Origin: Thermoleophilia bacterium
Lineage (GTDB): Bacteria > Actinomycetota > Thermoleophilia > BMS3ABIN01
Reading direction: 5' to 3'
DNA length: 55,015 nucleotides
Assembly: GCA_014874175.1 (NCBI GenBank)
Contig: JACWAD010000024.1
Span: 1 to 55,015, forward strand
The position numbers and the translations under genes are program-made. Position 1 is the stretch's first letter. Each line of letters begins with the position of its first letter. Of the stretch, positions 1 to 55,015 are shown in pieces. The notes under the pieces are model-generated. The model worked only from the letters and a program-made list of their open reading frames with translations, ran no database searches and was not told the DNA's origin.

Positions 1-791
1 GCGGCAGAGGCGCCCCTGCGAAGGCCGGCTTCCATGAGCAGAACCACGAACTCGTCTTCGCCGTTATGCCAGATGATGTCTTCCGTTCGGCAGTTATTCC
101 CCAGTAAAACGGCTGCGGCGCCAATGGCGTTGTCACCGGCCCGGCGTCCCAGCCTGCGGTTAATCTCGCCCAGGTCATCCAGGTCAATATAGAGCAAGGT
201 CAGCGGGCGCTGGTGCCGCCTGGCGCGGGCAAGCTCGCGGGCGGCTAGGTCCACGTACCAGGAACGGAGGCCAAGGGGCGGATCCCCGTCACAACAAGCT
301 TCAAGACCCGGCTCCCGGCCGGTTTCATACGGAACGAAGCGGGGATCTTCGGCGTTGCTATAATTAAGCGCTGCCTCGAAGCGGCAGACTTCCTGGCCGC
401 GAACGGCGCAGCCTCTATTTGAGGTAGTGACAGGGACCCCGGTGATAAGCTCCAGGGCGCCGTCGATCAGGCCTTTTTCAAGCTCAAATCCGCGTTTAGC
501 CTGGCTGGATGAAGTCCCGGGTTTCGGCAGGAGCGAGGCCTCGATGCGGCTGTCGCCAACGGAAAGCTCGAGTTTTCCTATCTCAAGGTCGCGAAAAATA
601 GCCTTAAGCCCTGAAATAGTGTTCAGTCCTAATGTCAGGGCAAGTTTCCTGGCTTCTTCATATGACATGCGCCTGCCTCCCGGTTCTCCTGTTAAAATCA
701 GGCGCAGGGTCCTGTATGTATATAGCTTGGCCCCGGAAGAACCGCCACTCCAGGGCTCCGCAGGAAGGTCTTCAAATGAAAATGGTTTCAT
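1..791 (-). CDS. V4R-like sensor domain plus degenerate GGDEF domain protein (C-terminus outside window)
   Basis: The reading frame is open from an ATG at 791 to the window edge, about 263 residues, so the C-terminus is missing. Residues about 30-145 resemble a V4R/4-vinyl-reductase-type small-ligand domain and end in the typical Cys pattern (RGCAVRGQEVCRFEA). From about residue 190 a diguanylate cyclase fold follows: LLYIDLDDLGEINRRLG matches the conserved first half of GGDEF domains. The signature loop reads HNGEDEF at residues 242-248, so the usual GGDEF has become GEDEF, and the GH..GD segment is also altered. From family knowledge this would probably destroy cyclase activity; a receptor or scaffold role is inferred. 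An AAGGGCG stretch lies just upstream of the start. Confidence 0.75.
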   Translation of the reverse strand, partial: MKPFSFEDLPAEPWSGGSSGAKLYTYRTLRLILTGEPGGRRMSYEEARKLALTLGLNTISGLKAIFRDLEIGKLELSVGDSRIEASLLPKPGTSSSQAKRGFELEKGLIDGALELITGVPVTTSNRGCAVRGQEVCRFEAALNYSNAEDPRFVPYETGREPGLEACCDGDPPLGLRSWYVDLAARELARARRHQRPLTLLYIDLDDLGEINRRLGRRAGDNAIGAAAVLLGNNCRTEDIIWHNGEDEFVVLLMEAGLRRGASA

Positions 792-1073
792 GTGCGCGCC
801 CTTAGCTACCCTATGGAATCAAGAAGAAACTTCGGAGCACGGGTAGTATAAAGCTAAAGCATTAAAAGTTATTGACACTGCTTCCAGGTTGGCAATACCC
901 GTACAAAAATTCTACTACGCCTGTCTTATTATTACAATTAAGGCGCCAGCTCACCTGTCCTGAAGGATGGGAGAAGCCCTTGAGAGGAGAGTTTGACCTA
1001 GGATTTATCCCGGCATGTTATTCGCAGCGTGTGAGCGAAAAGGCCGCAGCAGCAAGTGCCTACCGGGAGAACC

Positions 1074-1415
1074 TTAAAGCCCCAGGTAGTCCAGAAGCGG
1101 ATCAAGCCGCCGCCGGGCTTCTCCGAGAGCGGAGATGAGGATCCACATTTTGCCCAGCGTGAAGCCAAGCACAGCCAGTCGCTGCTTGAGGAAGAAGGCG
1201 GCCCGGGAAACCAGACGCCAACGTTCTTGGGCTTGGTAAGCGCCCTTGTTTATCAGAAGCAGTTTGGTGCCGGCCTGACTTGCGGCGGCCCGCAAAGTTC
1301 TGCCAAATATAACGGCATTTCTCAGTGCCGACATTCCAGCGGCGGCCATGGCCAGGACGGCGATTATAACCAAGAATATTTCCAGGTAAAGCAGCGTCAT
1401 TTTTTTCTTTTCCAT
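1074..1415 (-). CDS. Small membrane-anchored protein, unknown function
   Basis: This 113-residue reading frame begins with a short basic segment (MEKKKM) followed by one strong hydrophobic helix at residues 8-28, then a basic, partly amphipathic tail rich in Arg, Leu and Ala. The topology suggests an inner-membrane protein with a cytoplasmic or surface-associated helical tail. It lies 80 bases downstream of the NlpC/P60 peptidase gene on the same strand and could be cotranscribed with it. A second start at codon 6 is possible; neither has a strong ribosome binding site. I do not recognise a family. An overlapping frame on the same strand (1102-1548) lacks any membrane or domain signature, so this frame is preferred. 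Confidence 0.5.
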   Translation of the reverse strand: MEKKKMTLLYLEIFLVIIAVLAMAAAGMSALRNAVIFGRTLRAAASQAGTKLLLINKGAYQAQERWRLVSRAAFFLKQRLAVLGFTLGKMWILISALGEARRRLDPLLDYLGL

Positions 1416-1495
1416 TGAAATTTAATGCTAACATTCGCGCCGCAGCAGCGCCAGAGCATCCGCCATTTACGGGCATCGTACCTTCTAAAAATAAA

Positions 1496-2641
1496 CTATT
1501 GCAGCGGTGCGACGGGAGGTTTGAGGGGATAACGGCGGGCGCCGGCATAATCTCCGCTCGACGTGTCCAGAGCGGAAACCCTTACCGTCTCGCCAAAGCT
1601 GGGAGCTTCAATGAATTTCCCGCTTCCAATGTACAGGCCGACGTGGTAAGGATTTCCCGGCCCCCAGAAGACAAGATCCCCCGGCTGCAACTGGCCAGGC
1701 GTAACGGGCGTACCCATATTAAATTGCATGGCTGCGTTGTGGGGCAGGTTTAATCCAAACTGGGCAAAGACGTATTTTGTCAGGCCGGAGCAGTCGAATC
1801 CCTGCGGGCTTTCTCCGCCCCAGACATAGGGCACGCCCAAGTATTGCAATGCTGTCCGAATAACTTCAGCCTGCAATTGGTTGTTAATCTGAAGGCCCTG
1901 TAATTCGGCTGCCGCCTGAGCGGCCATTCTTGCCTGCTCAGCGCGCCGCTCCATTTCCTGCTCGGCGATAATCTGTTTAACCTGCGAGTCAACAGCCGCA
2001 AGCGCAGCCTGCCGCTCCGCGATCTTTGAGTGAATTTCAGCTTCCTGCTCTTCTTGTTTTTGCAGGAGGCCCAGTTGCTCCTTGCGCTCCCGGTCGATGC
2101 TGTCCACAAGCGTTTGCATTGCTGCGGTGTCGGCAGTGAACTGGTTTTCAAGTTTCTGGTCCTGCTCGCTCACCTTTGCCATGTAAAGGGCCTGCTCGTA
2201 GAAACCGGTCAGGCTGCCACTGTTTAACAGAACGTCCATAATGTTAAGGTTTCCTGCCTTGTAAATGGCGGTCAGCCTGGCCGAGATCTGGTTTTCCTCT
2301 GCGTTATGAAGGGCGCGGGCGTCATCAAGCTCGTGGCGGCTGTCGGCAAGCTGGAGGGTAAGGTCATCAGTACGGGATTTGGTGGCGTCCTCTTTCTCGA
2401 CAAGCAATTCCAGGTCATGGTCAAGCCCGCCCACCTGATACTGGACCATTCCCGCTTGCGCCTGGAGGTCCTGCAGTTGGAGGCTGGCTGCTGCCTGTGA
2501 TTCGGGGTTTTGCGGGGCGGCGCCTGGCCCAGGGTCGGCAAGAAGGATACCGGCCGGCAGCAGCAATATGACCAGGCAGAAAAAAGCAACCGCAAGCAGC
2601 CGGGCGATGGCCCATCTCCGGATTTCGTGTTTACCGTTCAT
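1496..2641 (-). CDS. Secreted coiled-coil NlpC/P60 peptidoglycan endopeptidase
   Basis: The 381-residue product has an N-terminal signal or anchor helix (residues about 10-33), a long coiled coil (about 50-250, the PcsB/CwlO-type region that controls such hydrolases), and a C-terminal NlpC/P60 domain (about 260-375). The catalytic Cys lies in GFDCSGL and the catalytic His in YHVGLYIG; an upstream YVWGGESP motif is typical. The enzyme should cut the stem peptide of peptidoglycan at the D-Glu-diamino acid bond, outside the membrane. The ATG at 2641 is chosen because longer starts run into the initiator tRNA gene, which is encoded on the opposite strand; no strong ribosome binding site is visible. 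A paralogue of the same layout lies at 50607-51797. Confidence 0.9.
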   Translation of the reverse strand: MNGKHEIRRWAIARLLAVAFFCLVILLLPAGILLADPGPGAAPQNPESQAAASLQLQDLQAQAGMVQYQVGGLDHDLELLVEKEDATKSRTDDLTLQLADSRHELDDARALHNAEENQISARLTAIYKAGNLNIMDVLLNSGSLTGFYEQALYMAKVSEQDQKLENQFTADTAAMQTLVDSIDRERKEQLGLLQKQEEQEAEIHSKIAERQAALAAVDSQVKQIIAEQEMERRAEQARMAAQAAAELQGLQINNQLQAEVIRTALQYLGVPYVWGGESPQGFDCSGLTKYVFAQFGLNLPHNAAMQFNMGTPVTPGQLQPGDLVFWGPGNPYHVGLYIGSGKFIEAPSFGETVRVSALDTSSGDYAGARRYPLKPPVAPLQ

Positions 2642-2763
2642 GCGCCAGGTAATGATATCGGAACCAGATCGATTGCCTGAAGGCGCAAGGGCATCCGGGC
2701 GTTCCCCAAGAAGGGGACCTCTCATCAGGATTTGGAAGATGTTTATATGCAAAGAGCCTGTGA

Positions 2764-2769
2764 TATAAT
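2764..2769 (+). promoter_or_regulatory. Candidate -10 element of the initiator tRNA gene
   Basis: A perfect TATAAT lies 11 bases before the tRNA 5' end. The -35 region is poor: TTTATA at 2742-2747 gives a 16-base spacer. The position suits a promoter with a very short leader. Confidence 0.4.
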
Positions 2770-2780
2770 AACGCCGGCGA

Positions 2781-2857
<77 letters not shown>

Positions 2858-2994
2858 AATCATTTTTCTGCTACTTCGCTGTTGACCAGCTGCGGTCAGT
2901 TTAGCTATTTGTGTTGTTTCATATTTCCTCAATGACATCTTCCAGTCAAGTTAAGCAAAGTTAACTTTTCGGTGCCCCGCCTGAGCATTTTTCT

Positions 2995-4941
2995 TCAGTT
3001 CAGCTTTATGCCCGCAATTTCGTTAAAGCTGTTTTTGTAGATGACGCGCTGGGTGACATAAAGCGGCTGGCCATTGGTTGAAACTACTCTCACCGGGCCG
3101 CCAATCGTCTGGGGGTAACTGAGGGGCAGGTTGTCGCCGGCAGGAATCCATACCTGCTGTTTCAGGGCACCGCCAACGAAAACAGCTACGTTCGCCGCCC
3201 TGCCGCCGCCATTTGTAACCAGTATCCAGTTTCCCTTCATGCCGTCGGCTGCGGTCGAATCGTACCATGTAATCCAGAGATCCGCGCCGGCATTGGCGGC
3301 CGTGAGTCCCGGGACTTCTTCGAAGCTGCCGCCAAATAACGCCCGTTGACTGACGATTATTTTCTTGCCATTAGTGCAGATGACGCGCACCGGCCCGCCT
3401 GTCACGCCCGGATATGAAGGGGTTATGCGCCCTCCCGAAGGCACCGTGTAGCTTCCCATTTTTCGCCCGGCAATGAATATATCTACGCTGGCGGCGGCGC
3501 TGTTCTGATTGCCGATCAGAATCCAGTCGCCGGCCATGTCAGAAGTCAGGTCGTACCAGGGAAAGAAATAACTTGTGGTCAAAGAACCTTCCGCCGTCCC
3601 CGCGGTTTCGTTAAATGCGCTTCGGTAAATCACGCGCTGGCTGACGATCAGAGGCTGGCCGTTTGTTGAAACTACCTTCACCGGGCCGCCGATGGTGCCG
3701 GGATAGACCGGGGTGACGCGGCCCCCCGGGGGAAGGGCGTATGTTCCTTTAAGGGCGCCGGCGATATAAACCTGCACATTGGCGGCCGCAGCCCCCATAT
3801 TGCCGATCAGGATCCAGTCGCCGGTCATGCCATCCTGAGGCGTGGAATCGTACCAGGTAAAGTAATTGGCGGATGACAGGGACGTGCCGGGCACGGCTGC
3901 CGTTTCGTTAAAAGAGTCGTTGTAAATCGATCTTTCGCTGGCGATCAGCGGCTGCATTGTGGCGATCGTCACGGGGCCGCCCATGACGCCGGGAAAAGAC
4001 GGCGTCTGCGTCGGCGCCGCCACGCCAATGACACGGTCCGCGCAGGTAACCGGGCCCACCAGGGCCGCCGCTCTGGCGGCGCTTTCGCCGGTTGCCGGGT
4101 TGGCCATCAGCACCCAGGTCTTCAGCCCCGGACTTAATTGGTCGTACCAGGTGAAGTAATAACGCCTCGCCGGCATGAAGTTGTCTGCCTGAATGATGAT
4201 GCTGGCCTGACTGCTTTGGCCATAAATATTATACGCGGTTGCTGAAAGCGTGTGGTTGCCATTTGCAAATGCTTTGGTATTCCAATAATAGGAAAAGGGC
4301 GGCGACACGCGGCTTGCCACCTGCTTGCCGTCGATGAAGAGGTCGACCCGGGTTATGCCTGCGTAATCGAAGGCATTGGCGCGGAAAATAACCAGGCCGC
4401 TTGCCATGGGCGCGCCAGTGGGGGCGGGAATGGTGATGAAAGGCGCTTCGGGAACGCCGCCAAAATCAGTTGTCCAGTACCAGCCGTAACTGGAGGCGGC
4501 GTTATAATACCTGCCGATGCCGATGGCCCGGTAGTTTGGGTTAAGTATGTTGGCGTTATGCTCGGGAGAATTACGCCAGGCGTCAAAGACCGATTGCGCC
4601 GAGCCGTAGCCGGCGGCAATATTCTCTCCCAGCCAGGTATTGTAAGTGTAGCCGGCGGCGCGCATCCGGTCCCAGGGGCTGCTTCCGTTCGAACCCGCGT
4701 GCGAGAAGAAGTTGTTGATGGCCATATCCTGGCTGTGCCCGAGAGCCGAATTTGAGAGCGAGGCAGACAATGTCAGCGGCAATAGGCCGCTTTGCTGGCG
4801 GTAATTGTTGACCAGGCTAAGAAAAGCCAGTTCCTGATCATCGTAGGCCATGGCCGGCGAGGTCAGGAGAAGCAGGCCGCTGGCGAGAGACGCGAGGCAG
4901 AAAAATGTTACAAGGAGCTCCTTGATTCTTCGGTGCGGCAT
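2995..4941 (-). CDS. Secreted CAP (SCP/PR1)-domain protein with Ig-like domain and four WYD repeats
   Basis: The product is about 648 residues from the ATG at 4941; an ATG at 4986 would add 15. A signal peptide (hydrophobic core about residues 12-32, ending PAMA) precedes a CAP domain (about 35-165) with the hallmarks FFSHAGSNGSSPWDRMRAAGY, GENIAAGY and NSPEHNANILNP. CAP domains in bacteria are usually extracellular, and some bind wall or lipid. A bacterial Ig-like domain (about 175-255) follows, with VDLFIDGKQV and NGNHTLSATAYN. The rest is four tandem repeats of about 95 residues with a core YFTWYD.....GDWILIGN....GGRVTPVYPG.IGGPVKV and a closing IVSQRVIY..SFNE. I infer an adhesive or wall-associated stalk. 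Neither start has a clear ribosome binding site. Confidence 0.85.
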   Translation of the reverse strand: MPHRRIKELLVTFFCLASLASGLLLLTSPAMAYDDQELAFLSLVNNYRQQSGLLPLTLSASLSNSALGHSQDMAINNFFSHAGSNGSSPWDRMRAAGYTYNTWLGENIAAGYGSAQSVFDAWRNSPEHNANILNPNYRAIGIGRYYNAASSYGWYWTTDFGGVPEAPFITIPAPTGAPMASGLVIFRANAFDYAGITRVDLFIDGKQVASRVSPPFSYYWNTKAFANGNHTLSATAYNIYGQSSQASIIIQADNFMPARRYYFTWYDQLSPGLKTWVLMANPATGESAARAAALVGPVTCADRVIGVAAPTQTPSFPGVMGGPVTIATMQPLIASERSIYNDSFNETAAVPGTSLSSANYFTWYDSTPQDGMTGDWILIGNMGAAAANVQVYIAGALKGTYALPPGGRVTPVYPGTIGGPVKVVSTNGQPLIVSQRVIYRSAFNETAGTAEGSLTTSYFFPWYDLTSDMAGDWILIGNQNSAAASVDIFIAGRKMGSYTVPSGGRITPSYPGVTGGPVRVICTNGKKIIVSQRALFGGSFEEVPGLTAANAGADLWITWYDSTAADGMKGNWILVTNGGGRAANVAVFVGGALKQQVWIPAGDNLPLSYPQTIGGPVRVVSTNGQPLYVTQRVIYKNSFNEIAGIKLN

Positions 4942-5137
4942 CGGATTAATTCTGTGAGAACAGGCCGGCGTGGAGAAAATGGCCATCCATTTTGTTCAGG
5001 GACTTTTTCGGGCTTGATTTGGTTTGCCGGTTCCTTCTTGCTTAATTCATCGGATCTGCGGGCGCAGGCATTAAGAAACGGCGGCCCTGGCAGCAGCGCG
5101 GGCGGCGGAGGGATGCGTCTTTTTTCGCGGGGGGCTG

Positions 5138-7390
5138 CTATCTCCCAGTTACGGCGGTTGGGGTAATGCGGAAGGCATCAAAAACAGTGTCAATGCTCTT
5201 GATGTTTTCCAGCACCGTGTCCAGCAGCTTGGCGTCGCCGATTTCCACCACAAATCTGTCATTTACTAAATGATCAGATGTGGTGTTACAGACGGCGGAG
5301 ACTATGTTGATGCCGGATTCGCCCAAAGTGCGGGAGATGTCCTCCAGCAGGTGGCTTCGATCCATCGCTTCCACCATGAACTCCGCCCGGAAGGCAGATT
5401 CAGACGTGCCCTTCCAGGCCACGTTTATAAACCTTTCCCCGGTCTCTTTCTGCAGGGCTTTGGCGTTGGGACAGTCCTTGCGGTGGATGCTGACGCCTTT
5501 GCCCAGCGATATGTAGCCGACAATCTTATCTCCCGGAAGCGGTTTGCAGCATTTGGCCAAGCGCACGCCGACATCGCTGACGCCGTCCACGCTGATCCCC
5601 AGTTCCCGGGGAGCGGCGGTCTGGGCACGCTCCCGCGCCGGCATGGCGCTTGCCTTCGTCACAACTGAGGGGATATCGCCGGCGATATCAAGCTCTTTGG
5701 TGATGCGCGTTATCACCTGCTGCGGCGATGTCTTGCCAGTCCCCAGGCTGACATAAAGGTCCTCGGCTTTCAGGAACCCCATCACCCGCGTCATCTCTGT
5801 AAACGCGGGGGAGGCCACGATCTTCTGGCTGGCCAACCCTTTGCGTCTGAGCGCTTCCTGCAGCAGTTCTCTGCCGATGTGCTCCGAGTCGCGGCGCCGC
5901 TCTTTTTTGAACCACTGCCGGATCTTGTTACGCGCCCGCGATGTCTTGACAAAGTTGAGCCAGTCGCGCGAAGGACCCTGGCTGGACTTGGAAGTGAGCA
6001 CCTCGACGAAGTCGCCGCTTAGCAGGGTATGCTGCAGGGGCACGATGCGCCCGTTCACCTTGGCGCCCACGCAATGATGACCGACATCGGTATGGACGGC
6101 ATAGGCGAAATCAACCGGGGTGGATCCCGACGCCAGGCTGATGACCTCGCCCTTGGGCGTGAACACAAACACCTCTTCCTCGAAGAGGTCAATGCGGAGC
6201 GTCTTCATAAATTCTTTGGGATCTTCCGTCTCGCTCTGCCATTCCAGCATCTGCCGCAGCCAGGACAGCTTGCCTGCGCGACCGGTTGACTTGGCGGACT
6301 GCCCTTTTTCCTTGTAGAGCCAGTGGGCGGCAATGCCGTACTCGGCCGTCTGGTGCATCTTGTCGGTGCGGATCTGGATCTCCAGAGGTTTTCCCTGGGG
6401 CCCGATCACCGTGGTGTGCAGCGACCGGTACATGTTGAACTTGGGCATGGCGATATAGTCCTTGAACCTGCCGGGCATCGGCTTCCAGAGAGAATGAATG
6501 ATGCCCAGCGTGCCGTAGCAGTCTTTCACCGAGTCGACAAGCACCCTCATGCCGGTGAGGTCGTAAATCTCGTTAAACTCCTTGCCGCGCTTCACCATCT
6601 TGGTGTAGATGCTGTAAAAATGCTTGGCGCGGCCGTCGATCTGCGCCTTGATGCCAACTTTTTTCAGTTCTGCCTTAAGATAGTCGGCGGCCTGCTGCAC
6701 GTAATCCTCGCGGTCGGCGCGCCGCTGCGCTACCATCTGCTGCAGCTCCGAGTACTTGCGCGGATGCAAGGCTGCAAACGCCAGGTCCTCCAGCTCCCAT
6801 TTGATGCTGTAAATGCCGAGGCGGTGGGCGAGAGGAGCATAAATCTCCAGCGTTTCCTTCGCTTTCTGGATCTGCTTTTGCTTGTCAAGATGGCAGATAG
6901 TGCGCATATTATGCAGCCTGTCGGCCAGTTTGATCAGGATGACGCGGATGTCCTTGGCCATGGCGATGATCATCTTGCGCAGATTCTCCGCCTGCTCTTC
7001 TTCTTCTCCTTTCAGGGAGACTTTTTGCAGCTTGGTAAGGCCGTCCACCAGCGCCGCCACTTCATCGACGAACATCTTGCGGATCGTGTCAATTGTTGTG
7101 GAAGTGTCCTCAACGACGTCATGGAGGAGGGCAGCCGTGATCGTGATGCTGTCCAGTTTGAGATCTGCGCAGATACGTGCCACTCCAAGTGGATGGTAAA
7201 TGAAGTCTTCGCCGCTCTTGCGCAGCAGGCCCTTGTGTTGGGCGCGGGAGTAGGCGAAGGCGCGCGTGATCAGATCGCGGTCGAAATCAGGATTGTACTG
7301 GTTTATCGCCTGGAAGAGTTCCTCCAGGGCGGCTTCTTTTGCTTCTAGGCCATCTTCGCGTTTTGCGACTTGCTCAAGAATTTTAAACAC
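5138..7390 (-). CDS. relA: Bifunctional (p)ppGpp synthetase/hydrolase, RelA/SpoT family
   Basis: The 750-residue protein has the full long-RSH layout. The HD hydrolase domain (about 45-200) keeps YHPLGVARI, the HD pair at 90-91 in LLHDVVEDT, and KLADRLHNMRTI. The synthetase domain (about 235-365) keeps EIYDLTGMRVLV and MYRSLHTTVIGP. TGS (about 405-470) and C-terminal ZFD and ACT domains (about 580-750) follow. It should make and break the alarmone (p)ppGpp in response to uncharged tRNA on ribosomes. The only standard start is GTG at 7390; the AAGGAG motif overlaps that GTG, leaving no spacing, and a stop codon lies two codons upstream. The first 46 bases overlap the end of recJ, so translational coupling is likely. 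Confidence 0.95.
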   Translation of the reverse strand: MFKILEQVAKREDGLEAKEAALEELFQAINQYNPDFDRDLITRAFAYSRAQHKGLLRKSGEDFIYHPLGVARICADLKLDSITITAALLHDVVEDTSTTIDTIRKMFVDEVAALVDGLTKLQKVSLKGEEEEQAENLRKMIIAMAKDIRVILIKLADRLHNMRTICHLDKQKQIQKAKETLEIYAPLAHRLGIYSIKWELEDLAFAALHPRKYSELQQMVAQRRADREDYVQQAADYLKAELKKVGIKAQIDGRAKHFYSIYTKMVKRGKEFNEIYDLTGMRVLVDSVKDCYGTLGIIHSLWKPMPGRFKDYIAMPKFNMYRSLHTTVIGPQGKPLEIQIRTDKMHQTAEYGIAAHWLYKEKGQSAKSTGRAGKLSWLRQMLEWQSETEDPKEFMKTLRIDLFEEEVFVFTPKGEVISLASGSTPVDFAYAVHTDVGHHCVGAKVNGRIVPLQHTLLSGDFVEVLTSKSSQGPSRDWLNFVKTSRARNKIRQWFKKERRRDSEHIGRELLQEALRRKGLASQKIVASPAFTEMTRVMGFLKAEDLYVSLGTGKTSPQQVITRITKELDIAGDIPSVVTKASAMPARERAQTAAPRELGISVDGVSDVGVRLAKCCKPLPGDKIVGYISLGKGVSIHRKDCPNAKALQKETGERFINVAWKGTSESAFRAEFMVEAMDRSHLLEDISRTLGESGINIVSAVCNTTSDHLVNDRFVVEIGDAKLLDTVLENIKSIDTVFDAFRITPTAVTGR

Positions 7391-9963
7391 TCCTTATAAA
7401 AGGCCTGAACCGCCCGGTATGTGGCCGAGTTTTCCAGGCCGGTCCGGCCTGCGTCCCGCAGCATCATTATCGGTTTTCCCGCCCGGTCCTCAACTGCAAG
7501 CAAATCAAGCTCCTCCAGGACCTTGAGGCACCTGGCCACCATTGCCGGCTGGCGCAGATACTTGCCTCCCGCCAGGAGAAGCCTTTCTGTGGTTTCCTCA
7601 AGAGGATAGGGTTTTCCCGTTTTCAGGTGCCGGTATACCTTGATAATGGGCGGGCGCAGGCTGAATTCGTGCTCTAGCACCTTCATAGTAAATTGTACCT
7701 CATGGGGACAGTGTAATAAATGGATGCGGGCGCCTGCATTGGTGGTGGCGACCCAGTTAAAAACGGCACGGTTAAGCGGCGGGTCAATAAAGGCGACGTG
7801 CTCGAACCGTGCGGCCGCTTCAGGTATTGCCGCAATCGTGGCAAAATCGGCCAGCCCCAGCAGGGGCCGTTTTTGGGCAGTATTTTCTAGCCGCCGCGTG
7901 AGGGCCGCGGCTGCGCAGCGCGAGCCCGCCAGCAGGACCTGGTCCACGCCGGCGTTTGCCAGCGGCAGTTGCTCCAGCAGCCGGCGGCGGCGGGCCACAT
8001 CGGCCGTCAGCAGCAGCACGCTGTCGCCGCTGGAGATAAGCTGGGCGATCTGGCCGTGGATATTTCCCAGGCCGCGCCGGTCGATCAGGCGGGCGGCCAG
8101 GGCAGGGTCAGCGCGGGGCGTGCAGCCGTTCACCCCGGTTGCCTGCCACGCCGGGGGCAGCGGCGCCCCTTCGAGGAACATGGACCAGAGCTCTTTTCCC
8201 CCGACCCGGTCGGGGCAGTCGTAATCACAACGGAGGGAGCACGGCTTTCCATCCGGCTCTGCTGGGGGGAAAAGCTCACGCAGATTAAGCTGCGGCGCTA
8301 CGGAACCGTTCCATTCATTGCGTTCCAGGCGGAATGCGACGTCGTAGCTGGCCGCGCCTGGCAGCCGGTCTGCCAGGAAAGCCTGCCGGAAGCCGATTGC
8401 GCTTGATTTGAAGCCGCCAATCTCGACCTGGCACTGGAAGTGGCGGCCGTCCCTGGTTGCCCGCCCCGCCAGAATACGGGCTCCCGGGGCCAGCAGGCTT
8501 ACGGAAGGATTGCCGAGGCCGAACGGCTCCAGCTGTGATAGCTCCTCGGCCAGCTCCAGTGTCAGCTCGGAGCCCAAGACAATCGCATCAATATAGCGGG
8601 TAGGGCGCAGGTCTGTGTCTTTCAAAGTGGCGTCAGCCAGCGCAGCAAACTCCCGCTTGAAATCGGGGATTTGCTCCAGGCCGACTGTAAGTCCGCAGGC
8701 GGCCCGGTGGCCTCCGAAAGTCTGAAGCAGGTGGCCGAGGGACAGAAGGGACTGGTGCAGGTCAAATGCGGGGATGCTGCGGCCTGAGCCCTTGCCGCTG
8801 CCGCTATTTTCAGAAATCATGATTACGGGCCGGTAATGCATTTCCACCAGCCGTGAAGCCACTATGCCAATAACGCCTTCGTGCCAGTCCGGCAGGCTCA
8901 GGACGTAGCCGCGCTGCGCCTTCTCGTTATCCGGCAGGCGGCTGATCAGCTCTTCCGCCTCGGCGATCATCCGGTTCTCGATCCGCTGGCGCTCGCGGTT
9001 GAGCCCGTCCAGATGCCCGGCCAGGCTGGCCGCCTCGTCTTCATCTTCGCTAAGCAGCAGCTTGAGAGCCGGCTCTGGATCATCGAGGCGCCCGGCGGCA
9101 TTGATTCTCGGCGCCAGGCGGAAGGCAACCAGGCCGGCGTTAATGTGCGCCTGGTCCACGCGGCCGGCCCGCATTAGTGCTTTTAAGCCAGGCCGGCTCG
9201 TTTGCGCCATCTGCAACAGCCCCCGTCTTACCAGGCTGCGGTTCTCATCCAGCAGCGGCACCACATCGGCAATGGTGCCCAGCGCCACCAGGTCCAGCTG
9301 GCGCCTCAGCAGGGGGCTTAGACCGTCACCGTTTTCCTGGCCGGCCAGCAGCGCCTGCGCCACCTTGAAGGCCAGGCCGACGCCGGCCAGCTCCTTGAAA
9401 GGATAATCGCAAAGCAGGGGGGAGATGATCATCGCAGGCGGAAGCTCTCCTTCCATCGGGCGGTGATGGTCGATGACAATGTTTTCCAGGCCCAGCCCGG
9501 CGGCGCGCTCAAGCGCCTCGCGGGCGCCGACGCCGCAGTCCACGGTAATAAGCAGCGAGGCGCCGCCGCCGGCAATTTTTTCCACGGTGGCGGCCGCCAC
9601 GCCGTAACCTTCAGCAAACCGGTTGGGCAGATGGTAAAAGACATCGGCGCCCAGCTCCCTGAGGACGCCAACCAGCAGGCCCGTTGATGTTATTCCATCT
9701 ACGTCATAGTCTCCGTGAACGCAGATCTTCTCTCCGCGGGCGATGGCGCCGCGCACGCGGGCGCAGATGTGCACCATTTCCGGGAACAGGAAAGGATCGT
9801 AAAGATCCGCAGCCGGGGAAAGGAACTCACGGGCGGCTGCGGGCGTGTCGTAGCCGCGCCGAACCAGCACCGACGCCATAATCTCGCTTGTCCCCAACAC
9901 CTCGGTTAGCTTTTTGACGGCGCCGTAATCAAGCGGGGAAGTGTGCCAGGCAGCCGTTCGCAT
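7345..9963 (-). CDS. recJ: Single-stranded-DNA exonuclease RecJ with long C-terminal extension
   Basis: The 872-residue protein carries the DHH phosphoesterase signature: DYDVDG at 85-90, DCG at 142-144 and DHH at 165-167. A DHHA1 domain follows with GSGRSIPAFDLHQSL and FGGHRAACGLTV, then the OB-type RecJ domain. RecJ degrades ssDNA 5' to 3' in recombination and mismatch or base-excision repair. Standard RecJ ends near residue 570; here about 300 more residues follow, containing a segment that reads like a degenerate nucleotide-binding fold (SGDSVLLLTADVARRRRLLEQL). Such extensions are known in some Gram-positive RecJ proteins, but the role is not established. It overlaps the RelA/SpoT gene, giving a two-gene operon. 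Confidence 0.93.
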   Translation of the reverse strand: MRTAAWHTSPLDYGAVKKLTEVLGTSEIMASVLVRRGYDTPAAAREFLSPAADLYDPFLFPEMVHICARVRGAIARGEKICVHGDYDVDGITSTGLLVGVLRELGADVFYHLPNRFAEGYGVAAATVEKIAGGGASLLITVDCGVGAREALERAAGLGLENIVIDHHRPMEGELPPAMIISPLLCDYPFKELAGVGLAFKVAQALLAGQENGDGLSPLLRRQLDLVALGTIADVVPLLDENRSLVRRGLLQMAQTSRPGLKALMRAGRVDQAHINAGLVAFRLAPRINAAGRLDDPEPALKLLLSEDEDEAASLAGHLDGLNRERQRIENRMIAEAEELISRLPDNEKAQRGYVLSLPDWHEGVIGIVASRLVEMHYRPVIMISENSGSGKGSGRSIPAFDLHQSLLSLGHLLQTFGGHRAACGLTVGLEQIPDFKREFAALADATLKDTDLRPTRYIDAIVLGSELTLELAEELSQLEPFGLGNPSVSLLAPGARILAGRATRDGRHFQCQVEIGGFKSSAIGFRQAFLADRLPGAASYDVAFRLERNEWNGSVAPQLNLRELFPPAEPDGKPCSLRCDYDCPDRVGGKELWSMFLEGAPLPPAWQATGVNGCTPRADPALAARLIDRRGLGNIHGQIAQLISSGDSVLLLTADVARRRRLLEQLPLANAGVDQVLLAGSRCAAAALTRRLENTAQKRPLLGLADFATIAAIPEAAARFEHVAFIDPPLNRAVFNWVATTNAGARIHLLHCPHEVQFTMKVLEHEFSLRPPIIKVYRHLKTGKPYPLEETTERLLLAGGKYLRQPAMVARCLKVLEELDLLAVEDRAGKPIMMLRDAGRTGLENSATYRAVQAFYKECLKFLSKSQNAKMA

Positions 9964-10195
9964 GGCTGAATCCTATCAACTGGTCAGGACAGAATAAACC
10001 CGGATCGGATGAACACCGTTTTACGTTTTTAACGGTCCAGGCGCAACGTGCAACGAAACGACAACCCCCAAAATTTGAACTCCGGACCCGGAAATTTGAA
10101 ATGCGCTCCGGCGCCCTTTCTGGCATACTTTCTGTCATAATATTTGAGAAGGTATTTATGAAGCTTTAATGGCCTCAACGGAGGAGGTGAATATA

Positions 10196-10423
10196 ATGCC
10201 TTTGAAGGAACAGGTTGAACAAGCTTTGGAAAAGATCAGGCCGGCGCTGCAGGCTGACGGCGGCGACCTTGAACTGATAGATGTGACCGAGAGCGGAAAG
10301 GTGACGGTAAGATTGACGGGCGCATGCGGCGGCTGCCCGATGTCACAGATGACTTTGAAGATGGGAATCGAGCAGAGGCTTAAGGAAGAAATTCCTGAGG
10401 TTGCGCTCGTCGAAGCAGTTTGA
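10196..10423 (+). CDS. NifU C-terminal-domain Fe-S scaffold protein
   Basis: This 75-residue protein is a stand-alone NifU C-terminal (Nfu) domain. The [Fe-S] binding CxxC sits in TGACGGCPMSQMTLKMGIE, and the N-terminus (ALEKIRPALQADGGDLELIDV) is the classic Nfu opening. It should assemble or carry Fe-S clusters in the cytoplasm. The ATG at 10196 is chosen because GGAGGAGGTGA lies at correct spacing before it; an in-frame start nine codons earlier has no such site. It is a single-gene unit that converges on the EF-G-like gene, with a strong hairpin between them. Confidence 0.92.
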   Translation: MPLKEQVEQALEKIRPALQADGGDLELIDVTESGKVTVRLTGACGGCPMSQMTLKMGIEQRLKEEIPEVALVEAV

Positions 10424-10437
10424 CGTTTGTTGATTTT

Positions 10438-10482
10438 GGCTGGGGGGGCGATGGGGGCTTTGCCCGCATCGCCCCCCCAGCC
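10438..10482. terminator. Bidirectional hairpin terminator between convergent genes
   Basis: A perfect 15-base inverted repeat (GGCTGGGGGGGCGAT / ATCGCCCCCCCAGCC) encloses a smaller GGGGGC-TTT-GCCC core. It begins 15 bases after the NifU-type gene and about 75 bases past the end of the EF-G-like gene. There is no clear T run, so this may instead be one of the GC-rich palindromic elements seen elsewhere in the window. Confidence 0.6.
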
Positions 10483-10556
10483 CTGTCATGTTAGCAAAAA
10501 GTGGCTGGTCAACCGGCTGGCTGTTTGCGGCCGGAGGCGGCCAGCCGAGCCTCGCT

Positions 10557-12635
10557 CTACTTTTCTTCCTGGACCTTTTTCTCTTGCTCGATTATTTTCT
10601 GTGACAGGTGCGCCGGCACTTCGTCGTAACGGAGAAACTCCATCGCGTAGTCGCCGCGGCCGCCGGTCATCGAGCGCAGGTCCGGTGCGTAGGTTAGCAT
10701 CTCGGCCAGCGGCACCTCAACGTTAACCTGGTTCATCTTGCCCTTGGGCTCCATGCCCAACACCTTGCCGCGGCGCGAGTTCATGTCGCCGATGACGTCG
10801 CCGACGTTTTCTTCGGGCACCGTGACGTGCACGCTCATGATCGGCTCCAGCAGCACCGGGTCTGCCTGTTCGACCGCTTTCTTCAGGCCCATCGAGGCAG
10901 CAATCTTGAACGCCATTTCCGAAGAATCGACGGCATGATGGGAGCCATCATAAACCGTCACTTTCATGTCAACGAGCGGATGGCCGGAAAGCTCACCCTC
11001 CTTCATTGCGTCGACGACGCCTTTCTCCACCGCCGGGATGAATCCGCGCGGGATAACGCCGCCCACCACTTTGTCGGCAAACTCAAATCCTTCACCGCGG
11101 GGCTTGGGCTCGATCCTGAGCCAGGCGTCCCCGTACTGGCCGCGGCCGCCGGTCTGTTTTTTGTACTTGCCCTGGGCCTGCGCCTGCCTGCGGATCGTCT
11201 CCAGATAGGGAACCCGCGGCGGTTTTAAGTTGACCTCGGCGCCGTAGCGGCGCTTGATGCGGTCCATGGTCACTTCGACATGAACCTGGCTCAGTCCCGA
11301 AACCACTAGCTCGTTTGTCTGGGCGTCGCGCTCGACCACAAGCGTCGGGTCTTCCTCCTGAAGGCGCCTGAGCGCCGTGCCCACCTTTTCCTCATCGCCC
11401 TTGCTTTTGGGCTCCACGGCGAAGGACATCACCGGGTTGGGGAACTTCAGCGGCGGGAATGTCACCTGGCGGCTGTCTGCGCAGAGCGAATCGCCGGTCC
11501 CTGTTTCCTTCAGCTTGGCGACGGCGCCGATGTCGCCCGGCCCCAGCGCGTCCACGGGGCTGTTATCCTTGCCCTGCAGGCGCAGAAGCTGGCCGATGCG
11601 CTCCTTTGTCTTGCTCGCCGGATTGTAAACATTACTGTCACTTTTAAGTGCTCCGGTAAAAACGCGCAGAACGTTGATGCGGCCGCTGAAAGGGTCCGCC
11701 AGCGTCTTGAAGACAAAAGCGGCCACAGGCTCGCCGGCATCGCAGCGCAGCTTGACTTCTTCGTCGCTGCCGGCCTTAAGCGCGGTAACTGCCGGACGCC
11801 TGGCGGGGGAGGGGATGGCGTCAACAATCAAATCGAGCAGAAGATCAACGCCGGTTTTTTTGGTTGCGCAACCAGACACGACGGGGTAGATCGTGCCGGC
11901 GGCCACCCCCGCCTTTAGCGCCGCAAACATTTCTTCCCGGCTGATCTCCTCGCCCTCCAGGTATTTTTCCATCACGGCGTCGTCGTTCTCGGCCACGGCG
12001 TCCATCAGCTTCTCGCGGTATTCTTCCGCCTGGGCTGCCATCTCCCCGGGGATGGGAGACTCTTCGGCCTTGCCGCCTTCGTAGCGGAAGGCCTTCATGG
12101 CAAGCAGATCGATGACGCCGGCGAACTTGTCTTCAGCGCCAATGGGCAGCTGCGTGGCGACGGCGCCCTGGCCGAAAGATTCCTGCAGTTGTTGAAGAAC
12201 CGCAAAAAAGTCGGCCCGCTCCCGGTCCATCATGTTGATGAAAATAACGCGGCTGACCCCGTTATCCTCACATTGCTTCCAGAGGCGTTCATGCTGCACC
12301 TCCATCCCCGCCGCCGCGCCCACCACCGCCAGCGCGCCCTCCACGACGCGCAGCGAGGCGATGGTGTCGGCATGGAAGCTGGGGTCACCGGGAGTGTCAA
12401 TAATGTTGATATTATGGTTGCGCCATGTTGTGTGGCAAAGAGCCGAGTTTATGGAGTGCTGGCGCTTCTTCTCGTCTTCGTCGAAATCGGCCGCGGTTGA
12501 GCCCTGCTCGATCGTCCCCTGCCTGTTTACCGCGCCTGAAGTAAAGAGCATGGCTTCGGTAAGGCTGGTCTTGCCGGTGCCCCGGTGGCCGATTGCAGCG
12601 ACATTTCTGATCTTGGACGGATCTGCAGCGGGCAT
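10557..12635 (-). CDS. Elongation factor G-like GTPase (FusA2-type paralogue)
   Basis: The 692-residue protein has the five-domain EF-G layout: G1 GHRGTGKT at 16-23, DTPGD (G3), a domain II, and domain IV with GKYKKQTGGRGQYGDAW. Differences from housekeeping EF-G are clear. The insert is short, and the G4 motif NKxD reads NMMD, losing the Lys that normally stacks on guanine. This fits the EF-G-like (FusA2/EF-G II) class, whose members have varied or unclear roles in translocation, ribosome recycling or stress. No rpsL-rpsG-tuf neighbours are present, which also argues against the primary EF-G. The ATG at 12635 is preferred over TTG at 12644 because AAAGGAG then sits nine bases upstream. Confidence 0.88.
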   Translation of the reverse strand: MPAADPSKIRNVAAIGHRGTGKTSLTEAMLFTSGAVNRQGTIEQGSTAADFDEDEKKRQHSINSALCHTTWRNHNINIIDTPGDPSFHADTIASLRVVEGALAVVGAAAGMEVQHERLWKQCEDNGVSRVIFINMMDRERADFFAVLQQLQESFGQGAVATQLPIGAEDKFAGVIDLLAMKAFRYEGGKAEESPIPGEMAAQAEEYREKLMDAVAENDDAVMEKYLEGEEISREEMFAALKAGVAAGTIYPVVSGCATKKTGVDLLLDLIVDAIPSPARRPAVTALKAGSDEEVKLRCDAGEPVAAFVFKTLADPFSGRINVLRVFTGALKSDSNVYNPASKTKERIGQLLRLQGKDNSPVDALGPGDIGAVAKLKETGTGDSLCADSRQVTFPPLKFPNPVMSFAVEPKSKGDEEKVGTALRRLQEEDPTLVVERDAQTNELVVSGLSQVHVEVTMDRIKRRYGAEVNLKPPRVPYLETIRRQAQAQGKYKKQTGGRGQYGDAWLRIEPKPRGEGFEFADKVVGGVIPRGFIPAVEKGVVDAMKEGELSGHPLVDMKVTVYDGSHHAVDSSEMAFKIAASMGLKKAVEQADPVLLEPIMSVHVTVPEENVGDVIGDMNSRRGKVLGMEPKGKMNQVNVEVPLAEMLTYAPDLRSMTGGRGDYAMEFLRYDEVPAHLSQKIIEQEKKVQEEK

Positions 12636-12683
12636 GTGAAGCAACTCCTTTGGTCAAGGATTTCAAAAAGTTTTTAAAGTATT

Positions 12684-12771
12684 ACTGAGCCGCCCCTTCG
12701 GCTTCGCTCAGGGCAGGCTTTGCGGCGAAGAATCTCAACAGAGGCTTAAGATCTTTCGCTACTGGCTCAGG
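12684..12771. repeat. REP-like intergenic palindromic element, copy 1
   Basis: This gap carries the CGAAG/CTTCG-rich element found in other gaps of the window: CCCCTTCGGCTTCGCTCAGG followed by GGCGAAGAATCT. The same opening appears nearly unchanged at 37887. Upstream of the EF-G-like gene it occupies most of the spacer. Confidence 0.6.
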
Positions 12772-12870
12772 CTGAATATAGACTGAATACGGCGAAGAAT
12801 CTGTGCATCTTCCCGCCGGAGCCTTCTTAAAGCAGGAAGGCGCGCCAAGATGAAATTCTATCCCCGAATT

Positions 12871-13671
12871 CTATTTCTGGCAATGCGGGCACCAGAATGT
12901 CTTGCGGCCTCTTTTTATCATCTCGATCTTGTGGCCGTCACGAGGGCAAGGCTGGCCGGCGCGGCGGTGGACCTTCTCCCGGTAGCGGCCGCGGCGGCCG
13001 CGGGCGTCGCGGAATTCCTCCTCGCCGCCGGCCTTGATGCTTTCCCTGAGCGTTAATTTGATCTGCCTGGCCAGCTCCTCAAGCTCGGAGCCGGAAAGCT
13101 CGCTCACCTTGCGGAAGGGGCTCAGGCGCGCGTTCCAGAGGATCTCGTCGGAGTAGTTGTTGCCGATGCCGCCGAGCGCGTACTGGTCCATTAGCGCCGC
13201 TTTCAGCTGTTTTTTTGACGGCAGCAGAGCCGACAGCTTCTTTGCCGTCAGGCTTCCCGTCAGGGGATCGGCGCCGCTTTTAAGCACAGGCAGACGGCCC
13301 AGTTCTTCCTCATGGGCCAGATGAAACTCGCTCAGCTGCATGTCGGTAAAATCCAGCGCCGAGCCGTCCTCAAAGTTCCAGGCTACGCCATCTGTTGTCG
13401 CGACCGGCTGTTTGCGGCAGATGGCCAGCGCCCCCAGCTTGTAATGGAAGACGACAGCCCAGCCCCCGCTTAAATGAAAAAGGAGCGCCTTGCCCCGCCG
13501 CTCGATTCCCCTGACACTGCGCCCGGCAAGCCCGCGGGCAAATGCGCGCTTGTCCTCGCGGGGCGTGCGGATAGAGCGCTCGCGCTCAACCAGCACCCGG
13601 GAAATTTTCCTGCCCGTCACGCAGGAGGCCATAGAACGCAGCGCCACTTCAAGCTCGGGCAACTCCGGCAT
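12871..13671 (-). CDS. Formamidopyrimidine-DNA glycosylase family enzyme (Fpg/Nei) with variant zinc finger
   Basis: The 266-residue product begins MPELPELEV; after Met removal Pro is the catalytic nucleophile and Glu3 assists. RRGKALLFHL holds the conserved Lys, and GGIGNNYSDEILW is the helix-two-turn-helix DNA-binding segment. These enzymes excise oxidised purines or pyrimidines and nick the abasic site. The C-terminal zinc finger normally has four Cys (CxxC...CxxC); here the first pair reads CPRDGH, while the second pair CPHC is intact, so His or Asp would have to supply a ligand. The start lies two bases after the stop of the upstream lipoprotein gene. Whether it acts as Fpg or Nei cannot be decided here. 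Confidence 0.9.
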   Translation of the reverse strand: MPELPELEVALRSMASCVTGRKISRVLVERERSIRTPREDKRAFARGLAGRSVRGIERRGKALLFHLSGGWAVVFHYKLGALAICRKQPVATTDGVAWNFEDGSALDFTDMQLSEFHLAHEEELGRLPVLKSGADPLTGSLTAKKLSALLPSKKQLKAALMDQYALGGIGNNYSDEILWNARLSPFRKVSELSGSELEELARQIKLTLRESIKAGGEEEFRDARGRRGRYREKVHRRAGQPCPRDGHKIEMIKRGRKTFWCPHCQK

Positions 13672-13673
13672 CG

Positions 13674-14666
13674 TTACTCGGTCCTTTTTATCCCCTTGGC
13701 GTCAACGCTGATTTTATCTACCTTTTTGACAACAGAATTAGTATTGAGGTCAACAATATAAAGCGTGCTTTCGCCGCCGCCCGGATCGGTCGCGTCCGTA
13801 AACAGGTACCTGCCGTCTGCGCTGAAAGCGGCGCCATAATAATCCGCCCCCGTGTTGGAGTCCGGCGCCAGCGGGCCGGACAACGCCGCCCTGGCCGCAT
13901 CGATCCTGAGAATCTTTCCCAGGCACATGACATAGACAAACCTGCCGTCGGCGGAAGTGACAACCTCGTGCGTTTTCTTGATTCCTGGGAGGCTGATTGT
14001 CTTTCTTAAAGACGGCGATGGCCAGCTGTAGATCGCCAGCTCAGCGGCGCCGTTCGTGGCCGTGCCGGCGACATAGGCGCTGGCGCCGTCCGGCGACCAG
14101 GAGATGCCGCTAACTGATGAAAGCTCCGGAAAACTCATTGATGGCGCCAGCGTGCCGCTGGCCGGATCGAGCCTGTAGAAAAGCCTGGCCGGGCCGCTGC
14201 CATCGATGGCGCCGGCGGCGTAGAGCAGCTTGTCGGGGCCGGGAACAAGCGTCTTTAGGCTTGCTGCCGGAGTCTCAATATTACGGTCGTGGACCCAGTT
14301 GTTCCCGTCCCAGCGAAAGCTGTCGATCTCGCCATTGGCGTCGCTGGCCACGAACAGGGAGCCGCCGCCGGGGGTCACGTAGACATCGGCAGGGGAGGCC
14401 GCCAGATCCTGCTCAACCGTTTTTTCCACAAAGCCGCTGACATTGTCATATATGCGCACAGAGCCAAACTGCGGGTCCGGCCCCCCGGCGTCGGCAATGT
14501 AAAGAAGGGCTCCGCGCCAGTCGGCAGACCTGTTTATTATAGTCCTCTGCGGGGCCGAAGTGTCAGGGCCGGAGCAGGCGCTAAGGACTGTGGAGGCGGC
14601 AATCAAAGGGATCAGAAAAAGAATAATCCGTGTCCACTGGTTGTTATTCACATGGTTAATTTGCAC
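13674..14666 (-). CDS. Lipoprotein with beta-propeller (YVTN-type) repeats
   Basis: The 330-residue protein starts with a signal peptide whose lipobox is LSAC at residues 27-30, so it should be lipid-anchored outside the membrane. The rest shows repeated segments such as VYVTPGGGSLFVAS, ISWSPDGASAYVAG, VVTSADGRFVYVM and AAFSADGRYLFTD, which are blades of a seven-bladed propeller of the YVTN/40-bladed-like class. Such domains bind proteins or small ligands; no catalytic residues can be named. It is immediately followed by the Fpg-type gene (two-base gap), so the two are probably cotranscribed, though no functional link is evident. Confidence 0.82.
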   Translation of the reverse strand: MQINHVNNNQWTRIILFLIPLIAASTVLSACSGPDTSAPQRTIINRSADWRGALLYIADAGGPDPQFGSVRIYDNVSGFVEKTVEQDLAASPADVYVTPGGGSLFVASDANGEIDSFRWDGNNWVHDRNIETPAASLKTLVPGPDKLLYAAGAIDGSGPARLFYRLDPASGTLAPSMSFPELSSVSGISWSPDGASAYVAGTATNGAAELAIYSWPSPSLRKTISLPGIKKTHEVVTSADGRFVYVMCLGKILRIDAARAALSGPLAPDSNTGADYYGAAFSADGRYLFTDATDPGGGESTLYIVDLNTNSVVKKVDKISVDAKGIKRTE

Positions 14667-14703
14667 TTATCATCCAGTCCCGCGTGAGGCAAGCTATCAG
14701 GAT

Positions 14704-14770
14704 TATCCAGCATCCAGCATCCAGAATCCAGAATCCGGTTTATCCAGGATCCATGATCCAGAATCCGGTT
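14704..14770. repeat. Short CCAGCATCC / CCAGAATCC tandem cluster
   Basis: About seven near-copies of a 7-9 base word (ATCCAGCATCC, ATCCAGAATCC, ATCCAGGATCC) occur in a row, ending in two AGAATCCGGTTT units. The inverse complement of the same word is clustered at 17269-17357, on the other side of groESL. Confidence 0.65.
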
Positions 14771-14870
14771 TTAGGGAATATTACTGTTGTAAAATTAAGT
14801 TAGTCTGTTCGCTTTATTTCTGCGAGCAGGCCGTTTTGAACCTTTATTGTTTTTATGAAGGAGCAATGTT

Positions 14871-15113
14871 ATGCCACCCAAGTGTCCCGGAAGCGACGTA
14901 GAAATCACAATCAAGGCCTGCCACCGCTGCGGCGGCGAGGTGGAGCTGTTTACAGGGGAGGCCAAGGCCAAGTGCCCCGACTGTGGCCAGTTGGTCTGGC
15001 GGGAAGTGGCGTCATGTATCGAATGGTGCCCCGGCGCCAGCAAATGTTTTCGCCATGTCTTTAAAGAAGAAAAGGCAGCCGGAAAGAAAAGCGGCGGCGA
15101 AGAAGAATCCTGA
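14871..15113 (+). CDS. Small zinc-ribbon protein
   Basis: The 80-residue protein has a zinc ribbon formed by CHRCGG (residues 17-20) and CPDCGQ (about 35-38), followed by a second Cys cluster SCIEWCPGASKC near residues 49-59. The tail is Lys and Glu rich. Small proteins of this layout, often listed without real function, are common in anaerobic bacteria; the SCIxWC motif is typical of them. GAAGGAG lies seven bases before the ATG. It precedes groES by about 220 bases but has its own spacer with the CIRCE promoter after it, so it is not part of the chaperonin operon. Confidence 0.75.
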   Translation: MPPKCPGSDVEITIKACHRCGGEVELFTGEAKAKCPDCGQLVWREVASCIEWCPGASKCFRHVFKEEKAAGKKSGGEEES

Positions 15114-15221
15114 CCTGTTCTGGGTCGCCAATCCCAACTCCCCAGCTGCTATTGTGAGCTCAAAAAAGGGGGCATGACCTCATCGATTTGAAGAACATTA
15201 ATCTTGAGGCAATTCGCGCAT

Positions 15222-15250
15222 TTGACAAAGGACGGGCGCCACATTATCAT
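15222..15250 (+). promoter_or_regulatory. Sigma-70-type promoter of groESL
   Basis: TTGACA at 15222-15227 and TATCAT at 15245-15250 are separated by 17 bases. Predicted transcription starts near 15257, just before the CIRCE operator. Confidence 0.85.
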
Positions 15251-15263
15251 GTTCTGGCGCAAG

Positions 15264-15290
15264 TTGGCACTCTAATAATTAGAGTGCCAA
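15264..15290. promoter_or_regulatory. CIRCE operator (HrcA binding site)
   Basis: A perfect inverted repeat with 9-base arms TTGGCACTC and GAGTGCCAA separated by 9 bases matches the CIRCE consensus (TTAGCACTC-N9-GAGTGCTAA). It lies immediately downstream of the promoter, so the repressor HrcA should block groESL until heat or misfolded protein titrates GroEL. hrcA itself is not in the window. Confidence 0.95.
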
Positions 15291-15336
15291 CTTTAGCGTC
15301 AAAATCCATTTTTTCAAACCGAAGGAGGGTTGTTTT

Positions 15337-15630
15337 ATGAATCTGAAACCTCTTGAAGACCGCGTAATCGTCAAGACCGTCGAATCCGAGGACGTCACTG
15401 CCAGCGGCATCGTTCTTCCCGACACCGCCCAGGAGAAACCACAGCGGGGCAAGGTGGTCGCCGTCGGCGACGGCAAGCTGGATGACAGCGGCAAGCGGAT
15501 GCCGCTGGACGTCAAGAAGGGCGACGAAGTTATCTACAGCAAGTACGGCGGCACCGAGGTCAAGGTTGAAGGCGAGGAGCTGTTGATCCTGAAAGCAAGC
15601 GACATCCTGGCCAAAGTGGTAAAAAAATAA
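15337..15630 (+). CDS. groES: Co-chaperonin GroES
   Basis: The 97-residue protein begins [11 protein letters not shown], keeps the mobile loop around [18 protein letters not shown], and ends in the [23 protein letters not shown] strand region. It forms the heptameric lid of the GroEL folding cage in the cytoplasm. GAAGGAGG lies before the ATG. It is first in the groES-groEL operon, 23 bases before groEL, and is controlled by the promoter and CIRCE site just upstream. Confidence 0.97.
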
Positions 15631-15647
15631 AGCCGGGAAAGGAGTGA

Positions 15648-17267
<1,620 letters not shown>

Positions 17268-17268
17268 T

Positions 17269-17357
17269 AAACCGGATGCTGGATACTGGACTCTGGATGC
17301 TGGATAAAACAAAATCCAGAGGTTTATAAACAGATTCCGGATTCTGAATAAAACCGG
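17269..17357. repeat. Short GGATGCTGG repeat cluster, inverse of the 14.7 kb cluster
   Basis: Several near-copies of GGATGCTGGAT, GGATACTGGA and ATTCCGGATTCTG follow the groEL stop codon. They are the reverse complement of the word repeated at 14704-14770. Together the two clusters bracket the zinc-ribbon-groES-groEL block in opposite orientation. Confidence 0.6.
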
Positions 17358-17375
17358 CATTAATTCCGGATTTTA

Positions 17376-17410
17376 GGGGGGCGGCGCCGCAGGCGCCGCC
17401 CCCCTTTGTT
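17376..17410 (+). terminator. Rho-independent terminator of groESL
   Basis: A 13-base perfect stem (GGGGGGCGGCGCC / GGCGCCGCCCCCC) with loop GCA is followed by TTTGTTCTTGCTTTTATTTTT. Confidence 0.85.
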
Positions 17411-17508
17411 CTTGCTTTTATTTTTCCCCGTTAGGCCTTTGCGCTTGAACCTCGCACTGCGAGCGCCAGGCCAGTCCGGTTCGCAGATTAATTTCCCTGG
17501 TTTTTGTC

Positions 17509-17539
17509 CGCTATCCGCCATCCGCCATCCACCATCCGC
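17509..17539. repeat. Tandem (C/T)ATCCGC array
   Basis: Four tandem copies of a 7-base unit (CTATCCG, CCATCCG, CCATCCA, CCATCCG) lie in the 550-base gap between groEL and the next gene. The remainder of that gap holds the hairpins listed separately; I see no gene in it. Confidence 0.55.
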
Positions 17540-17547
17540 TTATTAAA

Positions 17548-17580
17548 GCGAAAGGCCCTCGGGAAACGAGGGCCTTTCGC
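17548..17580 (-). terminator. Hairpin, probable terminator for leftward transcription
   Basis: A perfect 13-base stem (GCGAAAGGCCCTC / GAGGGCCTTTCGC) with a 7-base loop. Read leftward, the stem is followed by TTTAATAA. Confidence 0.55.
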
Positions 17581-17719
17581 CGGGTATAAGGGATGAAGGG
17601 GTGAAACAGGCACACGCCCTTCCGCCTAATTTTCAACACGTGTCAAGATAATCCTCTTGTTTTTTAAAAAAATATCAGGAAGCGAGGAACAAGAAAAGAC
17701 TGACAATTCCGCCATCCAA

Positions 17720-17749
17720 CAATTAAACCGCGCTGTCAGAAGCGCGGTT
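17720..17749 (-). terminator. Hairpin terminator after the small membrane-protein gene
   Basis: AACCGCGCT and AGCGCGGTT form a 9-base stem with a 6-base loop. On the minus strand it is followed by TTTAATTGTT. It lies 68 bases past the stop of the gene at 17817-18200. Confidence 0.6.
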
Positions 17750-17816
17750 GATAACCTGGTCTGTATTTTGCCCGGGATTATGTCCGGGTGACTGACTGCT
17801 CTTCCAGGCTCTTGTT

Positions 17817-18200
17817 CTAGGCTGCCTTCTTCTCTTCAGCTTGCGGCGCTGCCGACGGCCGGCCCGTTATGCTGATGGCCTCCTTGATGTCACTGCCCTG
17901 CACCGCCAGCATTGCCACCAGAGGAACCAACTGCAGTGCGATGCCCGCCAGAAGCAGGCCAATTGACAGGAACTGCAGGCCGCTTACCCAAGCCGTTGTC
18001 ACTTGCACATTATGCAGCGCATCTCCCACTGCCGTACCCGGCCCGGCCGTGGCGCGAACAGCTGGATCGGCGCCATAGTAAGTGCCGTTCTGGCTGGCGA
18101 TATAGAAGCCGAATGCAAACACGACCAGCAGGCCGATCACGCCCAGAAAGGTGGCCCATCTGCCGATCCTGCCCATCATATGTGCTCTTTCCCAGGTCAT
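17817..18200 (-). CDS. Small two-helix membrane protein, unknown function
   Basis: The 127-residue product has two hydrophobic helices (about residues 14-35 and 73-99) separated by a polar segment of about 37 residues, and a short charged tail ending EEKKAA. The second half of the inter-helix segment is Ala/Gly/Val rich (GPGTAVGDALHNVQVTTAW). Both ends would be cytoplasmic by the positive-inside rule. GGGAGGTG sits seven bases before the ATG, so translation should be efficient. It is monocistronic, with two candidate terminators downstream. I do not recognise a family. Confidence 0.72.
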   Translation of the reverse strand: MTWERAHMMGRIGRWATFLGVIGLLVVFAFGFYIASQNGTYYGADPAVRATAGPGTAVGDALHNVQVTTAWVSGLQFLSIGLLLAGIALQLVPLVAMLAVQGSDIKEAISITGRPSAAPQAEEKKAA

Positions 18201-18314
18201 TTTTTTTCACCTCCCCAAAATCGGAGCCTTGACCAGGCTTCGTATTTCAGTTTTTCAATAATATGAGCATCCCCTCTTTTGGCAAATAAAAACCTTGCTG
18301 ATCATCCAATCAGC

Positions 18315-19508
18315 TTATCCGGACTGCTGCTTTTTAACATTTTTGACCGGAGCCCGGGCGGCTGCCGGCTGACTTCGCCGCACCGCGTCATGAAAAGCCG
18401 CGGTGATGTCGCCCGTCTTCCTGAAAGCCTGGATCTGCAGCTGGGCGCCGTTGCCGTGCTTGAGGATGCCGGCAGCGCGGCGGATATATTTTCCCAGCCC
18501 CAGGCGCACCTGGGCGGCGGCGCTGTAATCCATGAGCTGCCTGACCGCGTCTTTTGTAGGGACTTCCCTTTTTTTGCCAAAGTCAACAAGCTTGCCGTCC
18601 AGGCCGTACCTGAGTGCGCGCCACAGGTTTTCCTCGATTTCGTGGGTTCCTGTCACCGGCAGCAGGCGGCCGGCATCATAAGCATCCGCCAGCGCCGCTA
18701 CCATGGCTACCGTAAGCGCCGCCACCGCCAGCGAGTCTTCGATATTGGCCTGGCAGTCGCAAATGCGGATCTCGAGCGTGCCAAAAATTGGGTGCGGCCG
18801 GACGCTCCACCATATTTGTGTTGGTTCATTGATCGAGTTTGTTGACATCAGTGTTTCCACGTAGTCCGCATAATGATGCCAGTCACGGAAAGGCCCGGGA
18901 ATGCCGCAGCGCGGGAAAAACTTGGTAAACAGCTGCGTCCTGGTGGAATGCAGGTGGGTGTACCTGCCCTCGGAAAAGGGCGAGTTGGCCGACAAAGCCA
19001 GCAGATGGGGCAGGAAACCGCGCATGGCGTTAAAGACGGCGATCAGCCGCTCACGGCCGCGGACGCCCACATGTGTGTGCATGCCAAAGGTCAGGTTCCG
19101 CCAGGCGCAATAGCGGAGTTTGTCGTCGATCACGCGGTAGTGGGGCGTGTCAATGATGCGCTGGTCGCGCCAGTCGGCAAAGGGATGCGTGCCGGTGGCG
19201 CCCAGCGCCACACCCAGCTGCGCCGCCGCCTCGAAGAGATGCCGGCGTTTGCCCTTGAGATCCGCTTCCACGGCCGTCATTGAATGGCAAATTTCTGTAC
19301 AAACCTCAATCTCGGAAGCGATCAGCTCGCCTCTGGCAAAGGTGCCGATGTGCTCATGCGCCAGCTCTTGCAGCTGTTCGAAACGGTTGGTTAGCGCCAG
19401 GCTGCCGGGGTCCAGTATCTGGAATTCTTCCTCCACGCCAATTGTGAAGTCTTCTGCGGTGTCAAAGCGGGCCGCAGCCTGCTGGGTGCTGTAGCGTTTC
19501 CAGACCAA
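18315..19508 (-). CDS. Carboxylate-amine ligase, YbdK / glutamate-cysteine ligase type 2 family
   Basis: The 397-residue protein matches the GCS2 family. It has the N-terminal strand FTIGVEEEFQILDP, the central HTHVGVRGRERLI segment, and RPHPIFGTLEIRICD near residues 245-259. These enzymes couple a carboxylate to an amine using ATP; YbdK has weak glutamate-cysteine ligase activity and its true substrate is often unknown. The start appears to be TTG at 19508, four bases after the lysA stop, with AGGT four bases upstream, so it is probably cotranscribed and translationally coupled with lysA. Whether it makes gamma-glutamylcysteine here or another peptide cannot be decided; no glutathione synthetase gene is nearby. 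Confidence 0.87.
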   Translation of the reverse strand: MVWKRYSTQQAAARFDTAEDFTIGVEEEFQILDPGSLALTNRFEQLQELAHEHIGTFARGELIASEIEVCTEICHSMTAVEADLKGKRRHLFEAAAQLGVALGATGTHPFADWRDQRIIDTPHYRVIDDKLRYCAWRNLTFGMHTHVGVRGRERLIAVFNAMRGFLPHLLALSANSPFSEGRYTHLHSTRTQLFTKFFPRCGIPGPFRDWHHYADYVETLMSTNSINEPTQIWWSVRPHPIFGTLEIRICDCQANIEDSLAVAALTVAMVAALADAYDAGRLLPVTGTHEIEENLWRALRYGLDGKLVDFGKKREVPTKDAVRQLMDYSAAAQVRLGLGKYIRRAAGILKHGNGAQLQIQAFRKTGDITAAFHDAVRRSQPAAARAPVKNVKKQQSG

Positions 19509-19512
19509 ATAC

Positions 19513-20850
19513 CTATTCCAGTCTCTCCTGCAAGCGCACGAGGTCTTCGTAAGCCTCCCGCCTTATGACTACCCGCGCCCTTCCCTCCCTAACGAAAACG
19601 ACCGCGGGCCGGGGCTGGCCATTGTAATTGTTGGCCATGGAGTAACCGTAAGCGCCGGTAGCCGGAGTGACGAGGATGTCGCCCGGAACCGGCTCGGGCA
19701 GCGGCGCCGCTTTGACCAGAATGTCACCGGACTCGCAGTGCTTTCCGGCAACCGTGGCGGTCATCGCAGGCTCAGCCAGGGGACGGTTTGCAATAAGGGC
19801 CTGGTAGTTGGCTCCGTAAAGCATTGGTCTTAAATTGTCCGACATGCCGCCGTTGACGGCCACAAAATTCCTGACGCCGGGGACGGTTTTCACTGTTTCA
19901 ATTTCATAAGCAGTCAGGCCCGCGTTGGCGACAATGGAGCGGCCCGGCTCAACCGCGATGCGCGGCAGCGGCAGGCCACGCCTCTCTATCTCCGCCTCCA
20001 CGCTGGATACGACCGCTTCAACCAGTTGATCAACAGCAGGCGGATCGTCCCCAGGGCCGTAAACAGCCCCGAGGCCGCCGCCTAGGTCAAGCAGCCGGCA
20101 GTCAAAGCCATGTTGTTCGCGGGCAAGGGCGAGGAAGTCCGCCAGCACGGCAACAGTTTGGCGGTAAGGCTCGAGGGCGAAAATCTGGGAGCCGATGTGA
20201 GCATGCACCCCTGTGAGCTCAAGGCTTTCCGCCTTTTGCGCCGCAGCAACAGCTTTAAGGGCGGATTCATCGGCCAGGGGAAAGCCGAATTTTGAATCAA
20301 GCGTGCCGGTCTGGATGAACTCATGCGTATGAGCTTCGATTCCCGGCGTGACGCGGAGCAGCACCTGCTGGCGGCGGCCCCGCTGGCTGGCGGCGCGGTC
20401 CAGCTCCATCAGCTCGTCCAGCGAGTCAATGACAATGTGGCCGACCTCCGAGCGGAGAGCAAAATCCAGCTCGGAGGCGGTGTTGGCATTGCCGTGCAGG
20501 AAGATCTTTTCAGGGGGGAACCAGGCCGCCAGCGCCGTATAAAGCTCGCCTCCGGAAGCAGCGTCAAGCGACAAACCTTCCTGGGCCGCCAGCTGGCAGA
20601 TGGCAATGCAGGAAAAAGCCTTGCTGGCGTAAATGACCTCGAAATCGCCGCTGCGCGATGAAAAGGCCTCCATGTACGCGCGGCACCTGTTCCTGAGCTC
20701 CTGCTCGTCGTAAATAAACAGGGGGGTGCCATGCTCGCGGGCCAGCTCGACCACGTCGCAGCCGCCCACCTCCAGGCGGCCGACGGCATTGATCTTACTT
20801 GATCCAGGCAGGGGCGGAATTGGAAGCTTCATAGGAAGCGAAACTAGCAT
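19513..20850 (-). CDS. lysA: Diaminopimelate decarboxylase
   Basis: The 445-residue enzyme is a fold-type III PLP decarboxylase. Lys77 in YASKAF binds PLP, HAHIGSQI is the Gly-rich strand, EPGRSIVANAG binds phosphate, and HCESGDIL contains the active-site Cys contributed across the dimer. It converts meso-diaminopimelate to L-lysine in the cytoplasm. The ATG at 20850 has GAGGGG just upstream; an ATG six codons later is possible. It is transcribed divergently from the nuclease-like gene at 20917 with only 66 bases between the two starts. Confidence 0.95.
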   Translation of the reverse strand: MLVSLPMKLPIPPLPGSSKINAVGRLEVGGCDVVELAREHGTPLFIYDEQELRNRCRAYMEAFSSRSGDFEVIYASKAFSCIAICQLAAQEGLSLDAASGGELYTALAAWFPPEKIFLHGNANTASELDFALRSEVGHIVIDSLDELMELDRAASQRGRRQQVLLRVTPGIEAHTHEFIQTGTLDSKFGFPLADESALKAVAAAQKAESLELTGVHAHIGSQIFALEPYRQTVAVLADFLALAREQHGFDCRLLDLGGGLGAVYGPGDDPPAVDQLVEAVVSSVEAEIERRGLPLPRIAVEPGRSIVANAGLTAYEIETVKTVPGVRNFVAVNGGMSDNLRPMLYGANYQALIANRPLAEPAMTATVAGKHCESGDILVKAAPLPEPVPGDILVTPATGAYGYSMANNYNGQPRPAVVFVREGRARVVIRREAYEDLVRLQERLE

Positions 20851-20878
20851 AACCCCTCAGGATCGGTCAAACCGGATC

Positions 20879-20908
20879 TTGAGGCTCCCGCTCTCTCTCT
20901 GATATAGT
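20879..20908 (+). promoter_or_regulatory. Candidate promoter giving a leaderless message
   Basis: TTGAGG at 20879-20884 and TATAGT at 20903-20908 are 18 bases apart. Transcription would start near 20915, within two or three bases of the ATG at 20917. The region before that ATG has no Shine-Dalgarno motif, which fits a leaderless mRNA. Confidence 0.5.
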
Positions 20909-20916
20909 TTTACTGG

Positions 20917-21297
20917 ATGTCCAAACACGGTTTTAACTTTTCGTCCTACCAAGGGGACTCCCCGCCTCAGTTTGCCAACCGCAGCGAGGAGGAATGCGCC
21001 CGCATTCTTGATTACTACCGTATTCCCTGGATGTACGAGCCCCGAACTTTTGTCCTGGAGCGCGACGACAAGGGGAATGTGATCGAAGCCTTCACGCCGG
21101 ATTTTTACCTGCCTGAGCAGGACCTGTTTGTGGAGCTTACAACCATGAAACAGGCGCACGTGACGAAAAAAAACATGAAAATCCGCAAGATTAGGGAAAA
21201 GTTCCCGGAAATAAACATCAAGCTTTTTTACAAGAAGGATTTTCTTAAGCTGGCGCAGAAGTTTGATATTGCGGCCGGGGACGAACACGGGAAGTAA
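20917..21297 (+). CDS. Small protein with a PD-(D/E)xK nuclease-like core
   Basis: The 126-residue protein has NRSEEECARILDYYRIPWMYEP near the N-terminus and then FTPDFYLPEQDLFVELT, followed by a helical segment KKNMKIRKIREKFP and a strand KLFYKKDF. The PDFYLP...VEL arrangement resembles the PD-(D/E)xK nuclease fold used by restriction and repair enzymes, but the expected Lys after Glu is Thr, so activity is doubtful. It lies just before hpt, 50 bases upstream of its ATG, and probably shares its transcript. The start has no ribosome binding site and sits at the predicted transcription start. The function is unknown. Confidence 0.75.
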   Translation: MSKHGFNFSSYQGDSPPQFANRSEEECARILDYYRIPWMYEPRTFVLERDDKGNVIEAFTPDFYLPEQDLFVELTTMKQAHVTKKNMKIRKIREKFPEINIKLFYKKDFLKLAQKFDIAAGDEHGK

Positions 21298-21347
21298 AAG
21301 CCTTTTTGGCAATCCGGTCAGGGCTGGGCAATGTCGGCCGCAGCAGA

Positions 21348-21938
21348 ATGTGCCTACTCGGGATAGGTCCTGAGCGCAAAGACTGCAGTTTGGCAGAGCC
21401 AGCCGACATCCGCCACCTGATTGGGGCCACCTATCTGGAGGATGATGCGATCGCCGAGCGGGTGCGGCAGATTGGCCGCCAGATTTCCCTGGACTACCGG
21501 GGCCGCCAACTGCTCCTGATCTCCATTCTCAAGGGGGCCGTTTTTTTTCTGGCCGATCTCGCCCGCGAGATCACGGTGCCTGTCTCACTTGACTTTATCG
21601 CCATTTCCAGCTACCGGCAGGACCGCCGCGCAGGCGGCGCTCATACAGTCCGTTTCCTCAAGGACCTTGACCATGACATCGAGGGCAGGGACGTTCTCAT
21701 AGTTGAGGATGTAATCGACACCGGGCTCACGCTTAACTACATTACCGGTAACCTGCAATTAAGACAACCGGCCTCGCTGGAGATTGCCACTTTGCTGGAC
21801 CGCCCCTACAGGCGCCTGGTGGATTTGCCCGTCAGGTACCAGGGATTCCAGGTGCCGGACGAGTTTTTCGCCGGCTACGGCTTTGATTACAAGCAGATGC
21901 TGCGCAACCTGCCCCGGATTGTGCGGCTCCATATATAG
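21348..21938 (+). CDS. hpt: Hypoxanthine phosphoribosyltransferase
   Basis: The product (196 residues from the ATG at 21348) is a type I phosphoribosyltransferase. VLIVEDVIDTGLTL is the PRPP-binding loop, ILKGAVFFLADL is the conserved loop I region, and SYRQDRRAGGAH corresponds to the flexible loop. The C-terminal GFQVPDEFFAGYGFDY is typical of HPRT. It salvages hypoxanthine and guanine to IMP and GMP. The start is uncertain: the frame is open from TTG at 21306, and a TTG at 21390 would give the usual family length of about 182 residues; none of the three has a convincing ribosome binding site. Confidence 0.9.
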   Translation: MCLLGIGPERKDCSLAEPADIRHLIGATYLEDDAIAERVRQIGRQISLDYRGRQLLLISILKGAVFFLADLAREITVPVSLDFIAISSYRQDRRAGGAHTVRFLKDLDHDIEGRDVLIVEDVIDTGLTLNYITGNLQLRQPASLEIATLLDRPYRRLVDLPVRYQGFQVPDEFFAGYGFDYKQMLRNLPRIVRLHI

Positions 21939-22002
21939 GGACTGGCACGAAAGCAGTTCTGCTGCGTGCAAGGGACTTTAAAGATGGCATCCCGCATCCG
22001 GC

Positions 22003-22548
22003 TCAACTCAGGATTTTGCCGATCAGTTGATCGAACAGGGACGGCGTCATCGGGCCGACGTAAAAAGTGACAATATCTCCCTTTTTGTTAATAAAAAAGG
22101 TTGTGGGGATACCGTTGTAAGGAACCTTTCCTGCCTGCTGGTAGTCATTCAGGACGCGGCTGTCGCCGTCGAGGCCGACGGGATACGTGAGTCCGTATTT
22201 CTTGGCAAACGCCCGCTGGTTATCCGGCTGATCCTGGACAGCCATTCCCAAAAAGCTGACCCTGTCTTTGTATTTTGCGTACATCTGCGCCAGCATGGGT
22301 GCTTCCTGTTTGCAGGGACCGCACCAGGAGGCGCCAAAATTAATCATGATTGGCTTGCCTTCGCTTTTGACGTCATCGAGGGAGATCATGGGGCCCATGA
22401 TTGTCTGAACGTTAAAATCAGGGGCCGCGTTGACGTCGGCGGTGGCGGCCGTGGAGGTGGTGGAGGTGGTGGAGCCGCAGCCTGCCGCGATCAGGGCGGC
22501 AAAAAGAAATCCCAGGGACAGCAGTATCAATCGTATCCGGAAGTTCAT
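22003..22548 (-). CDS. Thioredoxin-like (TlpA/ResA-type) lipoprotein
   Basis: The 181-residue product has a signal peptide with lipobox LIAAGC, a Ser/Thr/Ala linker, and a thioredoxin fold with the redox motif WCGPC in NFGASWCGPCKQEAP and the cis-proline segment GIPTTFFINKKG. It should be anchored outside the membrane and reduce or exchange disulfides, for example during cytochrome c maturation or oxidative repair. The ATG at 22548 is chosen because the signal peptide starts there; the frame extends upstream without signal features. It follows the glutaredoxin-like gene by about 40 bases on the same strand, so a small thiol-redox operon is likely. Confidence 0.9.
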   Translation of the reverse strand: MNFRIRLILLSLGFLFAALIAAGCGSTTSTTSTAATADVNAAPDFNVQTIMGPMISLDDVKSEGKPIMINFGASWCGPCKQEAPMLAQMYAKYKDRVSFLGMAVQDQPDNQRAFAKKYGLTYPVGLDGDSRVLNDYQQAGKVPYNGIPTTFFINKKGDIVTFYVGPMTPSLFDQLIGKILS

Positions 22549-22588
22549 ATCAAGCTTGCCTGCCCGGCGCCCGCCGGGCTTACATACC

Positions 22589-22801
22589 TCAGCTGCCGCC
22601 AAAGCCGACTGTGACTTTTCCGCCTTCAACAATCACCGGCACAAAGGCGGTGCCGGCCCTGGAAATTGCTTCTTCCTTGACGGCAGGGTCAGACGTTACA
22701 TCATGTTCCGTGAACTTGACTCCCCGGCGAGTGAAGTCTTCCTTGGCTGCGGCGCAGTAAGGGCATCCCGGTTTGGTATAAATGATGACTTCATCTGACA
22801 T
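22589..22801 (-). CDS. Glutaredoxin-like protein
   Basis: The 70-residue protein begins with a beta strand and the redox motif CPYC in IIYTKPGCPYCAAAKEDF, followed by VKFTEHDV, the cis-proline segment TAFVPVIV, and GFGG. This is the NrdH/glutaredoxin fold at about the usual minimal length. It should reduce disulfides in the cytoplasm. AAGGAGG lies seven bases before the ATG. It is the first gene of a two-gene unit with the thioredoxin-like lipoprotein and is divergent from tpiA. Confidence 0.9.
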   Translation of the reverse strand: MSDEVIIYTKPGCPYCAAAKEDFTRRGVKFTEHDVTSDPAVKEEAISRAGTAFVPVIVEGGKVTVGFGGS

Positions 22802-22880
22802 CAGAGTGCCTCCTTACCTTTAAACACACATTTTAACACAGTGGCGGCAGCAGTGATTTTTTACGGCCTGCCCCGCTCGT

Positions 22881-22910
22881 TTGCTTTTTAAAATCTCCTT
22901 GTTGAATAAT
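22881..22910 (+). promoter_or_regulatory. Weak candidate promoter upstream of tpiA
   Basis: TTGCTT at 22881-22886 and AATAAT at 22905-22910 have an 18-base spacer and lie about 60 bases before the tpiA start. The match is only moderate. Confidence 0.3.
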
Positions 22911-22967
22911 AGACGGGCGCTGGCCTGCCCGGCGCGGGACAACCTGATTACCGGGGGAGGAGTGCGG

Positions 22968-23732
22968 ATGAGCGAGCGGACGCCGGTCATTGCCGGCAAC
23001 TGGAAGATGTTTAAGACCAACACCGAGGCGGCAGCCTACGTGGCCGAATTCCTGGCGCTGGTGGTGGATGCCGGTCCGGTCGAGATTGTCCTTTGCCCTC
23101 CGTTCACCTGCCTGGAGGCGGTCAGGCGCGAGCTGGCCGACGGCCGGGTGCGGGTTGCCGCCCAAAACATGCATTTTGAAGCCGAAGGGGCCTACACAGG
23201 CGAGGTTTCTGCCCCCATGCTCAAGGAAATAGGAGTCACCGACGTCGTACTGGGCCACTCCGAGCGCCGCCAGTACTTTTGCGAGAATGACGCCGACCTT
23301 GCCAGGAAAACAAGCACCGCTCTGGCGGCGGGCATCCGGCCAATCCTGTGTGTGGGCGAGTCGGACCGGGAGCGGGAAGCCGGCGGTACCAACGACAAGC
23401 TTAAAGGCCAGCTGGAGGGGGGGCTGGCCGGCATAAGCGCCGATCAGCTGCCGGAGATGCTGATCGCCTACGAGCCGATCTGGGCCATCGGCACCGGCAA
23501 GACGGCAACGCCAGAGATTGCGGAAGAGACAATCGCCTTTATCCGCGGCGCCCTGGCGGGCCAGTTCGGCCCGCAGGCCGCCCGCCGGGTGAGAATTCTT
23601 TACGGAGGCAGCGTCAACCCCGGCAACATTGGCGAGCTGATGAAGGCGGAAAATATCGATGGCGCCCTGGTCGGCGGCGCCAGCCTTGACGCGGCCGGCT
23701 TTGCCCGGATAATCAGGTTTAAAGAGGCCTAG
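22968..23732 (+). CDS. tpiA: Triosephosphate isomerase
   Basis: The 254-residue enzyme has the complete active site: the N/K pair in IAGNWKM, His97 in VVLGHSERR, and Glu169 in AYEPIWAIGTGK, plus the phosphate-binding YGGSVNPGN. It interconverts dihydroxyacetone phosphate and glyceraldehyde 3-phosphate in glycolysis. GGGGGAGGAG precedes the ATG at 22968, so the longer upstream frame is not used. gpmI starts seven bases after its stop, giving a glycolytic pair. Confidence 0.97.
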   Translation: MSERTPVIAGNWKMFKTNTEAAAYVAEFLALVVDAGPVEIVLCPPFTCLEAVRRELADGRVRVAAQNMHFEAEGAYTGEVSAPMLKEIGVTDVVLGHSERRQYFCENDADLARKTSTALAAGIRPILCVGESDREREAGGTNDKLKGQLEGGLAGISADQLPEMLIAYEPIWAIGTGKTATPEIAEETIAFIRGALAGQFGPQAARRVRILYGGSVNPGNIGELMKAENIDGALVGGASLDAAGFARIIRFKEA

Positions 23733-23739
23733 CCCGGTT

Positions 23740-25311
23740 TTGGCGTCCGCGCGCGCATTTTCGCCCGTCCCCGGGGGATCAGCTCCCCACCCGGCTTTCG
23801 TCTGTCTGATTATCCTGGACGGCTGGGGCATCGCTCCGCCGGGGCCCGGCAATGCTGTCAGGCTGGCAAGGACTCCCAATCTGGACTTTCTCTTCGATCG
23901 GTTTCCGCATGCAGTGCTGGAAGCTTCAGGTGAGGCGGTGGGCCTGCCGTCCGGTCAGATGGGAAACTCGGAGGTGGGGCATCTCAACCTTGGCGCCGGG
24001 CGCGTAGTGATGCAGGACCTGACCCGCATCAACATGGCCATCAGGGACGGCTCTTTCTTTGAGAACCGTGAGCTGGCGGCGGCATTTGACCGCGCGCGGG
24101 AAAAAGGCGCTGCCGCGCACCTGCTCGGATTGCTTTCTGATGGCGGCGTCCATAGCGAGCTGGATCACCTGAAAGCGTTGGTGAGCATGGCCCGCCGCCA
24201 CGGTTCGGACAACCTGGTTCTGCACTTGTTCCTGGATGGCCGCGACGTGCCGCCCCGGTGCGGAATCGGTTATATCAAGGACATTAATGCTTTCATGAAG
24301 AAGGAAGGCTGCGGCCGCATCGGCACAATTTCGGGCCGCTATTACGGCATGGACCGCGACCGGCGCTGGGACAGGGTCGGGCTTGCCTACGAGGCCATCG
24401 TCCAGGGCCGGGGCCCATATGAGCCCGACCCGGTGAGGCTGGTGGAAAAATCTTACGCCGCCGGCGTCACGGACGAGTTTGTCCTGCCGACTGTTGTTGA
24501 CAGGCATGGGAAAATTGATAGCCTGGACAGCGTCATCTTCTTTAACTTCCGACCGGACCGCTCCCGTGAGCTCTCGCGGGCGCTTATCTTCGCCGATTTT
24601 CAGGAATTTGACCGGGGGCCGTCGCCGCCGCTTCCTTATTTTGTCAGCATGACCGAGTACGACGCCAGTTTCACGGCGCCGGTTGCCTTTCCGCCCCAGG
24701 AGCTAAGAAATGTGCTCGCGGCCGTTCTTTCACATTCTGGAAAGACCCAGCTTCATATTGCCGAGACGGAAAAATATGCCCATGTTACCTTCTTTTTCAA
24801 TGGCGGCGTCGAGCCGCCTTACCCCGGGGAGGCGCGCAGGCTCATCCCCTCGCCTGCAGACGTTCCCACCTACGACAAAAAACCGACGATGAGCGCCGCC
24901 AAAGTCACCGCCGAGCTGGTCAGGCTGATTGACGGGGAACATTTTGATTTCATTGTCCTTAACTACGCCAATTGCGATATGGTTGGCCATACCGGCATGC
25001 TGGACGCCGCCATCCAGGCGGTGGAAGCGGTGGACCGGTGCGTAGGCAGGGCCTGGCGCAAGGTCCAGAGCCTGGGGGGCGTCTGCCTTATTACGGCCGA
25101 CCACGGCAATGCAGAGAAGATGACCGGCCCGGATGGAGGCCCGAACACCGCCCACACAACGGACAGGGTTCCTCTAATAATCACCTTCCAGGGAGAGGTC
25201 AGGGACGGCGCCCTTTGCGACGTTGCCCCCACCGTGCTTGAGTTTCTTAAAATTCCGGCTCCCGCCGAGATGACCGGAATTTCCCTGATCCAACGCGGGA
25301 GGATTATTTAA
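23740..25311 (+). CDS. gpmI: 2,3-bisphosphoglycerate-independent phosphoglycerate mutase
   Basis: The 523-residue protein is of the bacterial and plant iPGM class. The nucleophile Ser77 lies in GQMGNSEVGHLNLGAGR, and metal ligands appear in LIILDGWG, TADHGNAE and NTAHTTDRVP. SDGGVHSELDHL and DGRDVPPR are typical. It interconverts 3- and 2-phosphoglycerate using two manganese ions. The start is TTG at 23740, just seven bases after tpiA. The N-terminus is about 15 residues longer than usual, so a slightly later start is possible. It matters for reading the second phosphoglycerate-mutase-family gene at 46832. Confidence 0.95.
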   Translation: MASARAFSPVPGGSAPHPAFVCLIILDGWGIAPPGPGNAVRLARTPNLDFLFDRFPHAVLEASGEAVGLPSGQMGNSEVGHLNLGAGRVVMQDLTRINMAIRDGSFFENRELAAAFDRAREKGAAAHLLGLLSDGGVHSELDHLKALVSMARRHGSDNLVLHLFLDGRDVPPRCGIGYIKDINAFMKKEGCGRIGTISGRYYGMDRDRRWDRVGLAYEAIVQGRGPYEPDPVRLVEKSYAAGVTDEFVLPTVVDRHGKIDSLDSVIFFNFRPDRSRELSRALIFADFQEFDRGPSPPLPYFVSMTEYDASFTAPVAFPPQELRNVLAAVLSHSGKTQLHIAETEKYAHVTFFFNGGVEPPYPGEARRLIPSPADVPTYDKKPTMSAAKVTAELVRLIDGEHFDFIVLNYANCDMVGHTGMLDAAIQAVEAVDRCVGRAWRKVQSLGGVCLITADHGNAEKMTGPDGGPNTAHTTDRVPLIITFQGEVRDGALCDVAPTVLEFLKIPAPAEMTGISLIQRGRII

Positions 25312-25431
25312 AAAGGCTGCGTTCCAAAGGGGTTCCTTTGAGGCGTTTGCCTTGCGGTTGCGCCCCGGGGCCGCTATCATCTTGGTATTGTTTTGCAAAG
25401 TTTTAGATGAATTGAGATTAACCAGGCAAAA

Positions 25432-25656
25432 ATGCTGTACGTGATTTTGGCAATTCATTCTGTCCTTGCGGTGACGCTGGTGGTTCTGATCCTGCTGCAC
25501 TCCGGCAAGGGCGGGGTTTCGGGCATCTTTGGCGGCGGCATGAGCGAGACGTTCAGCGGCACCAGCGTAATCGAGAAAAACCTGACCCGCGCCACCGCCG
25601 CGGTCGGCGTCGCATTTTTCATCACCACGACCCTGCTGGTTTTCGTCTTCAAATAA
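25432..25656 (+). CDS. secG: Protein translocase subunit SecG
   Basis: The 74-residue protein has two membrane helices (residues 2-22 and 51-72) flanking the conserved SecG loop, here SGKGGVSGIFGGG and SVIEKNLTRATA. It stimulates the SecYEG channel during protein export. It follows tpiA and gpmI on the same strand, an arrangement (pgk-tpi-gpm-secG) seen in many Gram-positive bacteria. The ribosome binding site is weak. Confidence 0.93.
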   Translation: MLYVILAIHSVLAVTLVVLILLHSGKGGVSGIFGGGMSETFSGTSVIEKNLTRATAAVGVAFFITTTLLVFVFK

Positions 25657-25699
25657 CACCCGGACGCCGCCCCCGGCGCTTCGCCTGACACAGCTTTTT

Positions 25700-25770
25700 C
25701 GGCTCCTCTCCCTGTCGGGATCTAAAACAGATCCTTCGGCGCTCTTCGAGCGCCTCAGAACCTGCACCGG
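25700..25770. repeat. REP-like intergenic palindromic element, copy 2
   Basis: CGGGATCTAAAACAGATCCTTCGGCGCTCTTCGAGCGCCTCAGAA shares the GGATCT/AGATCC core and CTTCG arms with the other copies. The gap from secG to aroE (about 400 bases) holds this element, copy 3 and two TTTGAAC-type direct repeats (25827-25856 and 25982-26010), and no gene. Confidence 0.5.
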
Positions 25771-25793
25771 GCAAAACGATGTGGTCACAGTGC

Positions 25794-25821
25794 TTGACAA
25801 ATAACAAATGATCGCTATCGT
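25794..25821 (+). promoter_or_regulatory. Candidate promoter upstream of aroE
   Basis: TTGACA at 25794-25799 and TATCGT at 25816-25821 are 16 bases apart. It lies about 240 bases before aroE and the pil genes, with a REP-like element in between. Confidence 0.35.
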
Positions 25822-25871
25822 TTTTTAAACTTTAACTTTGAACTCGTGATCATCAAATGACTCAGGTAACC

Positions 25872-25948
25872 GTCATCCTGAGGCGAAGCCGAAGGAACTC
25901 GGGTTTTAAAACCCAGATTCTTCGTCGCCTTTGGCTCTTCAGAATGAC
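25872..25948. repeat. REP-like intergenic palindromic element, copy 3
   Basis: TCATCCTGAGGCGAAGCCGA at the left end and CTCTTCAGAATGAC at the right end form imperfect complementary termini, with an inner GGGTTTTAAAACCC palindrome and AGATTCTTCG. This is the most complete copy in the window. Confidence 0.7.
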
Positions 25949-26061
25949 AAATCGTTGTTCATTATGAGCGAACTGGACGATCAGTTTGAACTTTGAACTT
26001 GTCACTATCAACTTGGGATCGTTAGCCGAAAGCGGGCTCGTTTTTGGCAGGGAGGTCGGTT

Positions 26062-26916
26062 TTGAACATTGACGGCAAGACAAAGCTGGTGGGTATCCTT
26101 GGCGATCCTGTTTCACACTCTTTATCTCCCCGGATGCAGAATGCAGCCTTTGCGGCTGCGGGCCTGAATTTTTGTTACGTGCCGCTATCGGTTAGCCACA
26201 AGGAGCTGCCGGCGGCGATCGAAGGATTGAGGGCGATGCGGTTCAGGGGGGCCAATGTCACCATTCCCCACAAGGTGGCTGCGGCCAAGCTGCTTGACTG
26301 CCTGGATGAATCTGCCGCCAGAACCGGCGCCGTAAACACCATTGTGAGCAGCGGCGGCGGGCTCACCGGCCATAACACCGACGGCGCCGGCTTTATCAGC
26401 GCCCTCACCGAAGCAACGAAGTTGGATTTTCGGCGCGCCCCGGCGGTTATCTTTGGCGCCGGCGGAGCTGCCCGCTCCGTGGCGGTGGCCCTGGCGGAGA
26501 AAGGCGTGCCTCGGATCGCCATTATCAACAGGACAATGGAAAAGGCCAGTGACTTAAAGGCGCTCCTGATGCTGGAGTTTCCGCAGGTCGAGGCATTTGC
26601 CATTGGTTTTAAGGAAGATTGTGCTGATCTGATTTTTTCCAGCAAGCTGCTGATCAACGCCACTTCCCTGGGCATGGACGGCGACCTAAAGCGCTTTCCC
26701 ATGGCCGTCGATAAATTAACGGAAGACCATATCGTCTGCGACCTGGTTTACCGCGGCGCCAAAGAGACGCCGCTGCTGGCCGCGGCGAGAGAAAAAGGGG
26801 CAACCTCGATGGGCGGACTCGCGATGCTTCTTCACCAGGGAGCAGCTTCGTTTAAACTCTGGACCGGCGCCGAGCCCCCCACTGAAATCATGAGGAGCGC
26901 GCTTGAATCCAAGTGA
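26062..26916 (+). CDS. aroE: Shikimate dehydrogenase
   Basis: The 284-residue enzyme shows the AroE motifs SHSLSPRMQNAAF (shikimate binding), NVTIPHK with the catalytic Lys, GHNTDGAGF with the catalytic Asp, and the nucleotide loop FGAGGAARSVAVAL. It reduces 3-dehydroshikimate to shikimate with NADPH in aromatic amino-acid synthesis. The TTG at 26062 is preferred over TTG at 26044 because GGGAGG then lies about six bases upstream. Its last 14 bases overlap the start of pilB, so it may head the same transcript as the pilus genes. Confidence 0.95.
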   Translation: MNIDGKTKLVGILGDPVSHSLSPRMQNAAFAAAGLNFCYVPLSVSHKELPAAIEGLRAMRFRGANVTIPHKVAAAKLLDCLDESAARTGAVNTIVSSGGGLTGHNTDGAGFISALTEATKLDFRRAPAVIFGAGGAARSVAVALAEKGVPRIAIINRTMEKASDLKALLMLEFPQVEAFAIGFKEDCADLIFSSKLLINATSLGMDGDLKRFPMAVDKLTEDHIVCDLVYRGAKETPLLAAAREKGATSMGGLAMLLHQGAASFKLWTGAEPPTEIMRSALESK

Positions 26917-28624
26917 ACTAAAAGCGAAAGCATCCGGCAGCAACCGCCAGCTTCAGCCGATCGGGGAAATCCTGGTCAGCAAGGGGATGATTACGCGCGA
27001 GCAGCTGGACCAGTGCCTTGGGAAGCAAAAAGGCAGCTCCAAGCGGCTTGGCGAAATCCTGGTTCAGGACGGCATCCTGACCCAGGACCAGTTGAACCAG
27101 GCCCTGGCGGAGTACCTGGGAGTGGAGCACATCGGCCTGGCCGAGTGCCAGATCGACACCCTGGCGGCCAACATGGTGCCGGAGAAGCTGGCCTGCCGCT
27201 ACGGCGCCATTCCCACCAAGTTCCTGGATGAGAATACGCTCCAGGTGGCGATGGTGGACCCGACCAACGTGTTTGCCATCGACGACCTGCGCATGATCAC
27301 TGGATACGACATCAGGCCGGCCATTGCCTCGGCGGAAGATGTTTTTGGCCTGATCACGAAGATGCACCGCTTGGGCGACACGGTGGATGAGGAGCTGGCC
27401 GAGGAGGAAGAGGATTTTCTTGCCGAAGCACCGGTGTCAGGCGACATCCGCGACGCTGCCGCCGAGGCGCCGATTGTCAAGCTTGTCAACGGCGTCATCA
27501 GCCAGGGCGTCGATGACGGCGCCAGCGATATTCATTACGAGCCCCAGGAGAAAGAGCTGGTGATCCGGTTTCGCATTGACGGGGTTCTCCATGAGATCAT
27601 GTCCGTCCCCAAGCGGATGCAGGCCGGCGTGCTTTCCCGCATCAAGGTGATGGCCGACATGGATATCGCCGAGCGGCGCATCCCCCAGGATGGCCGCATT
27701 GGGCTCACCGTGGGCGGCAAGCCGATTGATATGCGCGTCGCCTCCATGCCGACTGTCTACGGGGAGAAGATCGTGATGCGCCTGCTTGATAAAAGCAGCG
27801 TCCTGCTGGGTCTGGCGGACCTTGGCTTTTCTGAGAAGGCCCTGACCCGGTTCGAAAAGGCCTACCGCAAGCCCTACGGGGCCCTGCTGGTGACCGGCCC
27901 CACCGGCAGCGGCAAGTCCACCACCCTTTACGCAACTCTGAACGTGCTCAACTCCCGGGAAAAGAACATCATCACGGTCGAGGATCCGGTTGAGTACCGC
28001 CTGGCTGGAATCAACCAGGTGCAGATCAATCCCAAGGCCGGCCTGACGTTTACTTCCGGACTGCGCTCAATTCTAAGGTCGGACCCGGACATTGTCATGG
28101 TGGGCGAAATCCGCGACAAGGAGACGGCCCAGATTGCCATCGAATCGGCGCTCACCGGCCACCTGGTGCTCAGCACCCTGCACACCAATGACGCCCCCGG
28201 GGCTCTTACCCGCCTCTCGGAGATGGGGGTCGAGCCCTTCCTGACGGCGTCGACAATCGAATGCGTGCTGGCCCAGCGCTTGGCGCGCCGCCTCTGTCAT
28301 CACTGCCGCAAGCCTTTTCAGCCTTCCGACGAGGCGCTCAAGCAGAACGGGTTTCCCGAGGAAGTGCTGGGTCAGGGCGTCACCATCTACCGTGCAGGCG
28401 GCTGCCCGCGCTGCAACAATACCGGCTACAAGGGGCGGCTGGGCATCTACGAGGTGATGCTGGTAAGCGAGGCGATCGAGCGGTTAACCATTGAGAGAAA
28501 AAGTGCCGATGAAATTTCAAGAGTGGCGCAGGCGGAAGGCATGGTCAGCCTGCGCGAGGACGGAATTCAGAAAGTGCTTGCCGGCCTGACTTCAGTCGAG
28601 GAGATCGGCCGGGTTATAGTATAA
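26903..28624 (+). CDS. pilB: Type IV pilus assembly ATPase PilB
   Basis: The 573-residue protein has an N-terminal MshEN/T2SSE_N region (about 15-165; two LGEILV.xG.IT..QL repeats near the start) and the GspE/PilB ATPase core. Walker A is GPTGSGKST, the Asp box region is EDPVEYRLAGINQVQ, Walker B is DIVMVGEIRD, and the His box is LSTLHTND. The Cys-rich CHHC...CPRCNNTGYKG zinc element is intact. It powers pilus extension at the cytoplasmic face. MshEN domains in relatives bind c-di-GMP, which is relevant given the riboswitch downstream, but binding here is inference. Start TTG at 26903 with GAGGAG five bases before. Confidence 0.95.
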   Translation: MNPSELKAKASGSNRQLQPIGEILVSKGMITREQLDQCLGKQKGSSKRLGEILVQDGILTQDQLNQALAEYLGVEHIGLAECQIDTLAANMVPEKLACRYGAIPTKFLDENTLQVAMVDPTNVFAIDDLRMITGYDIRPAIASAEDVFGLITKMHRLGDTVDEELAEEEEDFLAEAPVSGDIRDAAAEAPIVKLVNGVISQGVDDGASDIHYEPQEKELVIRFRIDGVLHEIMSVPKRMQAGVLSRIKVMADMDIAERRIPQDGRIGLTVGGKPIDMRVASMPTVYGEKIVMRLLDKSSVLLGLADLGFSEKALTRFEKAYRKPYGALLVTGPTGSGKSTTLYATLNVLNSREKNIITVEDPVEYRLAGINQVQINPKAGLTFTSGLRSILRSDPDIVMVGEIRDKETAQIAIESALTGHLVLSTLHTNDAPGALTRLSEMGVEPFLTASTIECVLAQRLARRLCHHCRKPFQPSDEALKQNGFPEEVLGQGVTIYRAGGCPRCNNTGYKGRLGIYEVMLVSEAIERLTIERKSADEISRVAQAEGMVSLREDGIQKVLAGLTSVEEIGRVIV

Positions 28625-28657
28625 AACTGGCCTTAAGACAACCAAGGGGGCTGACAG

Positions 28658-29725
28658 ATGGATCTGGTCGATATCCTGATGGAAGTGCTGGAGCGGGGCG
28701 CATCTGACCTTCACCTAACCGTGGGGACGCCGCCGGTGGTCAGGGTGGCGGGCAAGCTGATCCGGCTGGACTATCCGCGCCTGTCAGGCAGCGACACCCG
28801 CGACCTCATCTACAGCATTCTTACCCAGGAGCAGCGGCACAGGCTGGAGAATGACTGGGAGATCGATTTTGCCTATTCCGTGCCTGGCAGGGCGCGCTTC
28901 CGTGTCAATACCTACTTTCAGCGCAACAGCATGGGCGCGGCTTTCCGGCTAATCCCGGCTACGATCAAGAGCGTTGGGGAGCTGATGCTGCCGGAGGCCC
29001 TCCATGACATGGCCGCCAAGCCGCGCGGCTTCGTGCTTGTCACCGGCCCCACCGGCTGCGGCAAATCTACGACGCTGGCGGCGCTGATCGATGAGATAAA
29101 CGAGGCGCGCGAAGAGCACATCATGACCATCGAGGACCCGATCGAGTTTCTGCACCGGCACAAGAAATCCATTATAAATCAGCGGGAGGTGGGGACCGAC
29201 ACCCAGTCGTTTGGCCGGGCGCTCAAGTCAGTGTTGAGGCAGGACCCGGATGTCATCCTCGTCGGCGAGATGCGAGACAACGAGACGATCCAGACAGCGC
29301 TGACAGCGGCCGAGACCGGCCACCTTGTCTTCGCCACTCTGCACACGCAGGATACGTCCCAGTCAATCGACCGCATTATTGACGTCTTCCCGCCGCATCA
29401 GCAGGGGCAGATCCGGGTGCAGCTGGCGGCTACGCTGATGGGAATATGCACCCAGCAGTTGCTGGTGACAGTGGACGGCACCAGCCGGGTGCCTGCCTGC
29501 GAGGTCCTGGTTCCCACGCCGGCAGTGCGCAACCTCATCCGTGAAGCCAAGTCGCACCAGATTTATTCCGTCATGCAGACCGGCAGCCAGTACGGCATGC
29601 AGACAATGGACAGCTCCCTGGCCGCGCTGGTCCGGCGTGGCAAGGTCACCAAGGAGCTGGCGCTCAGGCGCTCCAGCACTCCCGATGACCTGGAGAGGCT
29701 GATAGCAGGAAGGATCGCAGCCTAG
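28658..29725 (+). CDS. pilT: Type IV pilus retraction ATPase PilT
   Basis: The 355-residue ATPase has the PilT layout: N-terminal SDLHLTVG and PVVRVAGKL, Walker A GPTGCGKSTTLAAL, Walker B DVILVGEMRD, the His box FATLHTQD, and AATLMGICTQQLL near the C-terminus. It depolymerises pili, giving twitching motility and DNA uptake. It follows pilB by about 33 bases and precedes pilC by 20, so the three form one operon. Confidence 0.96.
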   Translation: MDLVDILMEVLERGASDLHLTVGTPPVVRVAGKLIRLDYPRLSGSDTRDLIYSILTQEQRHRLENDWEIDFAYSVPGRARFRVNTYFQRNSMGAAFRLIPATIKSVGELMLPEALHDMAAKPRGFVLVTGPTGCGKSTTLAALIDEINEAREEHIMTIEDPIEFLHRHKKSIINQREVGTDTQSFGRALKSVLRQDPDVILVGEMRDNETIQTALTAAETGHLVFATLHTQDTSQSIDRIIDVFPPHQQGQIRVQLAATLMGICTQQLLVTVDGTSRVPACEVLVPTPAVRNLIREAKSHQIYSVMQTGSQYGMQTMDSSLAALVRRGKVTKELALRRSSTPDDLERLIAGRIAA

Positions 29726-29745
29726 GAACAGAGGAGATAGCAGCG

Positions 29746-30966
29746 ATGTCAACATTTGCCTACAAAGTCCGGGACGTCAGGGGCGTGCTTTACCGGGGAG
29801 AGCTGGAGGCGGACTCCCGCGCCGCCGTGGCTACCAGCCTGCGCGGCCAGGGCCTCACAGTAGTCGAGGTGAGCGAAAAGAAGAAGAGCGGCGCTTCCCT
29901 GAGCGAAGTCCTCAGGGATCTGCGTCCGATAAAGGCGCGGCATATCACCATTTTCTCGCGGCAGTTCGCCACCATGATCAGCTCCGGGCTGGCGCTGCTG
30001 CGGGCGCTTTATATCCTGGAAAACCAGACCCAGAACCCCAAACTGAAGACAATCATCGGCGACGTCAAGAAAGACGTGGAAGGCGGCGCCGCCCTGTCCG
30101 ACTCCATGGAAAAACACCCGCAGGTGTTCGGCCGGCTTTACGTCAGCATGGTGCGGGCCGGAGAGGCCGGCGGCGTCCTGGACGAGACACTTAACCGGGT
30201 GGCTTCACAGCTGGAGTCGGAGGACAACCTGAAACGGACGATCAAGTCGGCGATGGTCTATCCGCTCCTGATCGCGTCTTTCGCCCTTCTTGTCCTGACG
30301 GCGATGGTCCTCTTCATCATTCCTGTCTTTGCCAAAATGTACGATCAGCTGGGCGGGCAGCTGCCGCTGCTTACCCGCCTGATGGTCTGGGTCAGCAACA
30401 CGATGACCAGCATTGGAGGCTTGTTTATTCTGATCGCCCTGGGCGGGGCAGTCTACGGACTGATCAGGCTGAAGAAGACGCCCCAGGGAACGGCCGCCTG
30501 GGACCGGATGAAGCTGCGCCTGCCGATGGGAATTGGCGAGATCGCCCGCAAACTGGCGATGGCCAGGTTCTCGCGCACGCTGGGCACGCTGATCTCAAGT
30601 GGCGTACCCATCCTGCAGGCAGTCGAGATTACCGGCGACACGGCTGGCAACGTAGTTGTTTCAGAGGCAATGGCCGGCGTCAGGGAAAGCATCAAGCAGG
30701 GCCGGCCCATGTCTGAACCGCTCGCAAGCAAGAGCGTATTTCCGCCCATGGTGACGCAGATGATCGCCGTGGGCGAGGAGACCGGCGCCATCGACACCAT
30801 GCTGGGCAAGATTGCAGACTTCTATGAAGAAGAGGTAAATGCCGCTGTCAAGGCGCTAACGTCAATCCTGGAGCCGATCATGATGATCGGCGTGGGCGCC
30901 ATTGTGGGCGTGATCGTCATCTCGCTTTACCTGCCGATATTTGATCTGATGAACATTGTTCACTAG
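29746..30966 (+). CDS. pilC: Type IV pilus inner-membrane platform protein PilC
   Basis: The 406-residue protein holds two GspF/PilC cytoplasmic domains. Features include FSRQFATMISSGLALLRAL at the start of the first, LASFALLVLTAMVLFIIPVFAKMY-type helices near 170-195, and FSRTLGTLISSGVPILQAVE at the start of the second. Three membrane helices are visible. It couples the PilB and PilT motors to pilin polymerisation. The gene ends 21 bases before the sigma-factor start. Confidence 0.95.
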   Translation: MSTFAYKVRDVRGVLYRGELEADSRAAVATSLRGQGLTVVEVSEKKKSGASLSEVLRDLRPIKARHITIFSRQFATMISSGLALLRALYILENQTQNPKLKTIIGDVKKDVEGGAALSDSMEKHPQVFGRLYVSMVRAGEAGGVLDETLNRVASQLESEDNLKRTIKSAMVYPLLIASFALLVLTAMVLFIIPVFAKMYDQLGGQLPLLTRLMVWVSNTMTSIGGLFILIALGGAVYGLIRLKKTPQGTAAWDRMKLRLPMGIGEIARKLAMARFSRTLGTLISSGVPILQAVEITGDTAGNVVVSEAMAGVRESIKQGRPMSEPLASKSVFPPMVTQMIAVGEETGAIDTMLGKIADFYEEEVNAAVKALTSILEPIMMIGVGAIVGVIVISLYLPIFDLMNIVH

Positions 30967-30987
30967 CAAGGGCCGCCGAAAGCGGGT

Positions 30988-31884
30988 GTGCTGGTCATGG
31001 GCGCGGCATTAAAAAAAGAAGACGAGATAACCAAGGCGCCGCGGCGCGGCGCCCGGGTGATCGAGTTTCCGCTTGGGGGCACGCAGGATGCAAAGCATCC
31101 TGCGTGCCCCCGGGCCTGCAAGTTCCCGCAGCCGGCGAGTGAAAGCCGCCGCAACACGGAGCTGGTCAGCGAGTACCGGAAAAGCAGGGAGCCGGGCCTG
31201 CTGGAGCTGATCGTGAGGCGTAACCAGGGCCTGCTGCACGCTGTGCTGGCGCGCTTTTCCTACTTTCCCGATCCTTACGAGGATCTGCTCCAGGTTGCGA
31301 ACCTGGGTCTGATCAAGGCGGTGCAGCGCTTCGACCCCGGCCGGGGAACGGAATTCTCCAGCTACGCCACCGCCGTCATCGACGGCGAGGTGCGCCATTA
31401 CCTGCGTGACAACGTGCTCATGCGCCAGCCGCGCTGGCTGAGGAAGCTGGAAAAACAGATCGAGGCCGCCTCGGCGGAGTTAACCAGAAAGCTGAAACGG
31501 CCACCAACATTGAAAGAGATCTCACGCGCGGTCAACATCACTGAAGAGGGCGTCATCGAGGTGCTGAGAACAAGCGCCGCGGCGCGGCTGCATCCGGTTG
31601 ACGATCTGCCTGATGGCGCCGGTAGGCACGACCCCGACGCGGGCCGGGTTCACTCGCTTCGTTACGAGTCTTTTTCGCTTCCTGTGGAGGACCGCATCCT
31701 GCTGGAGCAGGCGCTGGACGCATTGGGAGTCTTTCACCACAAGATCATCTTTCTGCTTTTCTACCGCGGTCTGACACAGACTGAGGCGGCTGCCGAGATG
31801 GGGCTGTCGCAGCGGCAGGTATCGCGCGAATCAGCCAGGGCGCTGGACCGGTTGAGGGCTATTCTGAATACGAAGATCTTTTAA
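30988..31884 (+). CDS. RNA polymerase sigma factor, SigF/SigB/SigG-like
   Basis: The 298-residue protein has region 2 (about 65-140) with PYEDLLQVANLGLIKAVQRFDP and EFSSYATAVIDGEVRHYLRD, region 3 (about 150-195) with RPPTLKEISRAVNITEEGVIEVLR, and region 4 (about 235-295) with LTQTEAAAEMGLSQRQVSRESARAL. This is the sporulation/stress sigma class of Gram-positives. It sits directly between pilC and the pilin locus, so control of pilin genes is plausible but unproven. The N-terminal 60 residues are unusual: a 17-base perfect inverted repeat lies inside the coding sequence at codons about 30-42, and no in-frame start exists after it. Start is GTG at 30988 or ATG at 30997. Confidence 0.88.
   Translation: MLVMGAALKKEDEITKAPRRGARVIEFPLGGTQDAKHPACPRACKFPQPASESRRNTELVSEYRKSREPGLLELIVRRNQGLLHAVLARFSYFPDPYEDLLQVANLGLIKAVQRFDPGRGTEFSSYATAVIDGEVRHYLRDNVLMRQPRWLRKLEKQIEAASAELTRKLKRPPTLKEISRAVNITEEGVIEVLRTSAAARLHPVDDLPDGAGRHDPDAGRVHSLRYESFSLPVEDRILLEQALDALGVFHHKIIFLLFYRGLTQTEAAAEMGLSQRQVSRESARALDRLRAILNTKIF
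31075..31111. repeat. 17-base perfect inverted repeat within the sigma-factor gene
   Basis: Arms GGGGGCACGCAGGATGC and GCATCCTGCGTGCCCCC with a 3-base loop AAA. It resembles the GC-rich hairpins at 42285-42312 and 17376-17404. In the mRNA it would form a very stable stem 87 bases after the start codon. Confidence 0.9.
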
Positions 31885-31886
31885 CG

Positions 31887-31918
31887 TTTCACGTTTCACG
31901 GTTTCATTTCACCTGATC
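31887..31918. repeat. AACGTTTCACG short tandem repeat
   Basis: TTTCACG occurs three times in a row with slight change (AACGTTTCACGTTTCACGG...TTTCA) right after the sigma-factor stop codon. A related pair, AACGTTTCACGCTT twice, lies at 48032-48060. Confidence 0.5.
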
Positions 31919-31997
31919 GGACATCTCTTCAGAAAGCGTTTAATGTTTCTTGCAAACTGCCGATTAAGGAAAGGAATCACTTCACGTCCCTGACAGG

Positions 31998-32027
31998 TTG
32001 TCTAGGAAAAAAGCAGTTGGGTATCAT
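31998..32027 (+). promoter_or_regulatory. Promoter of the riboswitch-pilA unit
   Basis: TTGTCT at 31998-32003 and TATCAT at 32022-32027 are 18 bases apart and predict a start near 32034, immediately before the aptamer. The same -10 region also contains GGGTAT at 32019-32024, the -10 motif of SigB/SigF-class promoters, with a GTT at 31997 as a loose -35. The alternative sigma factor is encoded next door. Confidence 0.5.
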
Positions 32028-32034
32028 GGGGATG

Positions 32035-32135
32035 AAGGTGAAAATGGCAAACCATCCGTGAGGGTGGGGCGCAAAGCCACAGGGCCAGGTAAATGAAATG
32101 TGTTAGGTCTGGCCGGCTGGGTTGCCACCAGAGAT
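32035..32135 (+). promoter_or_regulatory. Cyclic di-GMP-I (GEMM-I) riboswitch
   Basis: The aptamer shows the GEMM-I hallmarks in order: ATGGCAAACC, then GGGCGCAAAGCC (the tetraloop-receptor and ligand-pocket strand), then a GGCC-closed second arm (GGGCC...GGCCGG), then CTGGGTTGCC closing the base stem with GGCAA. It is followed 13 bases later by a terminator hairpin and then by the pilin gene. The terminator's left arm (GGATCTGTGG) can alternatively pair with CCACCAGAGATC at 32125-32136, which overlaps the closing strand of the aptamer. This predicts that c-di-GMP binding favours termination (an OFF switch); the direction is inference. Confidence 0.92.
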
Positions 32136-32148
32136 CGCAGCAAAGCAG

Positions 32149-32187
32149 AAGGATCTGTGGTTTTTGCCGGGCCGCAGATCCTTTTTT
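32149..32187 (+). terminator. Riboswitch expression-platform terminator
   Basis: AAGGATCTGTGG and CCGCAGATCCTT form a 12-pair stem with one G-U pair, an 11-base loop, and a run of T residues directly after. It ends 45 bases before the pilA start. Confidence 0.9.
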
Positions 32188-32231
32188 GTGGCTGTTTGTA
32201 AGGAAATTGAACGCCGGAAGGGGGTGACATC

Positions 32232-32642
32232 ATGTCAATGAAGATCAGGAGAAGGATGCAGGCGGGTGGAGGCGGTGAAGGCGGTTTCACGCTGATCGAG
32301 CTGCTGGTGGTGATCATTATCATCGGCATTCTGGCGGCAATCGCGATTCCGATCTACCTGAGCCAGCGGACAAAAGCAAACGACTCCACCGCACAGAGCG
32401 ATCTGCGCAACGCTGCTGTTGCCGAAACGGCGTATTACGGCGCCAATAACACGTTCGCCAATACTTTGGCAGAGCTTAGCAGCCAGGGGTTTAACCCTAC
32501 CACAAATGATGTTGTGACATTCGGTGCGGTCAACAACTCGGACTACTGTGTGGTTGCCACTATGCCCGGCGGCAGCGGTGCGTGGTATTTGTCTGGGGTT
32601 AAAGCCACTTCGCCGACCCAAACGAAACCGAGCGATTGCTAG
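32232..32642 (+). CDS. pilA: Type IV major pilin
   Basis: The 136-residue prepilin has a class III leader ending GG, then the processed N-terminus FTLIELLVVIIIIGILAAIAIP with Glu at position +5 of the mature form. The mature pilin is about 119 residues with two Cys (in YCVV and the C-terminal SDC) that could form the usual D-loop disulfide. After cleavage by a prepilin peptidase (not in this window) it polymerises into the pilus. AAGGGGGTGA precedes the ATG. The gene is controlled by the c-di-GMP riboswitch and followed by a good terminator, which should make it the most abundant message of the cluster. Confidence 0.95.
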   Translation: MSMKIRRRMQAGGGGEGGFTLIELLVVIIIIGILAAIAIPIYLSQRTKANDSTAQSDLRNAAVAETAYYGANNTFANTLAELSSQGFNPTTNDVVTFGAVNNSDYCVVATMPGGSGAWYLSGVKATSPTQTKPSDC

Positions 32643-32659
32643 GCGAGCGATTGCTAGGC
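32630..32659 (+). repeat. 15-base tandem duplication across the pilA stop codon
   Basis: GAGCGATTGCTAGGC occurs twice head to tail. The first copy contains the end of pilA (codons for Ser, Asp, Cys and the TAG stop). The second copy repeats that sequence untranslated. Confidence 0.9.
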
Positions 32660-32683
32660 AGTTGACACAGGTTGTTTCCAGAC

Positions 32684-32715
32684 AAGGGGCGGATCGCAGA
32701 TCCGCCCCTTTGTGT
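32684..32715 (+). terminator. Terminator after pilA
   Basis: AAGGGGCGGATC and GATCCGCCCCTT form a perfect 12-base stem with loop GCA, followed by TGTGTGTG. It separates the pilA message from the minor-pilin genes. Confidence 0.8.
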
Positions 32716-32835
32716 GTGCTGCGCGCTCGGACCTCAAGGAAGGGGCCTAGCCGGCGCTTATAAATCTTTATTCAGCGGCCGATAGAGATTACAGGAGGCC
32801 TTGCAAGGCAGGCTGGCCGATGCGGGGATTTTCCG

Positions 32836-33345
32836 TTGCCGGAAAAAAGAGACATCAACAGCAGGGACAAGCCGCAGAAGAATAGCGCGCCGGCTGCCGG
32901 CGCGCTGCTGGGCGGCCGTGACGGATTCACCATGATTGAGCTGGTGGTAGTAATGGTGCTGATAGGCATCATCATGGCCATTTCGGTTACCGGATGGTCT
33001 TATTACCAGGCCAAGAGGGAGCTGGGGACGGCAGAAAGGGAGCTGACCACCGAGATACGGGATGCGCAGTCAATGGCTGTCGCCACAGGCAACAAGTACC
33101 AGCTTGATTTCAGCGATCCCTCGCGGACGCTTTACAAGCTTGAGTACTGGAACGGCAGCGGCTGGACGGATGCGGGCGATCATCATCTGCCGGGAGGCGT
33201 TCAGTTTGACTCGTCATCGACCGGCGCCATTGATTTTTACGCCCGCGGCACTTCGGACAGCGGCAGCCTGGTGCTGGACGGGCGGCTTGGCAAGACCGGG
33301 ACGGTGCAGGTGAGCGGGGAGACTGCCAACGTAACAACGAGTTAA
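32836..33345 (+). CDS. Pseudopilin / minor pilin, GspH-FimT type
   Basis: The 169-residue protein has a prepilin cleavage site G/FTMIELVVVMVLIGIIMAIS near residues 30-50 (Glu at +5), followed by a GspH/FimT-like domain with the typical SYYQAKRELGTAERELTTEIRDAQSMAVATG. It is likely a priming or tip minor pilin. The start TTG at 32836 lacks a strong ribosome binding site, so the leader length (about 30 residues, long for a prepilin) is uncertain. It opens a run of four pilin-like genes with tight spacing. Confidence 0.85.
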   Translation: MPEKRDINSRDKPQKNSAPAAGALLGGRDGFTMIELVVVMVLIGIIMAISVTGWSYYQAKRELGTAERELTTEIRDAQSMAVATGNKYQLDFSDPSRTLYKLEYWNGSGWTDAGDHHLPGGVQFDSSSTGAIDFYARGTSDSGSLVLDGRLGKTGTVQVSGETANVTTS

Positions 33346-33360
33346 GGGGATTGAAGGACG

Positions 33361-35139
33361 ATGCGGGCAGCCCGAAAGACAAAAGCTTTGCGGAAAGCGG
33401 CGGCGTTTCCTGGCCGCCTTGGCAGCGATGCCGGCGTGACCCTGATTGAGGTCATTGTGGCCATGTCCATTTTCCTGGTCATTGCCACGGCCGTGGCCGG
33501 CGCCATGACCATGGGGCTGGGATCGACGGCCAAGGCGCGTGTGGCAACCGGCGGCAAGGCGGCGGCCCAGGCGCTGGCAGAGGAGATGAAATCGCGCGTC
33601 TTTTACGTGCCTCACAGCAATACTTCTGACGCCGTTGACCTGCTTGCCAAATATTACCCTAATGTAAACACCAGCAAGACCACCGACGCCCAGGGATGGA
33701 CAGGCTGGTACACGAGCGGCAGCGGCGACGCATACTATACCAAGGTCTCCCCGGCAAACAATAACGGCATCATCCTGACTGCGGTGACCCGCTTTGTTGA
33801 CAACTCCGGCAATATCATTACGCCGGCGGCTACCTACGATTCCGGCAAATCGGGACAGGACTACCCCCCCAGCTTGCTGGTCAAGGTTCAGATCACCGCT
33901 TCCTGGCAGTACGGGGGCCAGGACAAGAGCTATGTTCTTAACACCGAGATCGCCGCTACCAGCGAAACCAACTGCCCGCAGTCATCCAACAGCCACGCCG
34001 ATGTCACCGGCGCCATTTACTCGGTTTCGACTGGAACGGCCGATCCTTACGCGGATTTCGTGGACGGGAGTTTTGGCGACGCGCATGTTTCAACCGGCTT
34101 TGGCTGCAGCCCCAGTGCCCAGGCCGGCGCCACCGGCGGCCAGATGACGCCGTTTGGCGGCAGCACCGCCACGGGGGCGACGGTGGCAGTCAAGGGGCCT
34201 CCGGACAACGACCAGTCGGCAGGGCCTTCAGACCTGACCATGAGCACGTGGCCGGCGCTGAGCCTGACCCAGAGCTCCGCCCACGCAAACGAGAACAGCG
34301 GCGGCCAGAACCAGGCGGCGGCAGAGGGGGACGCTACCGTGCAGACGCAGGCGCTTGACCTTGAGCAACTGGCCACTCCTTCCGATGACAGCGCCAGCGG
34401 CTATATGCGCTGGAATTTCGTCAACCCGGCAGTGACCATTACGGGCAACAACAAGAACGGCGATGACGACGATAAGTGCGAAGATGACGACGGCGGCGAC
34501 GACGGCGAAGGCTGCTCGCAGATGGTGTTCGCCAATCTGGGCCAGCGGGACGGCGTCACCGACGCAAACGCGCATGTCGAATACCAGCAGGTCAACATTC
34601 TGCCGCTGAAAGCAGTCTCAAGCCAGGCCAGCACAACTCCCGCCGCCGTGCAGGGGCTGGTGTTTGTGAGGAAATTCAAGGCCGACGCCAACAGCAAGGT
34701 CAGCGGCCAGCCGGGCGAGATTACCAACAACCTCTCCTATTCAGCAGAGGTCGGCATTTTCAATCCTTACAAACAGGGATGCTCGGCGAGTAATGACGAC
34801 GAAGACCAATGCTATGACATTTACTCTGTAAACGGAACGAGCAACACCAGCAACCTCCAGTCGGTTATTGCTTTGGACCCGTCGAAATATCCGTTGCAAA
34901 GCGCGCTGTTTACAGAGTGGCAGAGCTTTTCCAGCACTGACATCGCGGGCGCCATGGCGGCTTCTGCGGACGGCACCACTGCTTCGATCAGCGCCGACGC
35001 CCTGATGAAGATGACAGCCAAATTCGGCGCAGAAGTAAGGATGAACCAGAGCGACGGCTCGGTGGTGCTTGTAAATCAGGTGGGAACCCAGCAGGTGTGG
35101 CTGGGAGCGATAAATGTCTCCGTTTTACAAAACCAGTAA
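33361..35139 (+). CDS. Very large PilV-like pilin with acidic calcium-type loop
   Basis: The 592-residue protein carries a class III prepilin leader and the N-terminal helix GVTLIEVIVAMSIFLVIATAV (Glu at +5). It is followed by some 540 residues of beta-rich, Asn/Ser/Thr/Gly-rich sequence with several Cys, far larger than ordinary minor pilins (150-250). Residues about 361-386 are strongly acidic (NGDDDDKCEDDDGGDDGEGC) and look suited to calcium binding. A protein of this size is likely to cap the pilus tip and carry an adhesin-like domain; that is inference. It overlaps the next gene by 26 bases. Confidence 0.85.
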   Translation: MRAARKTKALRKAAAFPGRLGSDAGVTLIEVIVAMSIFLVIATAVAGAMTMGLGSTAKARVATGGKAAAQALAEEMKSRVFYVPHSNTSDAVDLLAKYYPNVNTSKTTDAQGWTGWYTSGSGDAYYTKVSPANNNGIILTAVTRFVDNSGNIITPAATYDSGKSGQDYPPSLLVKVQITASWQYGGQDKSYVLNTEIAATSETNCPQSSNSHADVTGAIYSVSTGTADPYADFVDGSFGDAHVSTGFGCSPSAQAGATGGQMTPFGGSTATGATVAVKGPPDNDQSAGPSDLTMSTWPALSLTQSSAHANENSGGQNQAAAEGDATVQTQALDLEQLATPSDDSASGYMRWNFVNPAVTITGNNKNGDDDDKCEDDDGGDDGEGCSQMVFANLGQRDGVTDANAHVEYQQVNILPLKAVSSQASTTPAAVQGLVFVRKFKADANSKVSGQPGEITNNLSYSAEVGIFNPYKQGCSASNDDEDQCYDIYSVNGTSNTSNLQSVIALDPSKYPLQSALFTEWQSFSSTDIAGAMAASADGTTASISADALMKMTAKFGAEVRMNQSDGSVVLVNQVGTQQVWLGAINVSVLQNQ

Positions 35140-35746
35140 GGACCGGCGCAGGCTCCTGCGGCGCAGTCCGGCCGGCAGGCAGGCCGGCTTCACCCTGATC
35201 GAGATCCTGGTGACGCTGCTGGTCCTTTCGGTGATAATGGCGGCCATGTTTGGTTTCCTCTGGGCCATGAGCGGTTACTGGAAGAAGGGGCAGAACACGG
35301 CGGACATGACCCAGAACGCGCGCCTGGGACTAAACCGCATGACCCGGGAGCTGTCGCAGGCGGCCCAGGTGACGGTGGCCGAGCCCGGCAGGGTTTCATT
35401 CTCAGTCAATTTCAACGACAGCTCCGGCTGGCAGACAGTTACTTATGGCTTTGCGCCGGGCGGCAACGGGGCGCCGGGAACAGTGTGGCGCATGTCATCG
35501 ACCAACATGCAGCAGGTGACCCTTATCAGTGATGTAAGCAGAGCCGCATTCAGCTATTTTGGCAATGATTACAAGTGCGACGCCGACAACGACGCCGTTG
35601 TCACCCTGGCAGATATCAACCAGAGCTGCGGCGGCAACCTGGGCAAGGTCGGCCGCGTCGACATCAGCCTGACGATGGCGGCCGGAAACAGCCCGCAGCA
35701 GACCATCGCCGATCAGGCCTGGCTCAGGAACCGTCCCATAAGTTGA
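35114..35746 (+). CDS. PilW/PulJ-like minor pilin with dockerin-like loop
   Basis: The 210-residue protein has a prepilin leader and N-terminal helix GFTLIEILVTLLVLSVIMAAMFG, then a PulJ/PilW-type domain (ARLGLNRMTRELSQAAQV). Residues about 156-169 read CDADNDAVVTLADI, an EF-hand or dockerin-type calcium loop with the D-x-D-x-D spacing shifted by one. A Cys pair brackets that loop (YKCDAD, QSCGG). It overlaps the end of the large pilin gene and is followed nine bases later by the PilX-like gene, so these are translationally coupled. Confidence 0.85.
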   Translation: MSPFYKTSKDRRRLLRRSPAGRQAGFTLIEILVTLLVLSVIMAAMFGFLWAMSGYWKKGQNTADMTQNARLGLNRMTRELSQAAQVTVAEPGRVSFSVNFNDSSGWQTVTYGFAPGGNGAPGTVWRMSSTNMQQVTLISDVSRAAFSYFGNDYKCDADNDAVVTLADINQSCGGNLGKVGRVDISLTMAAGNSPQQTIADQAWLRNRPIS

Positions 35747-35754
35747 GGTTTGTC

Positions 35755-37080
35755 ATGAAAACTATTTGCAAACATTTGCTTGAGCGGCTGCGGACCGGCG
35801 CGGATGCCGGCGTGGCCATGGTCACCGTGATTATCATGTCGGCGGTGCTGCTACTGATGGGCACCGGCATGTATTACGTCGCCACCAGCGAGCAGGCCAT
35901 GACCCGGGGCAACAACGTCGGCGGCCAGGCTTTCTACTATGCCGAAGGCGGAGTGGAAAACGTGCTGGACATACTTAACTACCAGGCCACAGAGTACCAG
36001 TTGACCCAGCAGCGGCAAGGCGGCACGTATTTAATGGACCCGGACCCCAGCCTGCGCCAGAATCCGCCCCATCCGGTCACTGTCACAGTCGGCAACCAGG
36101 CTTACAAGGTCTGGGTCGATGAGGTTGACCAGTACGGCAATCACTGCAGCGGCTGCGGGCTGGTCCCCACCAGCAAAAACCCTGCCTACCTGATGGTCTA
36201 CGCCGAAGGGCAGGCATCCGAGGGGTACCGGAAGCTGCAGCAGCAGGTGACCCTGACGCCCACCGGCTACCCGCTCGATTTCTTCATCAACGGGGACGTC
36301 ACCATTAATGGTAACGAAACCCTCACAAACCAGAGCCTGTTTGCGAACGGCTACGTGGCCGGCCGCAAGTTCCTGACCGTGAGCGGCACCGACGGCACCT
36401 ACGGCATGCCGGCGGGAGTTTTTGCCACCGGGCGGATTTATGCAAACTCCAACAAGAATTGCCCCATTTATACAACCGACGGGGATGAAAACAGCGGGTG
36501 CTGGAACCCCAACTATAACTATATCAACGACCGCGACCAGTACGGCCCCGCCGACAACCCGTTCTCGACGTCCGCCCTGCAGGGCTACTTTAATTATGGC
36601 GGCGGCCTCACCACCACGCAGCTGGCGACGTTGCAAAGCCAGGCCCAGGCCTCGGGTTATTACAACGGCAACGCCAGCGGCAGCCTCACCATCCAGCAAG
36701 GCGACCTGCCGAACCGCACGGGCGATATAGTGATCTACGTCAACTTTCCTTCAGGAAATCCCCAAAATAACATGGCCGATCTGAAGTTCTCCTGGCCGCC
36801 TAACTCATCTTATTCGGGCAAGGCGATAATTGTAGTCCTAAACGGCAGCATCACCATGGAAGGCGGCGCCATCGGCCAGACAACCGCAGTCATCTATTGC
36901 CCCAACGGCACCGTCACCGCGCACGGCAGCGGCAGCCAGACCTTCAACGGGTTTGTCTGGGGTGCCGGACTTACAGATAAGGGCAACTTTACTTTCAACC
37001 TGACGCGGGAGATGGTCAATGACCCGCCCTTCTTCTCCTGGAGCGTCACCAGGGGGACCTGGCAGCAGGATGACCAGTAG
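35755..37080 (+). CDS. PilX-like pilus protein with beta-helix-like C-terminal region
   Basis: The 441-residue protein starts with a membrane helix typical of PilX N-termini (GVAMVTVIIMSAVLLLMGTGMYYVATSEQAM) without the canonical prepilin Glu. A large extracellular part follows. Its second half contains short repeated strands (FFINGDVTINGNETLTNQSL, GSITMEGGAIGQTTAVIYCPNGTVTAHG) that suggest a parallel beta-helix similar to bactofilin or DUF-type adhesin segments. PilX-type proteins help assembly or cell-cell adhesion. The ATG at 35755 is used although the frame is open further upstream. It is the last gene of the pilin run and is followed by a terminator. Confidence 0.82.
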   Translation: MKTICKHLLERLRTGADAGVAMVTVIIMSAVLLLMGTGMYYVATSEQAMTRGNNVGGQAFYYAEGGVENVLDILNYQATEYQLTQQRQGGTYLMDPDPSLRQNPPHPVTVTVGNQAYKVWVDEVDQYGNHCSGCGLVPTSKNPAYLMVYAEGQASEGYRKLQQQVTLTPTGYPLDFFINGDVTINGNETLTNQSLFANGYVAGRKFLTVSGTDGTYGMPAGVFATGRIYANSNKNCPIYTTDGDENSGCWNPNYNYINDRDQYGPADNPFSTSALQGYFNYGGGLTTTQLATLQSQAQASGYYNGNASGSLTIQQGDLPNRTGDIVIYVNFPSGNPQNNMADLKFSWPPNSSYSGKAIIVVLNGSITMEGGAIGQTTAVIYCPNGTVTAHGSGSQTFNGFVWGAGLTDKGNFTFNLTREMVNDPPFFSWSVTRGTWQQDDQ

Positions 37081-37152
37081 GGGCGGCCGTGCAGGCCCCC
37101 GGGGCGGCGTATGCTGCGCCCCCGGCGTCCTGTGGCAGAGCTGCAAAGCCAG

Positions 37153-37183
37153 CCGGCGGTTATGAGGCCGCCGGTTTTGTTTT
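37153..37183 (+). terminator. Rho-independent terminator after the pilin run
   Basis: CCGGCGG and CCGCCGG form a 7-base stem with an 8-base loop, followed by TTTTGTTTT. A GC-rich imperfect hairpin (GGGGCGGCGTATGCTGCGCCCC at 37101-37122) lies just before it. Confidence 0.8.
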
Positions 37184-37240
37184 GGAATGGAGGCAATTGG
37201 ACAATTTTGTCAAAAAATGTGAAGGGGAACGGACAATAAT

Positions 37241-37888
37241 TTGCCAAAAATCATCGACATATCAGCGCCAATCCATAACGGCATGGTTGTCTATCCCGGT
37301 GACGCGGGAGCCGCCGTTGAGCCGTTTCACCGGATCGCCAAAGGCGACGCCGCCAACCTCTCCGAGCTGAAGCTGGGCTCGCATACGGGCACGCATGTGG
37401 ACGCGCCCCGGCATTTTGTCGAAGGGGCCGAGCCCGTCGACCGGTTGCCGCTTGACGTGCTGATCGGTGAGGCCAGGGTGCTGGACCTGACGGGGGTGGA
37501 GAGCCGGGTAACGCCGGCTGATCTGGAGCAAGCCGGCGTTGGCGACGCCATTCGCATCCTGCTCAAAACCTCAAACTCGCAGCTTTGGAAAAGTACAGAA
37601 TTCAGCAAGGAATATGTTTCATTGTCAAACGAGTCGGCGGATTTCCTCGTCGCCAGAGGCGTAAAGCTGGTGGCGATCGACTACCTTTCCATTGAGCGCT
37701 TTCACCCGGAAAGGCATTACATTCATGAGACCTTGCTGGGAGCGCCGGTAATTATCGTCGAAGGCGTCAACCTCTCCGCGGTCAAGCCGGGGGACTACCA
37801 GCTTGTTTGCCTGCCGCTTAAAATCAGGGAGGGGGACGGCGCTCCGGCGCGGGCCGTGCTGATAGAAAACCACAATCCGTCATTCTGA
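37241..37888 (+). CDS. Cyclase-family (kynurenine formamidase-like) metal hydrolase
   Basis: The 215-residue protein contains the family metal-binding motif HTGTHVDAPRHF near residues 48-59, the N-terminal IDISAPIHNGMVVYPGD, and the C-terminal His/Glu in HYIHETLLGAPVIIVEGVNL. Enzymes of this fold hydrolyse N-formylkynurenine or other amides and cyclic compounds, using two metals. Residues IDYLSIERFHPE are typical of the bacterial group. The start is TTG at 37241 with no strong ribosome binding site. There are no kynurenine-pathway neighbours, so the actual substrate is open. Confidence 0.87.
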   Translation: MPKIIDISAPIHNGMVVYPGDAGAAVEPFHRIAKGDAANLSELKLGSHTGTHVDAPRHFVEGAEPVDRLPLDVLIGEARVLDLTGVESRVTPADLEQAGVGDAIRILLKTSNSQLWKSTEFSKEYVSLSNESADFLVARGVKLVAIDYLSIERFHPERHYIHETLLGAPVIIVEGVNLSAVKPGDYQLVCLPLKIREGDGAPARAVLIENHNPSF

Positions 37889-37977
37889 GCCGCCCCTTCG
37901 ACTTCGCTCAGGGCAGGCTTGGCGGCAAAGAATCTCTCAATCTTGCAAACCCGGGATCCTTCGCTGCGCCCAGGATG
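37887..37977. repeat. REP-like intergenic palindromic element, copy 4
   Basis: The left half (CCCCTTCGACTTCGCTCAGG) matches copy 1 at 12684 almost exactly, and the right half ends CCAGGATGAC, which matches the TCATCCTGAG end of copies 3 and 5 in reverse. Confidence 0.65.
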
Positions 37978-38057
37978 ACTGTAAGTAGGACGGCATGCCG
38001 GCGCTCGGGATGACTAAAAGTGGATGAGGATGACGGCAAGCAGGAGGCATGCGTGTC

Positions 38058-40301
38058 CTATTCCGTCATAATTATCCGCACCGGTCCCTCTTTTTCCGTG
38101 ACCACGAATGAGGTTACATCGCCGTCGCGACGGAATTTAAGCGACAGGGTGGAGCCGCCGATGCGCATGTCCCTGATGTCGGTCTCCCGGAGCCAGGCCG
38201 GCAGCGACGGCGATTCAATGTAAATGGCGTTGCCGGGAGCATCCGCCCTGATGCCCAGCATTGCCTGCAGGATCATGAAGATGGAGCCGGAGGCCCATGC
38301 CTGAGGGCTGCAGGCCACGGGGTAGTTGACCGGCCGGCTCATTGACCTCTTGGTGAAGCCGCAGAAGAGCTCCGGCAGCCGGAAATAGTCATAATGAAGC
38401 GCGGCGTCAAAGAGGCCAGAGCTGACCTGGTTGGCGGCCTCGGCAAAGCCGTAGTTTTTCAGGCCGCGAATGATAATGGCGTTGTCGTGCGGCCAGACGC
38501 TGCCATTGTGGTAGCTCATCGGGTTGTAGTTAAGCGACGACTTGCTCATCGTTCTGATGCCCCAGCCGGAGAACATGTCCGGCATCAGCAGGCGCTCGGC
38601 GACCTGGCCGGCGTATCTGTCATCGATAATGCCGGTCCAGAGGCCATGCGCCGGGTTGGACGTGATCGTTTTAACCTGTTTCTTGTCCCGGTCCAGCGCC
38701 ATGGCATAGTAGCCCTCATCCGGCATCCAGAATGCGTCATTGAAACGCTGTTTCAGGCTTCCGGCCTGCCTTTTGAGTTCAGCTGCCCTTTCTTTGTCGC
38801 CGAGAAGCGCAAACAGCTCTCCCATGCGCCGCTTGGCAAGGTACGCGTAGGCCTGCACTTCGGCCAGCGCAATCGGCGTTTCCGCGAGGCGGCCGTCGGC
38901 ATGGACGACCGAGTTGCCGGAGTCCTTCCAGCCCTGATTGACCAGGCCCCGCCTGGATTTGGTCTGGTACTCGATAAAGCCGTCGCCATCAGCGTCGCCG
39001 AAACCGTCCAGCCACTCGAGGGCCTGGTTGATAGGGCTGGTGATCTTTTGCGCTATTTTCAGGTCGCCGGTCCACCTGATGATCTCGGAGATCATGATCA
39101 GGTAAAGGGCGGTGGAATCGGCGCTGCCGAAATAAGGGGTGTGGGGGATGGCCCTGATGTTAGCCAGCTCCCCGCGCCTGATCTCGTGGAAGATCTTGCC
39201 CGGCTCCTCGTCGCGCCAGGGGTCGACGCTCTTGCCCTGAAGCTGCGTAAACACATTGGATGTTTCCACCGCCGGGCGCGTGTCAAGCATCATGATCTGG
39301 AGGCATGTGATAATCGTGTCGCGGCCGAAGGGCGTGACAAACCAGGGCACGCCCGCGCTTAAGAAAAAACCGAACTGGGTTTCCGTGGCCAGCATACGGA
39401 TATCGCGCTGGCTGCTTCTTAGCACTTCAGTAAACAACTCGTTGTCCGTCTCGATCCTGGTGGTGCCTTCGAACCACTTTTCGTAGCTCTTGCGCATTTC
39501 GCCGATCGCCTTGTTGAAGCTGGCGCTCCCGGGGGACCTGGTGGTAGGCAAGACAGGCTCAACGTCAAACTTGACAACGCTGCGCTCCCTGGGCGCGAGG
39601 CGGAAGCGGAAGATGGCCGTGGTGCCCTCGATAGCCGCCGGCGGCGTCTCCAGCCGGATGTAAGTCTTGCGCAGGATGTCATCGAGGCCAAGGTAGGCGA
39701 GCAGGATCGAATCCTGGGTCACCTTAGGAGCCAGCCGCGTGCCAAATTTGGTGCGCCTCGTGCCGCGGACTTCAAACATGTCCGCGAAGTCGGAGTCAAA
39801 CTCGACCTCCAGCGAGATGTCAACCGGGAAGTGGTTATAGTTTTTAATGCGCACCAACTCAAACAGCCTGCCGTTAACCACCCGGATGCGGCGGATATTG
39901 ATTGTTTCCTGGGGGACGACCATGCCCTCGGGCATCATGAAGTCGGCGTTGGTAAGCTCGATCTGGCTCATGAAGGCCCGGTCGGCGGTGGATGACAGCA
40001 GCACCGGGCTCGAGCCAAACAGCGTCATGTTAAAGGTTTTCAGGAAGCGCGTATCCTGAAGATAGAGGCCCAGGCCGGAGGTGTCCTCGGGGGCGATATT
40101 GCCCTCAATATCACTGTAGAGGAACAGCTCGCCTTCCTTCACCACCAGTTTTTCTTTCTTGACATCAACGATGACAAAAGGCTCGCCGTGCGCCAGCACG
40201 CGGCTGGCTTCCTCGGCGAGCACGGTGAAGTATTCTCCGCCAATCTTGACCCGGCGGCCTTCTTTGGCGTCCACGCTTCTTTTGGGGTCGGGGCTCGTCA
40301 T
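38058..40301 (-). CDS. Glycogen debranching enzyme (amylo-alpha-1,6-glucosidase family)
   Basis: The 747-residue protein has an N-terminal GDE_N_bis-type beta domain (about 25-230; EGELFLYSDIEGNIAPEDTSGLGLYLQDTRFL is its signature) and a C-terminal (alpha/alpha)6 glucosidase domain (about 290-690) with WFVTPFGRDTIITCLQ, NQGWKDSGNSVVHADG, NPMSYHNGSVWPHDNA and PVACSPQAWASGS. It probably removes alpha-1,6 branches or processes related glucans in the cytoplasm. The exact substrate is not certain, since relatives act on several alpha-glucans. The gene stands alone, convergent with the cyclase gene. Confidence 0.92.
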   Translation of the reverse strand: MTSPDPKRSVDAKEGRRVKIGGEYFTVLAEEASRVLAHGEPFVIVDVKKEKLVVKEGELFLYSDIEGNIAPEDTSGLGLYLQDTRFLKTFNMTLFGSSPVLLSSTADRAFMSQIELTNADFMMPEGMVVPQETINIRRIRVVNGRLFELVRIKNYNHFPVDISLEVEFDSDFADMFEVRGTRRTKFGTRLAPKVTQDSILLAYLGLDDILRKTYIRLETPPAAIEGTTAIFRFRLAPRERSVVKFDVEPVLPTTRSPGSASFNKAIGEMRKSYEKWFEGTTRIETDNELFTEVLRSSQRDIRMLATETQFGFFLSAGVPWFVTPFGRDTIITCLQIMMLDTRPAVETSNVFTQLQGKSVDPWRDEEPGKIFHEIRRGELANIRAIPHTPYFGSADSTALYLIMISEIIRWTGDLKIAQKITSPINQALEWLDGFGDADGDGFIEYQTKSRRGLVNQGWKDSGNSVVHADGRLAETPIALAEVQAYAYLAKRRMGELFALLGDKERAAELKRQAGSLKQRFNDAFWMPDEGYYAMALDRDKKQVKTITSNPAHGLWTGIIDDRYAGQVAERLLMPDMFSGWGIRTMSKSSLNYNPMSYHNGSVWPHDNAIIIRGLKNYGFAEAANQVSSGLFDAALHYDYFRLPELFCGFTKRSMSRPVNYPVACSPQAWASGSIFMILQAMLGIRADAPGNAIYIESPSLPAWLRETDIRDMRIGGSTLSLKFRRDGDVTSFVVTEKEGPVRIIMTE

Positions 40302-40639
40302 GTCCAGTTTTAAACGGCCAAAAGCCGCTCTGGCTTAAGCATCTTAAATCCTGACCAGTTTTACCCGTTTATTCCGTGCGCTATCTCACATTTTTTCCAG
40401 CCATTCCCGGCGTTTTCCTTTTTTAAATTTTTTGATAGGATTTGAAAAAATTTGTTGGGCTTCCCGTGCTTGCGTAAAAACAGTGAAGGGTTTTAAAGCC
40501 TGGAGAGCCAATTATGAAAAATATGTTTCGCTTGGCTTGGCAAGCGGGTATACGGTTTCACAGCGGTCTCTCCGCGGCAGGCCGACGGGGAAGTGCCACG
40601 TTATTTCATTTTACTGGTCATACAATTCACTCAGGTTTT
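40302..40639. other. AT-rich intergenic spacer with no recognised gene
   Basis: This part of the 490-base gap before the radical SAM gene is AT-rich (runs of T and A near 40420-40450). A frame that starts at 40432 runs into the REP-like element and shows no protein features. I see no clear RNA gene or promoter here. Confidence 0.6.
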
Positions 40640-40717
40640 GTCATCCTGAGGAGCGCGAAGCGCGACGTAAGGATCTGCTTTCCGAAAAAGCAGATTCCGC
40701 GCTCGGCTCGGAATGAC
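40640..40717. repeat. REP-like intergenic palindromic element, copy 5
   Basis: GTCATCCTGAGGAGCGCGAA at the left and CTCGGAATGAC at the right are the termini; GGATCTGCTTTCC-G-AAAAAGCAGATTCC is the inner palindrome. Confidence 0.75.
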
Positions 40718-40791
40718 AATCATGGGTGGACCTAAGCGATTGTATTATCGTTTTTAGATATTAATAACAAAAGTCGGAAGGAGGCTCGCAT

Positions 40792-42258
40792 ATGGACCTA
40801 AGTCTTGTCTCGAAAGGTAAGGGCGTGTTTAGCCGGGCGAAGCATGAGGCCGCCGAGCGCGTGCTGAGCCAGTCCCTGAAGGTGCTGGCCAACTCTTCTG
40901 ACAAAAATTACCAGCGCCTGGCGCAGGCTTTTGGCAAGCTAGCCGACAGCAGGCAGCAGAAAATGGTGGCCGACTGGATGAAAGATTACCTCGTGCCCGG
41001 CGGTCCCGGCGTCGCGTATTTTAACCGGCTGCTGGGGTCGGCGCACCCGAATGTGCGCAAGAATTATATCTCCAAGACAATCGTCAGCCTCTTTTTCCGC
41101 GATCCCAAGGTTTCAGTCCGCCTGATGGAAGAGGCAGGCATAAGCGCTCCCAACCTGATCGTCATCTCGCCGAGCATGCGCTGCAACATCAGCTGCGTGG
41201 GCTGCTACGCCGGAAAGTATACCAAGGCTGATGATCTTGACCCGGCCGTCGTGGACAGGGTTATTTCCGAGGCCAAGGAAATAGGCATAAAATTCTTTGT
41301 GATCACCGGCGGCGAGCCGTTCTTTTACAAGCCGCTGCTGGGTTTGATTGAAAAACATCACGACGCCGCCTTCCAGATTTACACCAACGGCACACTCATT
41401 GACGAGGAGATGGCGGACCGTATCGTCGAGCTGGGAAACATCGCCCCCGCCATCAGCATTGAAGGCTTTCAGAAGGAGACCGACGAGCGCCGGGGCGCCG
41501 GCACTTTTGACAAGGTGATGCGGGCGATGGACAACCTGCGCGAACGGGGCGCCATCTTTGCTTTCAGCACGACGGCATCGCGCAAGAACATTGACACGAT
41601 TGTCAGCGATGATTTCGTGCAGATGCTGATTGACAAGGGTTGCGCCTACGGCTGGTACTTTTCCTATGTGCCTATTGGCAAATCGCCTGATCTGGCGTAT
41701 ATGCCGTCCCCGAAGGAACGCAACAAGCTGCGCCAGGGCGTCAACCGCATCCGCAAGGAGCTTCCCATCCTGGTGGCCGACTTCTGGAACGACGGCACGC
41801 TCACGGGCGGATGCCTTGCGGCCGGCCGCAAGTACCTGCACATCAACAACCGCGGCGATGTTGAGCCCTGTGTTTTTGTCCATTTTGCCACTGACAATAT
41901 CAAGGATGTCTCGCTGCTGGAGGCGCTCAAATCACCATACTTCCAGTCAATAAGAAAAAGGCAGCCTTTTGGCCACAATCTTCTCAGGCCCTGCCCAATA
42001 ATTGATCATCCAGACGTGCTCCGAAGCGCCGTGGAAGAGCACGGCGCCTACGCGACGCATGAAGGGGCCGAGAGCGTCATCACCGATCTGCGCGCCGGCC
42101 TGGATGAATACGCCCGCGGCCTGGAAGAGGTCGCGGACCAGGTCTGGGAGAATGACTACCGGTGGGCCAGTGACTGGCTCGATGACGAGCAAAAGGCGGC
42201 CGCCGACCGGGCAGAGGCAATGAACAGTAGCGACGAGGAGCAGAAGGCGAAGGTATAG
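40792..42258 (+). CDS. Radical SAM protein with C-terminal SPASM-like region
   Basis: The 488-residue protein has the radical SAM motif CNISCVGC (Cys131, 135, 138; CxxxCxxC) followed by YAGKY, and the GGEP motif in FFVITGGEPFFY. A C-terminal region with GGCLAAGRKYLHINNRGDVEPC resembles a SPASM or twitch auxiliary-cluster site, and PCPIIDHPD follows. The first 120 residues are helical and not shared with common subfamilies. AGGAGG lies eight bases before the ATG. The next gene is an IlvD/Edd-type dehydratase separated by a strong terminator, so a shared pathway is not implied. The substrate is unknown; HpnH-type and peptide-modifying enzymes are both possible. Confidence 0.85.
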   Translation: MDLSLVSKGKGVFSRAKHEAAERVLSQSLKVLANSSDKNYQRLAQAFGKLADSRQQKMVADWMKDYLVPGGPGVAYFNRLLGSAHPNVRKNYISKTIVSLFFRDPKVSVRLMEEAGISAPNLIVISPSMRCNISCVGCYAGKYTKADDLDPAVVDRVISEAKEIGIKFFVITGGEPFFYKPLLGLIEKHHDAAFQIYTNGTLIDEEMADRIVELGNIAPAISIEGFQKETDERRGAGTFDKVMRAMDNLRERGAIFAFSTTASRKNIDTIVSDDFVQMLIDKGCAYGWYFSYVPIGKSPDLAYMPSPKERNKLRQGVNRIRKELPILVADFWNDGTLTGGCLAAGRKYLHINNRGDVEPCVFVHFATDNIKDVSLLEALKSPYFQSIRKRQPFGHNLLRPCPIIDHPDVLRSAVEEHGAYATHEGAESVITDLRAGLDEYARGLEEVADQVWENDYRWASDWLDDEQKAAADRAEAMNSSDEEQKAKV

Positions 42259-42284
42259 CAAGCGTTTAAAAAGGCCGCAAACGT

Positions 42285-42312
42285 GCAGGGGCGCAGCATG
42301 CTGCGCCCCTGC
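42285..42312. terminator. Perfect 14-base palindromic hairpin
   Basis: GCAGGGGCGCAGCA and TGCTGCGCCCCTGC are exact complements with no spacer. It sits between the radical SAM gene and the dehydratase gene. There is no T run, so it may be a mobile palindrome of the same class as that in the sigma gene. Confidence 0.6.
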
Positions 42313-42333
42313 GTATCTTGAGGAACAGCAACA

Positions 42334-44067
42334 ATGAACAAATCACGCCTGCACAGCCAGAAGAGCAGGTGGGGCCCGGAAGTCGATCCGCTCAGGATCG
42401 GCTGCGGCTGGAAGCCGGAGGAGCTGGACAGGCCGTGGCTGCTGGTGGAATCAAGCGGCGGGGATTCCCACCCCGGCAGCGTGCATCTGGCCGGCCTGGC
42501 CGATGCCGCCGCCGGCGCAGCCCGGCGGTCGGGACTGGCGGCGGGGCGCTACTTTTGCACCGACATGTGCGACGGCATTGCCCAGGGAACTGAAGCCATG
42601 ATGTACTCGCTGGCCTCGCGGGAGTTGATCGCCATGGCGGTGGAGCTTCACTTCGTCAGCGGGCATTTCGATGGCCTGCTGGCAGTCTCTGGTTGCGACA
42701 AGGCCATTCCCGGGCATCTGCTGGCCGCAGCGCGGCTGGACAGCCCTTCGGTCTTCCTGCCCGGTGGGGTGATGCATACCGGGCCGGGTGATGTCTCCGT
42801 TGACATGATGGGCGAACTGTATGCACGCCTGAAGCGCGGCGAGATCGACGAGCAGCAGTACAAGTACCACAGTTTAACTGCCGCACCAAACGCGGGCGCC
42901 TGCAATTTCCTTGGCACCGCCGTCACCATGCAGATCCTGACTGAGGCGCTGGGAATGGCGCCGCCCGGCTCGGCCTGCTGCCCAACAACTTCCGCCGAGC
43001 TGGACAGATACGCCCGTGCTGCCGGGCGCCTGGCCGCCTCTTTGATCGGGGCGGGCACCACACCCCGGGACATCATTACGCCGGCTGCGCTTGGCAACGC
43101 CCTTGTGGTTCATGCCTCCGCCGGCGGCTCAACCAACGCCATGCTGCATCTGCCGGCGCTGGCGGCTGAACTGGGGATAGAGTTTTCCTGGGACGCGGTC
43201 AACCGGATTAATGAGAAAGTGCCGTGGCTGCTTAACGTGAGGCCATCCGGTGAGCATACCGCGGACCTGTTCTGGTATGCCGGCGGCGTGCCGCGTCTGA
43301 TGCTCGAGATCAGCGACCTTCTGGATTTGGATGTATTGACCGTCACCGGCAGGACTCTGGGAGAAAATCTGGAAACTGCCGCCGCCGGGGAAATGATTGA
43401 GAAGCACAGCCGCGGGCTTGACCGCTTTGGCCTTGACGCGGAAGACGTAATCAGGCGGCGCAGCGATCCACTCGACGGGCGAGGCGGGCTCGTGGTCATG
43501 TCCGGCAACCTGGCGCCGCGGCGGGCCGTGGCCAAGCGCTCCGCCGTTTCTGCAAAGATGATGCGGTTCGAGGGCCGGGCGCGGGTTTTTGACGGACAGG
43601 CGCAGGCGCTGGAAGCGGTTCTGGCCGGCGCCGTCAGGCCTGGCGATGTTGTCGTTGTCCGTTATGAGGGACCGCGCGCCACCGGAATGCCGGAGATGTT
43701 CTACCTGACTGCCGCCCTGGCCGCCGATAGGGCGCTGGGGGAAGGCGCAGCCCTGGTTACGGACGGGCGCTTCTCCGGAGCCACTCGGGGGCCCTGTGTC
43801 GGCCATGTCTGCCCGGAAGCAGCGGCAGGCGGCCCCGTTGCCGCCGTGCGCGACGGCGATCTGGTCAGGATCGACCTTGACGCCGGCACGCTTGACCTGA
43901 TGGGCGAGGCGGGCACGCGCCGCTCAGGCGCTGAAATGGAGGCTGTAATCGCCGAGCGTCTTTCCCTGCTGGAGCCGTTCAGGCCGCCGCCGCGCGCGGG
44001 CCTGCTGGAACTGTACACCCGCCTGGCCGCGCCCGCTAATGAAGGAGCCCGCCTACTGCTTCTCTGA
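42334..44067 (+). CDS. IlvD/Edd-family dehydratase, Edd-like
   Basis: The 577-residue protein shows the IlvD/Edd motifs MCDGIAQG (residues 78-85), SGCDKAIPG (Cys121), GACNFLGTA (Cys190), ASAGGSTN and DGRFSGATRGPCVGHVCPEA. These enzymes use an Fe-S cluster to dehydrate sugar acids or dihydroxy acids. IlvD proper carries a first cluster Cys in PCNxH; here the aligned segment reads PGSVHL, so that Cys is absent. The MCDGxxQG and SGCDKxxPG words resemble 6-phosphogluconate dehydratase (Edd). No Entner-Doudoroff aldolase or branched-chain gene is adjacent. I call it a sugar-acid dehydratase of unknown substrate; a role in isoleucine/valine synthesis is less likely. Confidence 0.85.
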   Translation: MNKSRLHSQKSRWGPEVDPLRIGCGWKPEELDRPWLLVESSGGDSHPGSVHLAGLADAAAGAARRSGLAAGRYFCTDMCDGIAQGTEAMMYSLASRELIAMAVELHFVSGHFDGLLAVSGCDKAIPGHLLAAARLDSPSVFLPGGVMHTGPGDVSVDMMGELYARLKRGEIDEQQYKYHSLTAAPNAGACNFLGTAVTMQILTEALGMAPPGSACCPTTSAELDRYARAAGRLAASLIGAGTTPRDIITPAALGNALVVHASAGGSTNAMLHLPALAAELGIEFSWDAVNRINEKVPWLLNVRPSGEHTADLFWYAGGVPRLMLEISDLLDLDVLTVTGRTLGENLETAAAGEMIEKHSRGLDRFGLDAEDVIRRRSDPLDGRGGLVVMSGNLAPRRAVAKRSAVSAKMMRFEGRARVFDGQAQALEAVLAGAVRPGDVVVVRYEGPRATGMPEMFYLTAALAADRALGEGAALVTDGRFSGATRGPCVGHVCPEAAAGGPVAAVRDGDLVRIDLDAGTLDLMGEAGTRRSGAEMEAVIAERLSLLEPFRPPPRAGLLELYTRLAAPANEGARLLLL

Positions 44068-44141
44068 GGCGAAGCTGAAGGATCTCGGGTTAAAACCCGG
44101 ATTCTTCGGCGCCTGAGCCTGCCCCGAGCGAAGCCGACGGG
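44063..44141. repeat. REP-like intergenic palindromic element, copy 6
   Basis: CTGAGGCGAAGCTGAAGGATCTCGGGTT-AAAACCCGGATTCTTCGGCGCC carries the same inner GGGTT/AACCC palindrome and AGATTCTTCG-type arm. It directly follows the dehydratase stop codon. Confidence 0.7.
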
Positions 44142-44155
44142 ACGATTATATTTGT

Positions 44156-44243
44156 TATCCTGAGGCACTCGAAGGGTGCCGATGGATCTGCTTTTAATGG
44201 GAAGCAGATTCTTCGCCGCGTTTGCCCGGCTCGGAATGGTAAC
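44156..44243. repeat. REP-like intergenic palindromic element, copy 7
   Basis: Starts TTATCCTGAGGCACTCGAAG, has inner GGATCTGCTTTTAATGGGAAGCAGATTCTTCG, and ends CGGCTCGGAATGG. It lies in tandem with copy 6. Confidence 0.7.
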
Positions 44244-44326
44244 TTCCCTCATCATCTTCGCTACTCTGTTGCTGTGCCCGGTTCTTGCCGACAGCTAAAT
44301 TAGCAGGAGGTTTTCATTTTTTTATC

Positions 44327-46804
44327 ATGGCCAACTTGGTTAACACGCGTGAACTGACCCGGAAATGGCTGCTGCGGACGCCGGCGCTCGTCCGGGCCAG
44401 GCTTGGCATCACAAAAAAAAGAAAAGTCAAAAAGCCGTCTGCCGGAACCGGGCTCAGGTACCGGATCAAGTTTCAGATTCGCACCCGCCAGAAGAGCGGC
44501 ATCGTTGTCAGGGACCTGGTCATCGTCTTTATCATTTTTGCCGTGATGCTGGTGCTGACCTCGGTGCTGGACATGCACGGCTCTTTTGAGGCAGCTTCGC
44601 TTGAGCTCAAAGGCAGCCCCGTTCAATATGACGAAATCATTGTGGCGCTGGCGGTGACTGCGGCCGCCTTGAGCGCGTTTGCGGTGAGGCGCTGGCGTGA
44701 GCTGGAGACAGAGATAGACGAGCGTCTTGGCGTCGAAGACGCCCTTTCCGAGAGCGAGGAGCGCTACCGCACCCTGGCGGAGGCTGACCAGGACTTTATT
44801 TTCATTCTCGGCCGTGACGGACACATCCGCTATGTAAACAGTTACGCCGCCCGCCAGCTGGAGATGCCGCCCGCAAGGATCGTGGGCCAGCCGGCAGAAG
44901 AGATCCTCCCCGCCGGACTGGCAGGCAAGGACAGGCTTGACCTGATGCACGTCTTTGATGAAGCGCAGCCGCTGCGCCTGGAGACGAGCGCCGTCTTCGA
45001 CGGCCGCGAGGCCTGGCTGAGCACAGCCCTTGTTCCCGTTTTTAATGAGGAGGGGAAAGTCGGCTCAGTGCTTGGAATTGCACGCGATATTACCGAGCGC
45101 AAGCTGGCGGAAGACGAGCTCAGGCGGGCGCATGACATCCTGGAAGAAACGGTTGCCCAGCGGACCGCCGAGCTCGAGAGGGTTAACGAAACGCTGAAGA
45201 ACGAGCTTGAGCAGAAAAGGAAGGCGGAGGAAAAGCTCAGGGCTGCAAACAGGGCGCTGAGAGCATCGACCGCCTCGCATCATGCGCTCCTTGATGCTGT
45301 TGCTGAACCGGAGCTGCTTCGCGATATCTGCCGCGTGGTCGTGGAAGTTGGCGGTTACCGTTTTGCCTGGGTTGGCTTTGCTGAAAATGACGCGGAAAAA
45401 ACCATCAGGCCGGTGGCTTCGGCAGGCTACGAAAAAGGGTTTCTGGAATCGGTCCGCATGAGCTGGGCTGATGCCTCACCCGGACAGGGCCCCGGAGGAG
45501 AAGCGATCAGGACCGGCGAGCCCAGTGTTGTCAGGGACATAGACCAGGATCGGGGCTATTTTTCCTGGCGTCGGCAGGCGCGCCGGCGGAGCTACGCCTC
45601 CACGGTGGCGTTGCCGCTTAAGGCAAACGGTGAGACGTTTGGAGTACTAAACATTTACGCCGCCCAGAAAGACGCATTTGATGATGAGGAAGTAAAGTTA
45701 CTGGGGGATATGGCCGGCGACCTTTCCTACGGGCTGGGCGCTCTTAAGACCAAAGGGGAAAGAGATAACCAGGCGGTGGCGTTAAAGCGCAGCGGCGAGC
45801 AGCTGTCGCTGCTTCTGGAATCGCTGCCAATCATTTTCTATAAGTCAAAAGCCGACTCTGATTTTGGCGTCCAGTATGTAAGCGACAATGTCCGTGTCCT
45901 GGCCGGTTATACGCCGGATCAGATTGTGGCGGATTCTTCTTTCTGGGTCGACCGGATTCATCCTGACGACGCGCCCCGCATTTTTGAGGATCAGGGAGAG
46001 GTTTTTGACGGCGGCCTGCATGAACATGAATACCGCTGGCGGACGGCCGGCGGCGCATATAAATAGTTTCTTGATGTTCACCGTCTGCTGCGCAGGCCTG
46101 GCGGCAGCGGGGGCGACCACATCGTTGGCATGTGGCTGGACATCACCTCCCGGAAAACAGGGGAAGCGGCTTTGCTAAAGGTCAAGGAAGAGCTGGAACA
46201 GGGCGCAGCCAGCCGCGATCAGGAGTTAAAGGAGGCGCGGCAGAAACTGGCCGAGCGCAAACGCGAGCTTGACAAAGCCAGGCGCCGCGAGGACGTATCA
46301 GGCCGGATGGAACATGTTCTGCAAAGTTGCCTGAAACCCTCCGAGGTTCTCGCAGTTTTTACCCAGTTTGCAGCGGAGCTGTTCCCGGAGCAGTCCGGAG
46401 CCGTCTATATCTTTAATGTCGGCAAACGGGTGTATGAGTCTGCGGCATTCTGGGGGAGAAACCCGCCCGCGGCAAGGAAATTTGCCTGGCAGGACTGCTG
46501 GTCGCTCAGGCGGCAGCAGATGCACGTGGCGGCCGGTGAGGCGGTGCGCTGCCGCCATGTGCGGGAGAAAACGCGCCACATCTGCGTTCCTTTGAAAGCA
46601 GCCGGCCTTGTAATCGGCGTGCTGAGCGTTCTTGTCCCCGCCGTGCCGGGCTGTGCGTCTGCAGGCAAAGACGCTGTTTCTGACGCCGCCGCCACGGCTG
46701 GGGAAGCAGCAGACCGCCTGAGCATGGCCCTCTATAACCTGAAACTGCGCGAGCTCCTGAAAGATAACTCCTTAAAAGACCCTTTCAGCGCCGATCTCAA
46801 ATAG
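44327..46804 (+). pseudogene. PAS/GAF sensor gene interrupted by an in-frame amber codon
   Basis: The frame encodes two membrane helices (about 63-84 and 100-122), a PAS domain (about 140-255), coiled coil (about 255-320), GAF domain (about 325-465), a second PAS (about 480-610), another coiled coil and a second GAF (about 660-790). Codon 580 at 46064-46066 is TAG in GGAYK*FLDVHRL; the aligned residue is normally Trp (YxWFLDV), one base from TGG to TAG. Reading resumes in the same frame, so it is a point nonsense and not a frameshift. The C-terminus ends LKDPFSADLK where a GGDEF domain (RDPLTGL...) would start in relatives. The start ATG at 44327 has AGGAGG 16 bases upstream, which is too far. 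Other genes here end normally in TAG, so recoding is unlikely. Confidence 0.85.
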
Positions 46805-46831
46805 CCAGGCAGCGGGTTGTTTACACCGGGT

Positions 46832-48031
46832 TCAGGCCAGCTCGGGGTCGCCGCTTATAAATTTTTGCATCAGCTCCCAGCCGTGCTCCAACATCAGGCC
46901 CCAGCGCGCGGCGCTATGTTCATTAAAGGCCTGACCGGCATTGCCGGGAAGGCCCGGCCTGTAAATCAGGAAGGGCACGGGATCAGCCGTATGGGTGCCG
47001 GCGTCGACCGGCGTGGCATGATCGGGCAGCACCATGATCCGGTAATCGGGCCCAAATGGCATCTCCTGAAGGAGCGTGCCCACCAGATCGCGGTCAAAGC
47101 GCTCGATCGCCCGCACTTTCTCCCTGGTGTTGCCCATATGCGCCGCCTCGTCGGGGGCTTCCACGTGCACGTAAACGAAATCCCGCCGTTCCAGGGCCAT
47201 CAGGGCATGGACGGCCTTTGCCCGGTAGTCCGTGTCCAGATAACCGGTGGCTCCCGGCACGCTGATGACATCAAGGCCGGCGTATTTGCCCAGCCCCTTG
47301 ACCAGATCAACCGCGGAGATCACGGAGCCGCTGAGCCCAAAGCGCTCCTTGAAAGCAGGAAGGCGGGGGGCCGTTCCCTGCCCCCAGAGCCAGACCATGT
47401 TGGCGGGGGCCCTTCCCTGGCGAAGCCGCTCCCGGTTGACCGGATGGTCTTCAAGCAGGGGCGCCGACGCCTGCATCAGCTGTCTCAGCCAGGCGCCATC
47501 CTCGCCGCCGGGCAGGTGATCAGCTATGGGCCTGCCGGTAATGTCGTGCGGAGGCGTGCACTCTGCTTTAAGGCCACGCCCGGGGGAGACCATGATGTGT
47601 CTGTAGCTTAAGCCGGGGAAGAAAGATGCGTCTTCGCTGCCGATCTGCTCCTGCAGAAACCTGATCAGGACGGCTGCTTCCTCCGTGCCGATGTGGCCGG
47701 CGGCGAAATCGCGCATCACCCCGTTTTCAACATAAACAAGGTTGCATCGGAAGGCGACGTCAGCTGGGCCGAGGCTGATGTCCAGGCTTGCCGCTTCAAG
47801 GGGGGCCCGGCCTGTGTAATAAAGGTGAGGGTTATAACCGAGGACGCAGAGGTTGGCAACATCGCTGCCGGGAGAAAATCCCGCCGGGATGGTGCTCACC
47901 GTTCCCAGAACGCCGGCTCGGGCCAGGCGGTCCAGATTGGCTGTGGCCGCCCCTTCCAGGGGCGTTTTGCCGCCCAGCTCCGGGCAGGAATTGTCGGCCG
48001 CTCCGTCAGGGATGAGCACGAGGTATTTCAT
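46832..48031 (-). CDS. ApgM-family enzyme, probable homoserine kinase (threonine operon)
   Basis: The 399-residue protein is an archaeal-type phosphoglycerate mutase (ApgM) family member: LIPDGAADN and PLEGAATANLDRLA at the N-terminus, SPGSDVANLCVLGY with the phosphorylated Ser, and VLPDHATPVDAGTHTADPVPF at the C-terminus. A subgroup of this family is proposed to act as homoserine kinase because it lies in threonine operons lacking thrB. Here it is downstream of hom and thrC on the same strand with no other kinase gene, and a canonical gpmI is present at 23740. I infer phosphorylation of homoserine; only assay or genetics would prove it. Confidence 0.9.
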   Translation of the reverse strand: MKYLVLIPDGAADNSCPELGGKTPLEGAATANLDRLARAGVLGTVSTIPAGFSPGSDVANLCVLGYNPHLYYTGRAPLEAASLDISLGPADVAFRCNLVYVENGVMRDFAAGHIGTEEAAVLIRFLQEQIGSEDASFFPGLSYRHIMVSPGRGLKAECTPPHDITGRPIADHLPGGEDGAWLRQLMQASAPLLEDHPVNRERLRQGRAPANMVWLWGQGTAPRLPAFKERFGLSGSVISAVDLVKGLGKYAGLDVISVPGATGYLDTDYRAKAVHALMALERRDFVYVHVEAPDEAAHMGNTREKVRAIERFDRDLVGTLLQEMPFGPDYRIMVLPDHATPVDAGTHTADPVPFLIYRPGLPGNAGQAFNEHSAARWGLMLEHGWELMQKFISGDPELA

Positions 48032-48060
48032 GAACGTTTCACGCTTAACGTTTCACGCTT
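48032..48060. repeat. AACGTTTCACGCTT tandem pair
   Basis: Two direct copies of AACGTTTCACGCTT lie in the spacer between thrC and the ApgM-family gene. The word matches the repeat at 31887. Confidence 0.55.
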
Positions 48061-48124
48061 ATGAACAAATATAATGCTGGTCATCTGTTCTTCCAAGATA
48101 GCCGGCGATCTGCATGGCCTGATG

Positions 48125-49192
48125 TCAGGAAAAGGCGAGGACATCGGCCACGCGGCTGAAGCTAGCTTCCACCCGGGTGACGGGACGGCCGGTGCTGATG
48201 GCGGTGTCCGGGTCCTTGAGGCCGTGGCCGGTAAGCACGCAAACAACGCTTTCTCCCCCCGCGAACAGCCCTTCCCTTTTTTTCTTGATTACGCCGGCAA
48301 GACTCGCCGCCGAGGCCGGCTCGCAGAAGGTTCCTTCCCTGGCGGCCGCCAGGTGGTAAGCATCAATGAGTTCTTCATCGGTGACAGAGTCGATCAGCCC
48401 GCCGGAGTCGCGCGCCGCCTCCAGCGCCTGCTCGCCGCGGGCCGGGTTGCCGATCCGGATTGCTGTGGCAATTGTATCCGGGTTGTCAACGGGGTGGCCG
48501 GCGACCAGGGGAGCAGCGCCGGCAGCCTGAAAACCTAGCATCCGCGGCAAGCTGCCTGACAGGCCTGCGTCTTGGTACTCGTTAAACCCCTGCCAGTAGG
48601 CGCTGATATTGCCGGCGTTTCCAACCGGGATGGCTAGAAAGTCCGGCGCGCCGCCCAGGCTGTCGACAATCTCAAAAGCTCCTGTTTTCTGTCCTTCAAT
48701 GCGGTAAGGGTTGATCGAGTTGACCAGCGTCACGGGGAATTTGTCAACGATCTCCCTGACGATGGCGAGAGCCTGGTCGAAGTTGCCGGCCACCGCCAGC
48801 ACCTCGGCCCCGTGCGTGACCGCCTGGGCCAGCTTGCCGGCGGCAATCTTGCCTTCCGGGATGATGACAATGGAGCGGATGCCGGCGCGGCCGGCGTAAG
48901 CCGCAGCCGCCGCCGAGGTGTTTCCGGTGGAGGCGCAGATAACCGCGGTGGCCCCCTCTTCCACTGCCTTGGAGACGGACAGGGTCATGCCCCTGTCCTT
49001 GAAGCTGCCGGTGGGATTGAGGCCTTCCAGCTTCAGGTAAAGGTTCAGGCCAAGCTCATCGCCCAGCCGCTGCGCCCTTACAAGCGGCGTATTTCCTTCC
49101 CCCAGGGAGACAATGGGAGTCCTGGCGGAAACCGGCAGAAAGCGACGGTACCTGTCGATCAGGGGCAGGTTGCGGTCACTCGCCGCCGTCAT
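48125..49192 (-). CDS. thrC: Threonine synthase
   Basis: The 355-residue PLP enzyme has the PLP Lys in [25 protein letters not shown], the phosphate-binding [13 protein letters not shown], and the C-terminal LTGHGLKDP. It converts O-phosphohomoserine to threonine. The ATG at 49192 is preferred since GAAGG lies six bases before; a TTG at 49204 would add four residues. It overlaps the 3' end of hom by 17 bases, so the two are coupled. It has no large N-terminal regulatory domain. Confidence 0.96.
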
Positions 49193-50477
49193 GACTGCCT
49201 TCAACCCGGATGGGCCTGGGGGTGGACTTTACTACATCGAGCCTGCCAGCCTCATTAATTGCGGCCGCGAACCGGGCTTCCTTGACAGGATGGAAGACCA
49301 TCACCAGTTCGGCCCGGGCGCCGCGTCCCTTCTGGATCACGCTTTGTATGCTCACGCCGTGCTTGCCAAAGGCGCTGGCGATGGCGGCCAGCACTCCCGG
49401 CTCGTCCTCAACCTCCAGGCGCAGGTAAAACGTGGAGACGACCTCTTCGTCGGGAAAGAACTCAAGGCTACGGTATGCAACCGGATACTCGAGGAAGCCG
49501 GGAGATTCCCGCCGGGCAACTACCGAGACTATGTCGCTGACCACGGCGGAGGCTGTCTCCATGCCGCCGGCGCCTGGCCCGGACAGCATGATCTCATCTA
49601 TGGCTGCTCCCTTGAGGAAGACGGCGTTATTGGCTCCACTCACAGAAGCCAGGGGATGATCCTTTTTAATCAGCGCAGGATACACGCGGACGTTAATCCT
49701 GTCGTTGTAGAGCCGTGCCACCCCGAGCAGCTTCACGGAAAAGCCAAGGTCTTGCGCGTAAGCGATGTCCAGCCGGCTGACATTCTCGATGCCGGTGCAG
49801 GCGACGTCATCCAGGCCGACACTGGTGTGGTAGGCTATCGACGCCAGGATTGCCATCTTGGCGGCGGCGTCTTTGCCGCTGATGTCTTCGCTGGGATCGG
49901 CCTCTGCATAGCCCCATTCCTGCGCCCGCGCCAGGGCGTCGCCGTAGCGGGCGCCGGTGCGGCTCATCTCCGTGAGGATGAAGTTGGTTGTGCCGTTGAC
50001 GATCCCGTAGATTCTCTTCAGGCCCGCGGCCACCATTGACTCGCGCAGCACTTTTATCACGGGGATGGCTCCGGCGACACTGGCTTCGAATCTGATCTGC
50101 GTCTTTTTGTCCTGGGCCAGCTTGAAAAGGTAAAACCCTTGCCGCGAAAGCAGCTGCTTGTTGGCGGTGACAACCGCCTTGCCGTGCTCGAGAGCGGCAG
50201 AAACGTAATCAAAAGCGGGCTCGATGCCGCCGATCAGCTCCACCACGATCGAGATGCCGGCGTCACCGAGGATGTCATCGAAATTACCGGTGAAAAGCTC
50301 CGCTGGGGCCCCCGGGCGGGGCAGCGCCGGGTCGCGCACCAGTATTTTGGCGATGGAGATGGAAGCCCCGGTTGCTTTTTCTATCTCGCCGGCCTGGCCT
50401 TCAAGCAGTGAGTAGACGTTCGAGCCCACTGTTCCGTATCCAAGCAGGCCGATATTTATTTTTTTCGAGGGCTCCAA
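49176..50477 (-). CDS. hom: Homoserine dehydrogenase
   Basis: The 433-residue enzyme has the nucleotide loop [36 protein letters not shown] and [14 protein letters not shown] (homoserine binding), and a C-terminal ACT domain (about 350-425; [23 protein letters not shown]) that usually gives threonine feedback. It reduces aspartate semialdehyde to homoserine. The start is TTG at 50477 with weak ribosome binding. It leads the hom-thrC-apgM-like operon. I saw no leader peptide with Thr or Ile codons in the short upstream gap. Confidence 0.96.
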
Positions 50478-50583
50478 TTCGCACCCGCATGTTGATAGCC
50501 TGGTTGACCGTGGCTCTTATAGCCAAGGCCAAATACTATCAGGAGAAAGTATCAGGAAAAAGGGGGAGGTGAAAGTTTGCTCT

Positions 50584-50601
50584 GGCGCATTCTTTTGCGC
50601 C
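50584..50601 (-). terminator. Weak hairpin between nlpC and hom
   Basis: TGCGCC and GGCGCA form a 6-base stem with a 6-base loop directly after the upstream stop codon. No T run follows, so function is doubtful. Confidence 0.3.
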
Positions 50602-50606
50602 TGAAG

Positions 50607-51797
50607 CTAGAGGCGGCAGGCTCCGGCGAAATCTCCTCCCGGGCCGCCGACGCTGGCGATTGAAACTACCCCGCCCGGGTAAGGCGCATGAATCATCTTG
50701 CCACCGCCGATATAGATGCCAACGTGGCTGATCGGCTGGTAGAAAAATACCAGGTCGCCTGGCTGGAGCTGGGAATAGGAAATCGGAGTGCCGGAGTAAT
50801 ACTGCGCCGCTGCCGAATGCGGCAGACTAATGCCAAGCTGGGCGTAAACATACATGACCAGTCCTGAGCAGTCAAAGCCGCCGGGAGAGGCGCCGCCCCA
50901 AACGTAAGGGACGCCCAGGTATTTCATGGCGATGGCGACAGCGCCCCCGGCAGTTGAAGGTGGCGGCGCCGGCGAAGGCGCCGGTCCGGGAGCCGGAGCC
51001 GGCGGCGCTGGCGCAGGCGCCGGTCCGGGAGCCGGAGCCGGGTTTTGAGGCGGACTGGGGGACTGGGCCGGCGCAGCCGGCCCAGTCCCCGCCGCACCCG
51101 GTCCTCCCGTAACGGCTCCGCCGGCCGGGGCCGGCCCCTGCCATTGTTGTTGCTCCTGCTGGGCGACTATCTGGGCTATGTCGCCCTTAACGCTTGAGAG
51201 AACCGCCTGACGGGCCGCCAGCTGGGACTCCACCTTGGCGCGCTGGTTCGACAGCTCCTTAAGGATCTCCTGCTGCTTCTGCCGGGTCCCTGTAAGGCCG
51301 GCCTTAGTTTTTTCCACCTCCGCCTTGTATCCCAGCACTGCCTCGAAGTCGCGCCGGTCCTGATCGCTAATTTTGCCAAGTAGATCGAACCGGGCAATAA
51401 AATCGCCGAAACTTTGAGTGCTTAAGATGACGTCAAGCATGCTCAGCCTGCCGTCGCGGTAGATGCCGGCGAGGCGTTTGCCTAGCCTGGCCTGAGCCAC
51501 CCCCAGTTTTGACTGGGCATCGCTTAAGGATTTCTCGTTGTCGGCAATCTTCTGGTTGGTGCTGGCCAGCTCGACATTGGCCTGGTCATAGCCCTCGACG
51601 GCCTGCTCGGCGCTTTGATTGATCGTAGCTATTTCGGCCTCGATTTTGGCAGCCTCTGCCTGCTTCGCTGCCAGGTCGTCCGGCGAGGCCAGAGCCGGGG
51701 CCAGCAGGTTAGAGAAAACGGCCAGGCTGACGGCGGCAACGACTGCCAGAATCCCGTACCGCAGGTATTTTGAATTTCCCTGCCCTGTTATTTTCAT
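50607..51797 (-). CDS. Secreted coiled-coil NlpC/P60 endopeptidase with Pro-rich linker
   Basis: The 396-residue protein has a signal helix (about 13-36), a long coiled coil (about 40-220), a linker of alternating Pro-Ala-Gly (about 225-285) encoded by tandem DNA repeats of about 36 bases (50968-51047), and a NlpC/P60 domain (about 290-395). Catalytic Cys is in GFDCSGLVMYVY, His in ISHVGIYIGGGKMIHAPYP. It is a paralogue of the protein at 1496-2641 and, from the linker, more loosely tethered. The ATG at 51797 has AGGAAAAA upstream; a start at 51884 would add 29 residues before the signal helix and is rejected. A stable hairpin lies in its 5' leader. Confidence 0.92.
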   Translation of the reverse strand: MKITGQGNSKYLRYGILAVVAAVSLAVFSNLLAPALASPDDLAAKQAEAAKIEAEIATINQSAEQAVEGYDQANVELASTNQKIADNEKSLSDAQSKLGVAQARLGKRLAGIYRDGRLSMLDVILSTQSFGDFIARFDLLGKISDQDRRDFEAVLGYKAEVEKTKAGLTGTRQKQQEILKELSNQRAKVESQLAARQAVLSSVKGDIAQIVAQQEQQQWQGPAPAGGAVTGGPGAAGTGPAAPAQSPSPPQNPAPAPGPAPAPAPPAPAPGPAPSPAPPPSTAGGAVAIAMKYLGVPYVWGGASPGGFDCSGLVMYVYAQLGISLPHSAAAQYYSGTPISYSQLQPGDLVFFYQPISHVGIYIGGGKMIHAPYPGGVVSIASVGGPGGDFAGACRL

Positions 51798-51810
51798 GCT
51801 TTTTCCTGCC

Positions 51811-51865
51811 GGACGCTTCCGCGGGCAGCACGAAGCCTGCGCATGATTGGGCTGCCGGAGCGTCC
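51811..51865 (-). promoter_or_regulatory. Structured 5' leader hairpin upstream of nlpC
   Basis: On the minus strand GGACGCT pairs with AGCGTCC and GGCAGC with GCTGCC, leaving small internal loops and a hairpin loop of about 21 bases. It ends 14 bases before the start codon of the peptidase gene. It does not match riboswitch families I know, such as the c-di-AMP class that often controls NlpC genes. Confidence 0.4.
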
Positions 51866-52082
51866 ATTGGGTTTCATCGAACATTAAACTGCTTCAACTT
51901 CGGCTGCCGATCCCCTTTAATTTAGTAACTATCTCAAATGTCATTCTGCTGCAACCGGCTGCAAAGGCCATGGGCGGCGTTCGAACTGCGCCTGACCGCC
52001 GGCCTCCCTGATATGACCGGGTCAAGGCCTTAAGAAAATTTCTCCAAAAACGATAATTAGATATATTTGTTTGGGGGCGGAT

Positions 52083-53477
52083 ATGTCTGTTTTTAACCAG
52101 CTCAGGAGCCGGAGCCTGCTTTACGGGACTGGCGGAGCTATTCTGGGTTTTGCTTACGCCTTTTTTGCCGTCGGGCTTGATAGAGCACTGGGCACAGGCT
52201 CCAGCCTGCACCTGCTGCTGGCGCCTGTGCTGCTGGGCGTGCTGGCGCTTGTAATCGGCAGGGAACAGGACCGGATCCGCTACCAGGCGAGAGGACTGGA
52301 TGACGCCAGACAGCGTTTTTCTTCCCTTACCCATGACGCCATCACCGAGCGCGACTGGGACGTCAGCTTCTATGACCCGCAGATCCCCACCTGCTGGCAG
52401 GTCAAGCACTGCCAGCAGACCGATTGCCCTTCGTACGGCAAGCAGCACATCCGCTGCTGGCTGCTGGCCGGCACTTTCTGCCGTGGGGAGGTGCAGGGCC
52501 ACTTTGCCCAGAAACTTGGCAACTGTGCCAAATGCGATGTTTACCAGGAGGCGGTGGGACGGGATCCGATTAACGAGATCGGTGAGAACTTCAACGGCCT
52601 CATGTGGGCGCTGAGGGAAAAGGAGGACCTGCTCACGGGTGCAAACAGCGAACTGCAGGCACAGTATGCTTCGCTGGAGCGACTGCAAAAGCAGACGAGG
52701 GAGCTTGCCGACACAGACATGCTCACCGGTCTTAGAAACCACCGCCACTTCCAGCAGCATCTGAAGGGCCAGGTGATCCTGGCAAGGCAGCAGGAAGCGC
52801 CGCTGTCACTGATGATGCTTGACCTGGATTTCTTCAAGTCTGTCAATGACAAGTTTGGCCACCAGAAAGGCGACGCCGTCCTCAGCCGCCTGGAAGGCGC
52901 CAGCCTGCAGACCATCCGCGCCCTGGCCGAGGCAGTCGACACCAGTGACCAGTATTCCGACAAATATGCCCTTCGCATGAACGGCATGGCCGCAAAGATT
53001 GCAGGCAGGCTGGGCCTGGATTCCAAACAGGCAGACGCCCTGGCGCTGGCCGCAAAGCTTCATGATGTGGGCAAGCTGGGCGTTCCCGGCTCGGTTTTGA
53101 GAAAGAAGGAAAAACTGTCGCCCAGCGAACTTTCGCTGGTAAAGCGCCACCCCGAGATAGGCCGGCGGATGCTGCAGGAGATTGAGCAGATCCAGGAACT
53201 TGTCGCGGCAATTCTTTACCATCACGAGCGCTGGGACGGCAACGGCTATCCCGAGCGCCTTAAAGGAGAGCAGATCCCGCTGATGGCGCGCATCGTCGGC
53301 ATCATGGACGCCTACCGGGCCATGCTCAGCGACCGCCCCTACCGCAAGGCGCTCACACCACAGGAGGCAAATGCCGAGCTGAGGAAAGGGGCCGGCACGC
53401 AGTTCGACCCGCACCTGGTGGAGATGTTCATTGAGCTTGCCGGTGAGCCGGATCAGGAGTTGAAACAGGCAGTTTAA
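52083..53477 (+). CDS. HD-GYP domain protein with two-CW motif and gutted GGDEF domain
   Basis: The 464-residue protein has two membrane helices (about 13-33, 42-59), a Cys-rich two-CW domain (about 103-154; TCWQVKHCQQTDCPSYG, CWLLAG, CAKCDVY), a coiled coil, and then the first half of a GGDEF domain (DTDMLTGLRNHRHF, MMLDLDFFKSVNDKFGHQKGDAVL, 211-267) that stops before the GGDEF loop and passes directly into the HD-GYP linker. HD-GYP follows (about 280-455) with HDVGK at 327-331, HHERWDGNGYP at 380-390 and MDAYRAML. It should hydrolyse c-di-GMP. The usual His of GHS is Tyr295 (DKYALRM), so the metal site may be weakened. The ATG at 52083 has GGGGGCGG upstream. Confidence 0.85.
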   Translation: MSVFNQLRSRSLLYGTGGAILGFAYAFFAVGLDRALGTGSSLHLLLAPVLLGVLALVIGREQDRIRYQARGLDDARQRFSSLTHDAITERDWDVSFYDPQIPTCWQVKHCQQTDCPSYGKQHIRCWLLAGTFCRGEVQGHFAQKLGNCAKCDVYQEAVGRDPINEIGENFNGLMWALREKEDLLTGANSELQAQYASLERLQKQTRELADTDMLTGLRNHRHFQQHLKGQVILARQQEAPLSLMMLDLDFFKSVNDKFGHQKGDAVLSRLEGASLQTIRALAEAVDTSDQYSDKYALRMNGMAAKIAGRLGLDSKQADALALAAKLHDVGKLGVPGSVLRKKEKLSPSELSLVKRHPEIGRRMLQEIEQIQELVAAILYHHERWDGNGYPERLKGEQIPLMARIVGIMDAYRAMLSDRPYRKALTPQEANAELRKGAGTQFDPHLVEMFIELAGEPDQELKQAV

Positions 53478-53488
53478 ACTTTGCTGAT

Positions 53489-53551
53489 CTTTCATCCGGA
53501 GCCGCAGGCGAAGGATCCCGGCTTATAATCCTGATATTTCGCCGCCCTGGC
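53489..53551. repeat. REP-like intergenic palindromic element, copy 8
   Basis: TCATCCGGAGCCGCAGGCGAAGGATCCCGGCTTATAATCCTGATATTTCGCCGCC shares the TCATCC-GGAG end and CGAAGGATC core. Confidence 0.5.
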
Positions 53552-53584
53552 TCCTCTGAGACCGTCCTGCTTTGAGCTTCCCTG

Positions 53585-53613
53585 TTGAAATCCGGTTTTG
53601 AGTTCAATAAGAT
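53585..53613 (+). promoter_or_regulatory. Candidate promoter of the leucine leader-leuA unit
   Basis: TTGAAA at 53585-53590 and TAAGAT at 53608-53613 are 17 bases apart. Transcription would begin near 53620, only a few bases before the leader-peptide ATG at 53623, so the leader message would be leaderless. Confidence 0.5.
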
Positions 53614-53622
53614 GTTTACTTG

Positions 53623-53748
53623 ATGGTTTCCTTTACTGCACACAGCTGGCAAGTGGAAGCCTCCCCCGCGGGAGGCGGCCTGAGGCTGCCTGCCGCCGCT
53701 ACCCTTCTCGCTTTGCTTCTCCTCCCCCGGCCGGGGGAGATCATCTAG
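53623..53748 (+). CDS. leuL: Leucine leader peptide (attenuator) upstream of leuA
   Basis: This 41-residue frame reads MVSFTAHSWQ... and contains the run TLLALLLLP at about residues 27-35, six Leu codons within seven (CTT CTC GCT TTG CTT CTC CTC at 53704-53724). It ends TAG 77 bases before leuA, the first enzyme of leucine synthesis. The Leu-rich run is the standard sign of ribosome-mediated transcription attenuation: with scarce charged Leu-tRNA the ribosome stalls there and alters downstream RNA folding. There is no Shine-Dalgarno motif, and the predicted promoter places the mRNA start at about the ATG. Short leader genes of this kind are known in actinobacteria; this one was found from sequence only. 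Confidence 0.75.
   Translation: MVSFTAHSWQVEASPAGGGLRLPAAATLLALLLLPRPGEII
53722..53739 (+). promoter_or_regulatory. Attenuator hairpin overlapping the Leu codons
   Basis: CTCCCCCGG and CCGGGGGAG are exact complements. Upstream, CCTCCC (53660-53665) and GGGAGG (53670-53675) form a stem, and GGGAGG could instead pair with CCTCCC (53721-53726). Three mutually exclusive pairings result, as in classical attenuators. A stalled ribosome at the Leu codons would cover the left arm of this hairpin. Confidence 0.55.
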
Positions 53749-53750
53749 CA

Positions 53751-53789
53751 GTTTGCCCGTGCGGCAAACCCGTTACTTTTCTTTTTTTT
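53751..53789 (+). terminator. Candidate attenuator terminator in front of leuA
   Basis: GTTTGCC and GGCAAAC form a 7-base stem with loop CGTGC. The T run (TTTTCTTTTTTT) starts six bases after the stem, which is further than usual, so efficiency is uncertain. Confidence 0.5.
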
Positions 53790-53825
53790 ACATTAAACCT
53801 TTTTGTGGTTTACTGAGGAGAAGCA

Positions 53826-55015
53826 ATGAGTTCTGAGCGCATATTCATATTCGATACGACGCTTCGCGACGGCGAGCAGTCGCCAGGCATCAGCCTCAAC
53901 TCGTTCGAGAAGCTGGAGATTGCCGAGCAGCTTGCCCGCCTGGGCGTCGATGTCATCGAGGCCGGCTTTCCCGTTTCTTCACCGGGCGATTTCGAGGGCG
54001 TCAGCAAGATCGCCGGCAGCGTCTCTGGCGTCACCGTCTGCGCCCTGGCGCGCGCCATCGATAGAGATGTAACCACTGCCTGGGACGCCATCAAGGAAGC
54101 CGAGCGGCCGCGCATTCATACTTTCATCTCAACCAGCGACATACACCTGGAGCACCAGCTGCGCAAGTCTCGCGCAGAGGTGCTGGAAATCGCCGGGAGG
54201 ATGGTGGCGCTGGCGAGGAGCCTGTGCGACGATGTTGAGTTCTCGGCGATGGACGCAACCCGCAGCGATCCCGACTACCTGGCCAGCGTGCTGGCGGCGG
54301 CGGTTGAGGAAGGGGCCGGCACGATCAACATCCCGGACACAGTCGGCTACGCCATACCCTCCGAGTTCGGCGATTTCATCCGCGGCCAGTTTAAGCGCGT
54401 CCCTGCGCTTCATGACGTTGTGGTCAGCGTTCACTGCCACAACGACCTGGGGCTGGCGGTGGCCAACTCGCTGGCCGCCATCGAAGCCGGAGCCACGCAA
54501 ATCGAGTGCGCCATCAATGGCCTGGGCGAGCGCGCCGGCAATGCTTCCCTGGAAGAGATCGTCATGATCCTGAAGACGCGCCACGCCGGGCTGGGCCGGG
54601 TCACTAATGTCAACACCACCGAGATCACCCGCACCAGCCGCCTGGTGAGCCAGCTGACCGGCTACGACGTGCAGCCAAACAAGGCGATCGTGGGCAAGAA
54701 CGCCTTCGCGCACGAGTCGGGCATACATCAGGACGGCGTGCTGAAGGAGCGCACCACTTACGAGATCATGAACGCGGCCAGCGTCGGCCGCGGACAGAGC
54801 GACATCGTCCTGGGCAAGCACTCGGGACGCCACGCCTTAAAAAGCGCCATGGAGGAGCTGGGCTTCAAGCTGTCGGACGGGGAGCTGAACCAAGCCTTTG
54901 TTCACTTCAAAAAAATTGCCGACCGCAAGAAGCAGGTGACGGCGGTCGACCTGGAGCACCTGGCCAGCGAGGATCTGCGCGAGTTGTCCGACATCTTTGA
55001 GCTCAGGTCCTATGA
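53826..55015 (+). CDS. leuA: 2-isopropylmalate synthase (3' end outside window)
   Basis: The frame starts at ATG 53826 with GAGGAG upstream and stays open to the window end, about 396 residues; the C-terminal regulatory LeuA dimer domain is therefore cut. The HMGL-like barrel shows [13 protein letters not shown], the metal ligands in [38 protein letters not shown] and [14 protein letters not shown]. It condenses acetyl-CoA with 2-oxoisovalerate, the committed step in leucine synthesis. GKHSGRHAL marks the start of the LeuA linker. One odd residue is Met in [10 protein letters not shown] where Glu is usual. The Leu-rich leader upstream suggests attenuation. Confidence 0.95.

Follow-up and report, generated by a model that had tools for sequence, protein, structure and literature searches.

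Nonsense pseudogenes of bacterial PAS/GAF sensors carry a single in-frame stop in one genome, while the orthologues of the relatives are all intact, and they occur together with a normal translation termination machinery. Relaxed selection and decay after the stop are expected of old pseudogenes, but are not required of recent ones. GAF-GGDEF diguanylate cyclases, such as WP_012694795.1 of Deinococcus deserti, combine a GAF domain bearing a CWxLRR...CxH...CVP motif with a linker that leads into the GGDEF domain, whereas pyrrolysine recoding allows an in-frame UAG inside a conserved gene to be decoded and involves PylS and an amber tRNA. The sensor gene described here lies in a window of 55,015 nucleotides (the whole stretch of DNA that was analysed, corresponding to contig C73) from a metagenome-like draft genome of 1.78 Mb in 107 contigs, with an estimated completeness of 95.7%, whose closest relatives are MAGs. 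It did not differ in kind from the nonsense pseudogenes, its stop apparently being young and no further decay being seen. It shared the motif-bearing second GAF domain and the linker with the diguanylate cyclases, but the sensor family stops at the first GGDEF residues and lacks the catalytic domain. No publication on this sensor family was found in the literature.

The features of the locus are the following (coordinates within the window).

42334..44067, + strand: gene of the ilvD-type dihydroxy-acid dehydratase family, conserved upstream neighbour (Pfam, locus comparison)
44327..46804, + strand: interrupted sensor gene, with two transmembrane segments, PAS, GAF, PAS, coiled coil and GAF in this order and without output domain
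44513..44686, + strand: two predicted transmembrane segments, residues ~63-81 and ~103-120, with a short loop between them (hydrophobicity; low-confidence helices in the orthologue model)
44780..45103, + strand: first PAS domain (PAS_4, residues 152-259; Pfam, E 2.1e-21)
45305..45727, + strand: first GAF domain (GAF_2, residues 327-467; Pfam, E 1.1e-23)
45875..46144, + strand: second PAS domain (PAS_3), interrupted by the TAG at strand 4 of 5 (Pfam match 517-578; orthologue model)
46064..46066, + strand: in-frame amber codon TAG replacing an invariant Trp codon, TGG (orthologue alignment)
46145..46327, + strand: coiled-coil linker (residues 607-667) downstream of the TAG (long helix in the orthologue model)
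46337..46762, + strand: second GAF domain, of the type preceding GGDEF in diguanylate cyclases, downstream of the TAG (GAF_3 in orthologues; matches annotated diguanylate cyclases)
46733..46804, + strand: linker and first residues of the missing GGDEF domain, followed by the natural stop TAG (D. deserti alignment; same end in 12 orthologues)
46832..48031, - strand: convergent gene for an apgM-type phosphoglycerate mutase / proposed homoserine kinase (Pfam, locus comparison)

The sensor gene comprised 825 residues plus the stop, with the internal TAG counted as one residue. Counting from the ATG at 44327, this TAG (46064-46066) is codon 580, preceded by 579 codons, and the frame remained open beyond it for 245 codons up to the next stop, a TAG at 46802-46804, in agreement with a preliminary description of this DNA. 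The Trp codon expected there at position 580 was indeed found in the relatives: in a search of 60 genomes, including the source genome itself, 12 members of the same family had full-length orthologues with 53–79% identity, and all of them carried TGG at this codon, within a strand reading W-F-L-D-(V/I), and had no internal stop (12/12). The lesion, a plain G-to-A transition inside the second PAS domain (TGG to TAG), was thus unique among 13 genomes. Both halves of the window gene matched one continuous orthologue protein, exactly one codon apart and without any frameshift (tblastn, with ten loci re-checked), so the downstream frame is not one that is open by chance. Since no full-length orthologue departs from TGG or has an internal stop, the sensor is, on the evidence of the alignments, a single gene bearing one TGG-to-TAG change specific to this lineage.

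Gene order around the sensor, GDE - rSAM - ilvD - sensor - apgM - thrC - hom, was kept across much of the family, as judged where the locus was long enough, with a few members missing. The intergenic region upstream of the sensor (44068-44290) contained hairpin-rich dispersed repeats with 16 other partial matches in the source genome. The gap of roughly 75 bases in the sister genome G002 lacked them; a role as terminators, or in setting the sensor apart from ilvD, is possible.

With regard to the C-terminal end of the protein, the final residues NLKLRELLKDNSLKDPFS aligned to NLRLRESLRQQSIRDPLT, the GGDEF start of the D. deserti diguanylate cyclase. The alignment passes this linker into a GGDEF domain carrying GGEEF, whereas the window protein stops after NLKLRELLKDNSLKDPFSADLK; the observation that the protein ends exactly at the GGDEF border was therefore confirmed, and no GGDEF domain with an active-site motif was present up to that border. 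The same held for the family, as the ends of all 12 orthologues coincided to within a few dozen residues and a GGDEF match was found in none of the 10 family members scanned. Because the orthologues all end alike, in a conserved gene order, the absence of GGDEF is, from these comparisons, an ancestral and family-wide trait; the diversification of the family came after the loss of the domain, unless it had never been joined at all. A recent loss was considered and ruled out on the same grounds; moreover, 27 bases separate the natural stop of the sensor from the end of the convergent apgM in the window, which leaves no room for a GGDEF remnant.

The domain content upstream of the TAG was that of a PAS/GAF membrane sensor, with PAS and GAF domains above the curated cut-offs: Pfam matched PAS_4, GAF_2 and PAS_3, the last of these cut short at its C-terminal end. 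Downstream of the TAG, the window's own sequence gave no significant Pfam match. In an intact orthologue, Pfam recognised PAS, GAF, a PAS extending past the stop position (515-588) and a second GAF domain at 672-797, the latter with the motif DCWSLRRQQ..H...RCRH...CVPL in the sensor; PAS and GAF families were matched in all 10 family members scanned. The structure model of the orthologue was of moderate quality (mean pLDDT 69.5, pTM 0.32), and for this reason local strand assignments alone were used. The second PAS domain was modelled with strands at 502-508, 514-518, 564-572, 578-589 and 597-605, which places Trp580 in the fourth, and low-confidence helices covered the transmembrane region (44-97 and 102-154). 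In terms of this model, a stop after residue 579 would cost the second PAS domain its strands 4 and 5, and the protein everything beyond. A PDB sequence search with the last 245 residues returned no useful match, and the matches of a fold search were all generic PAS/GAF phytochrome ones of low TM-score.

The open frame behind the TAG might be taken to mean that two functional genes now exist, namely a 579-residue receptor and a separate 224-residue coiled-coil-GAF protein starting at the ATG at 46130, as a frame of 224 codons does begin there and selection on it is unchanged. We consider this extremely improbable: neither a ribosome-binding site nor any Shine-Dalgarno-like sequence was present close to this ATG, in every orthologue its Met is an invariant inner position of a PAS strand rather than a start, and the split would fall between strands, cutting the modelled PAS fold.

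Readthrough, an alternative raised in the preliminary description, would have UAG decoded as Trp, Pyl or some other amino acid and would yield a full-length sensor. RF1 (prfA) was full-length, with 493.6 bits against a cut-off of 423; a TAA flagged inside prfA, which would have meant loss of RF1, turned out in the DNA to be the natural stop of the gene. All 38 tRNA genes found in the assembly read sense codons, the tRNA-Trp being an ordinary CCA, and none had the anticodon CUA, although a suppressor tRNA could be missed in a draft of 107 contigs and 95.7% estimated completeness. Profile searches detected no PylS N-terminal domain in the source genome and no PylS C-terminal domain above the cut-off in this genome or in the 18 family members searched, both models giving, within the family, only weak matches typical of other synthetases. 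TAG was the terminal stop of 11 of 28 chosen window genes and is also the natural stop of the sensor itself. Hence, with RF1 intact, PylS and a CUA tRNA lacking and TAG a common stop, termination is the expected outcome at 46064, an expectation based on gene content. This differs from pyrrolysine systems, with which the locus shares the in-frame UAG inside a conserved gene, also in that the residue of the relatives is Trp. Readthrough was consequently not supported by this indirect test. It could draw on the purifying selection that persists on average in the downstream half and on the occurrence of PylS in related genomes; TAG, however, occupies codon 580 in no relative, and together with the decoding repertoire this makes readthrough very unlikely.

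As a separate observation, strong PylS C-terminal matches (279-320 bits; L032-L036 in G035, G025, G020, G030 and G022) were found in 5/40 related genomes; these five belong to the same class as the source genome, but to other families. Pyrrolysine systems thus appear, from these matches, to occur in other families of this actinobacterial group.

In order to place the stop in time, substitutions in the window gene were compared with those in the intact sister species. After the stop, dN/dS was 0.21 for the window against either sister and 0.22 between the sisters, with 28/27 replacement/silent changes specific to the window; the combined counts of the two sisters were 48/47 (Fisher P = 1). Before the stop, dN/dS was 0.13 and 0.11 for the window against the sisters and 0.11 between them, and the corresponding changes were 44/66 and 76/152 (P = 0.27). 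The neutral part of the window's branch was at most about 20%, a rough 95% bound with omega set at 0.2. At three otherwise invariant positions before the stop the window was unique (A to D, I to V, Y to H), and each sister likewise carried three such unique differences. Neither relaxed selection nor further decay after the stop was therefore seen relative to the intact sisters, in dN/dS or in lineage-specific changes. As the post-stop half still evolves like that of intact relatives, the substitution pattern points to a stop that arose recently, that is polymorphic or, with lower probability, that reflects an error in the consensus. The preliminary description had proposed a recent nonsense mutation in an already truncated gene; its first part is supported by TGG in 12/12 orthologues, no second lesion and no sign of relaxed selection after the stop. 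The second part is wrong if it means damage to this particular gene, the GGDEF-less end being common to the whole family.

The lack of decay is consistent with a very recent event, but would also fit an error of the assembly or consensus, or an allele of a minor strain in a metagenome consensus, the main gene being intact. The metagenome-like draft, the MAG status of the nearest relatives and the occurrence of the TAG without accompanying frameshift or second stop are also compatible with such an origin, as is the possibility that another window gene is an assembly chimera. Against it stand the plain G-to-A transition and the surrounding sequence: when open reading frames of two sister contigs were compared with the syntenic 37 kb, the sensor was the sole conserved gene with a stop in its conserved part. 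Other flagged stops in this region were interpreted as falling ahead of start codons, between neighbouring genes or in overlapping frames that are spurious. Since no other conserved gene in ~37 kb shows an internal stop, the assembly does not look error-ridden. We infer that the TAG is a real mutation, and regard an error or minor allele as unlikely, though not negligible.

The possible chimera is a GGDEF-HD-GYP protein of 468 residues (52071-53477, + strand) that appears internally deleted, being short by ~120 residues, including the GGEEF motif, relative to both homologues in the sister G002. One paralogue is resembled by its N-terminal part and the other by its C-terminal part, and the second of these paralogues is intact elsewhere in the source genome (C16). 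Paralogue recombination, an in-frame deletion or an assembly chimera may account for it. Internal stops flagged in other c-di-GMP genes of the source genome (C79, C49) turned out to be natural ends. Elsewhere in the window, two adjoining genes at 29746-31884 (+ strand) share a frame, with a TAG and a few codons between them; this looks like chance, as both frames are separate in the sisters too.

Taken together, the locus is very probably explained by a recent loss-of-function nonsense mutation in a membrane-bound PAS-GAF-PAS-GAF sensor derived from a GAF-GGDEF diguanylate cyclase. The catalytic domain of such an ancestor would have been lost before the family diversified and, in the window's lineage, the invariant Trp codon in the second PAS domain would then have become TAG. 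RF1 would stop translation there, releasing a 579-residue fragment in which the second PAS domain ends before its last two strands and both the coiled coil and the final GAF domain are missing. Because the fragment lacks these parts, the sensor is most likely non-functional and, judging from the model, the fragment would be inactive; the loss of function may still be segregating in the population. A more speculative proposal, which we hold to be doubtful, is that the intact family represents a conserved output-less PAS-GAF-PAS-GAF membrane receptor that pairs via its coiled coils with other signalling proteins, e.g., separate cyclases, and that it has only just disappeared from the window's species or persists there as an on/off amber polymorphism.

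The lesion itself is thus ordinary, probably a recent nonsense mutation in an ancestrally output-less sensor family, and it may serve as a calibration case, in which an in-frame TAG in a well-conserved gene resembles recoding or split-gene novelty and yet is a single-lineage nonsense change. Of more lasting interest is the family: 12 relatives have retained, in a fixed chromosomal place, a diguanylate-cyclase-like sensor that lacks the enzyme domain. Its purifying selection and fixed location suggest that such output-less sensors serve some purpose.
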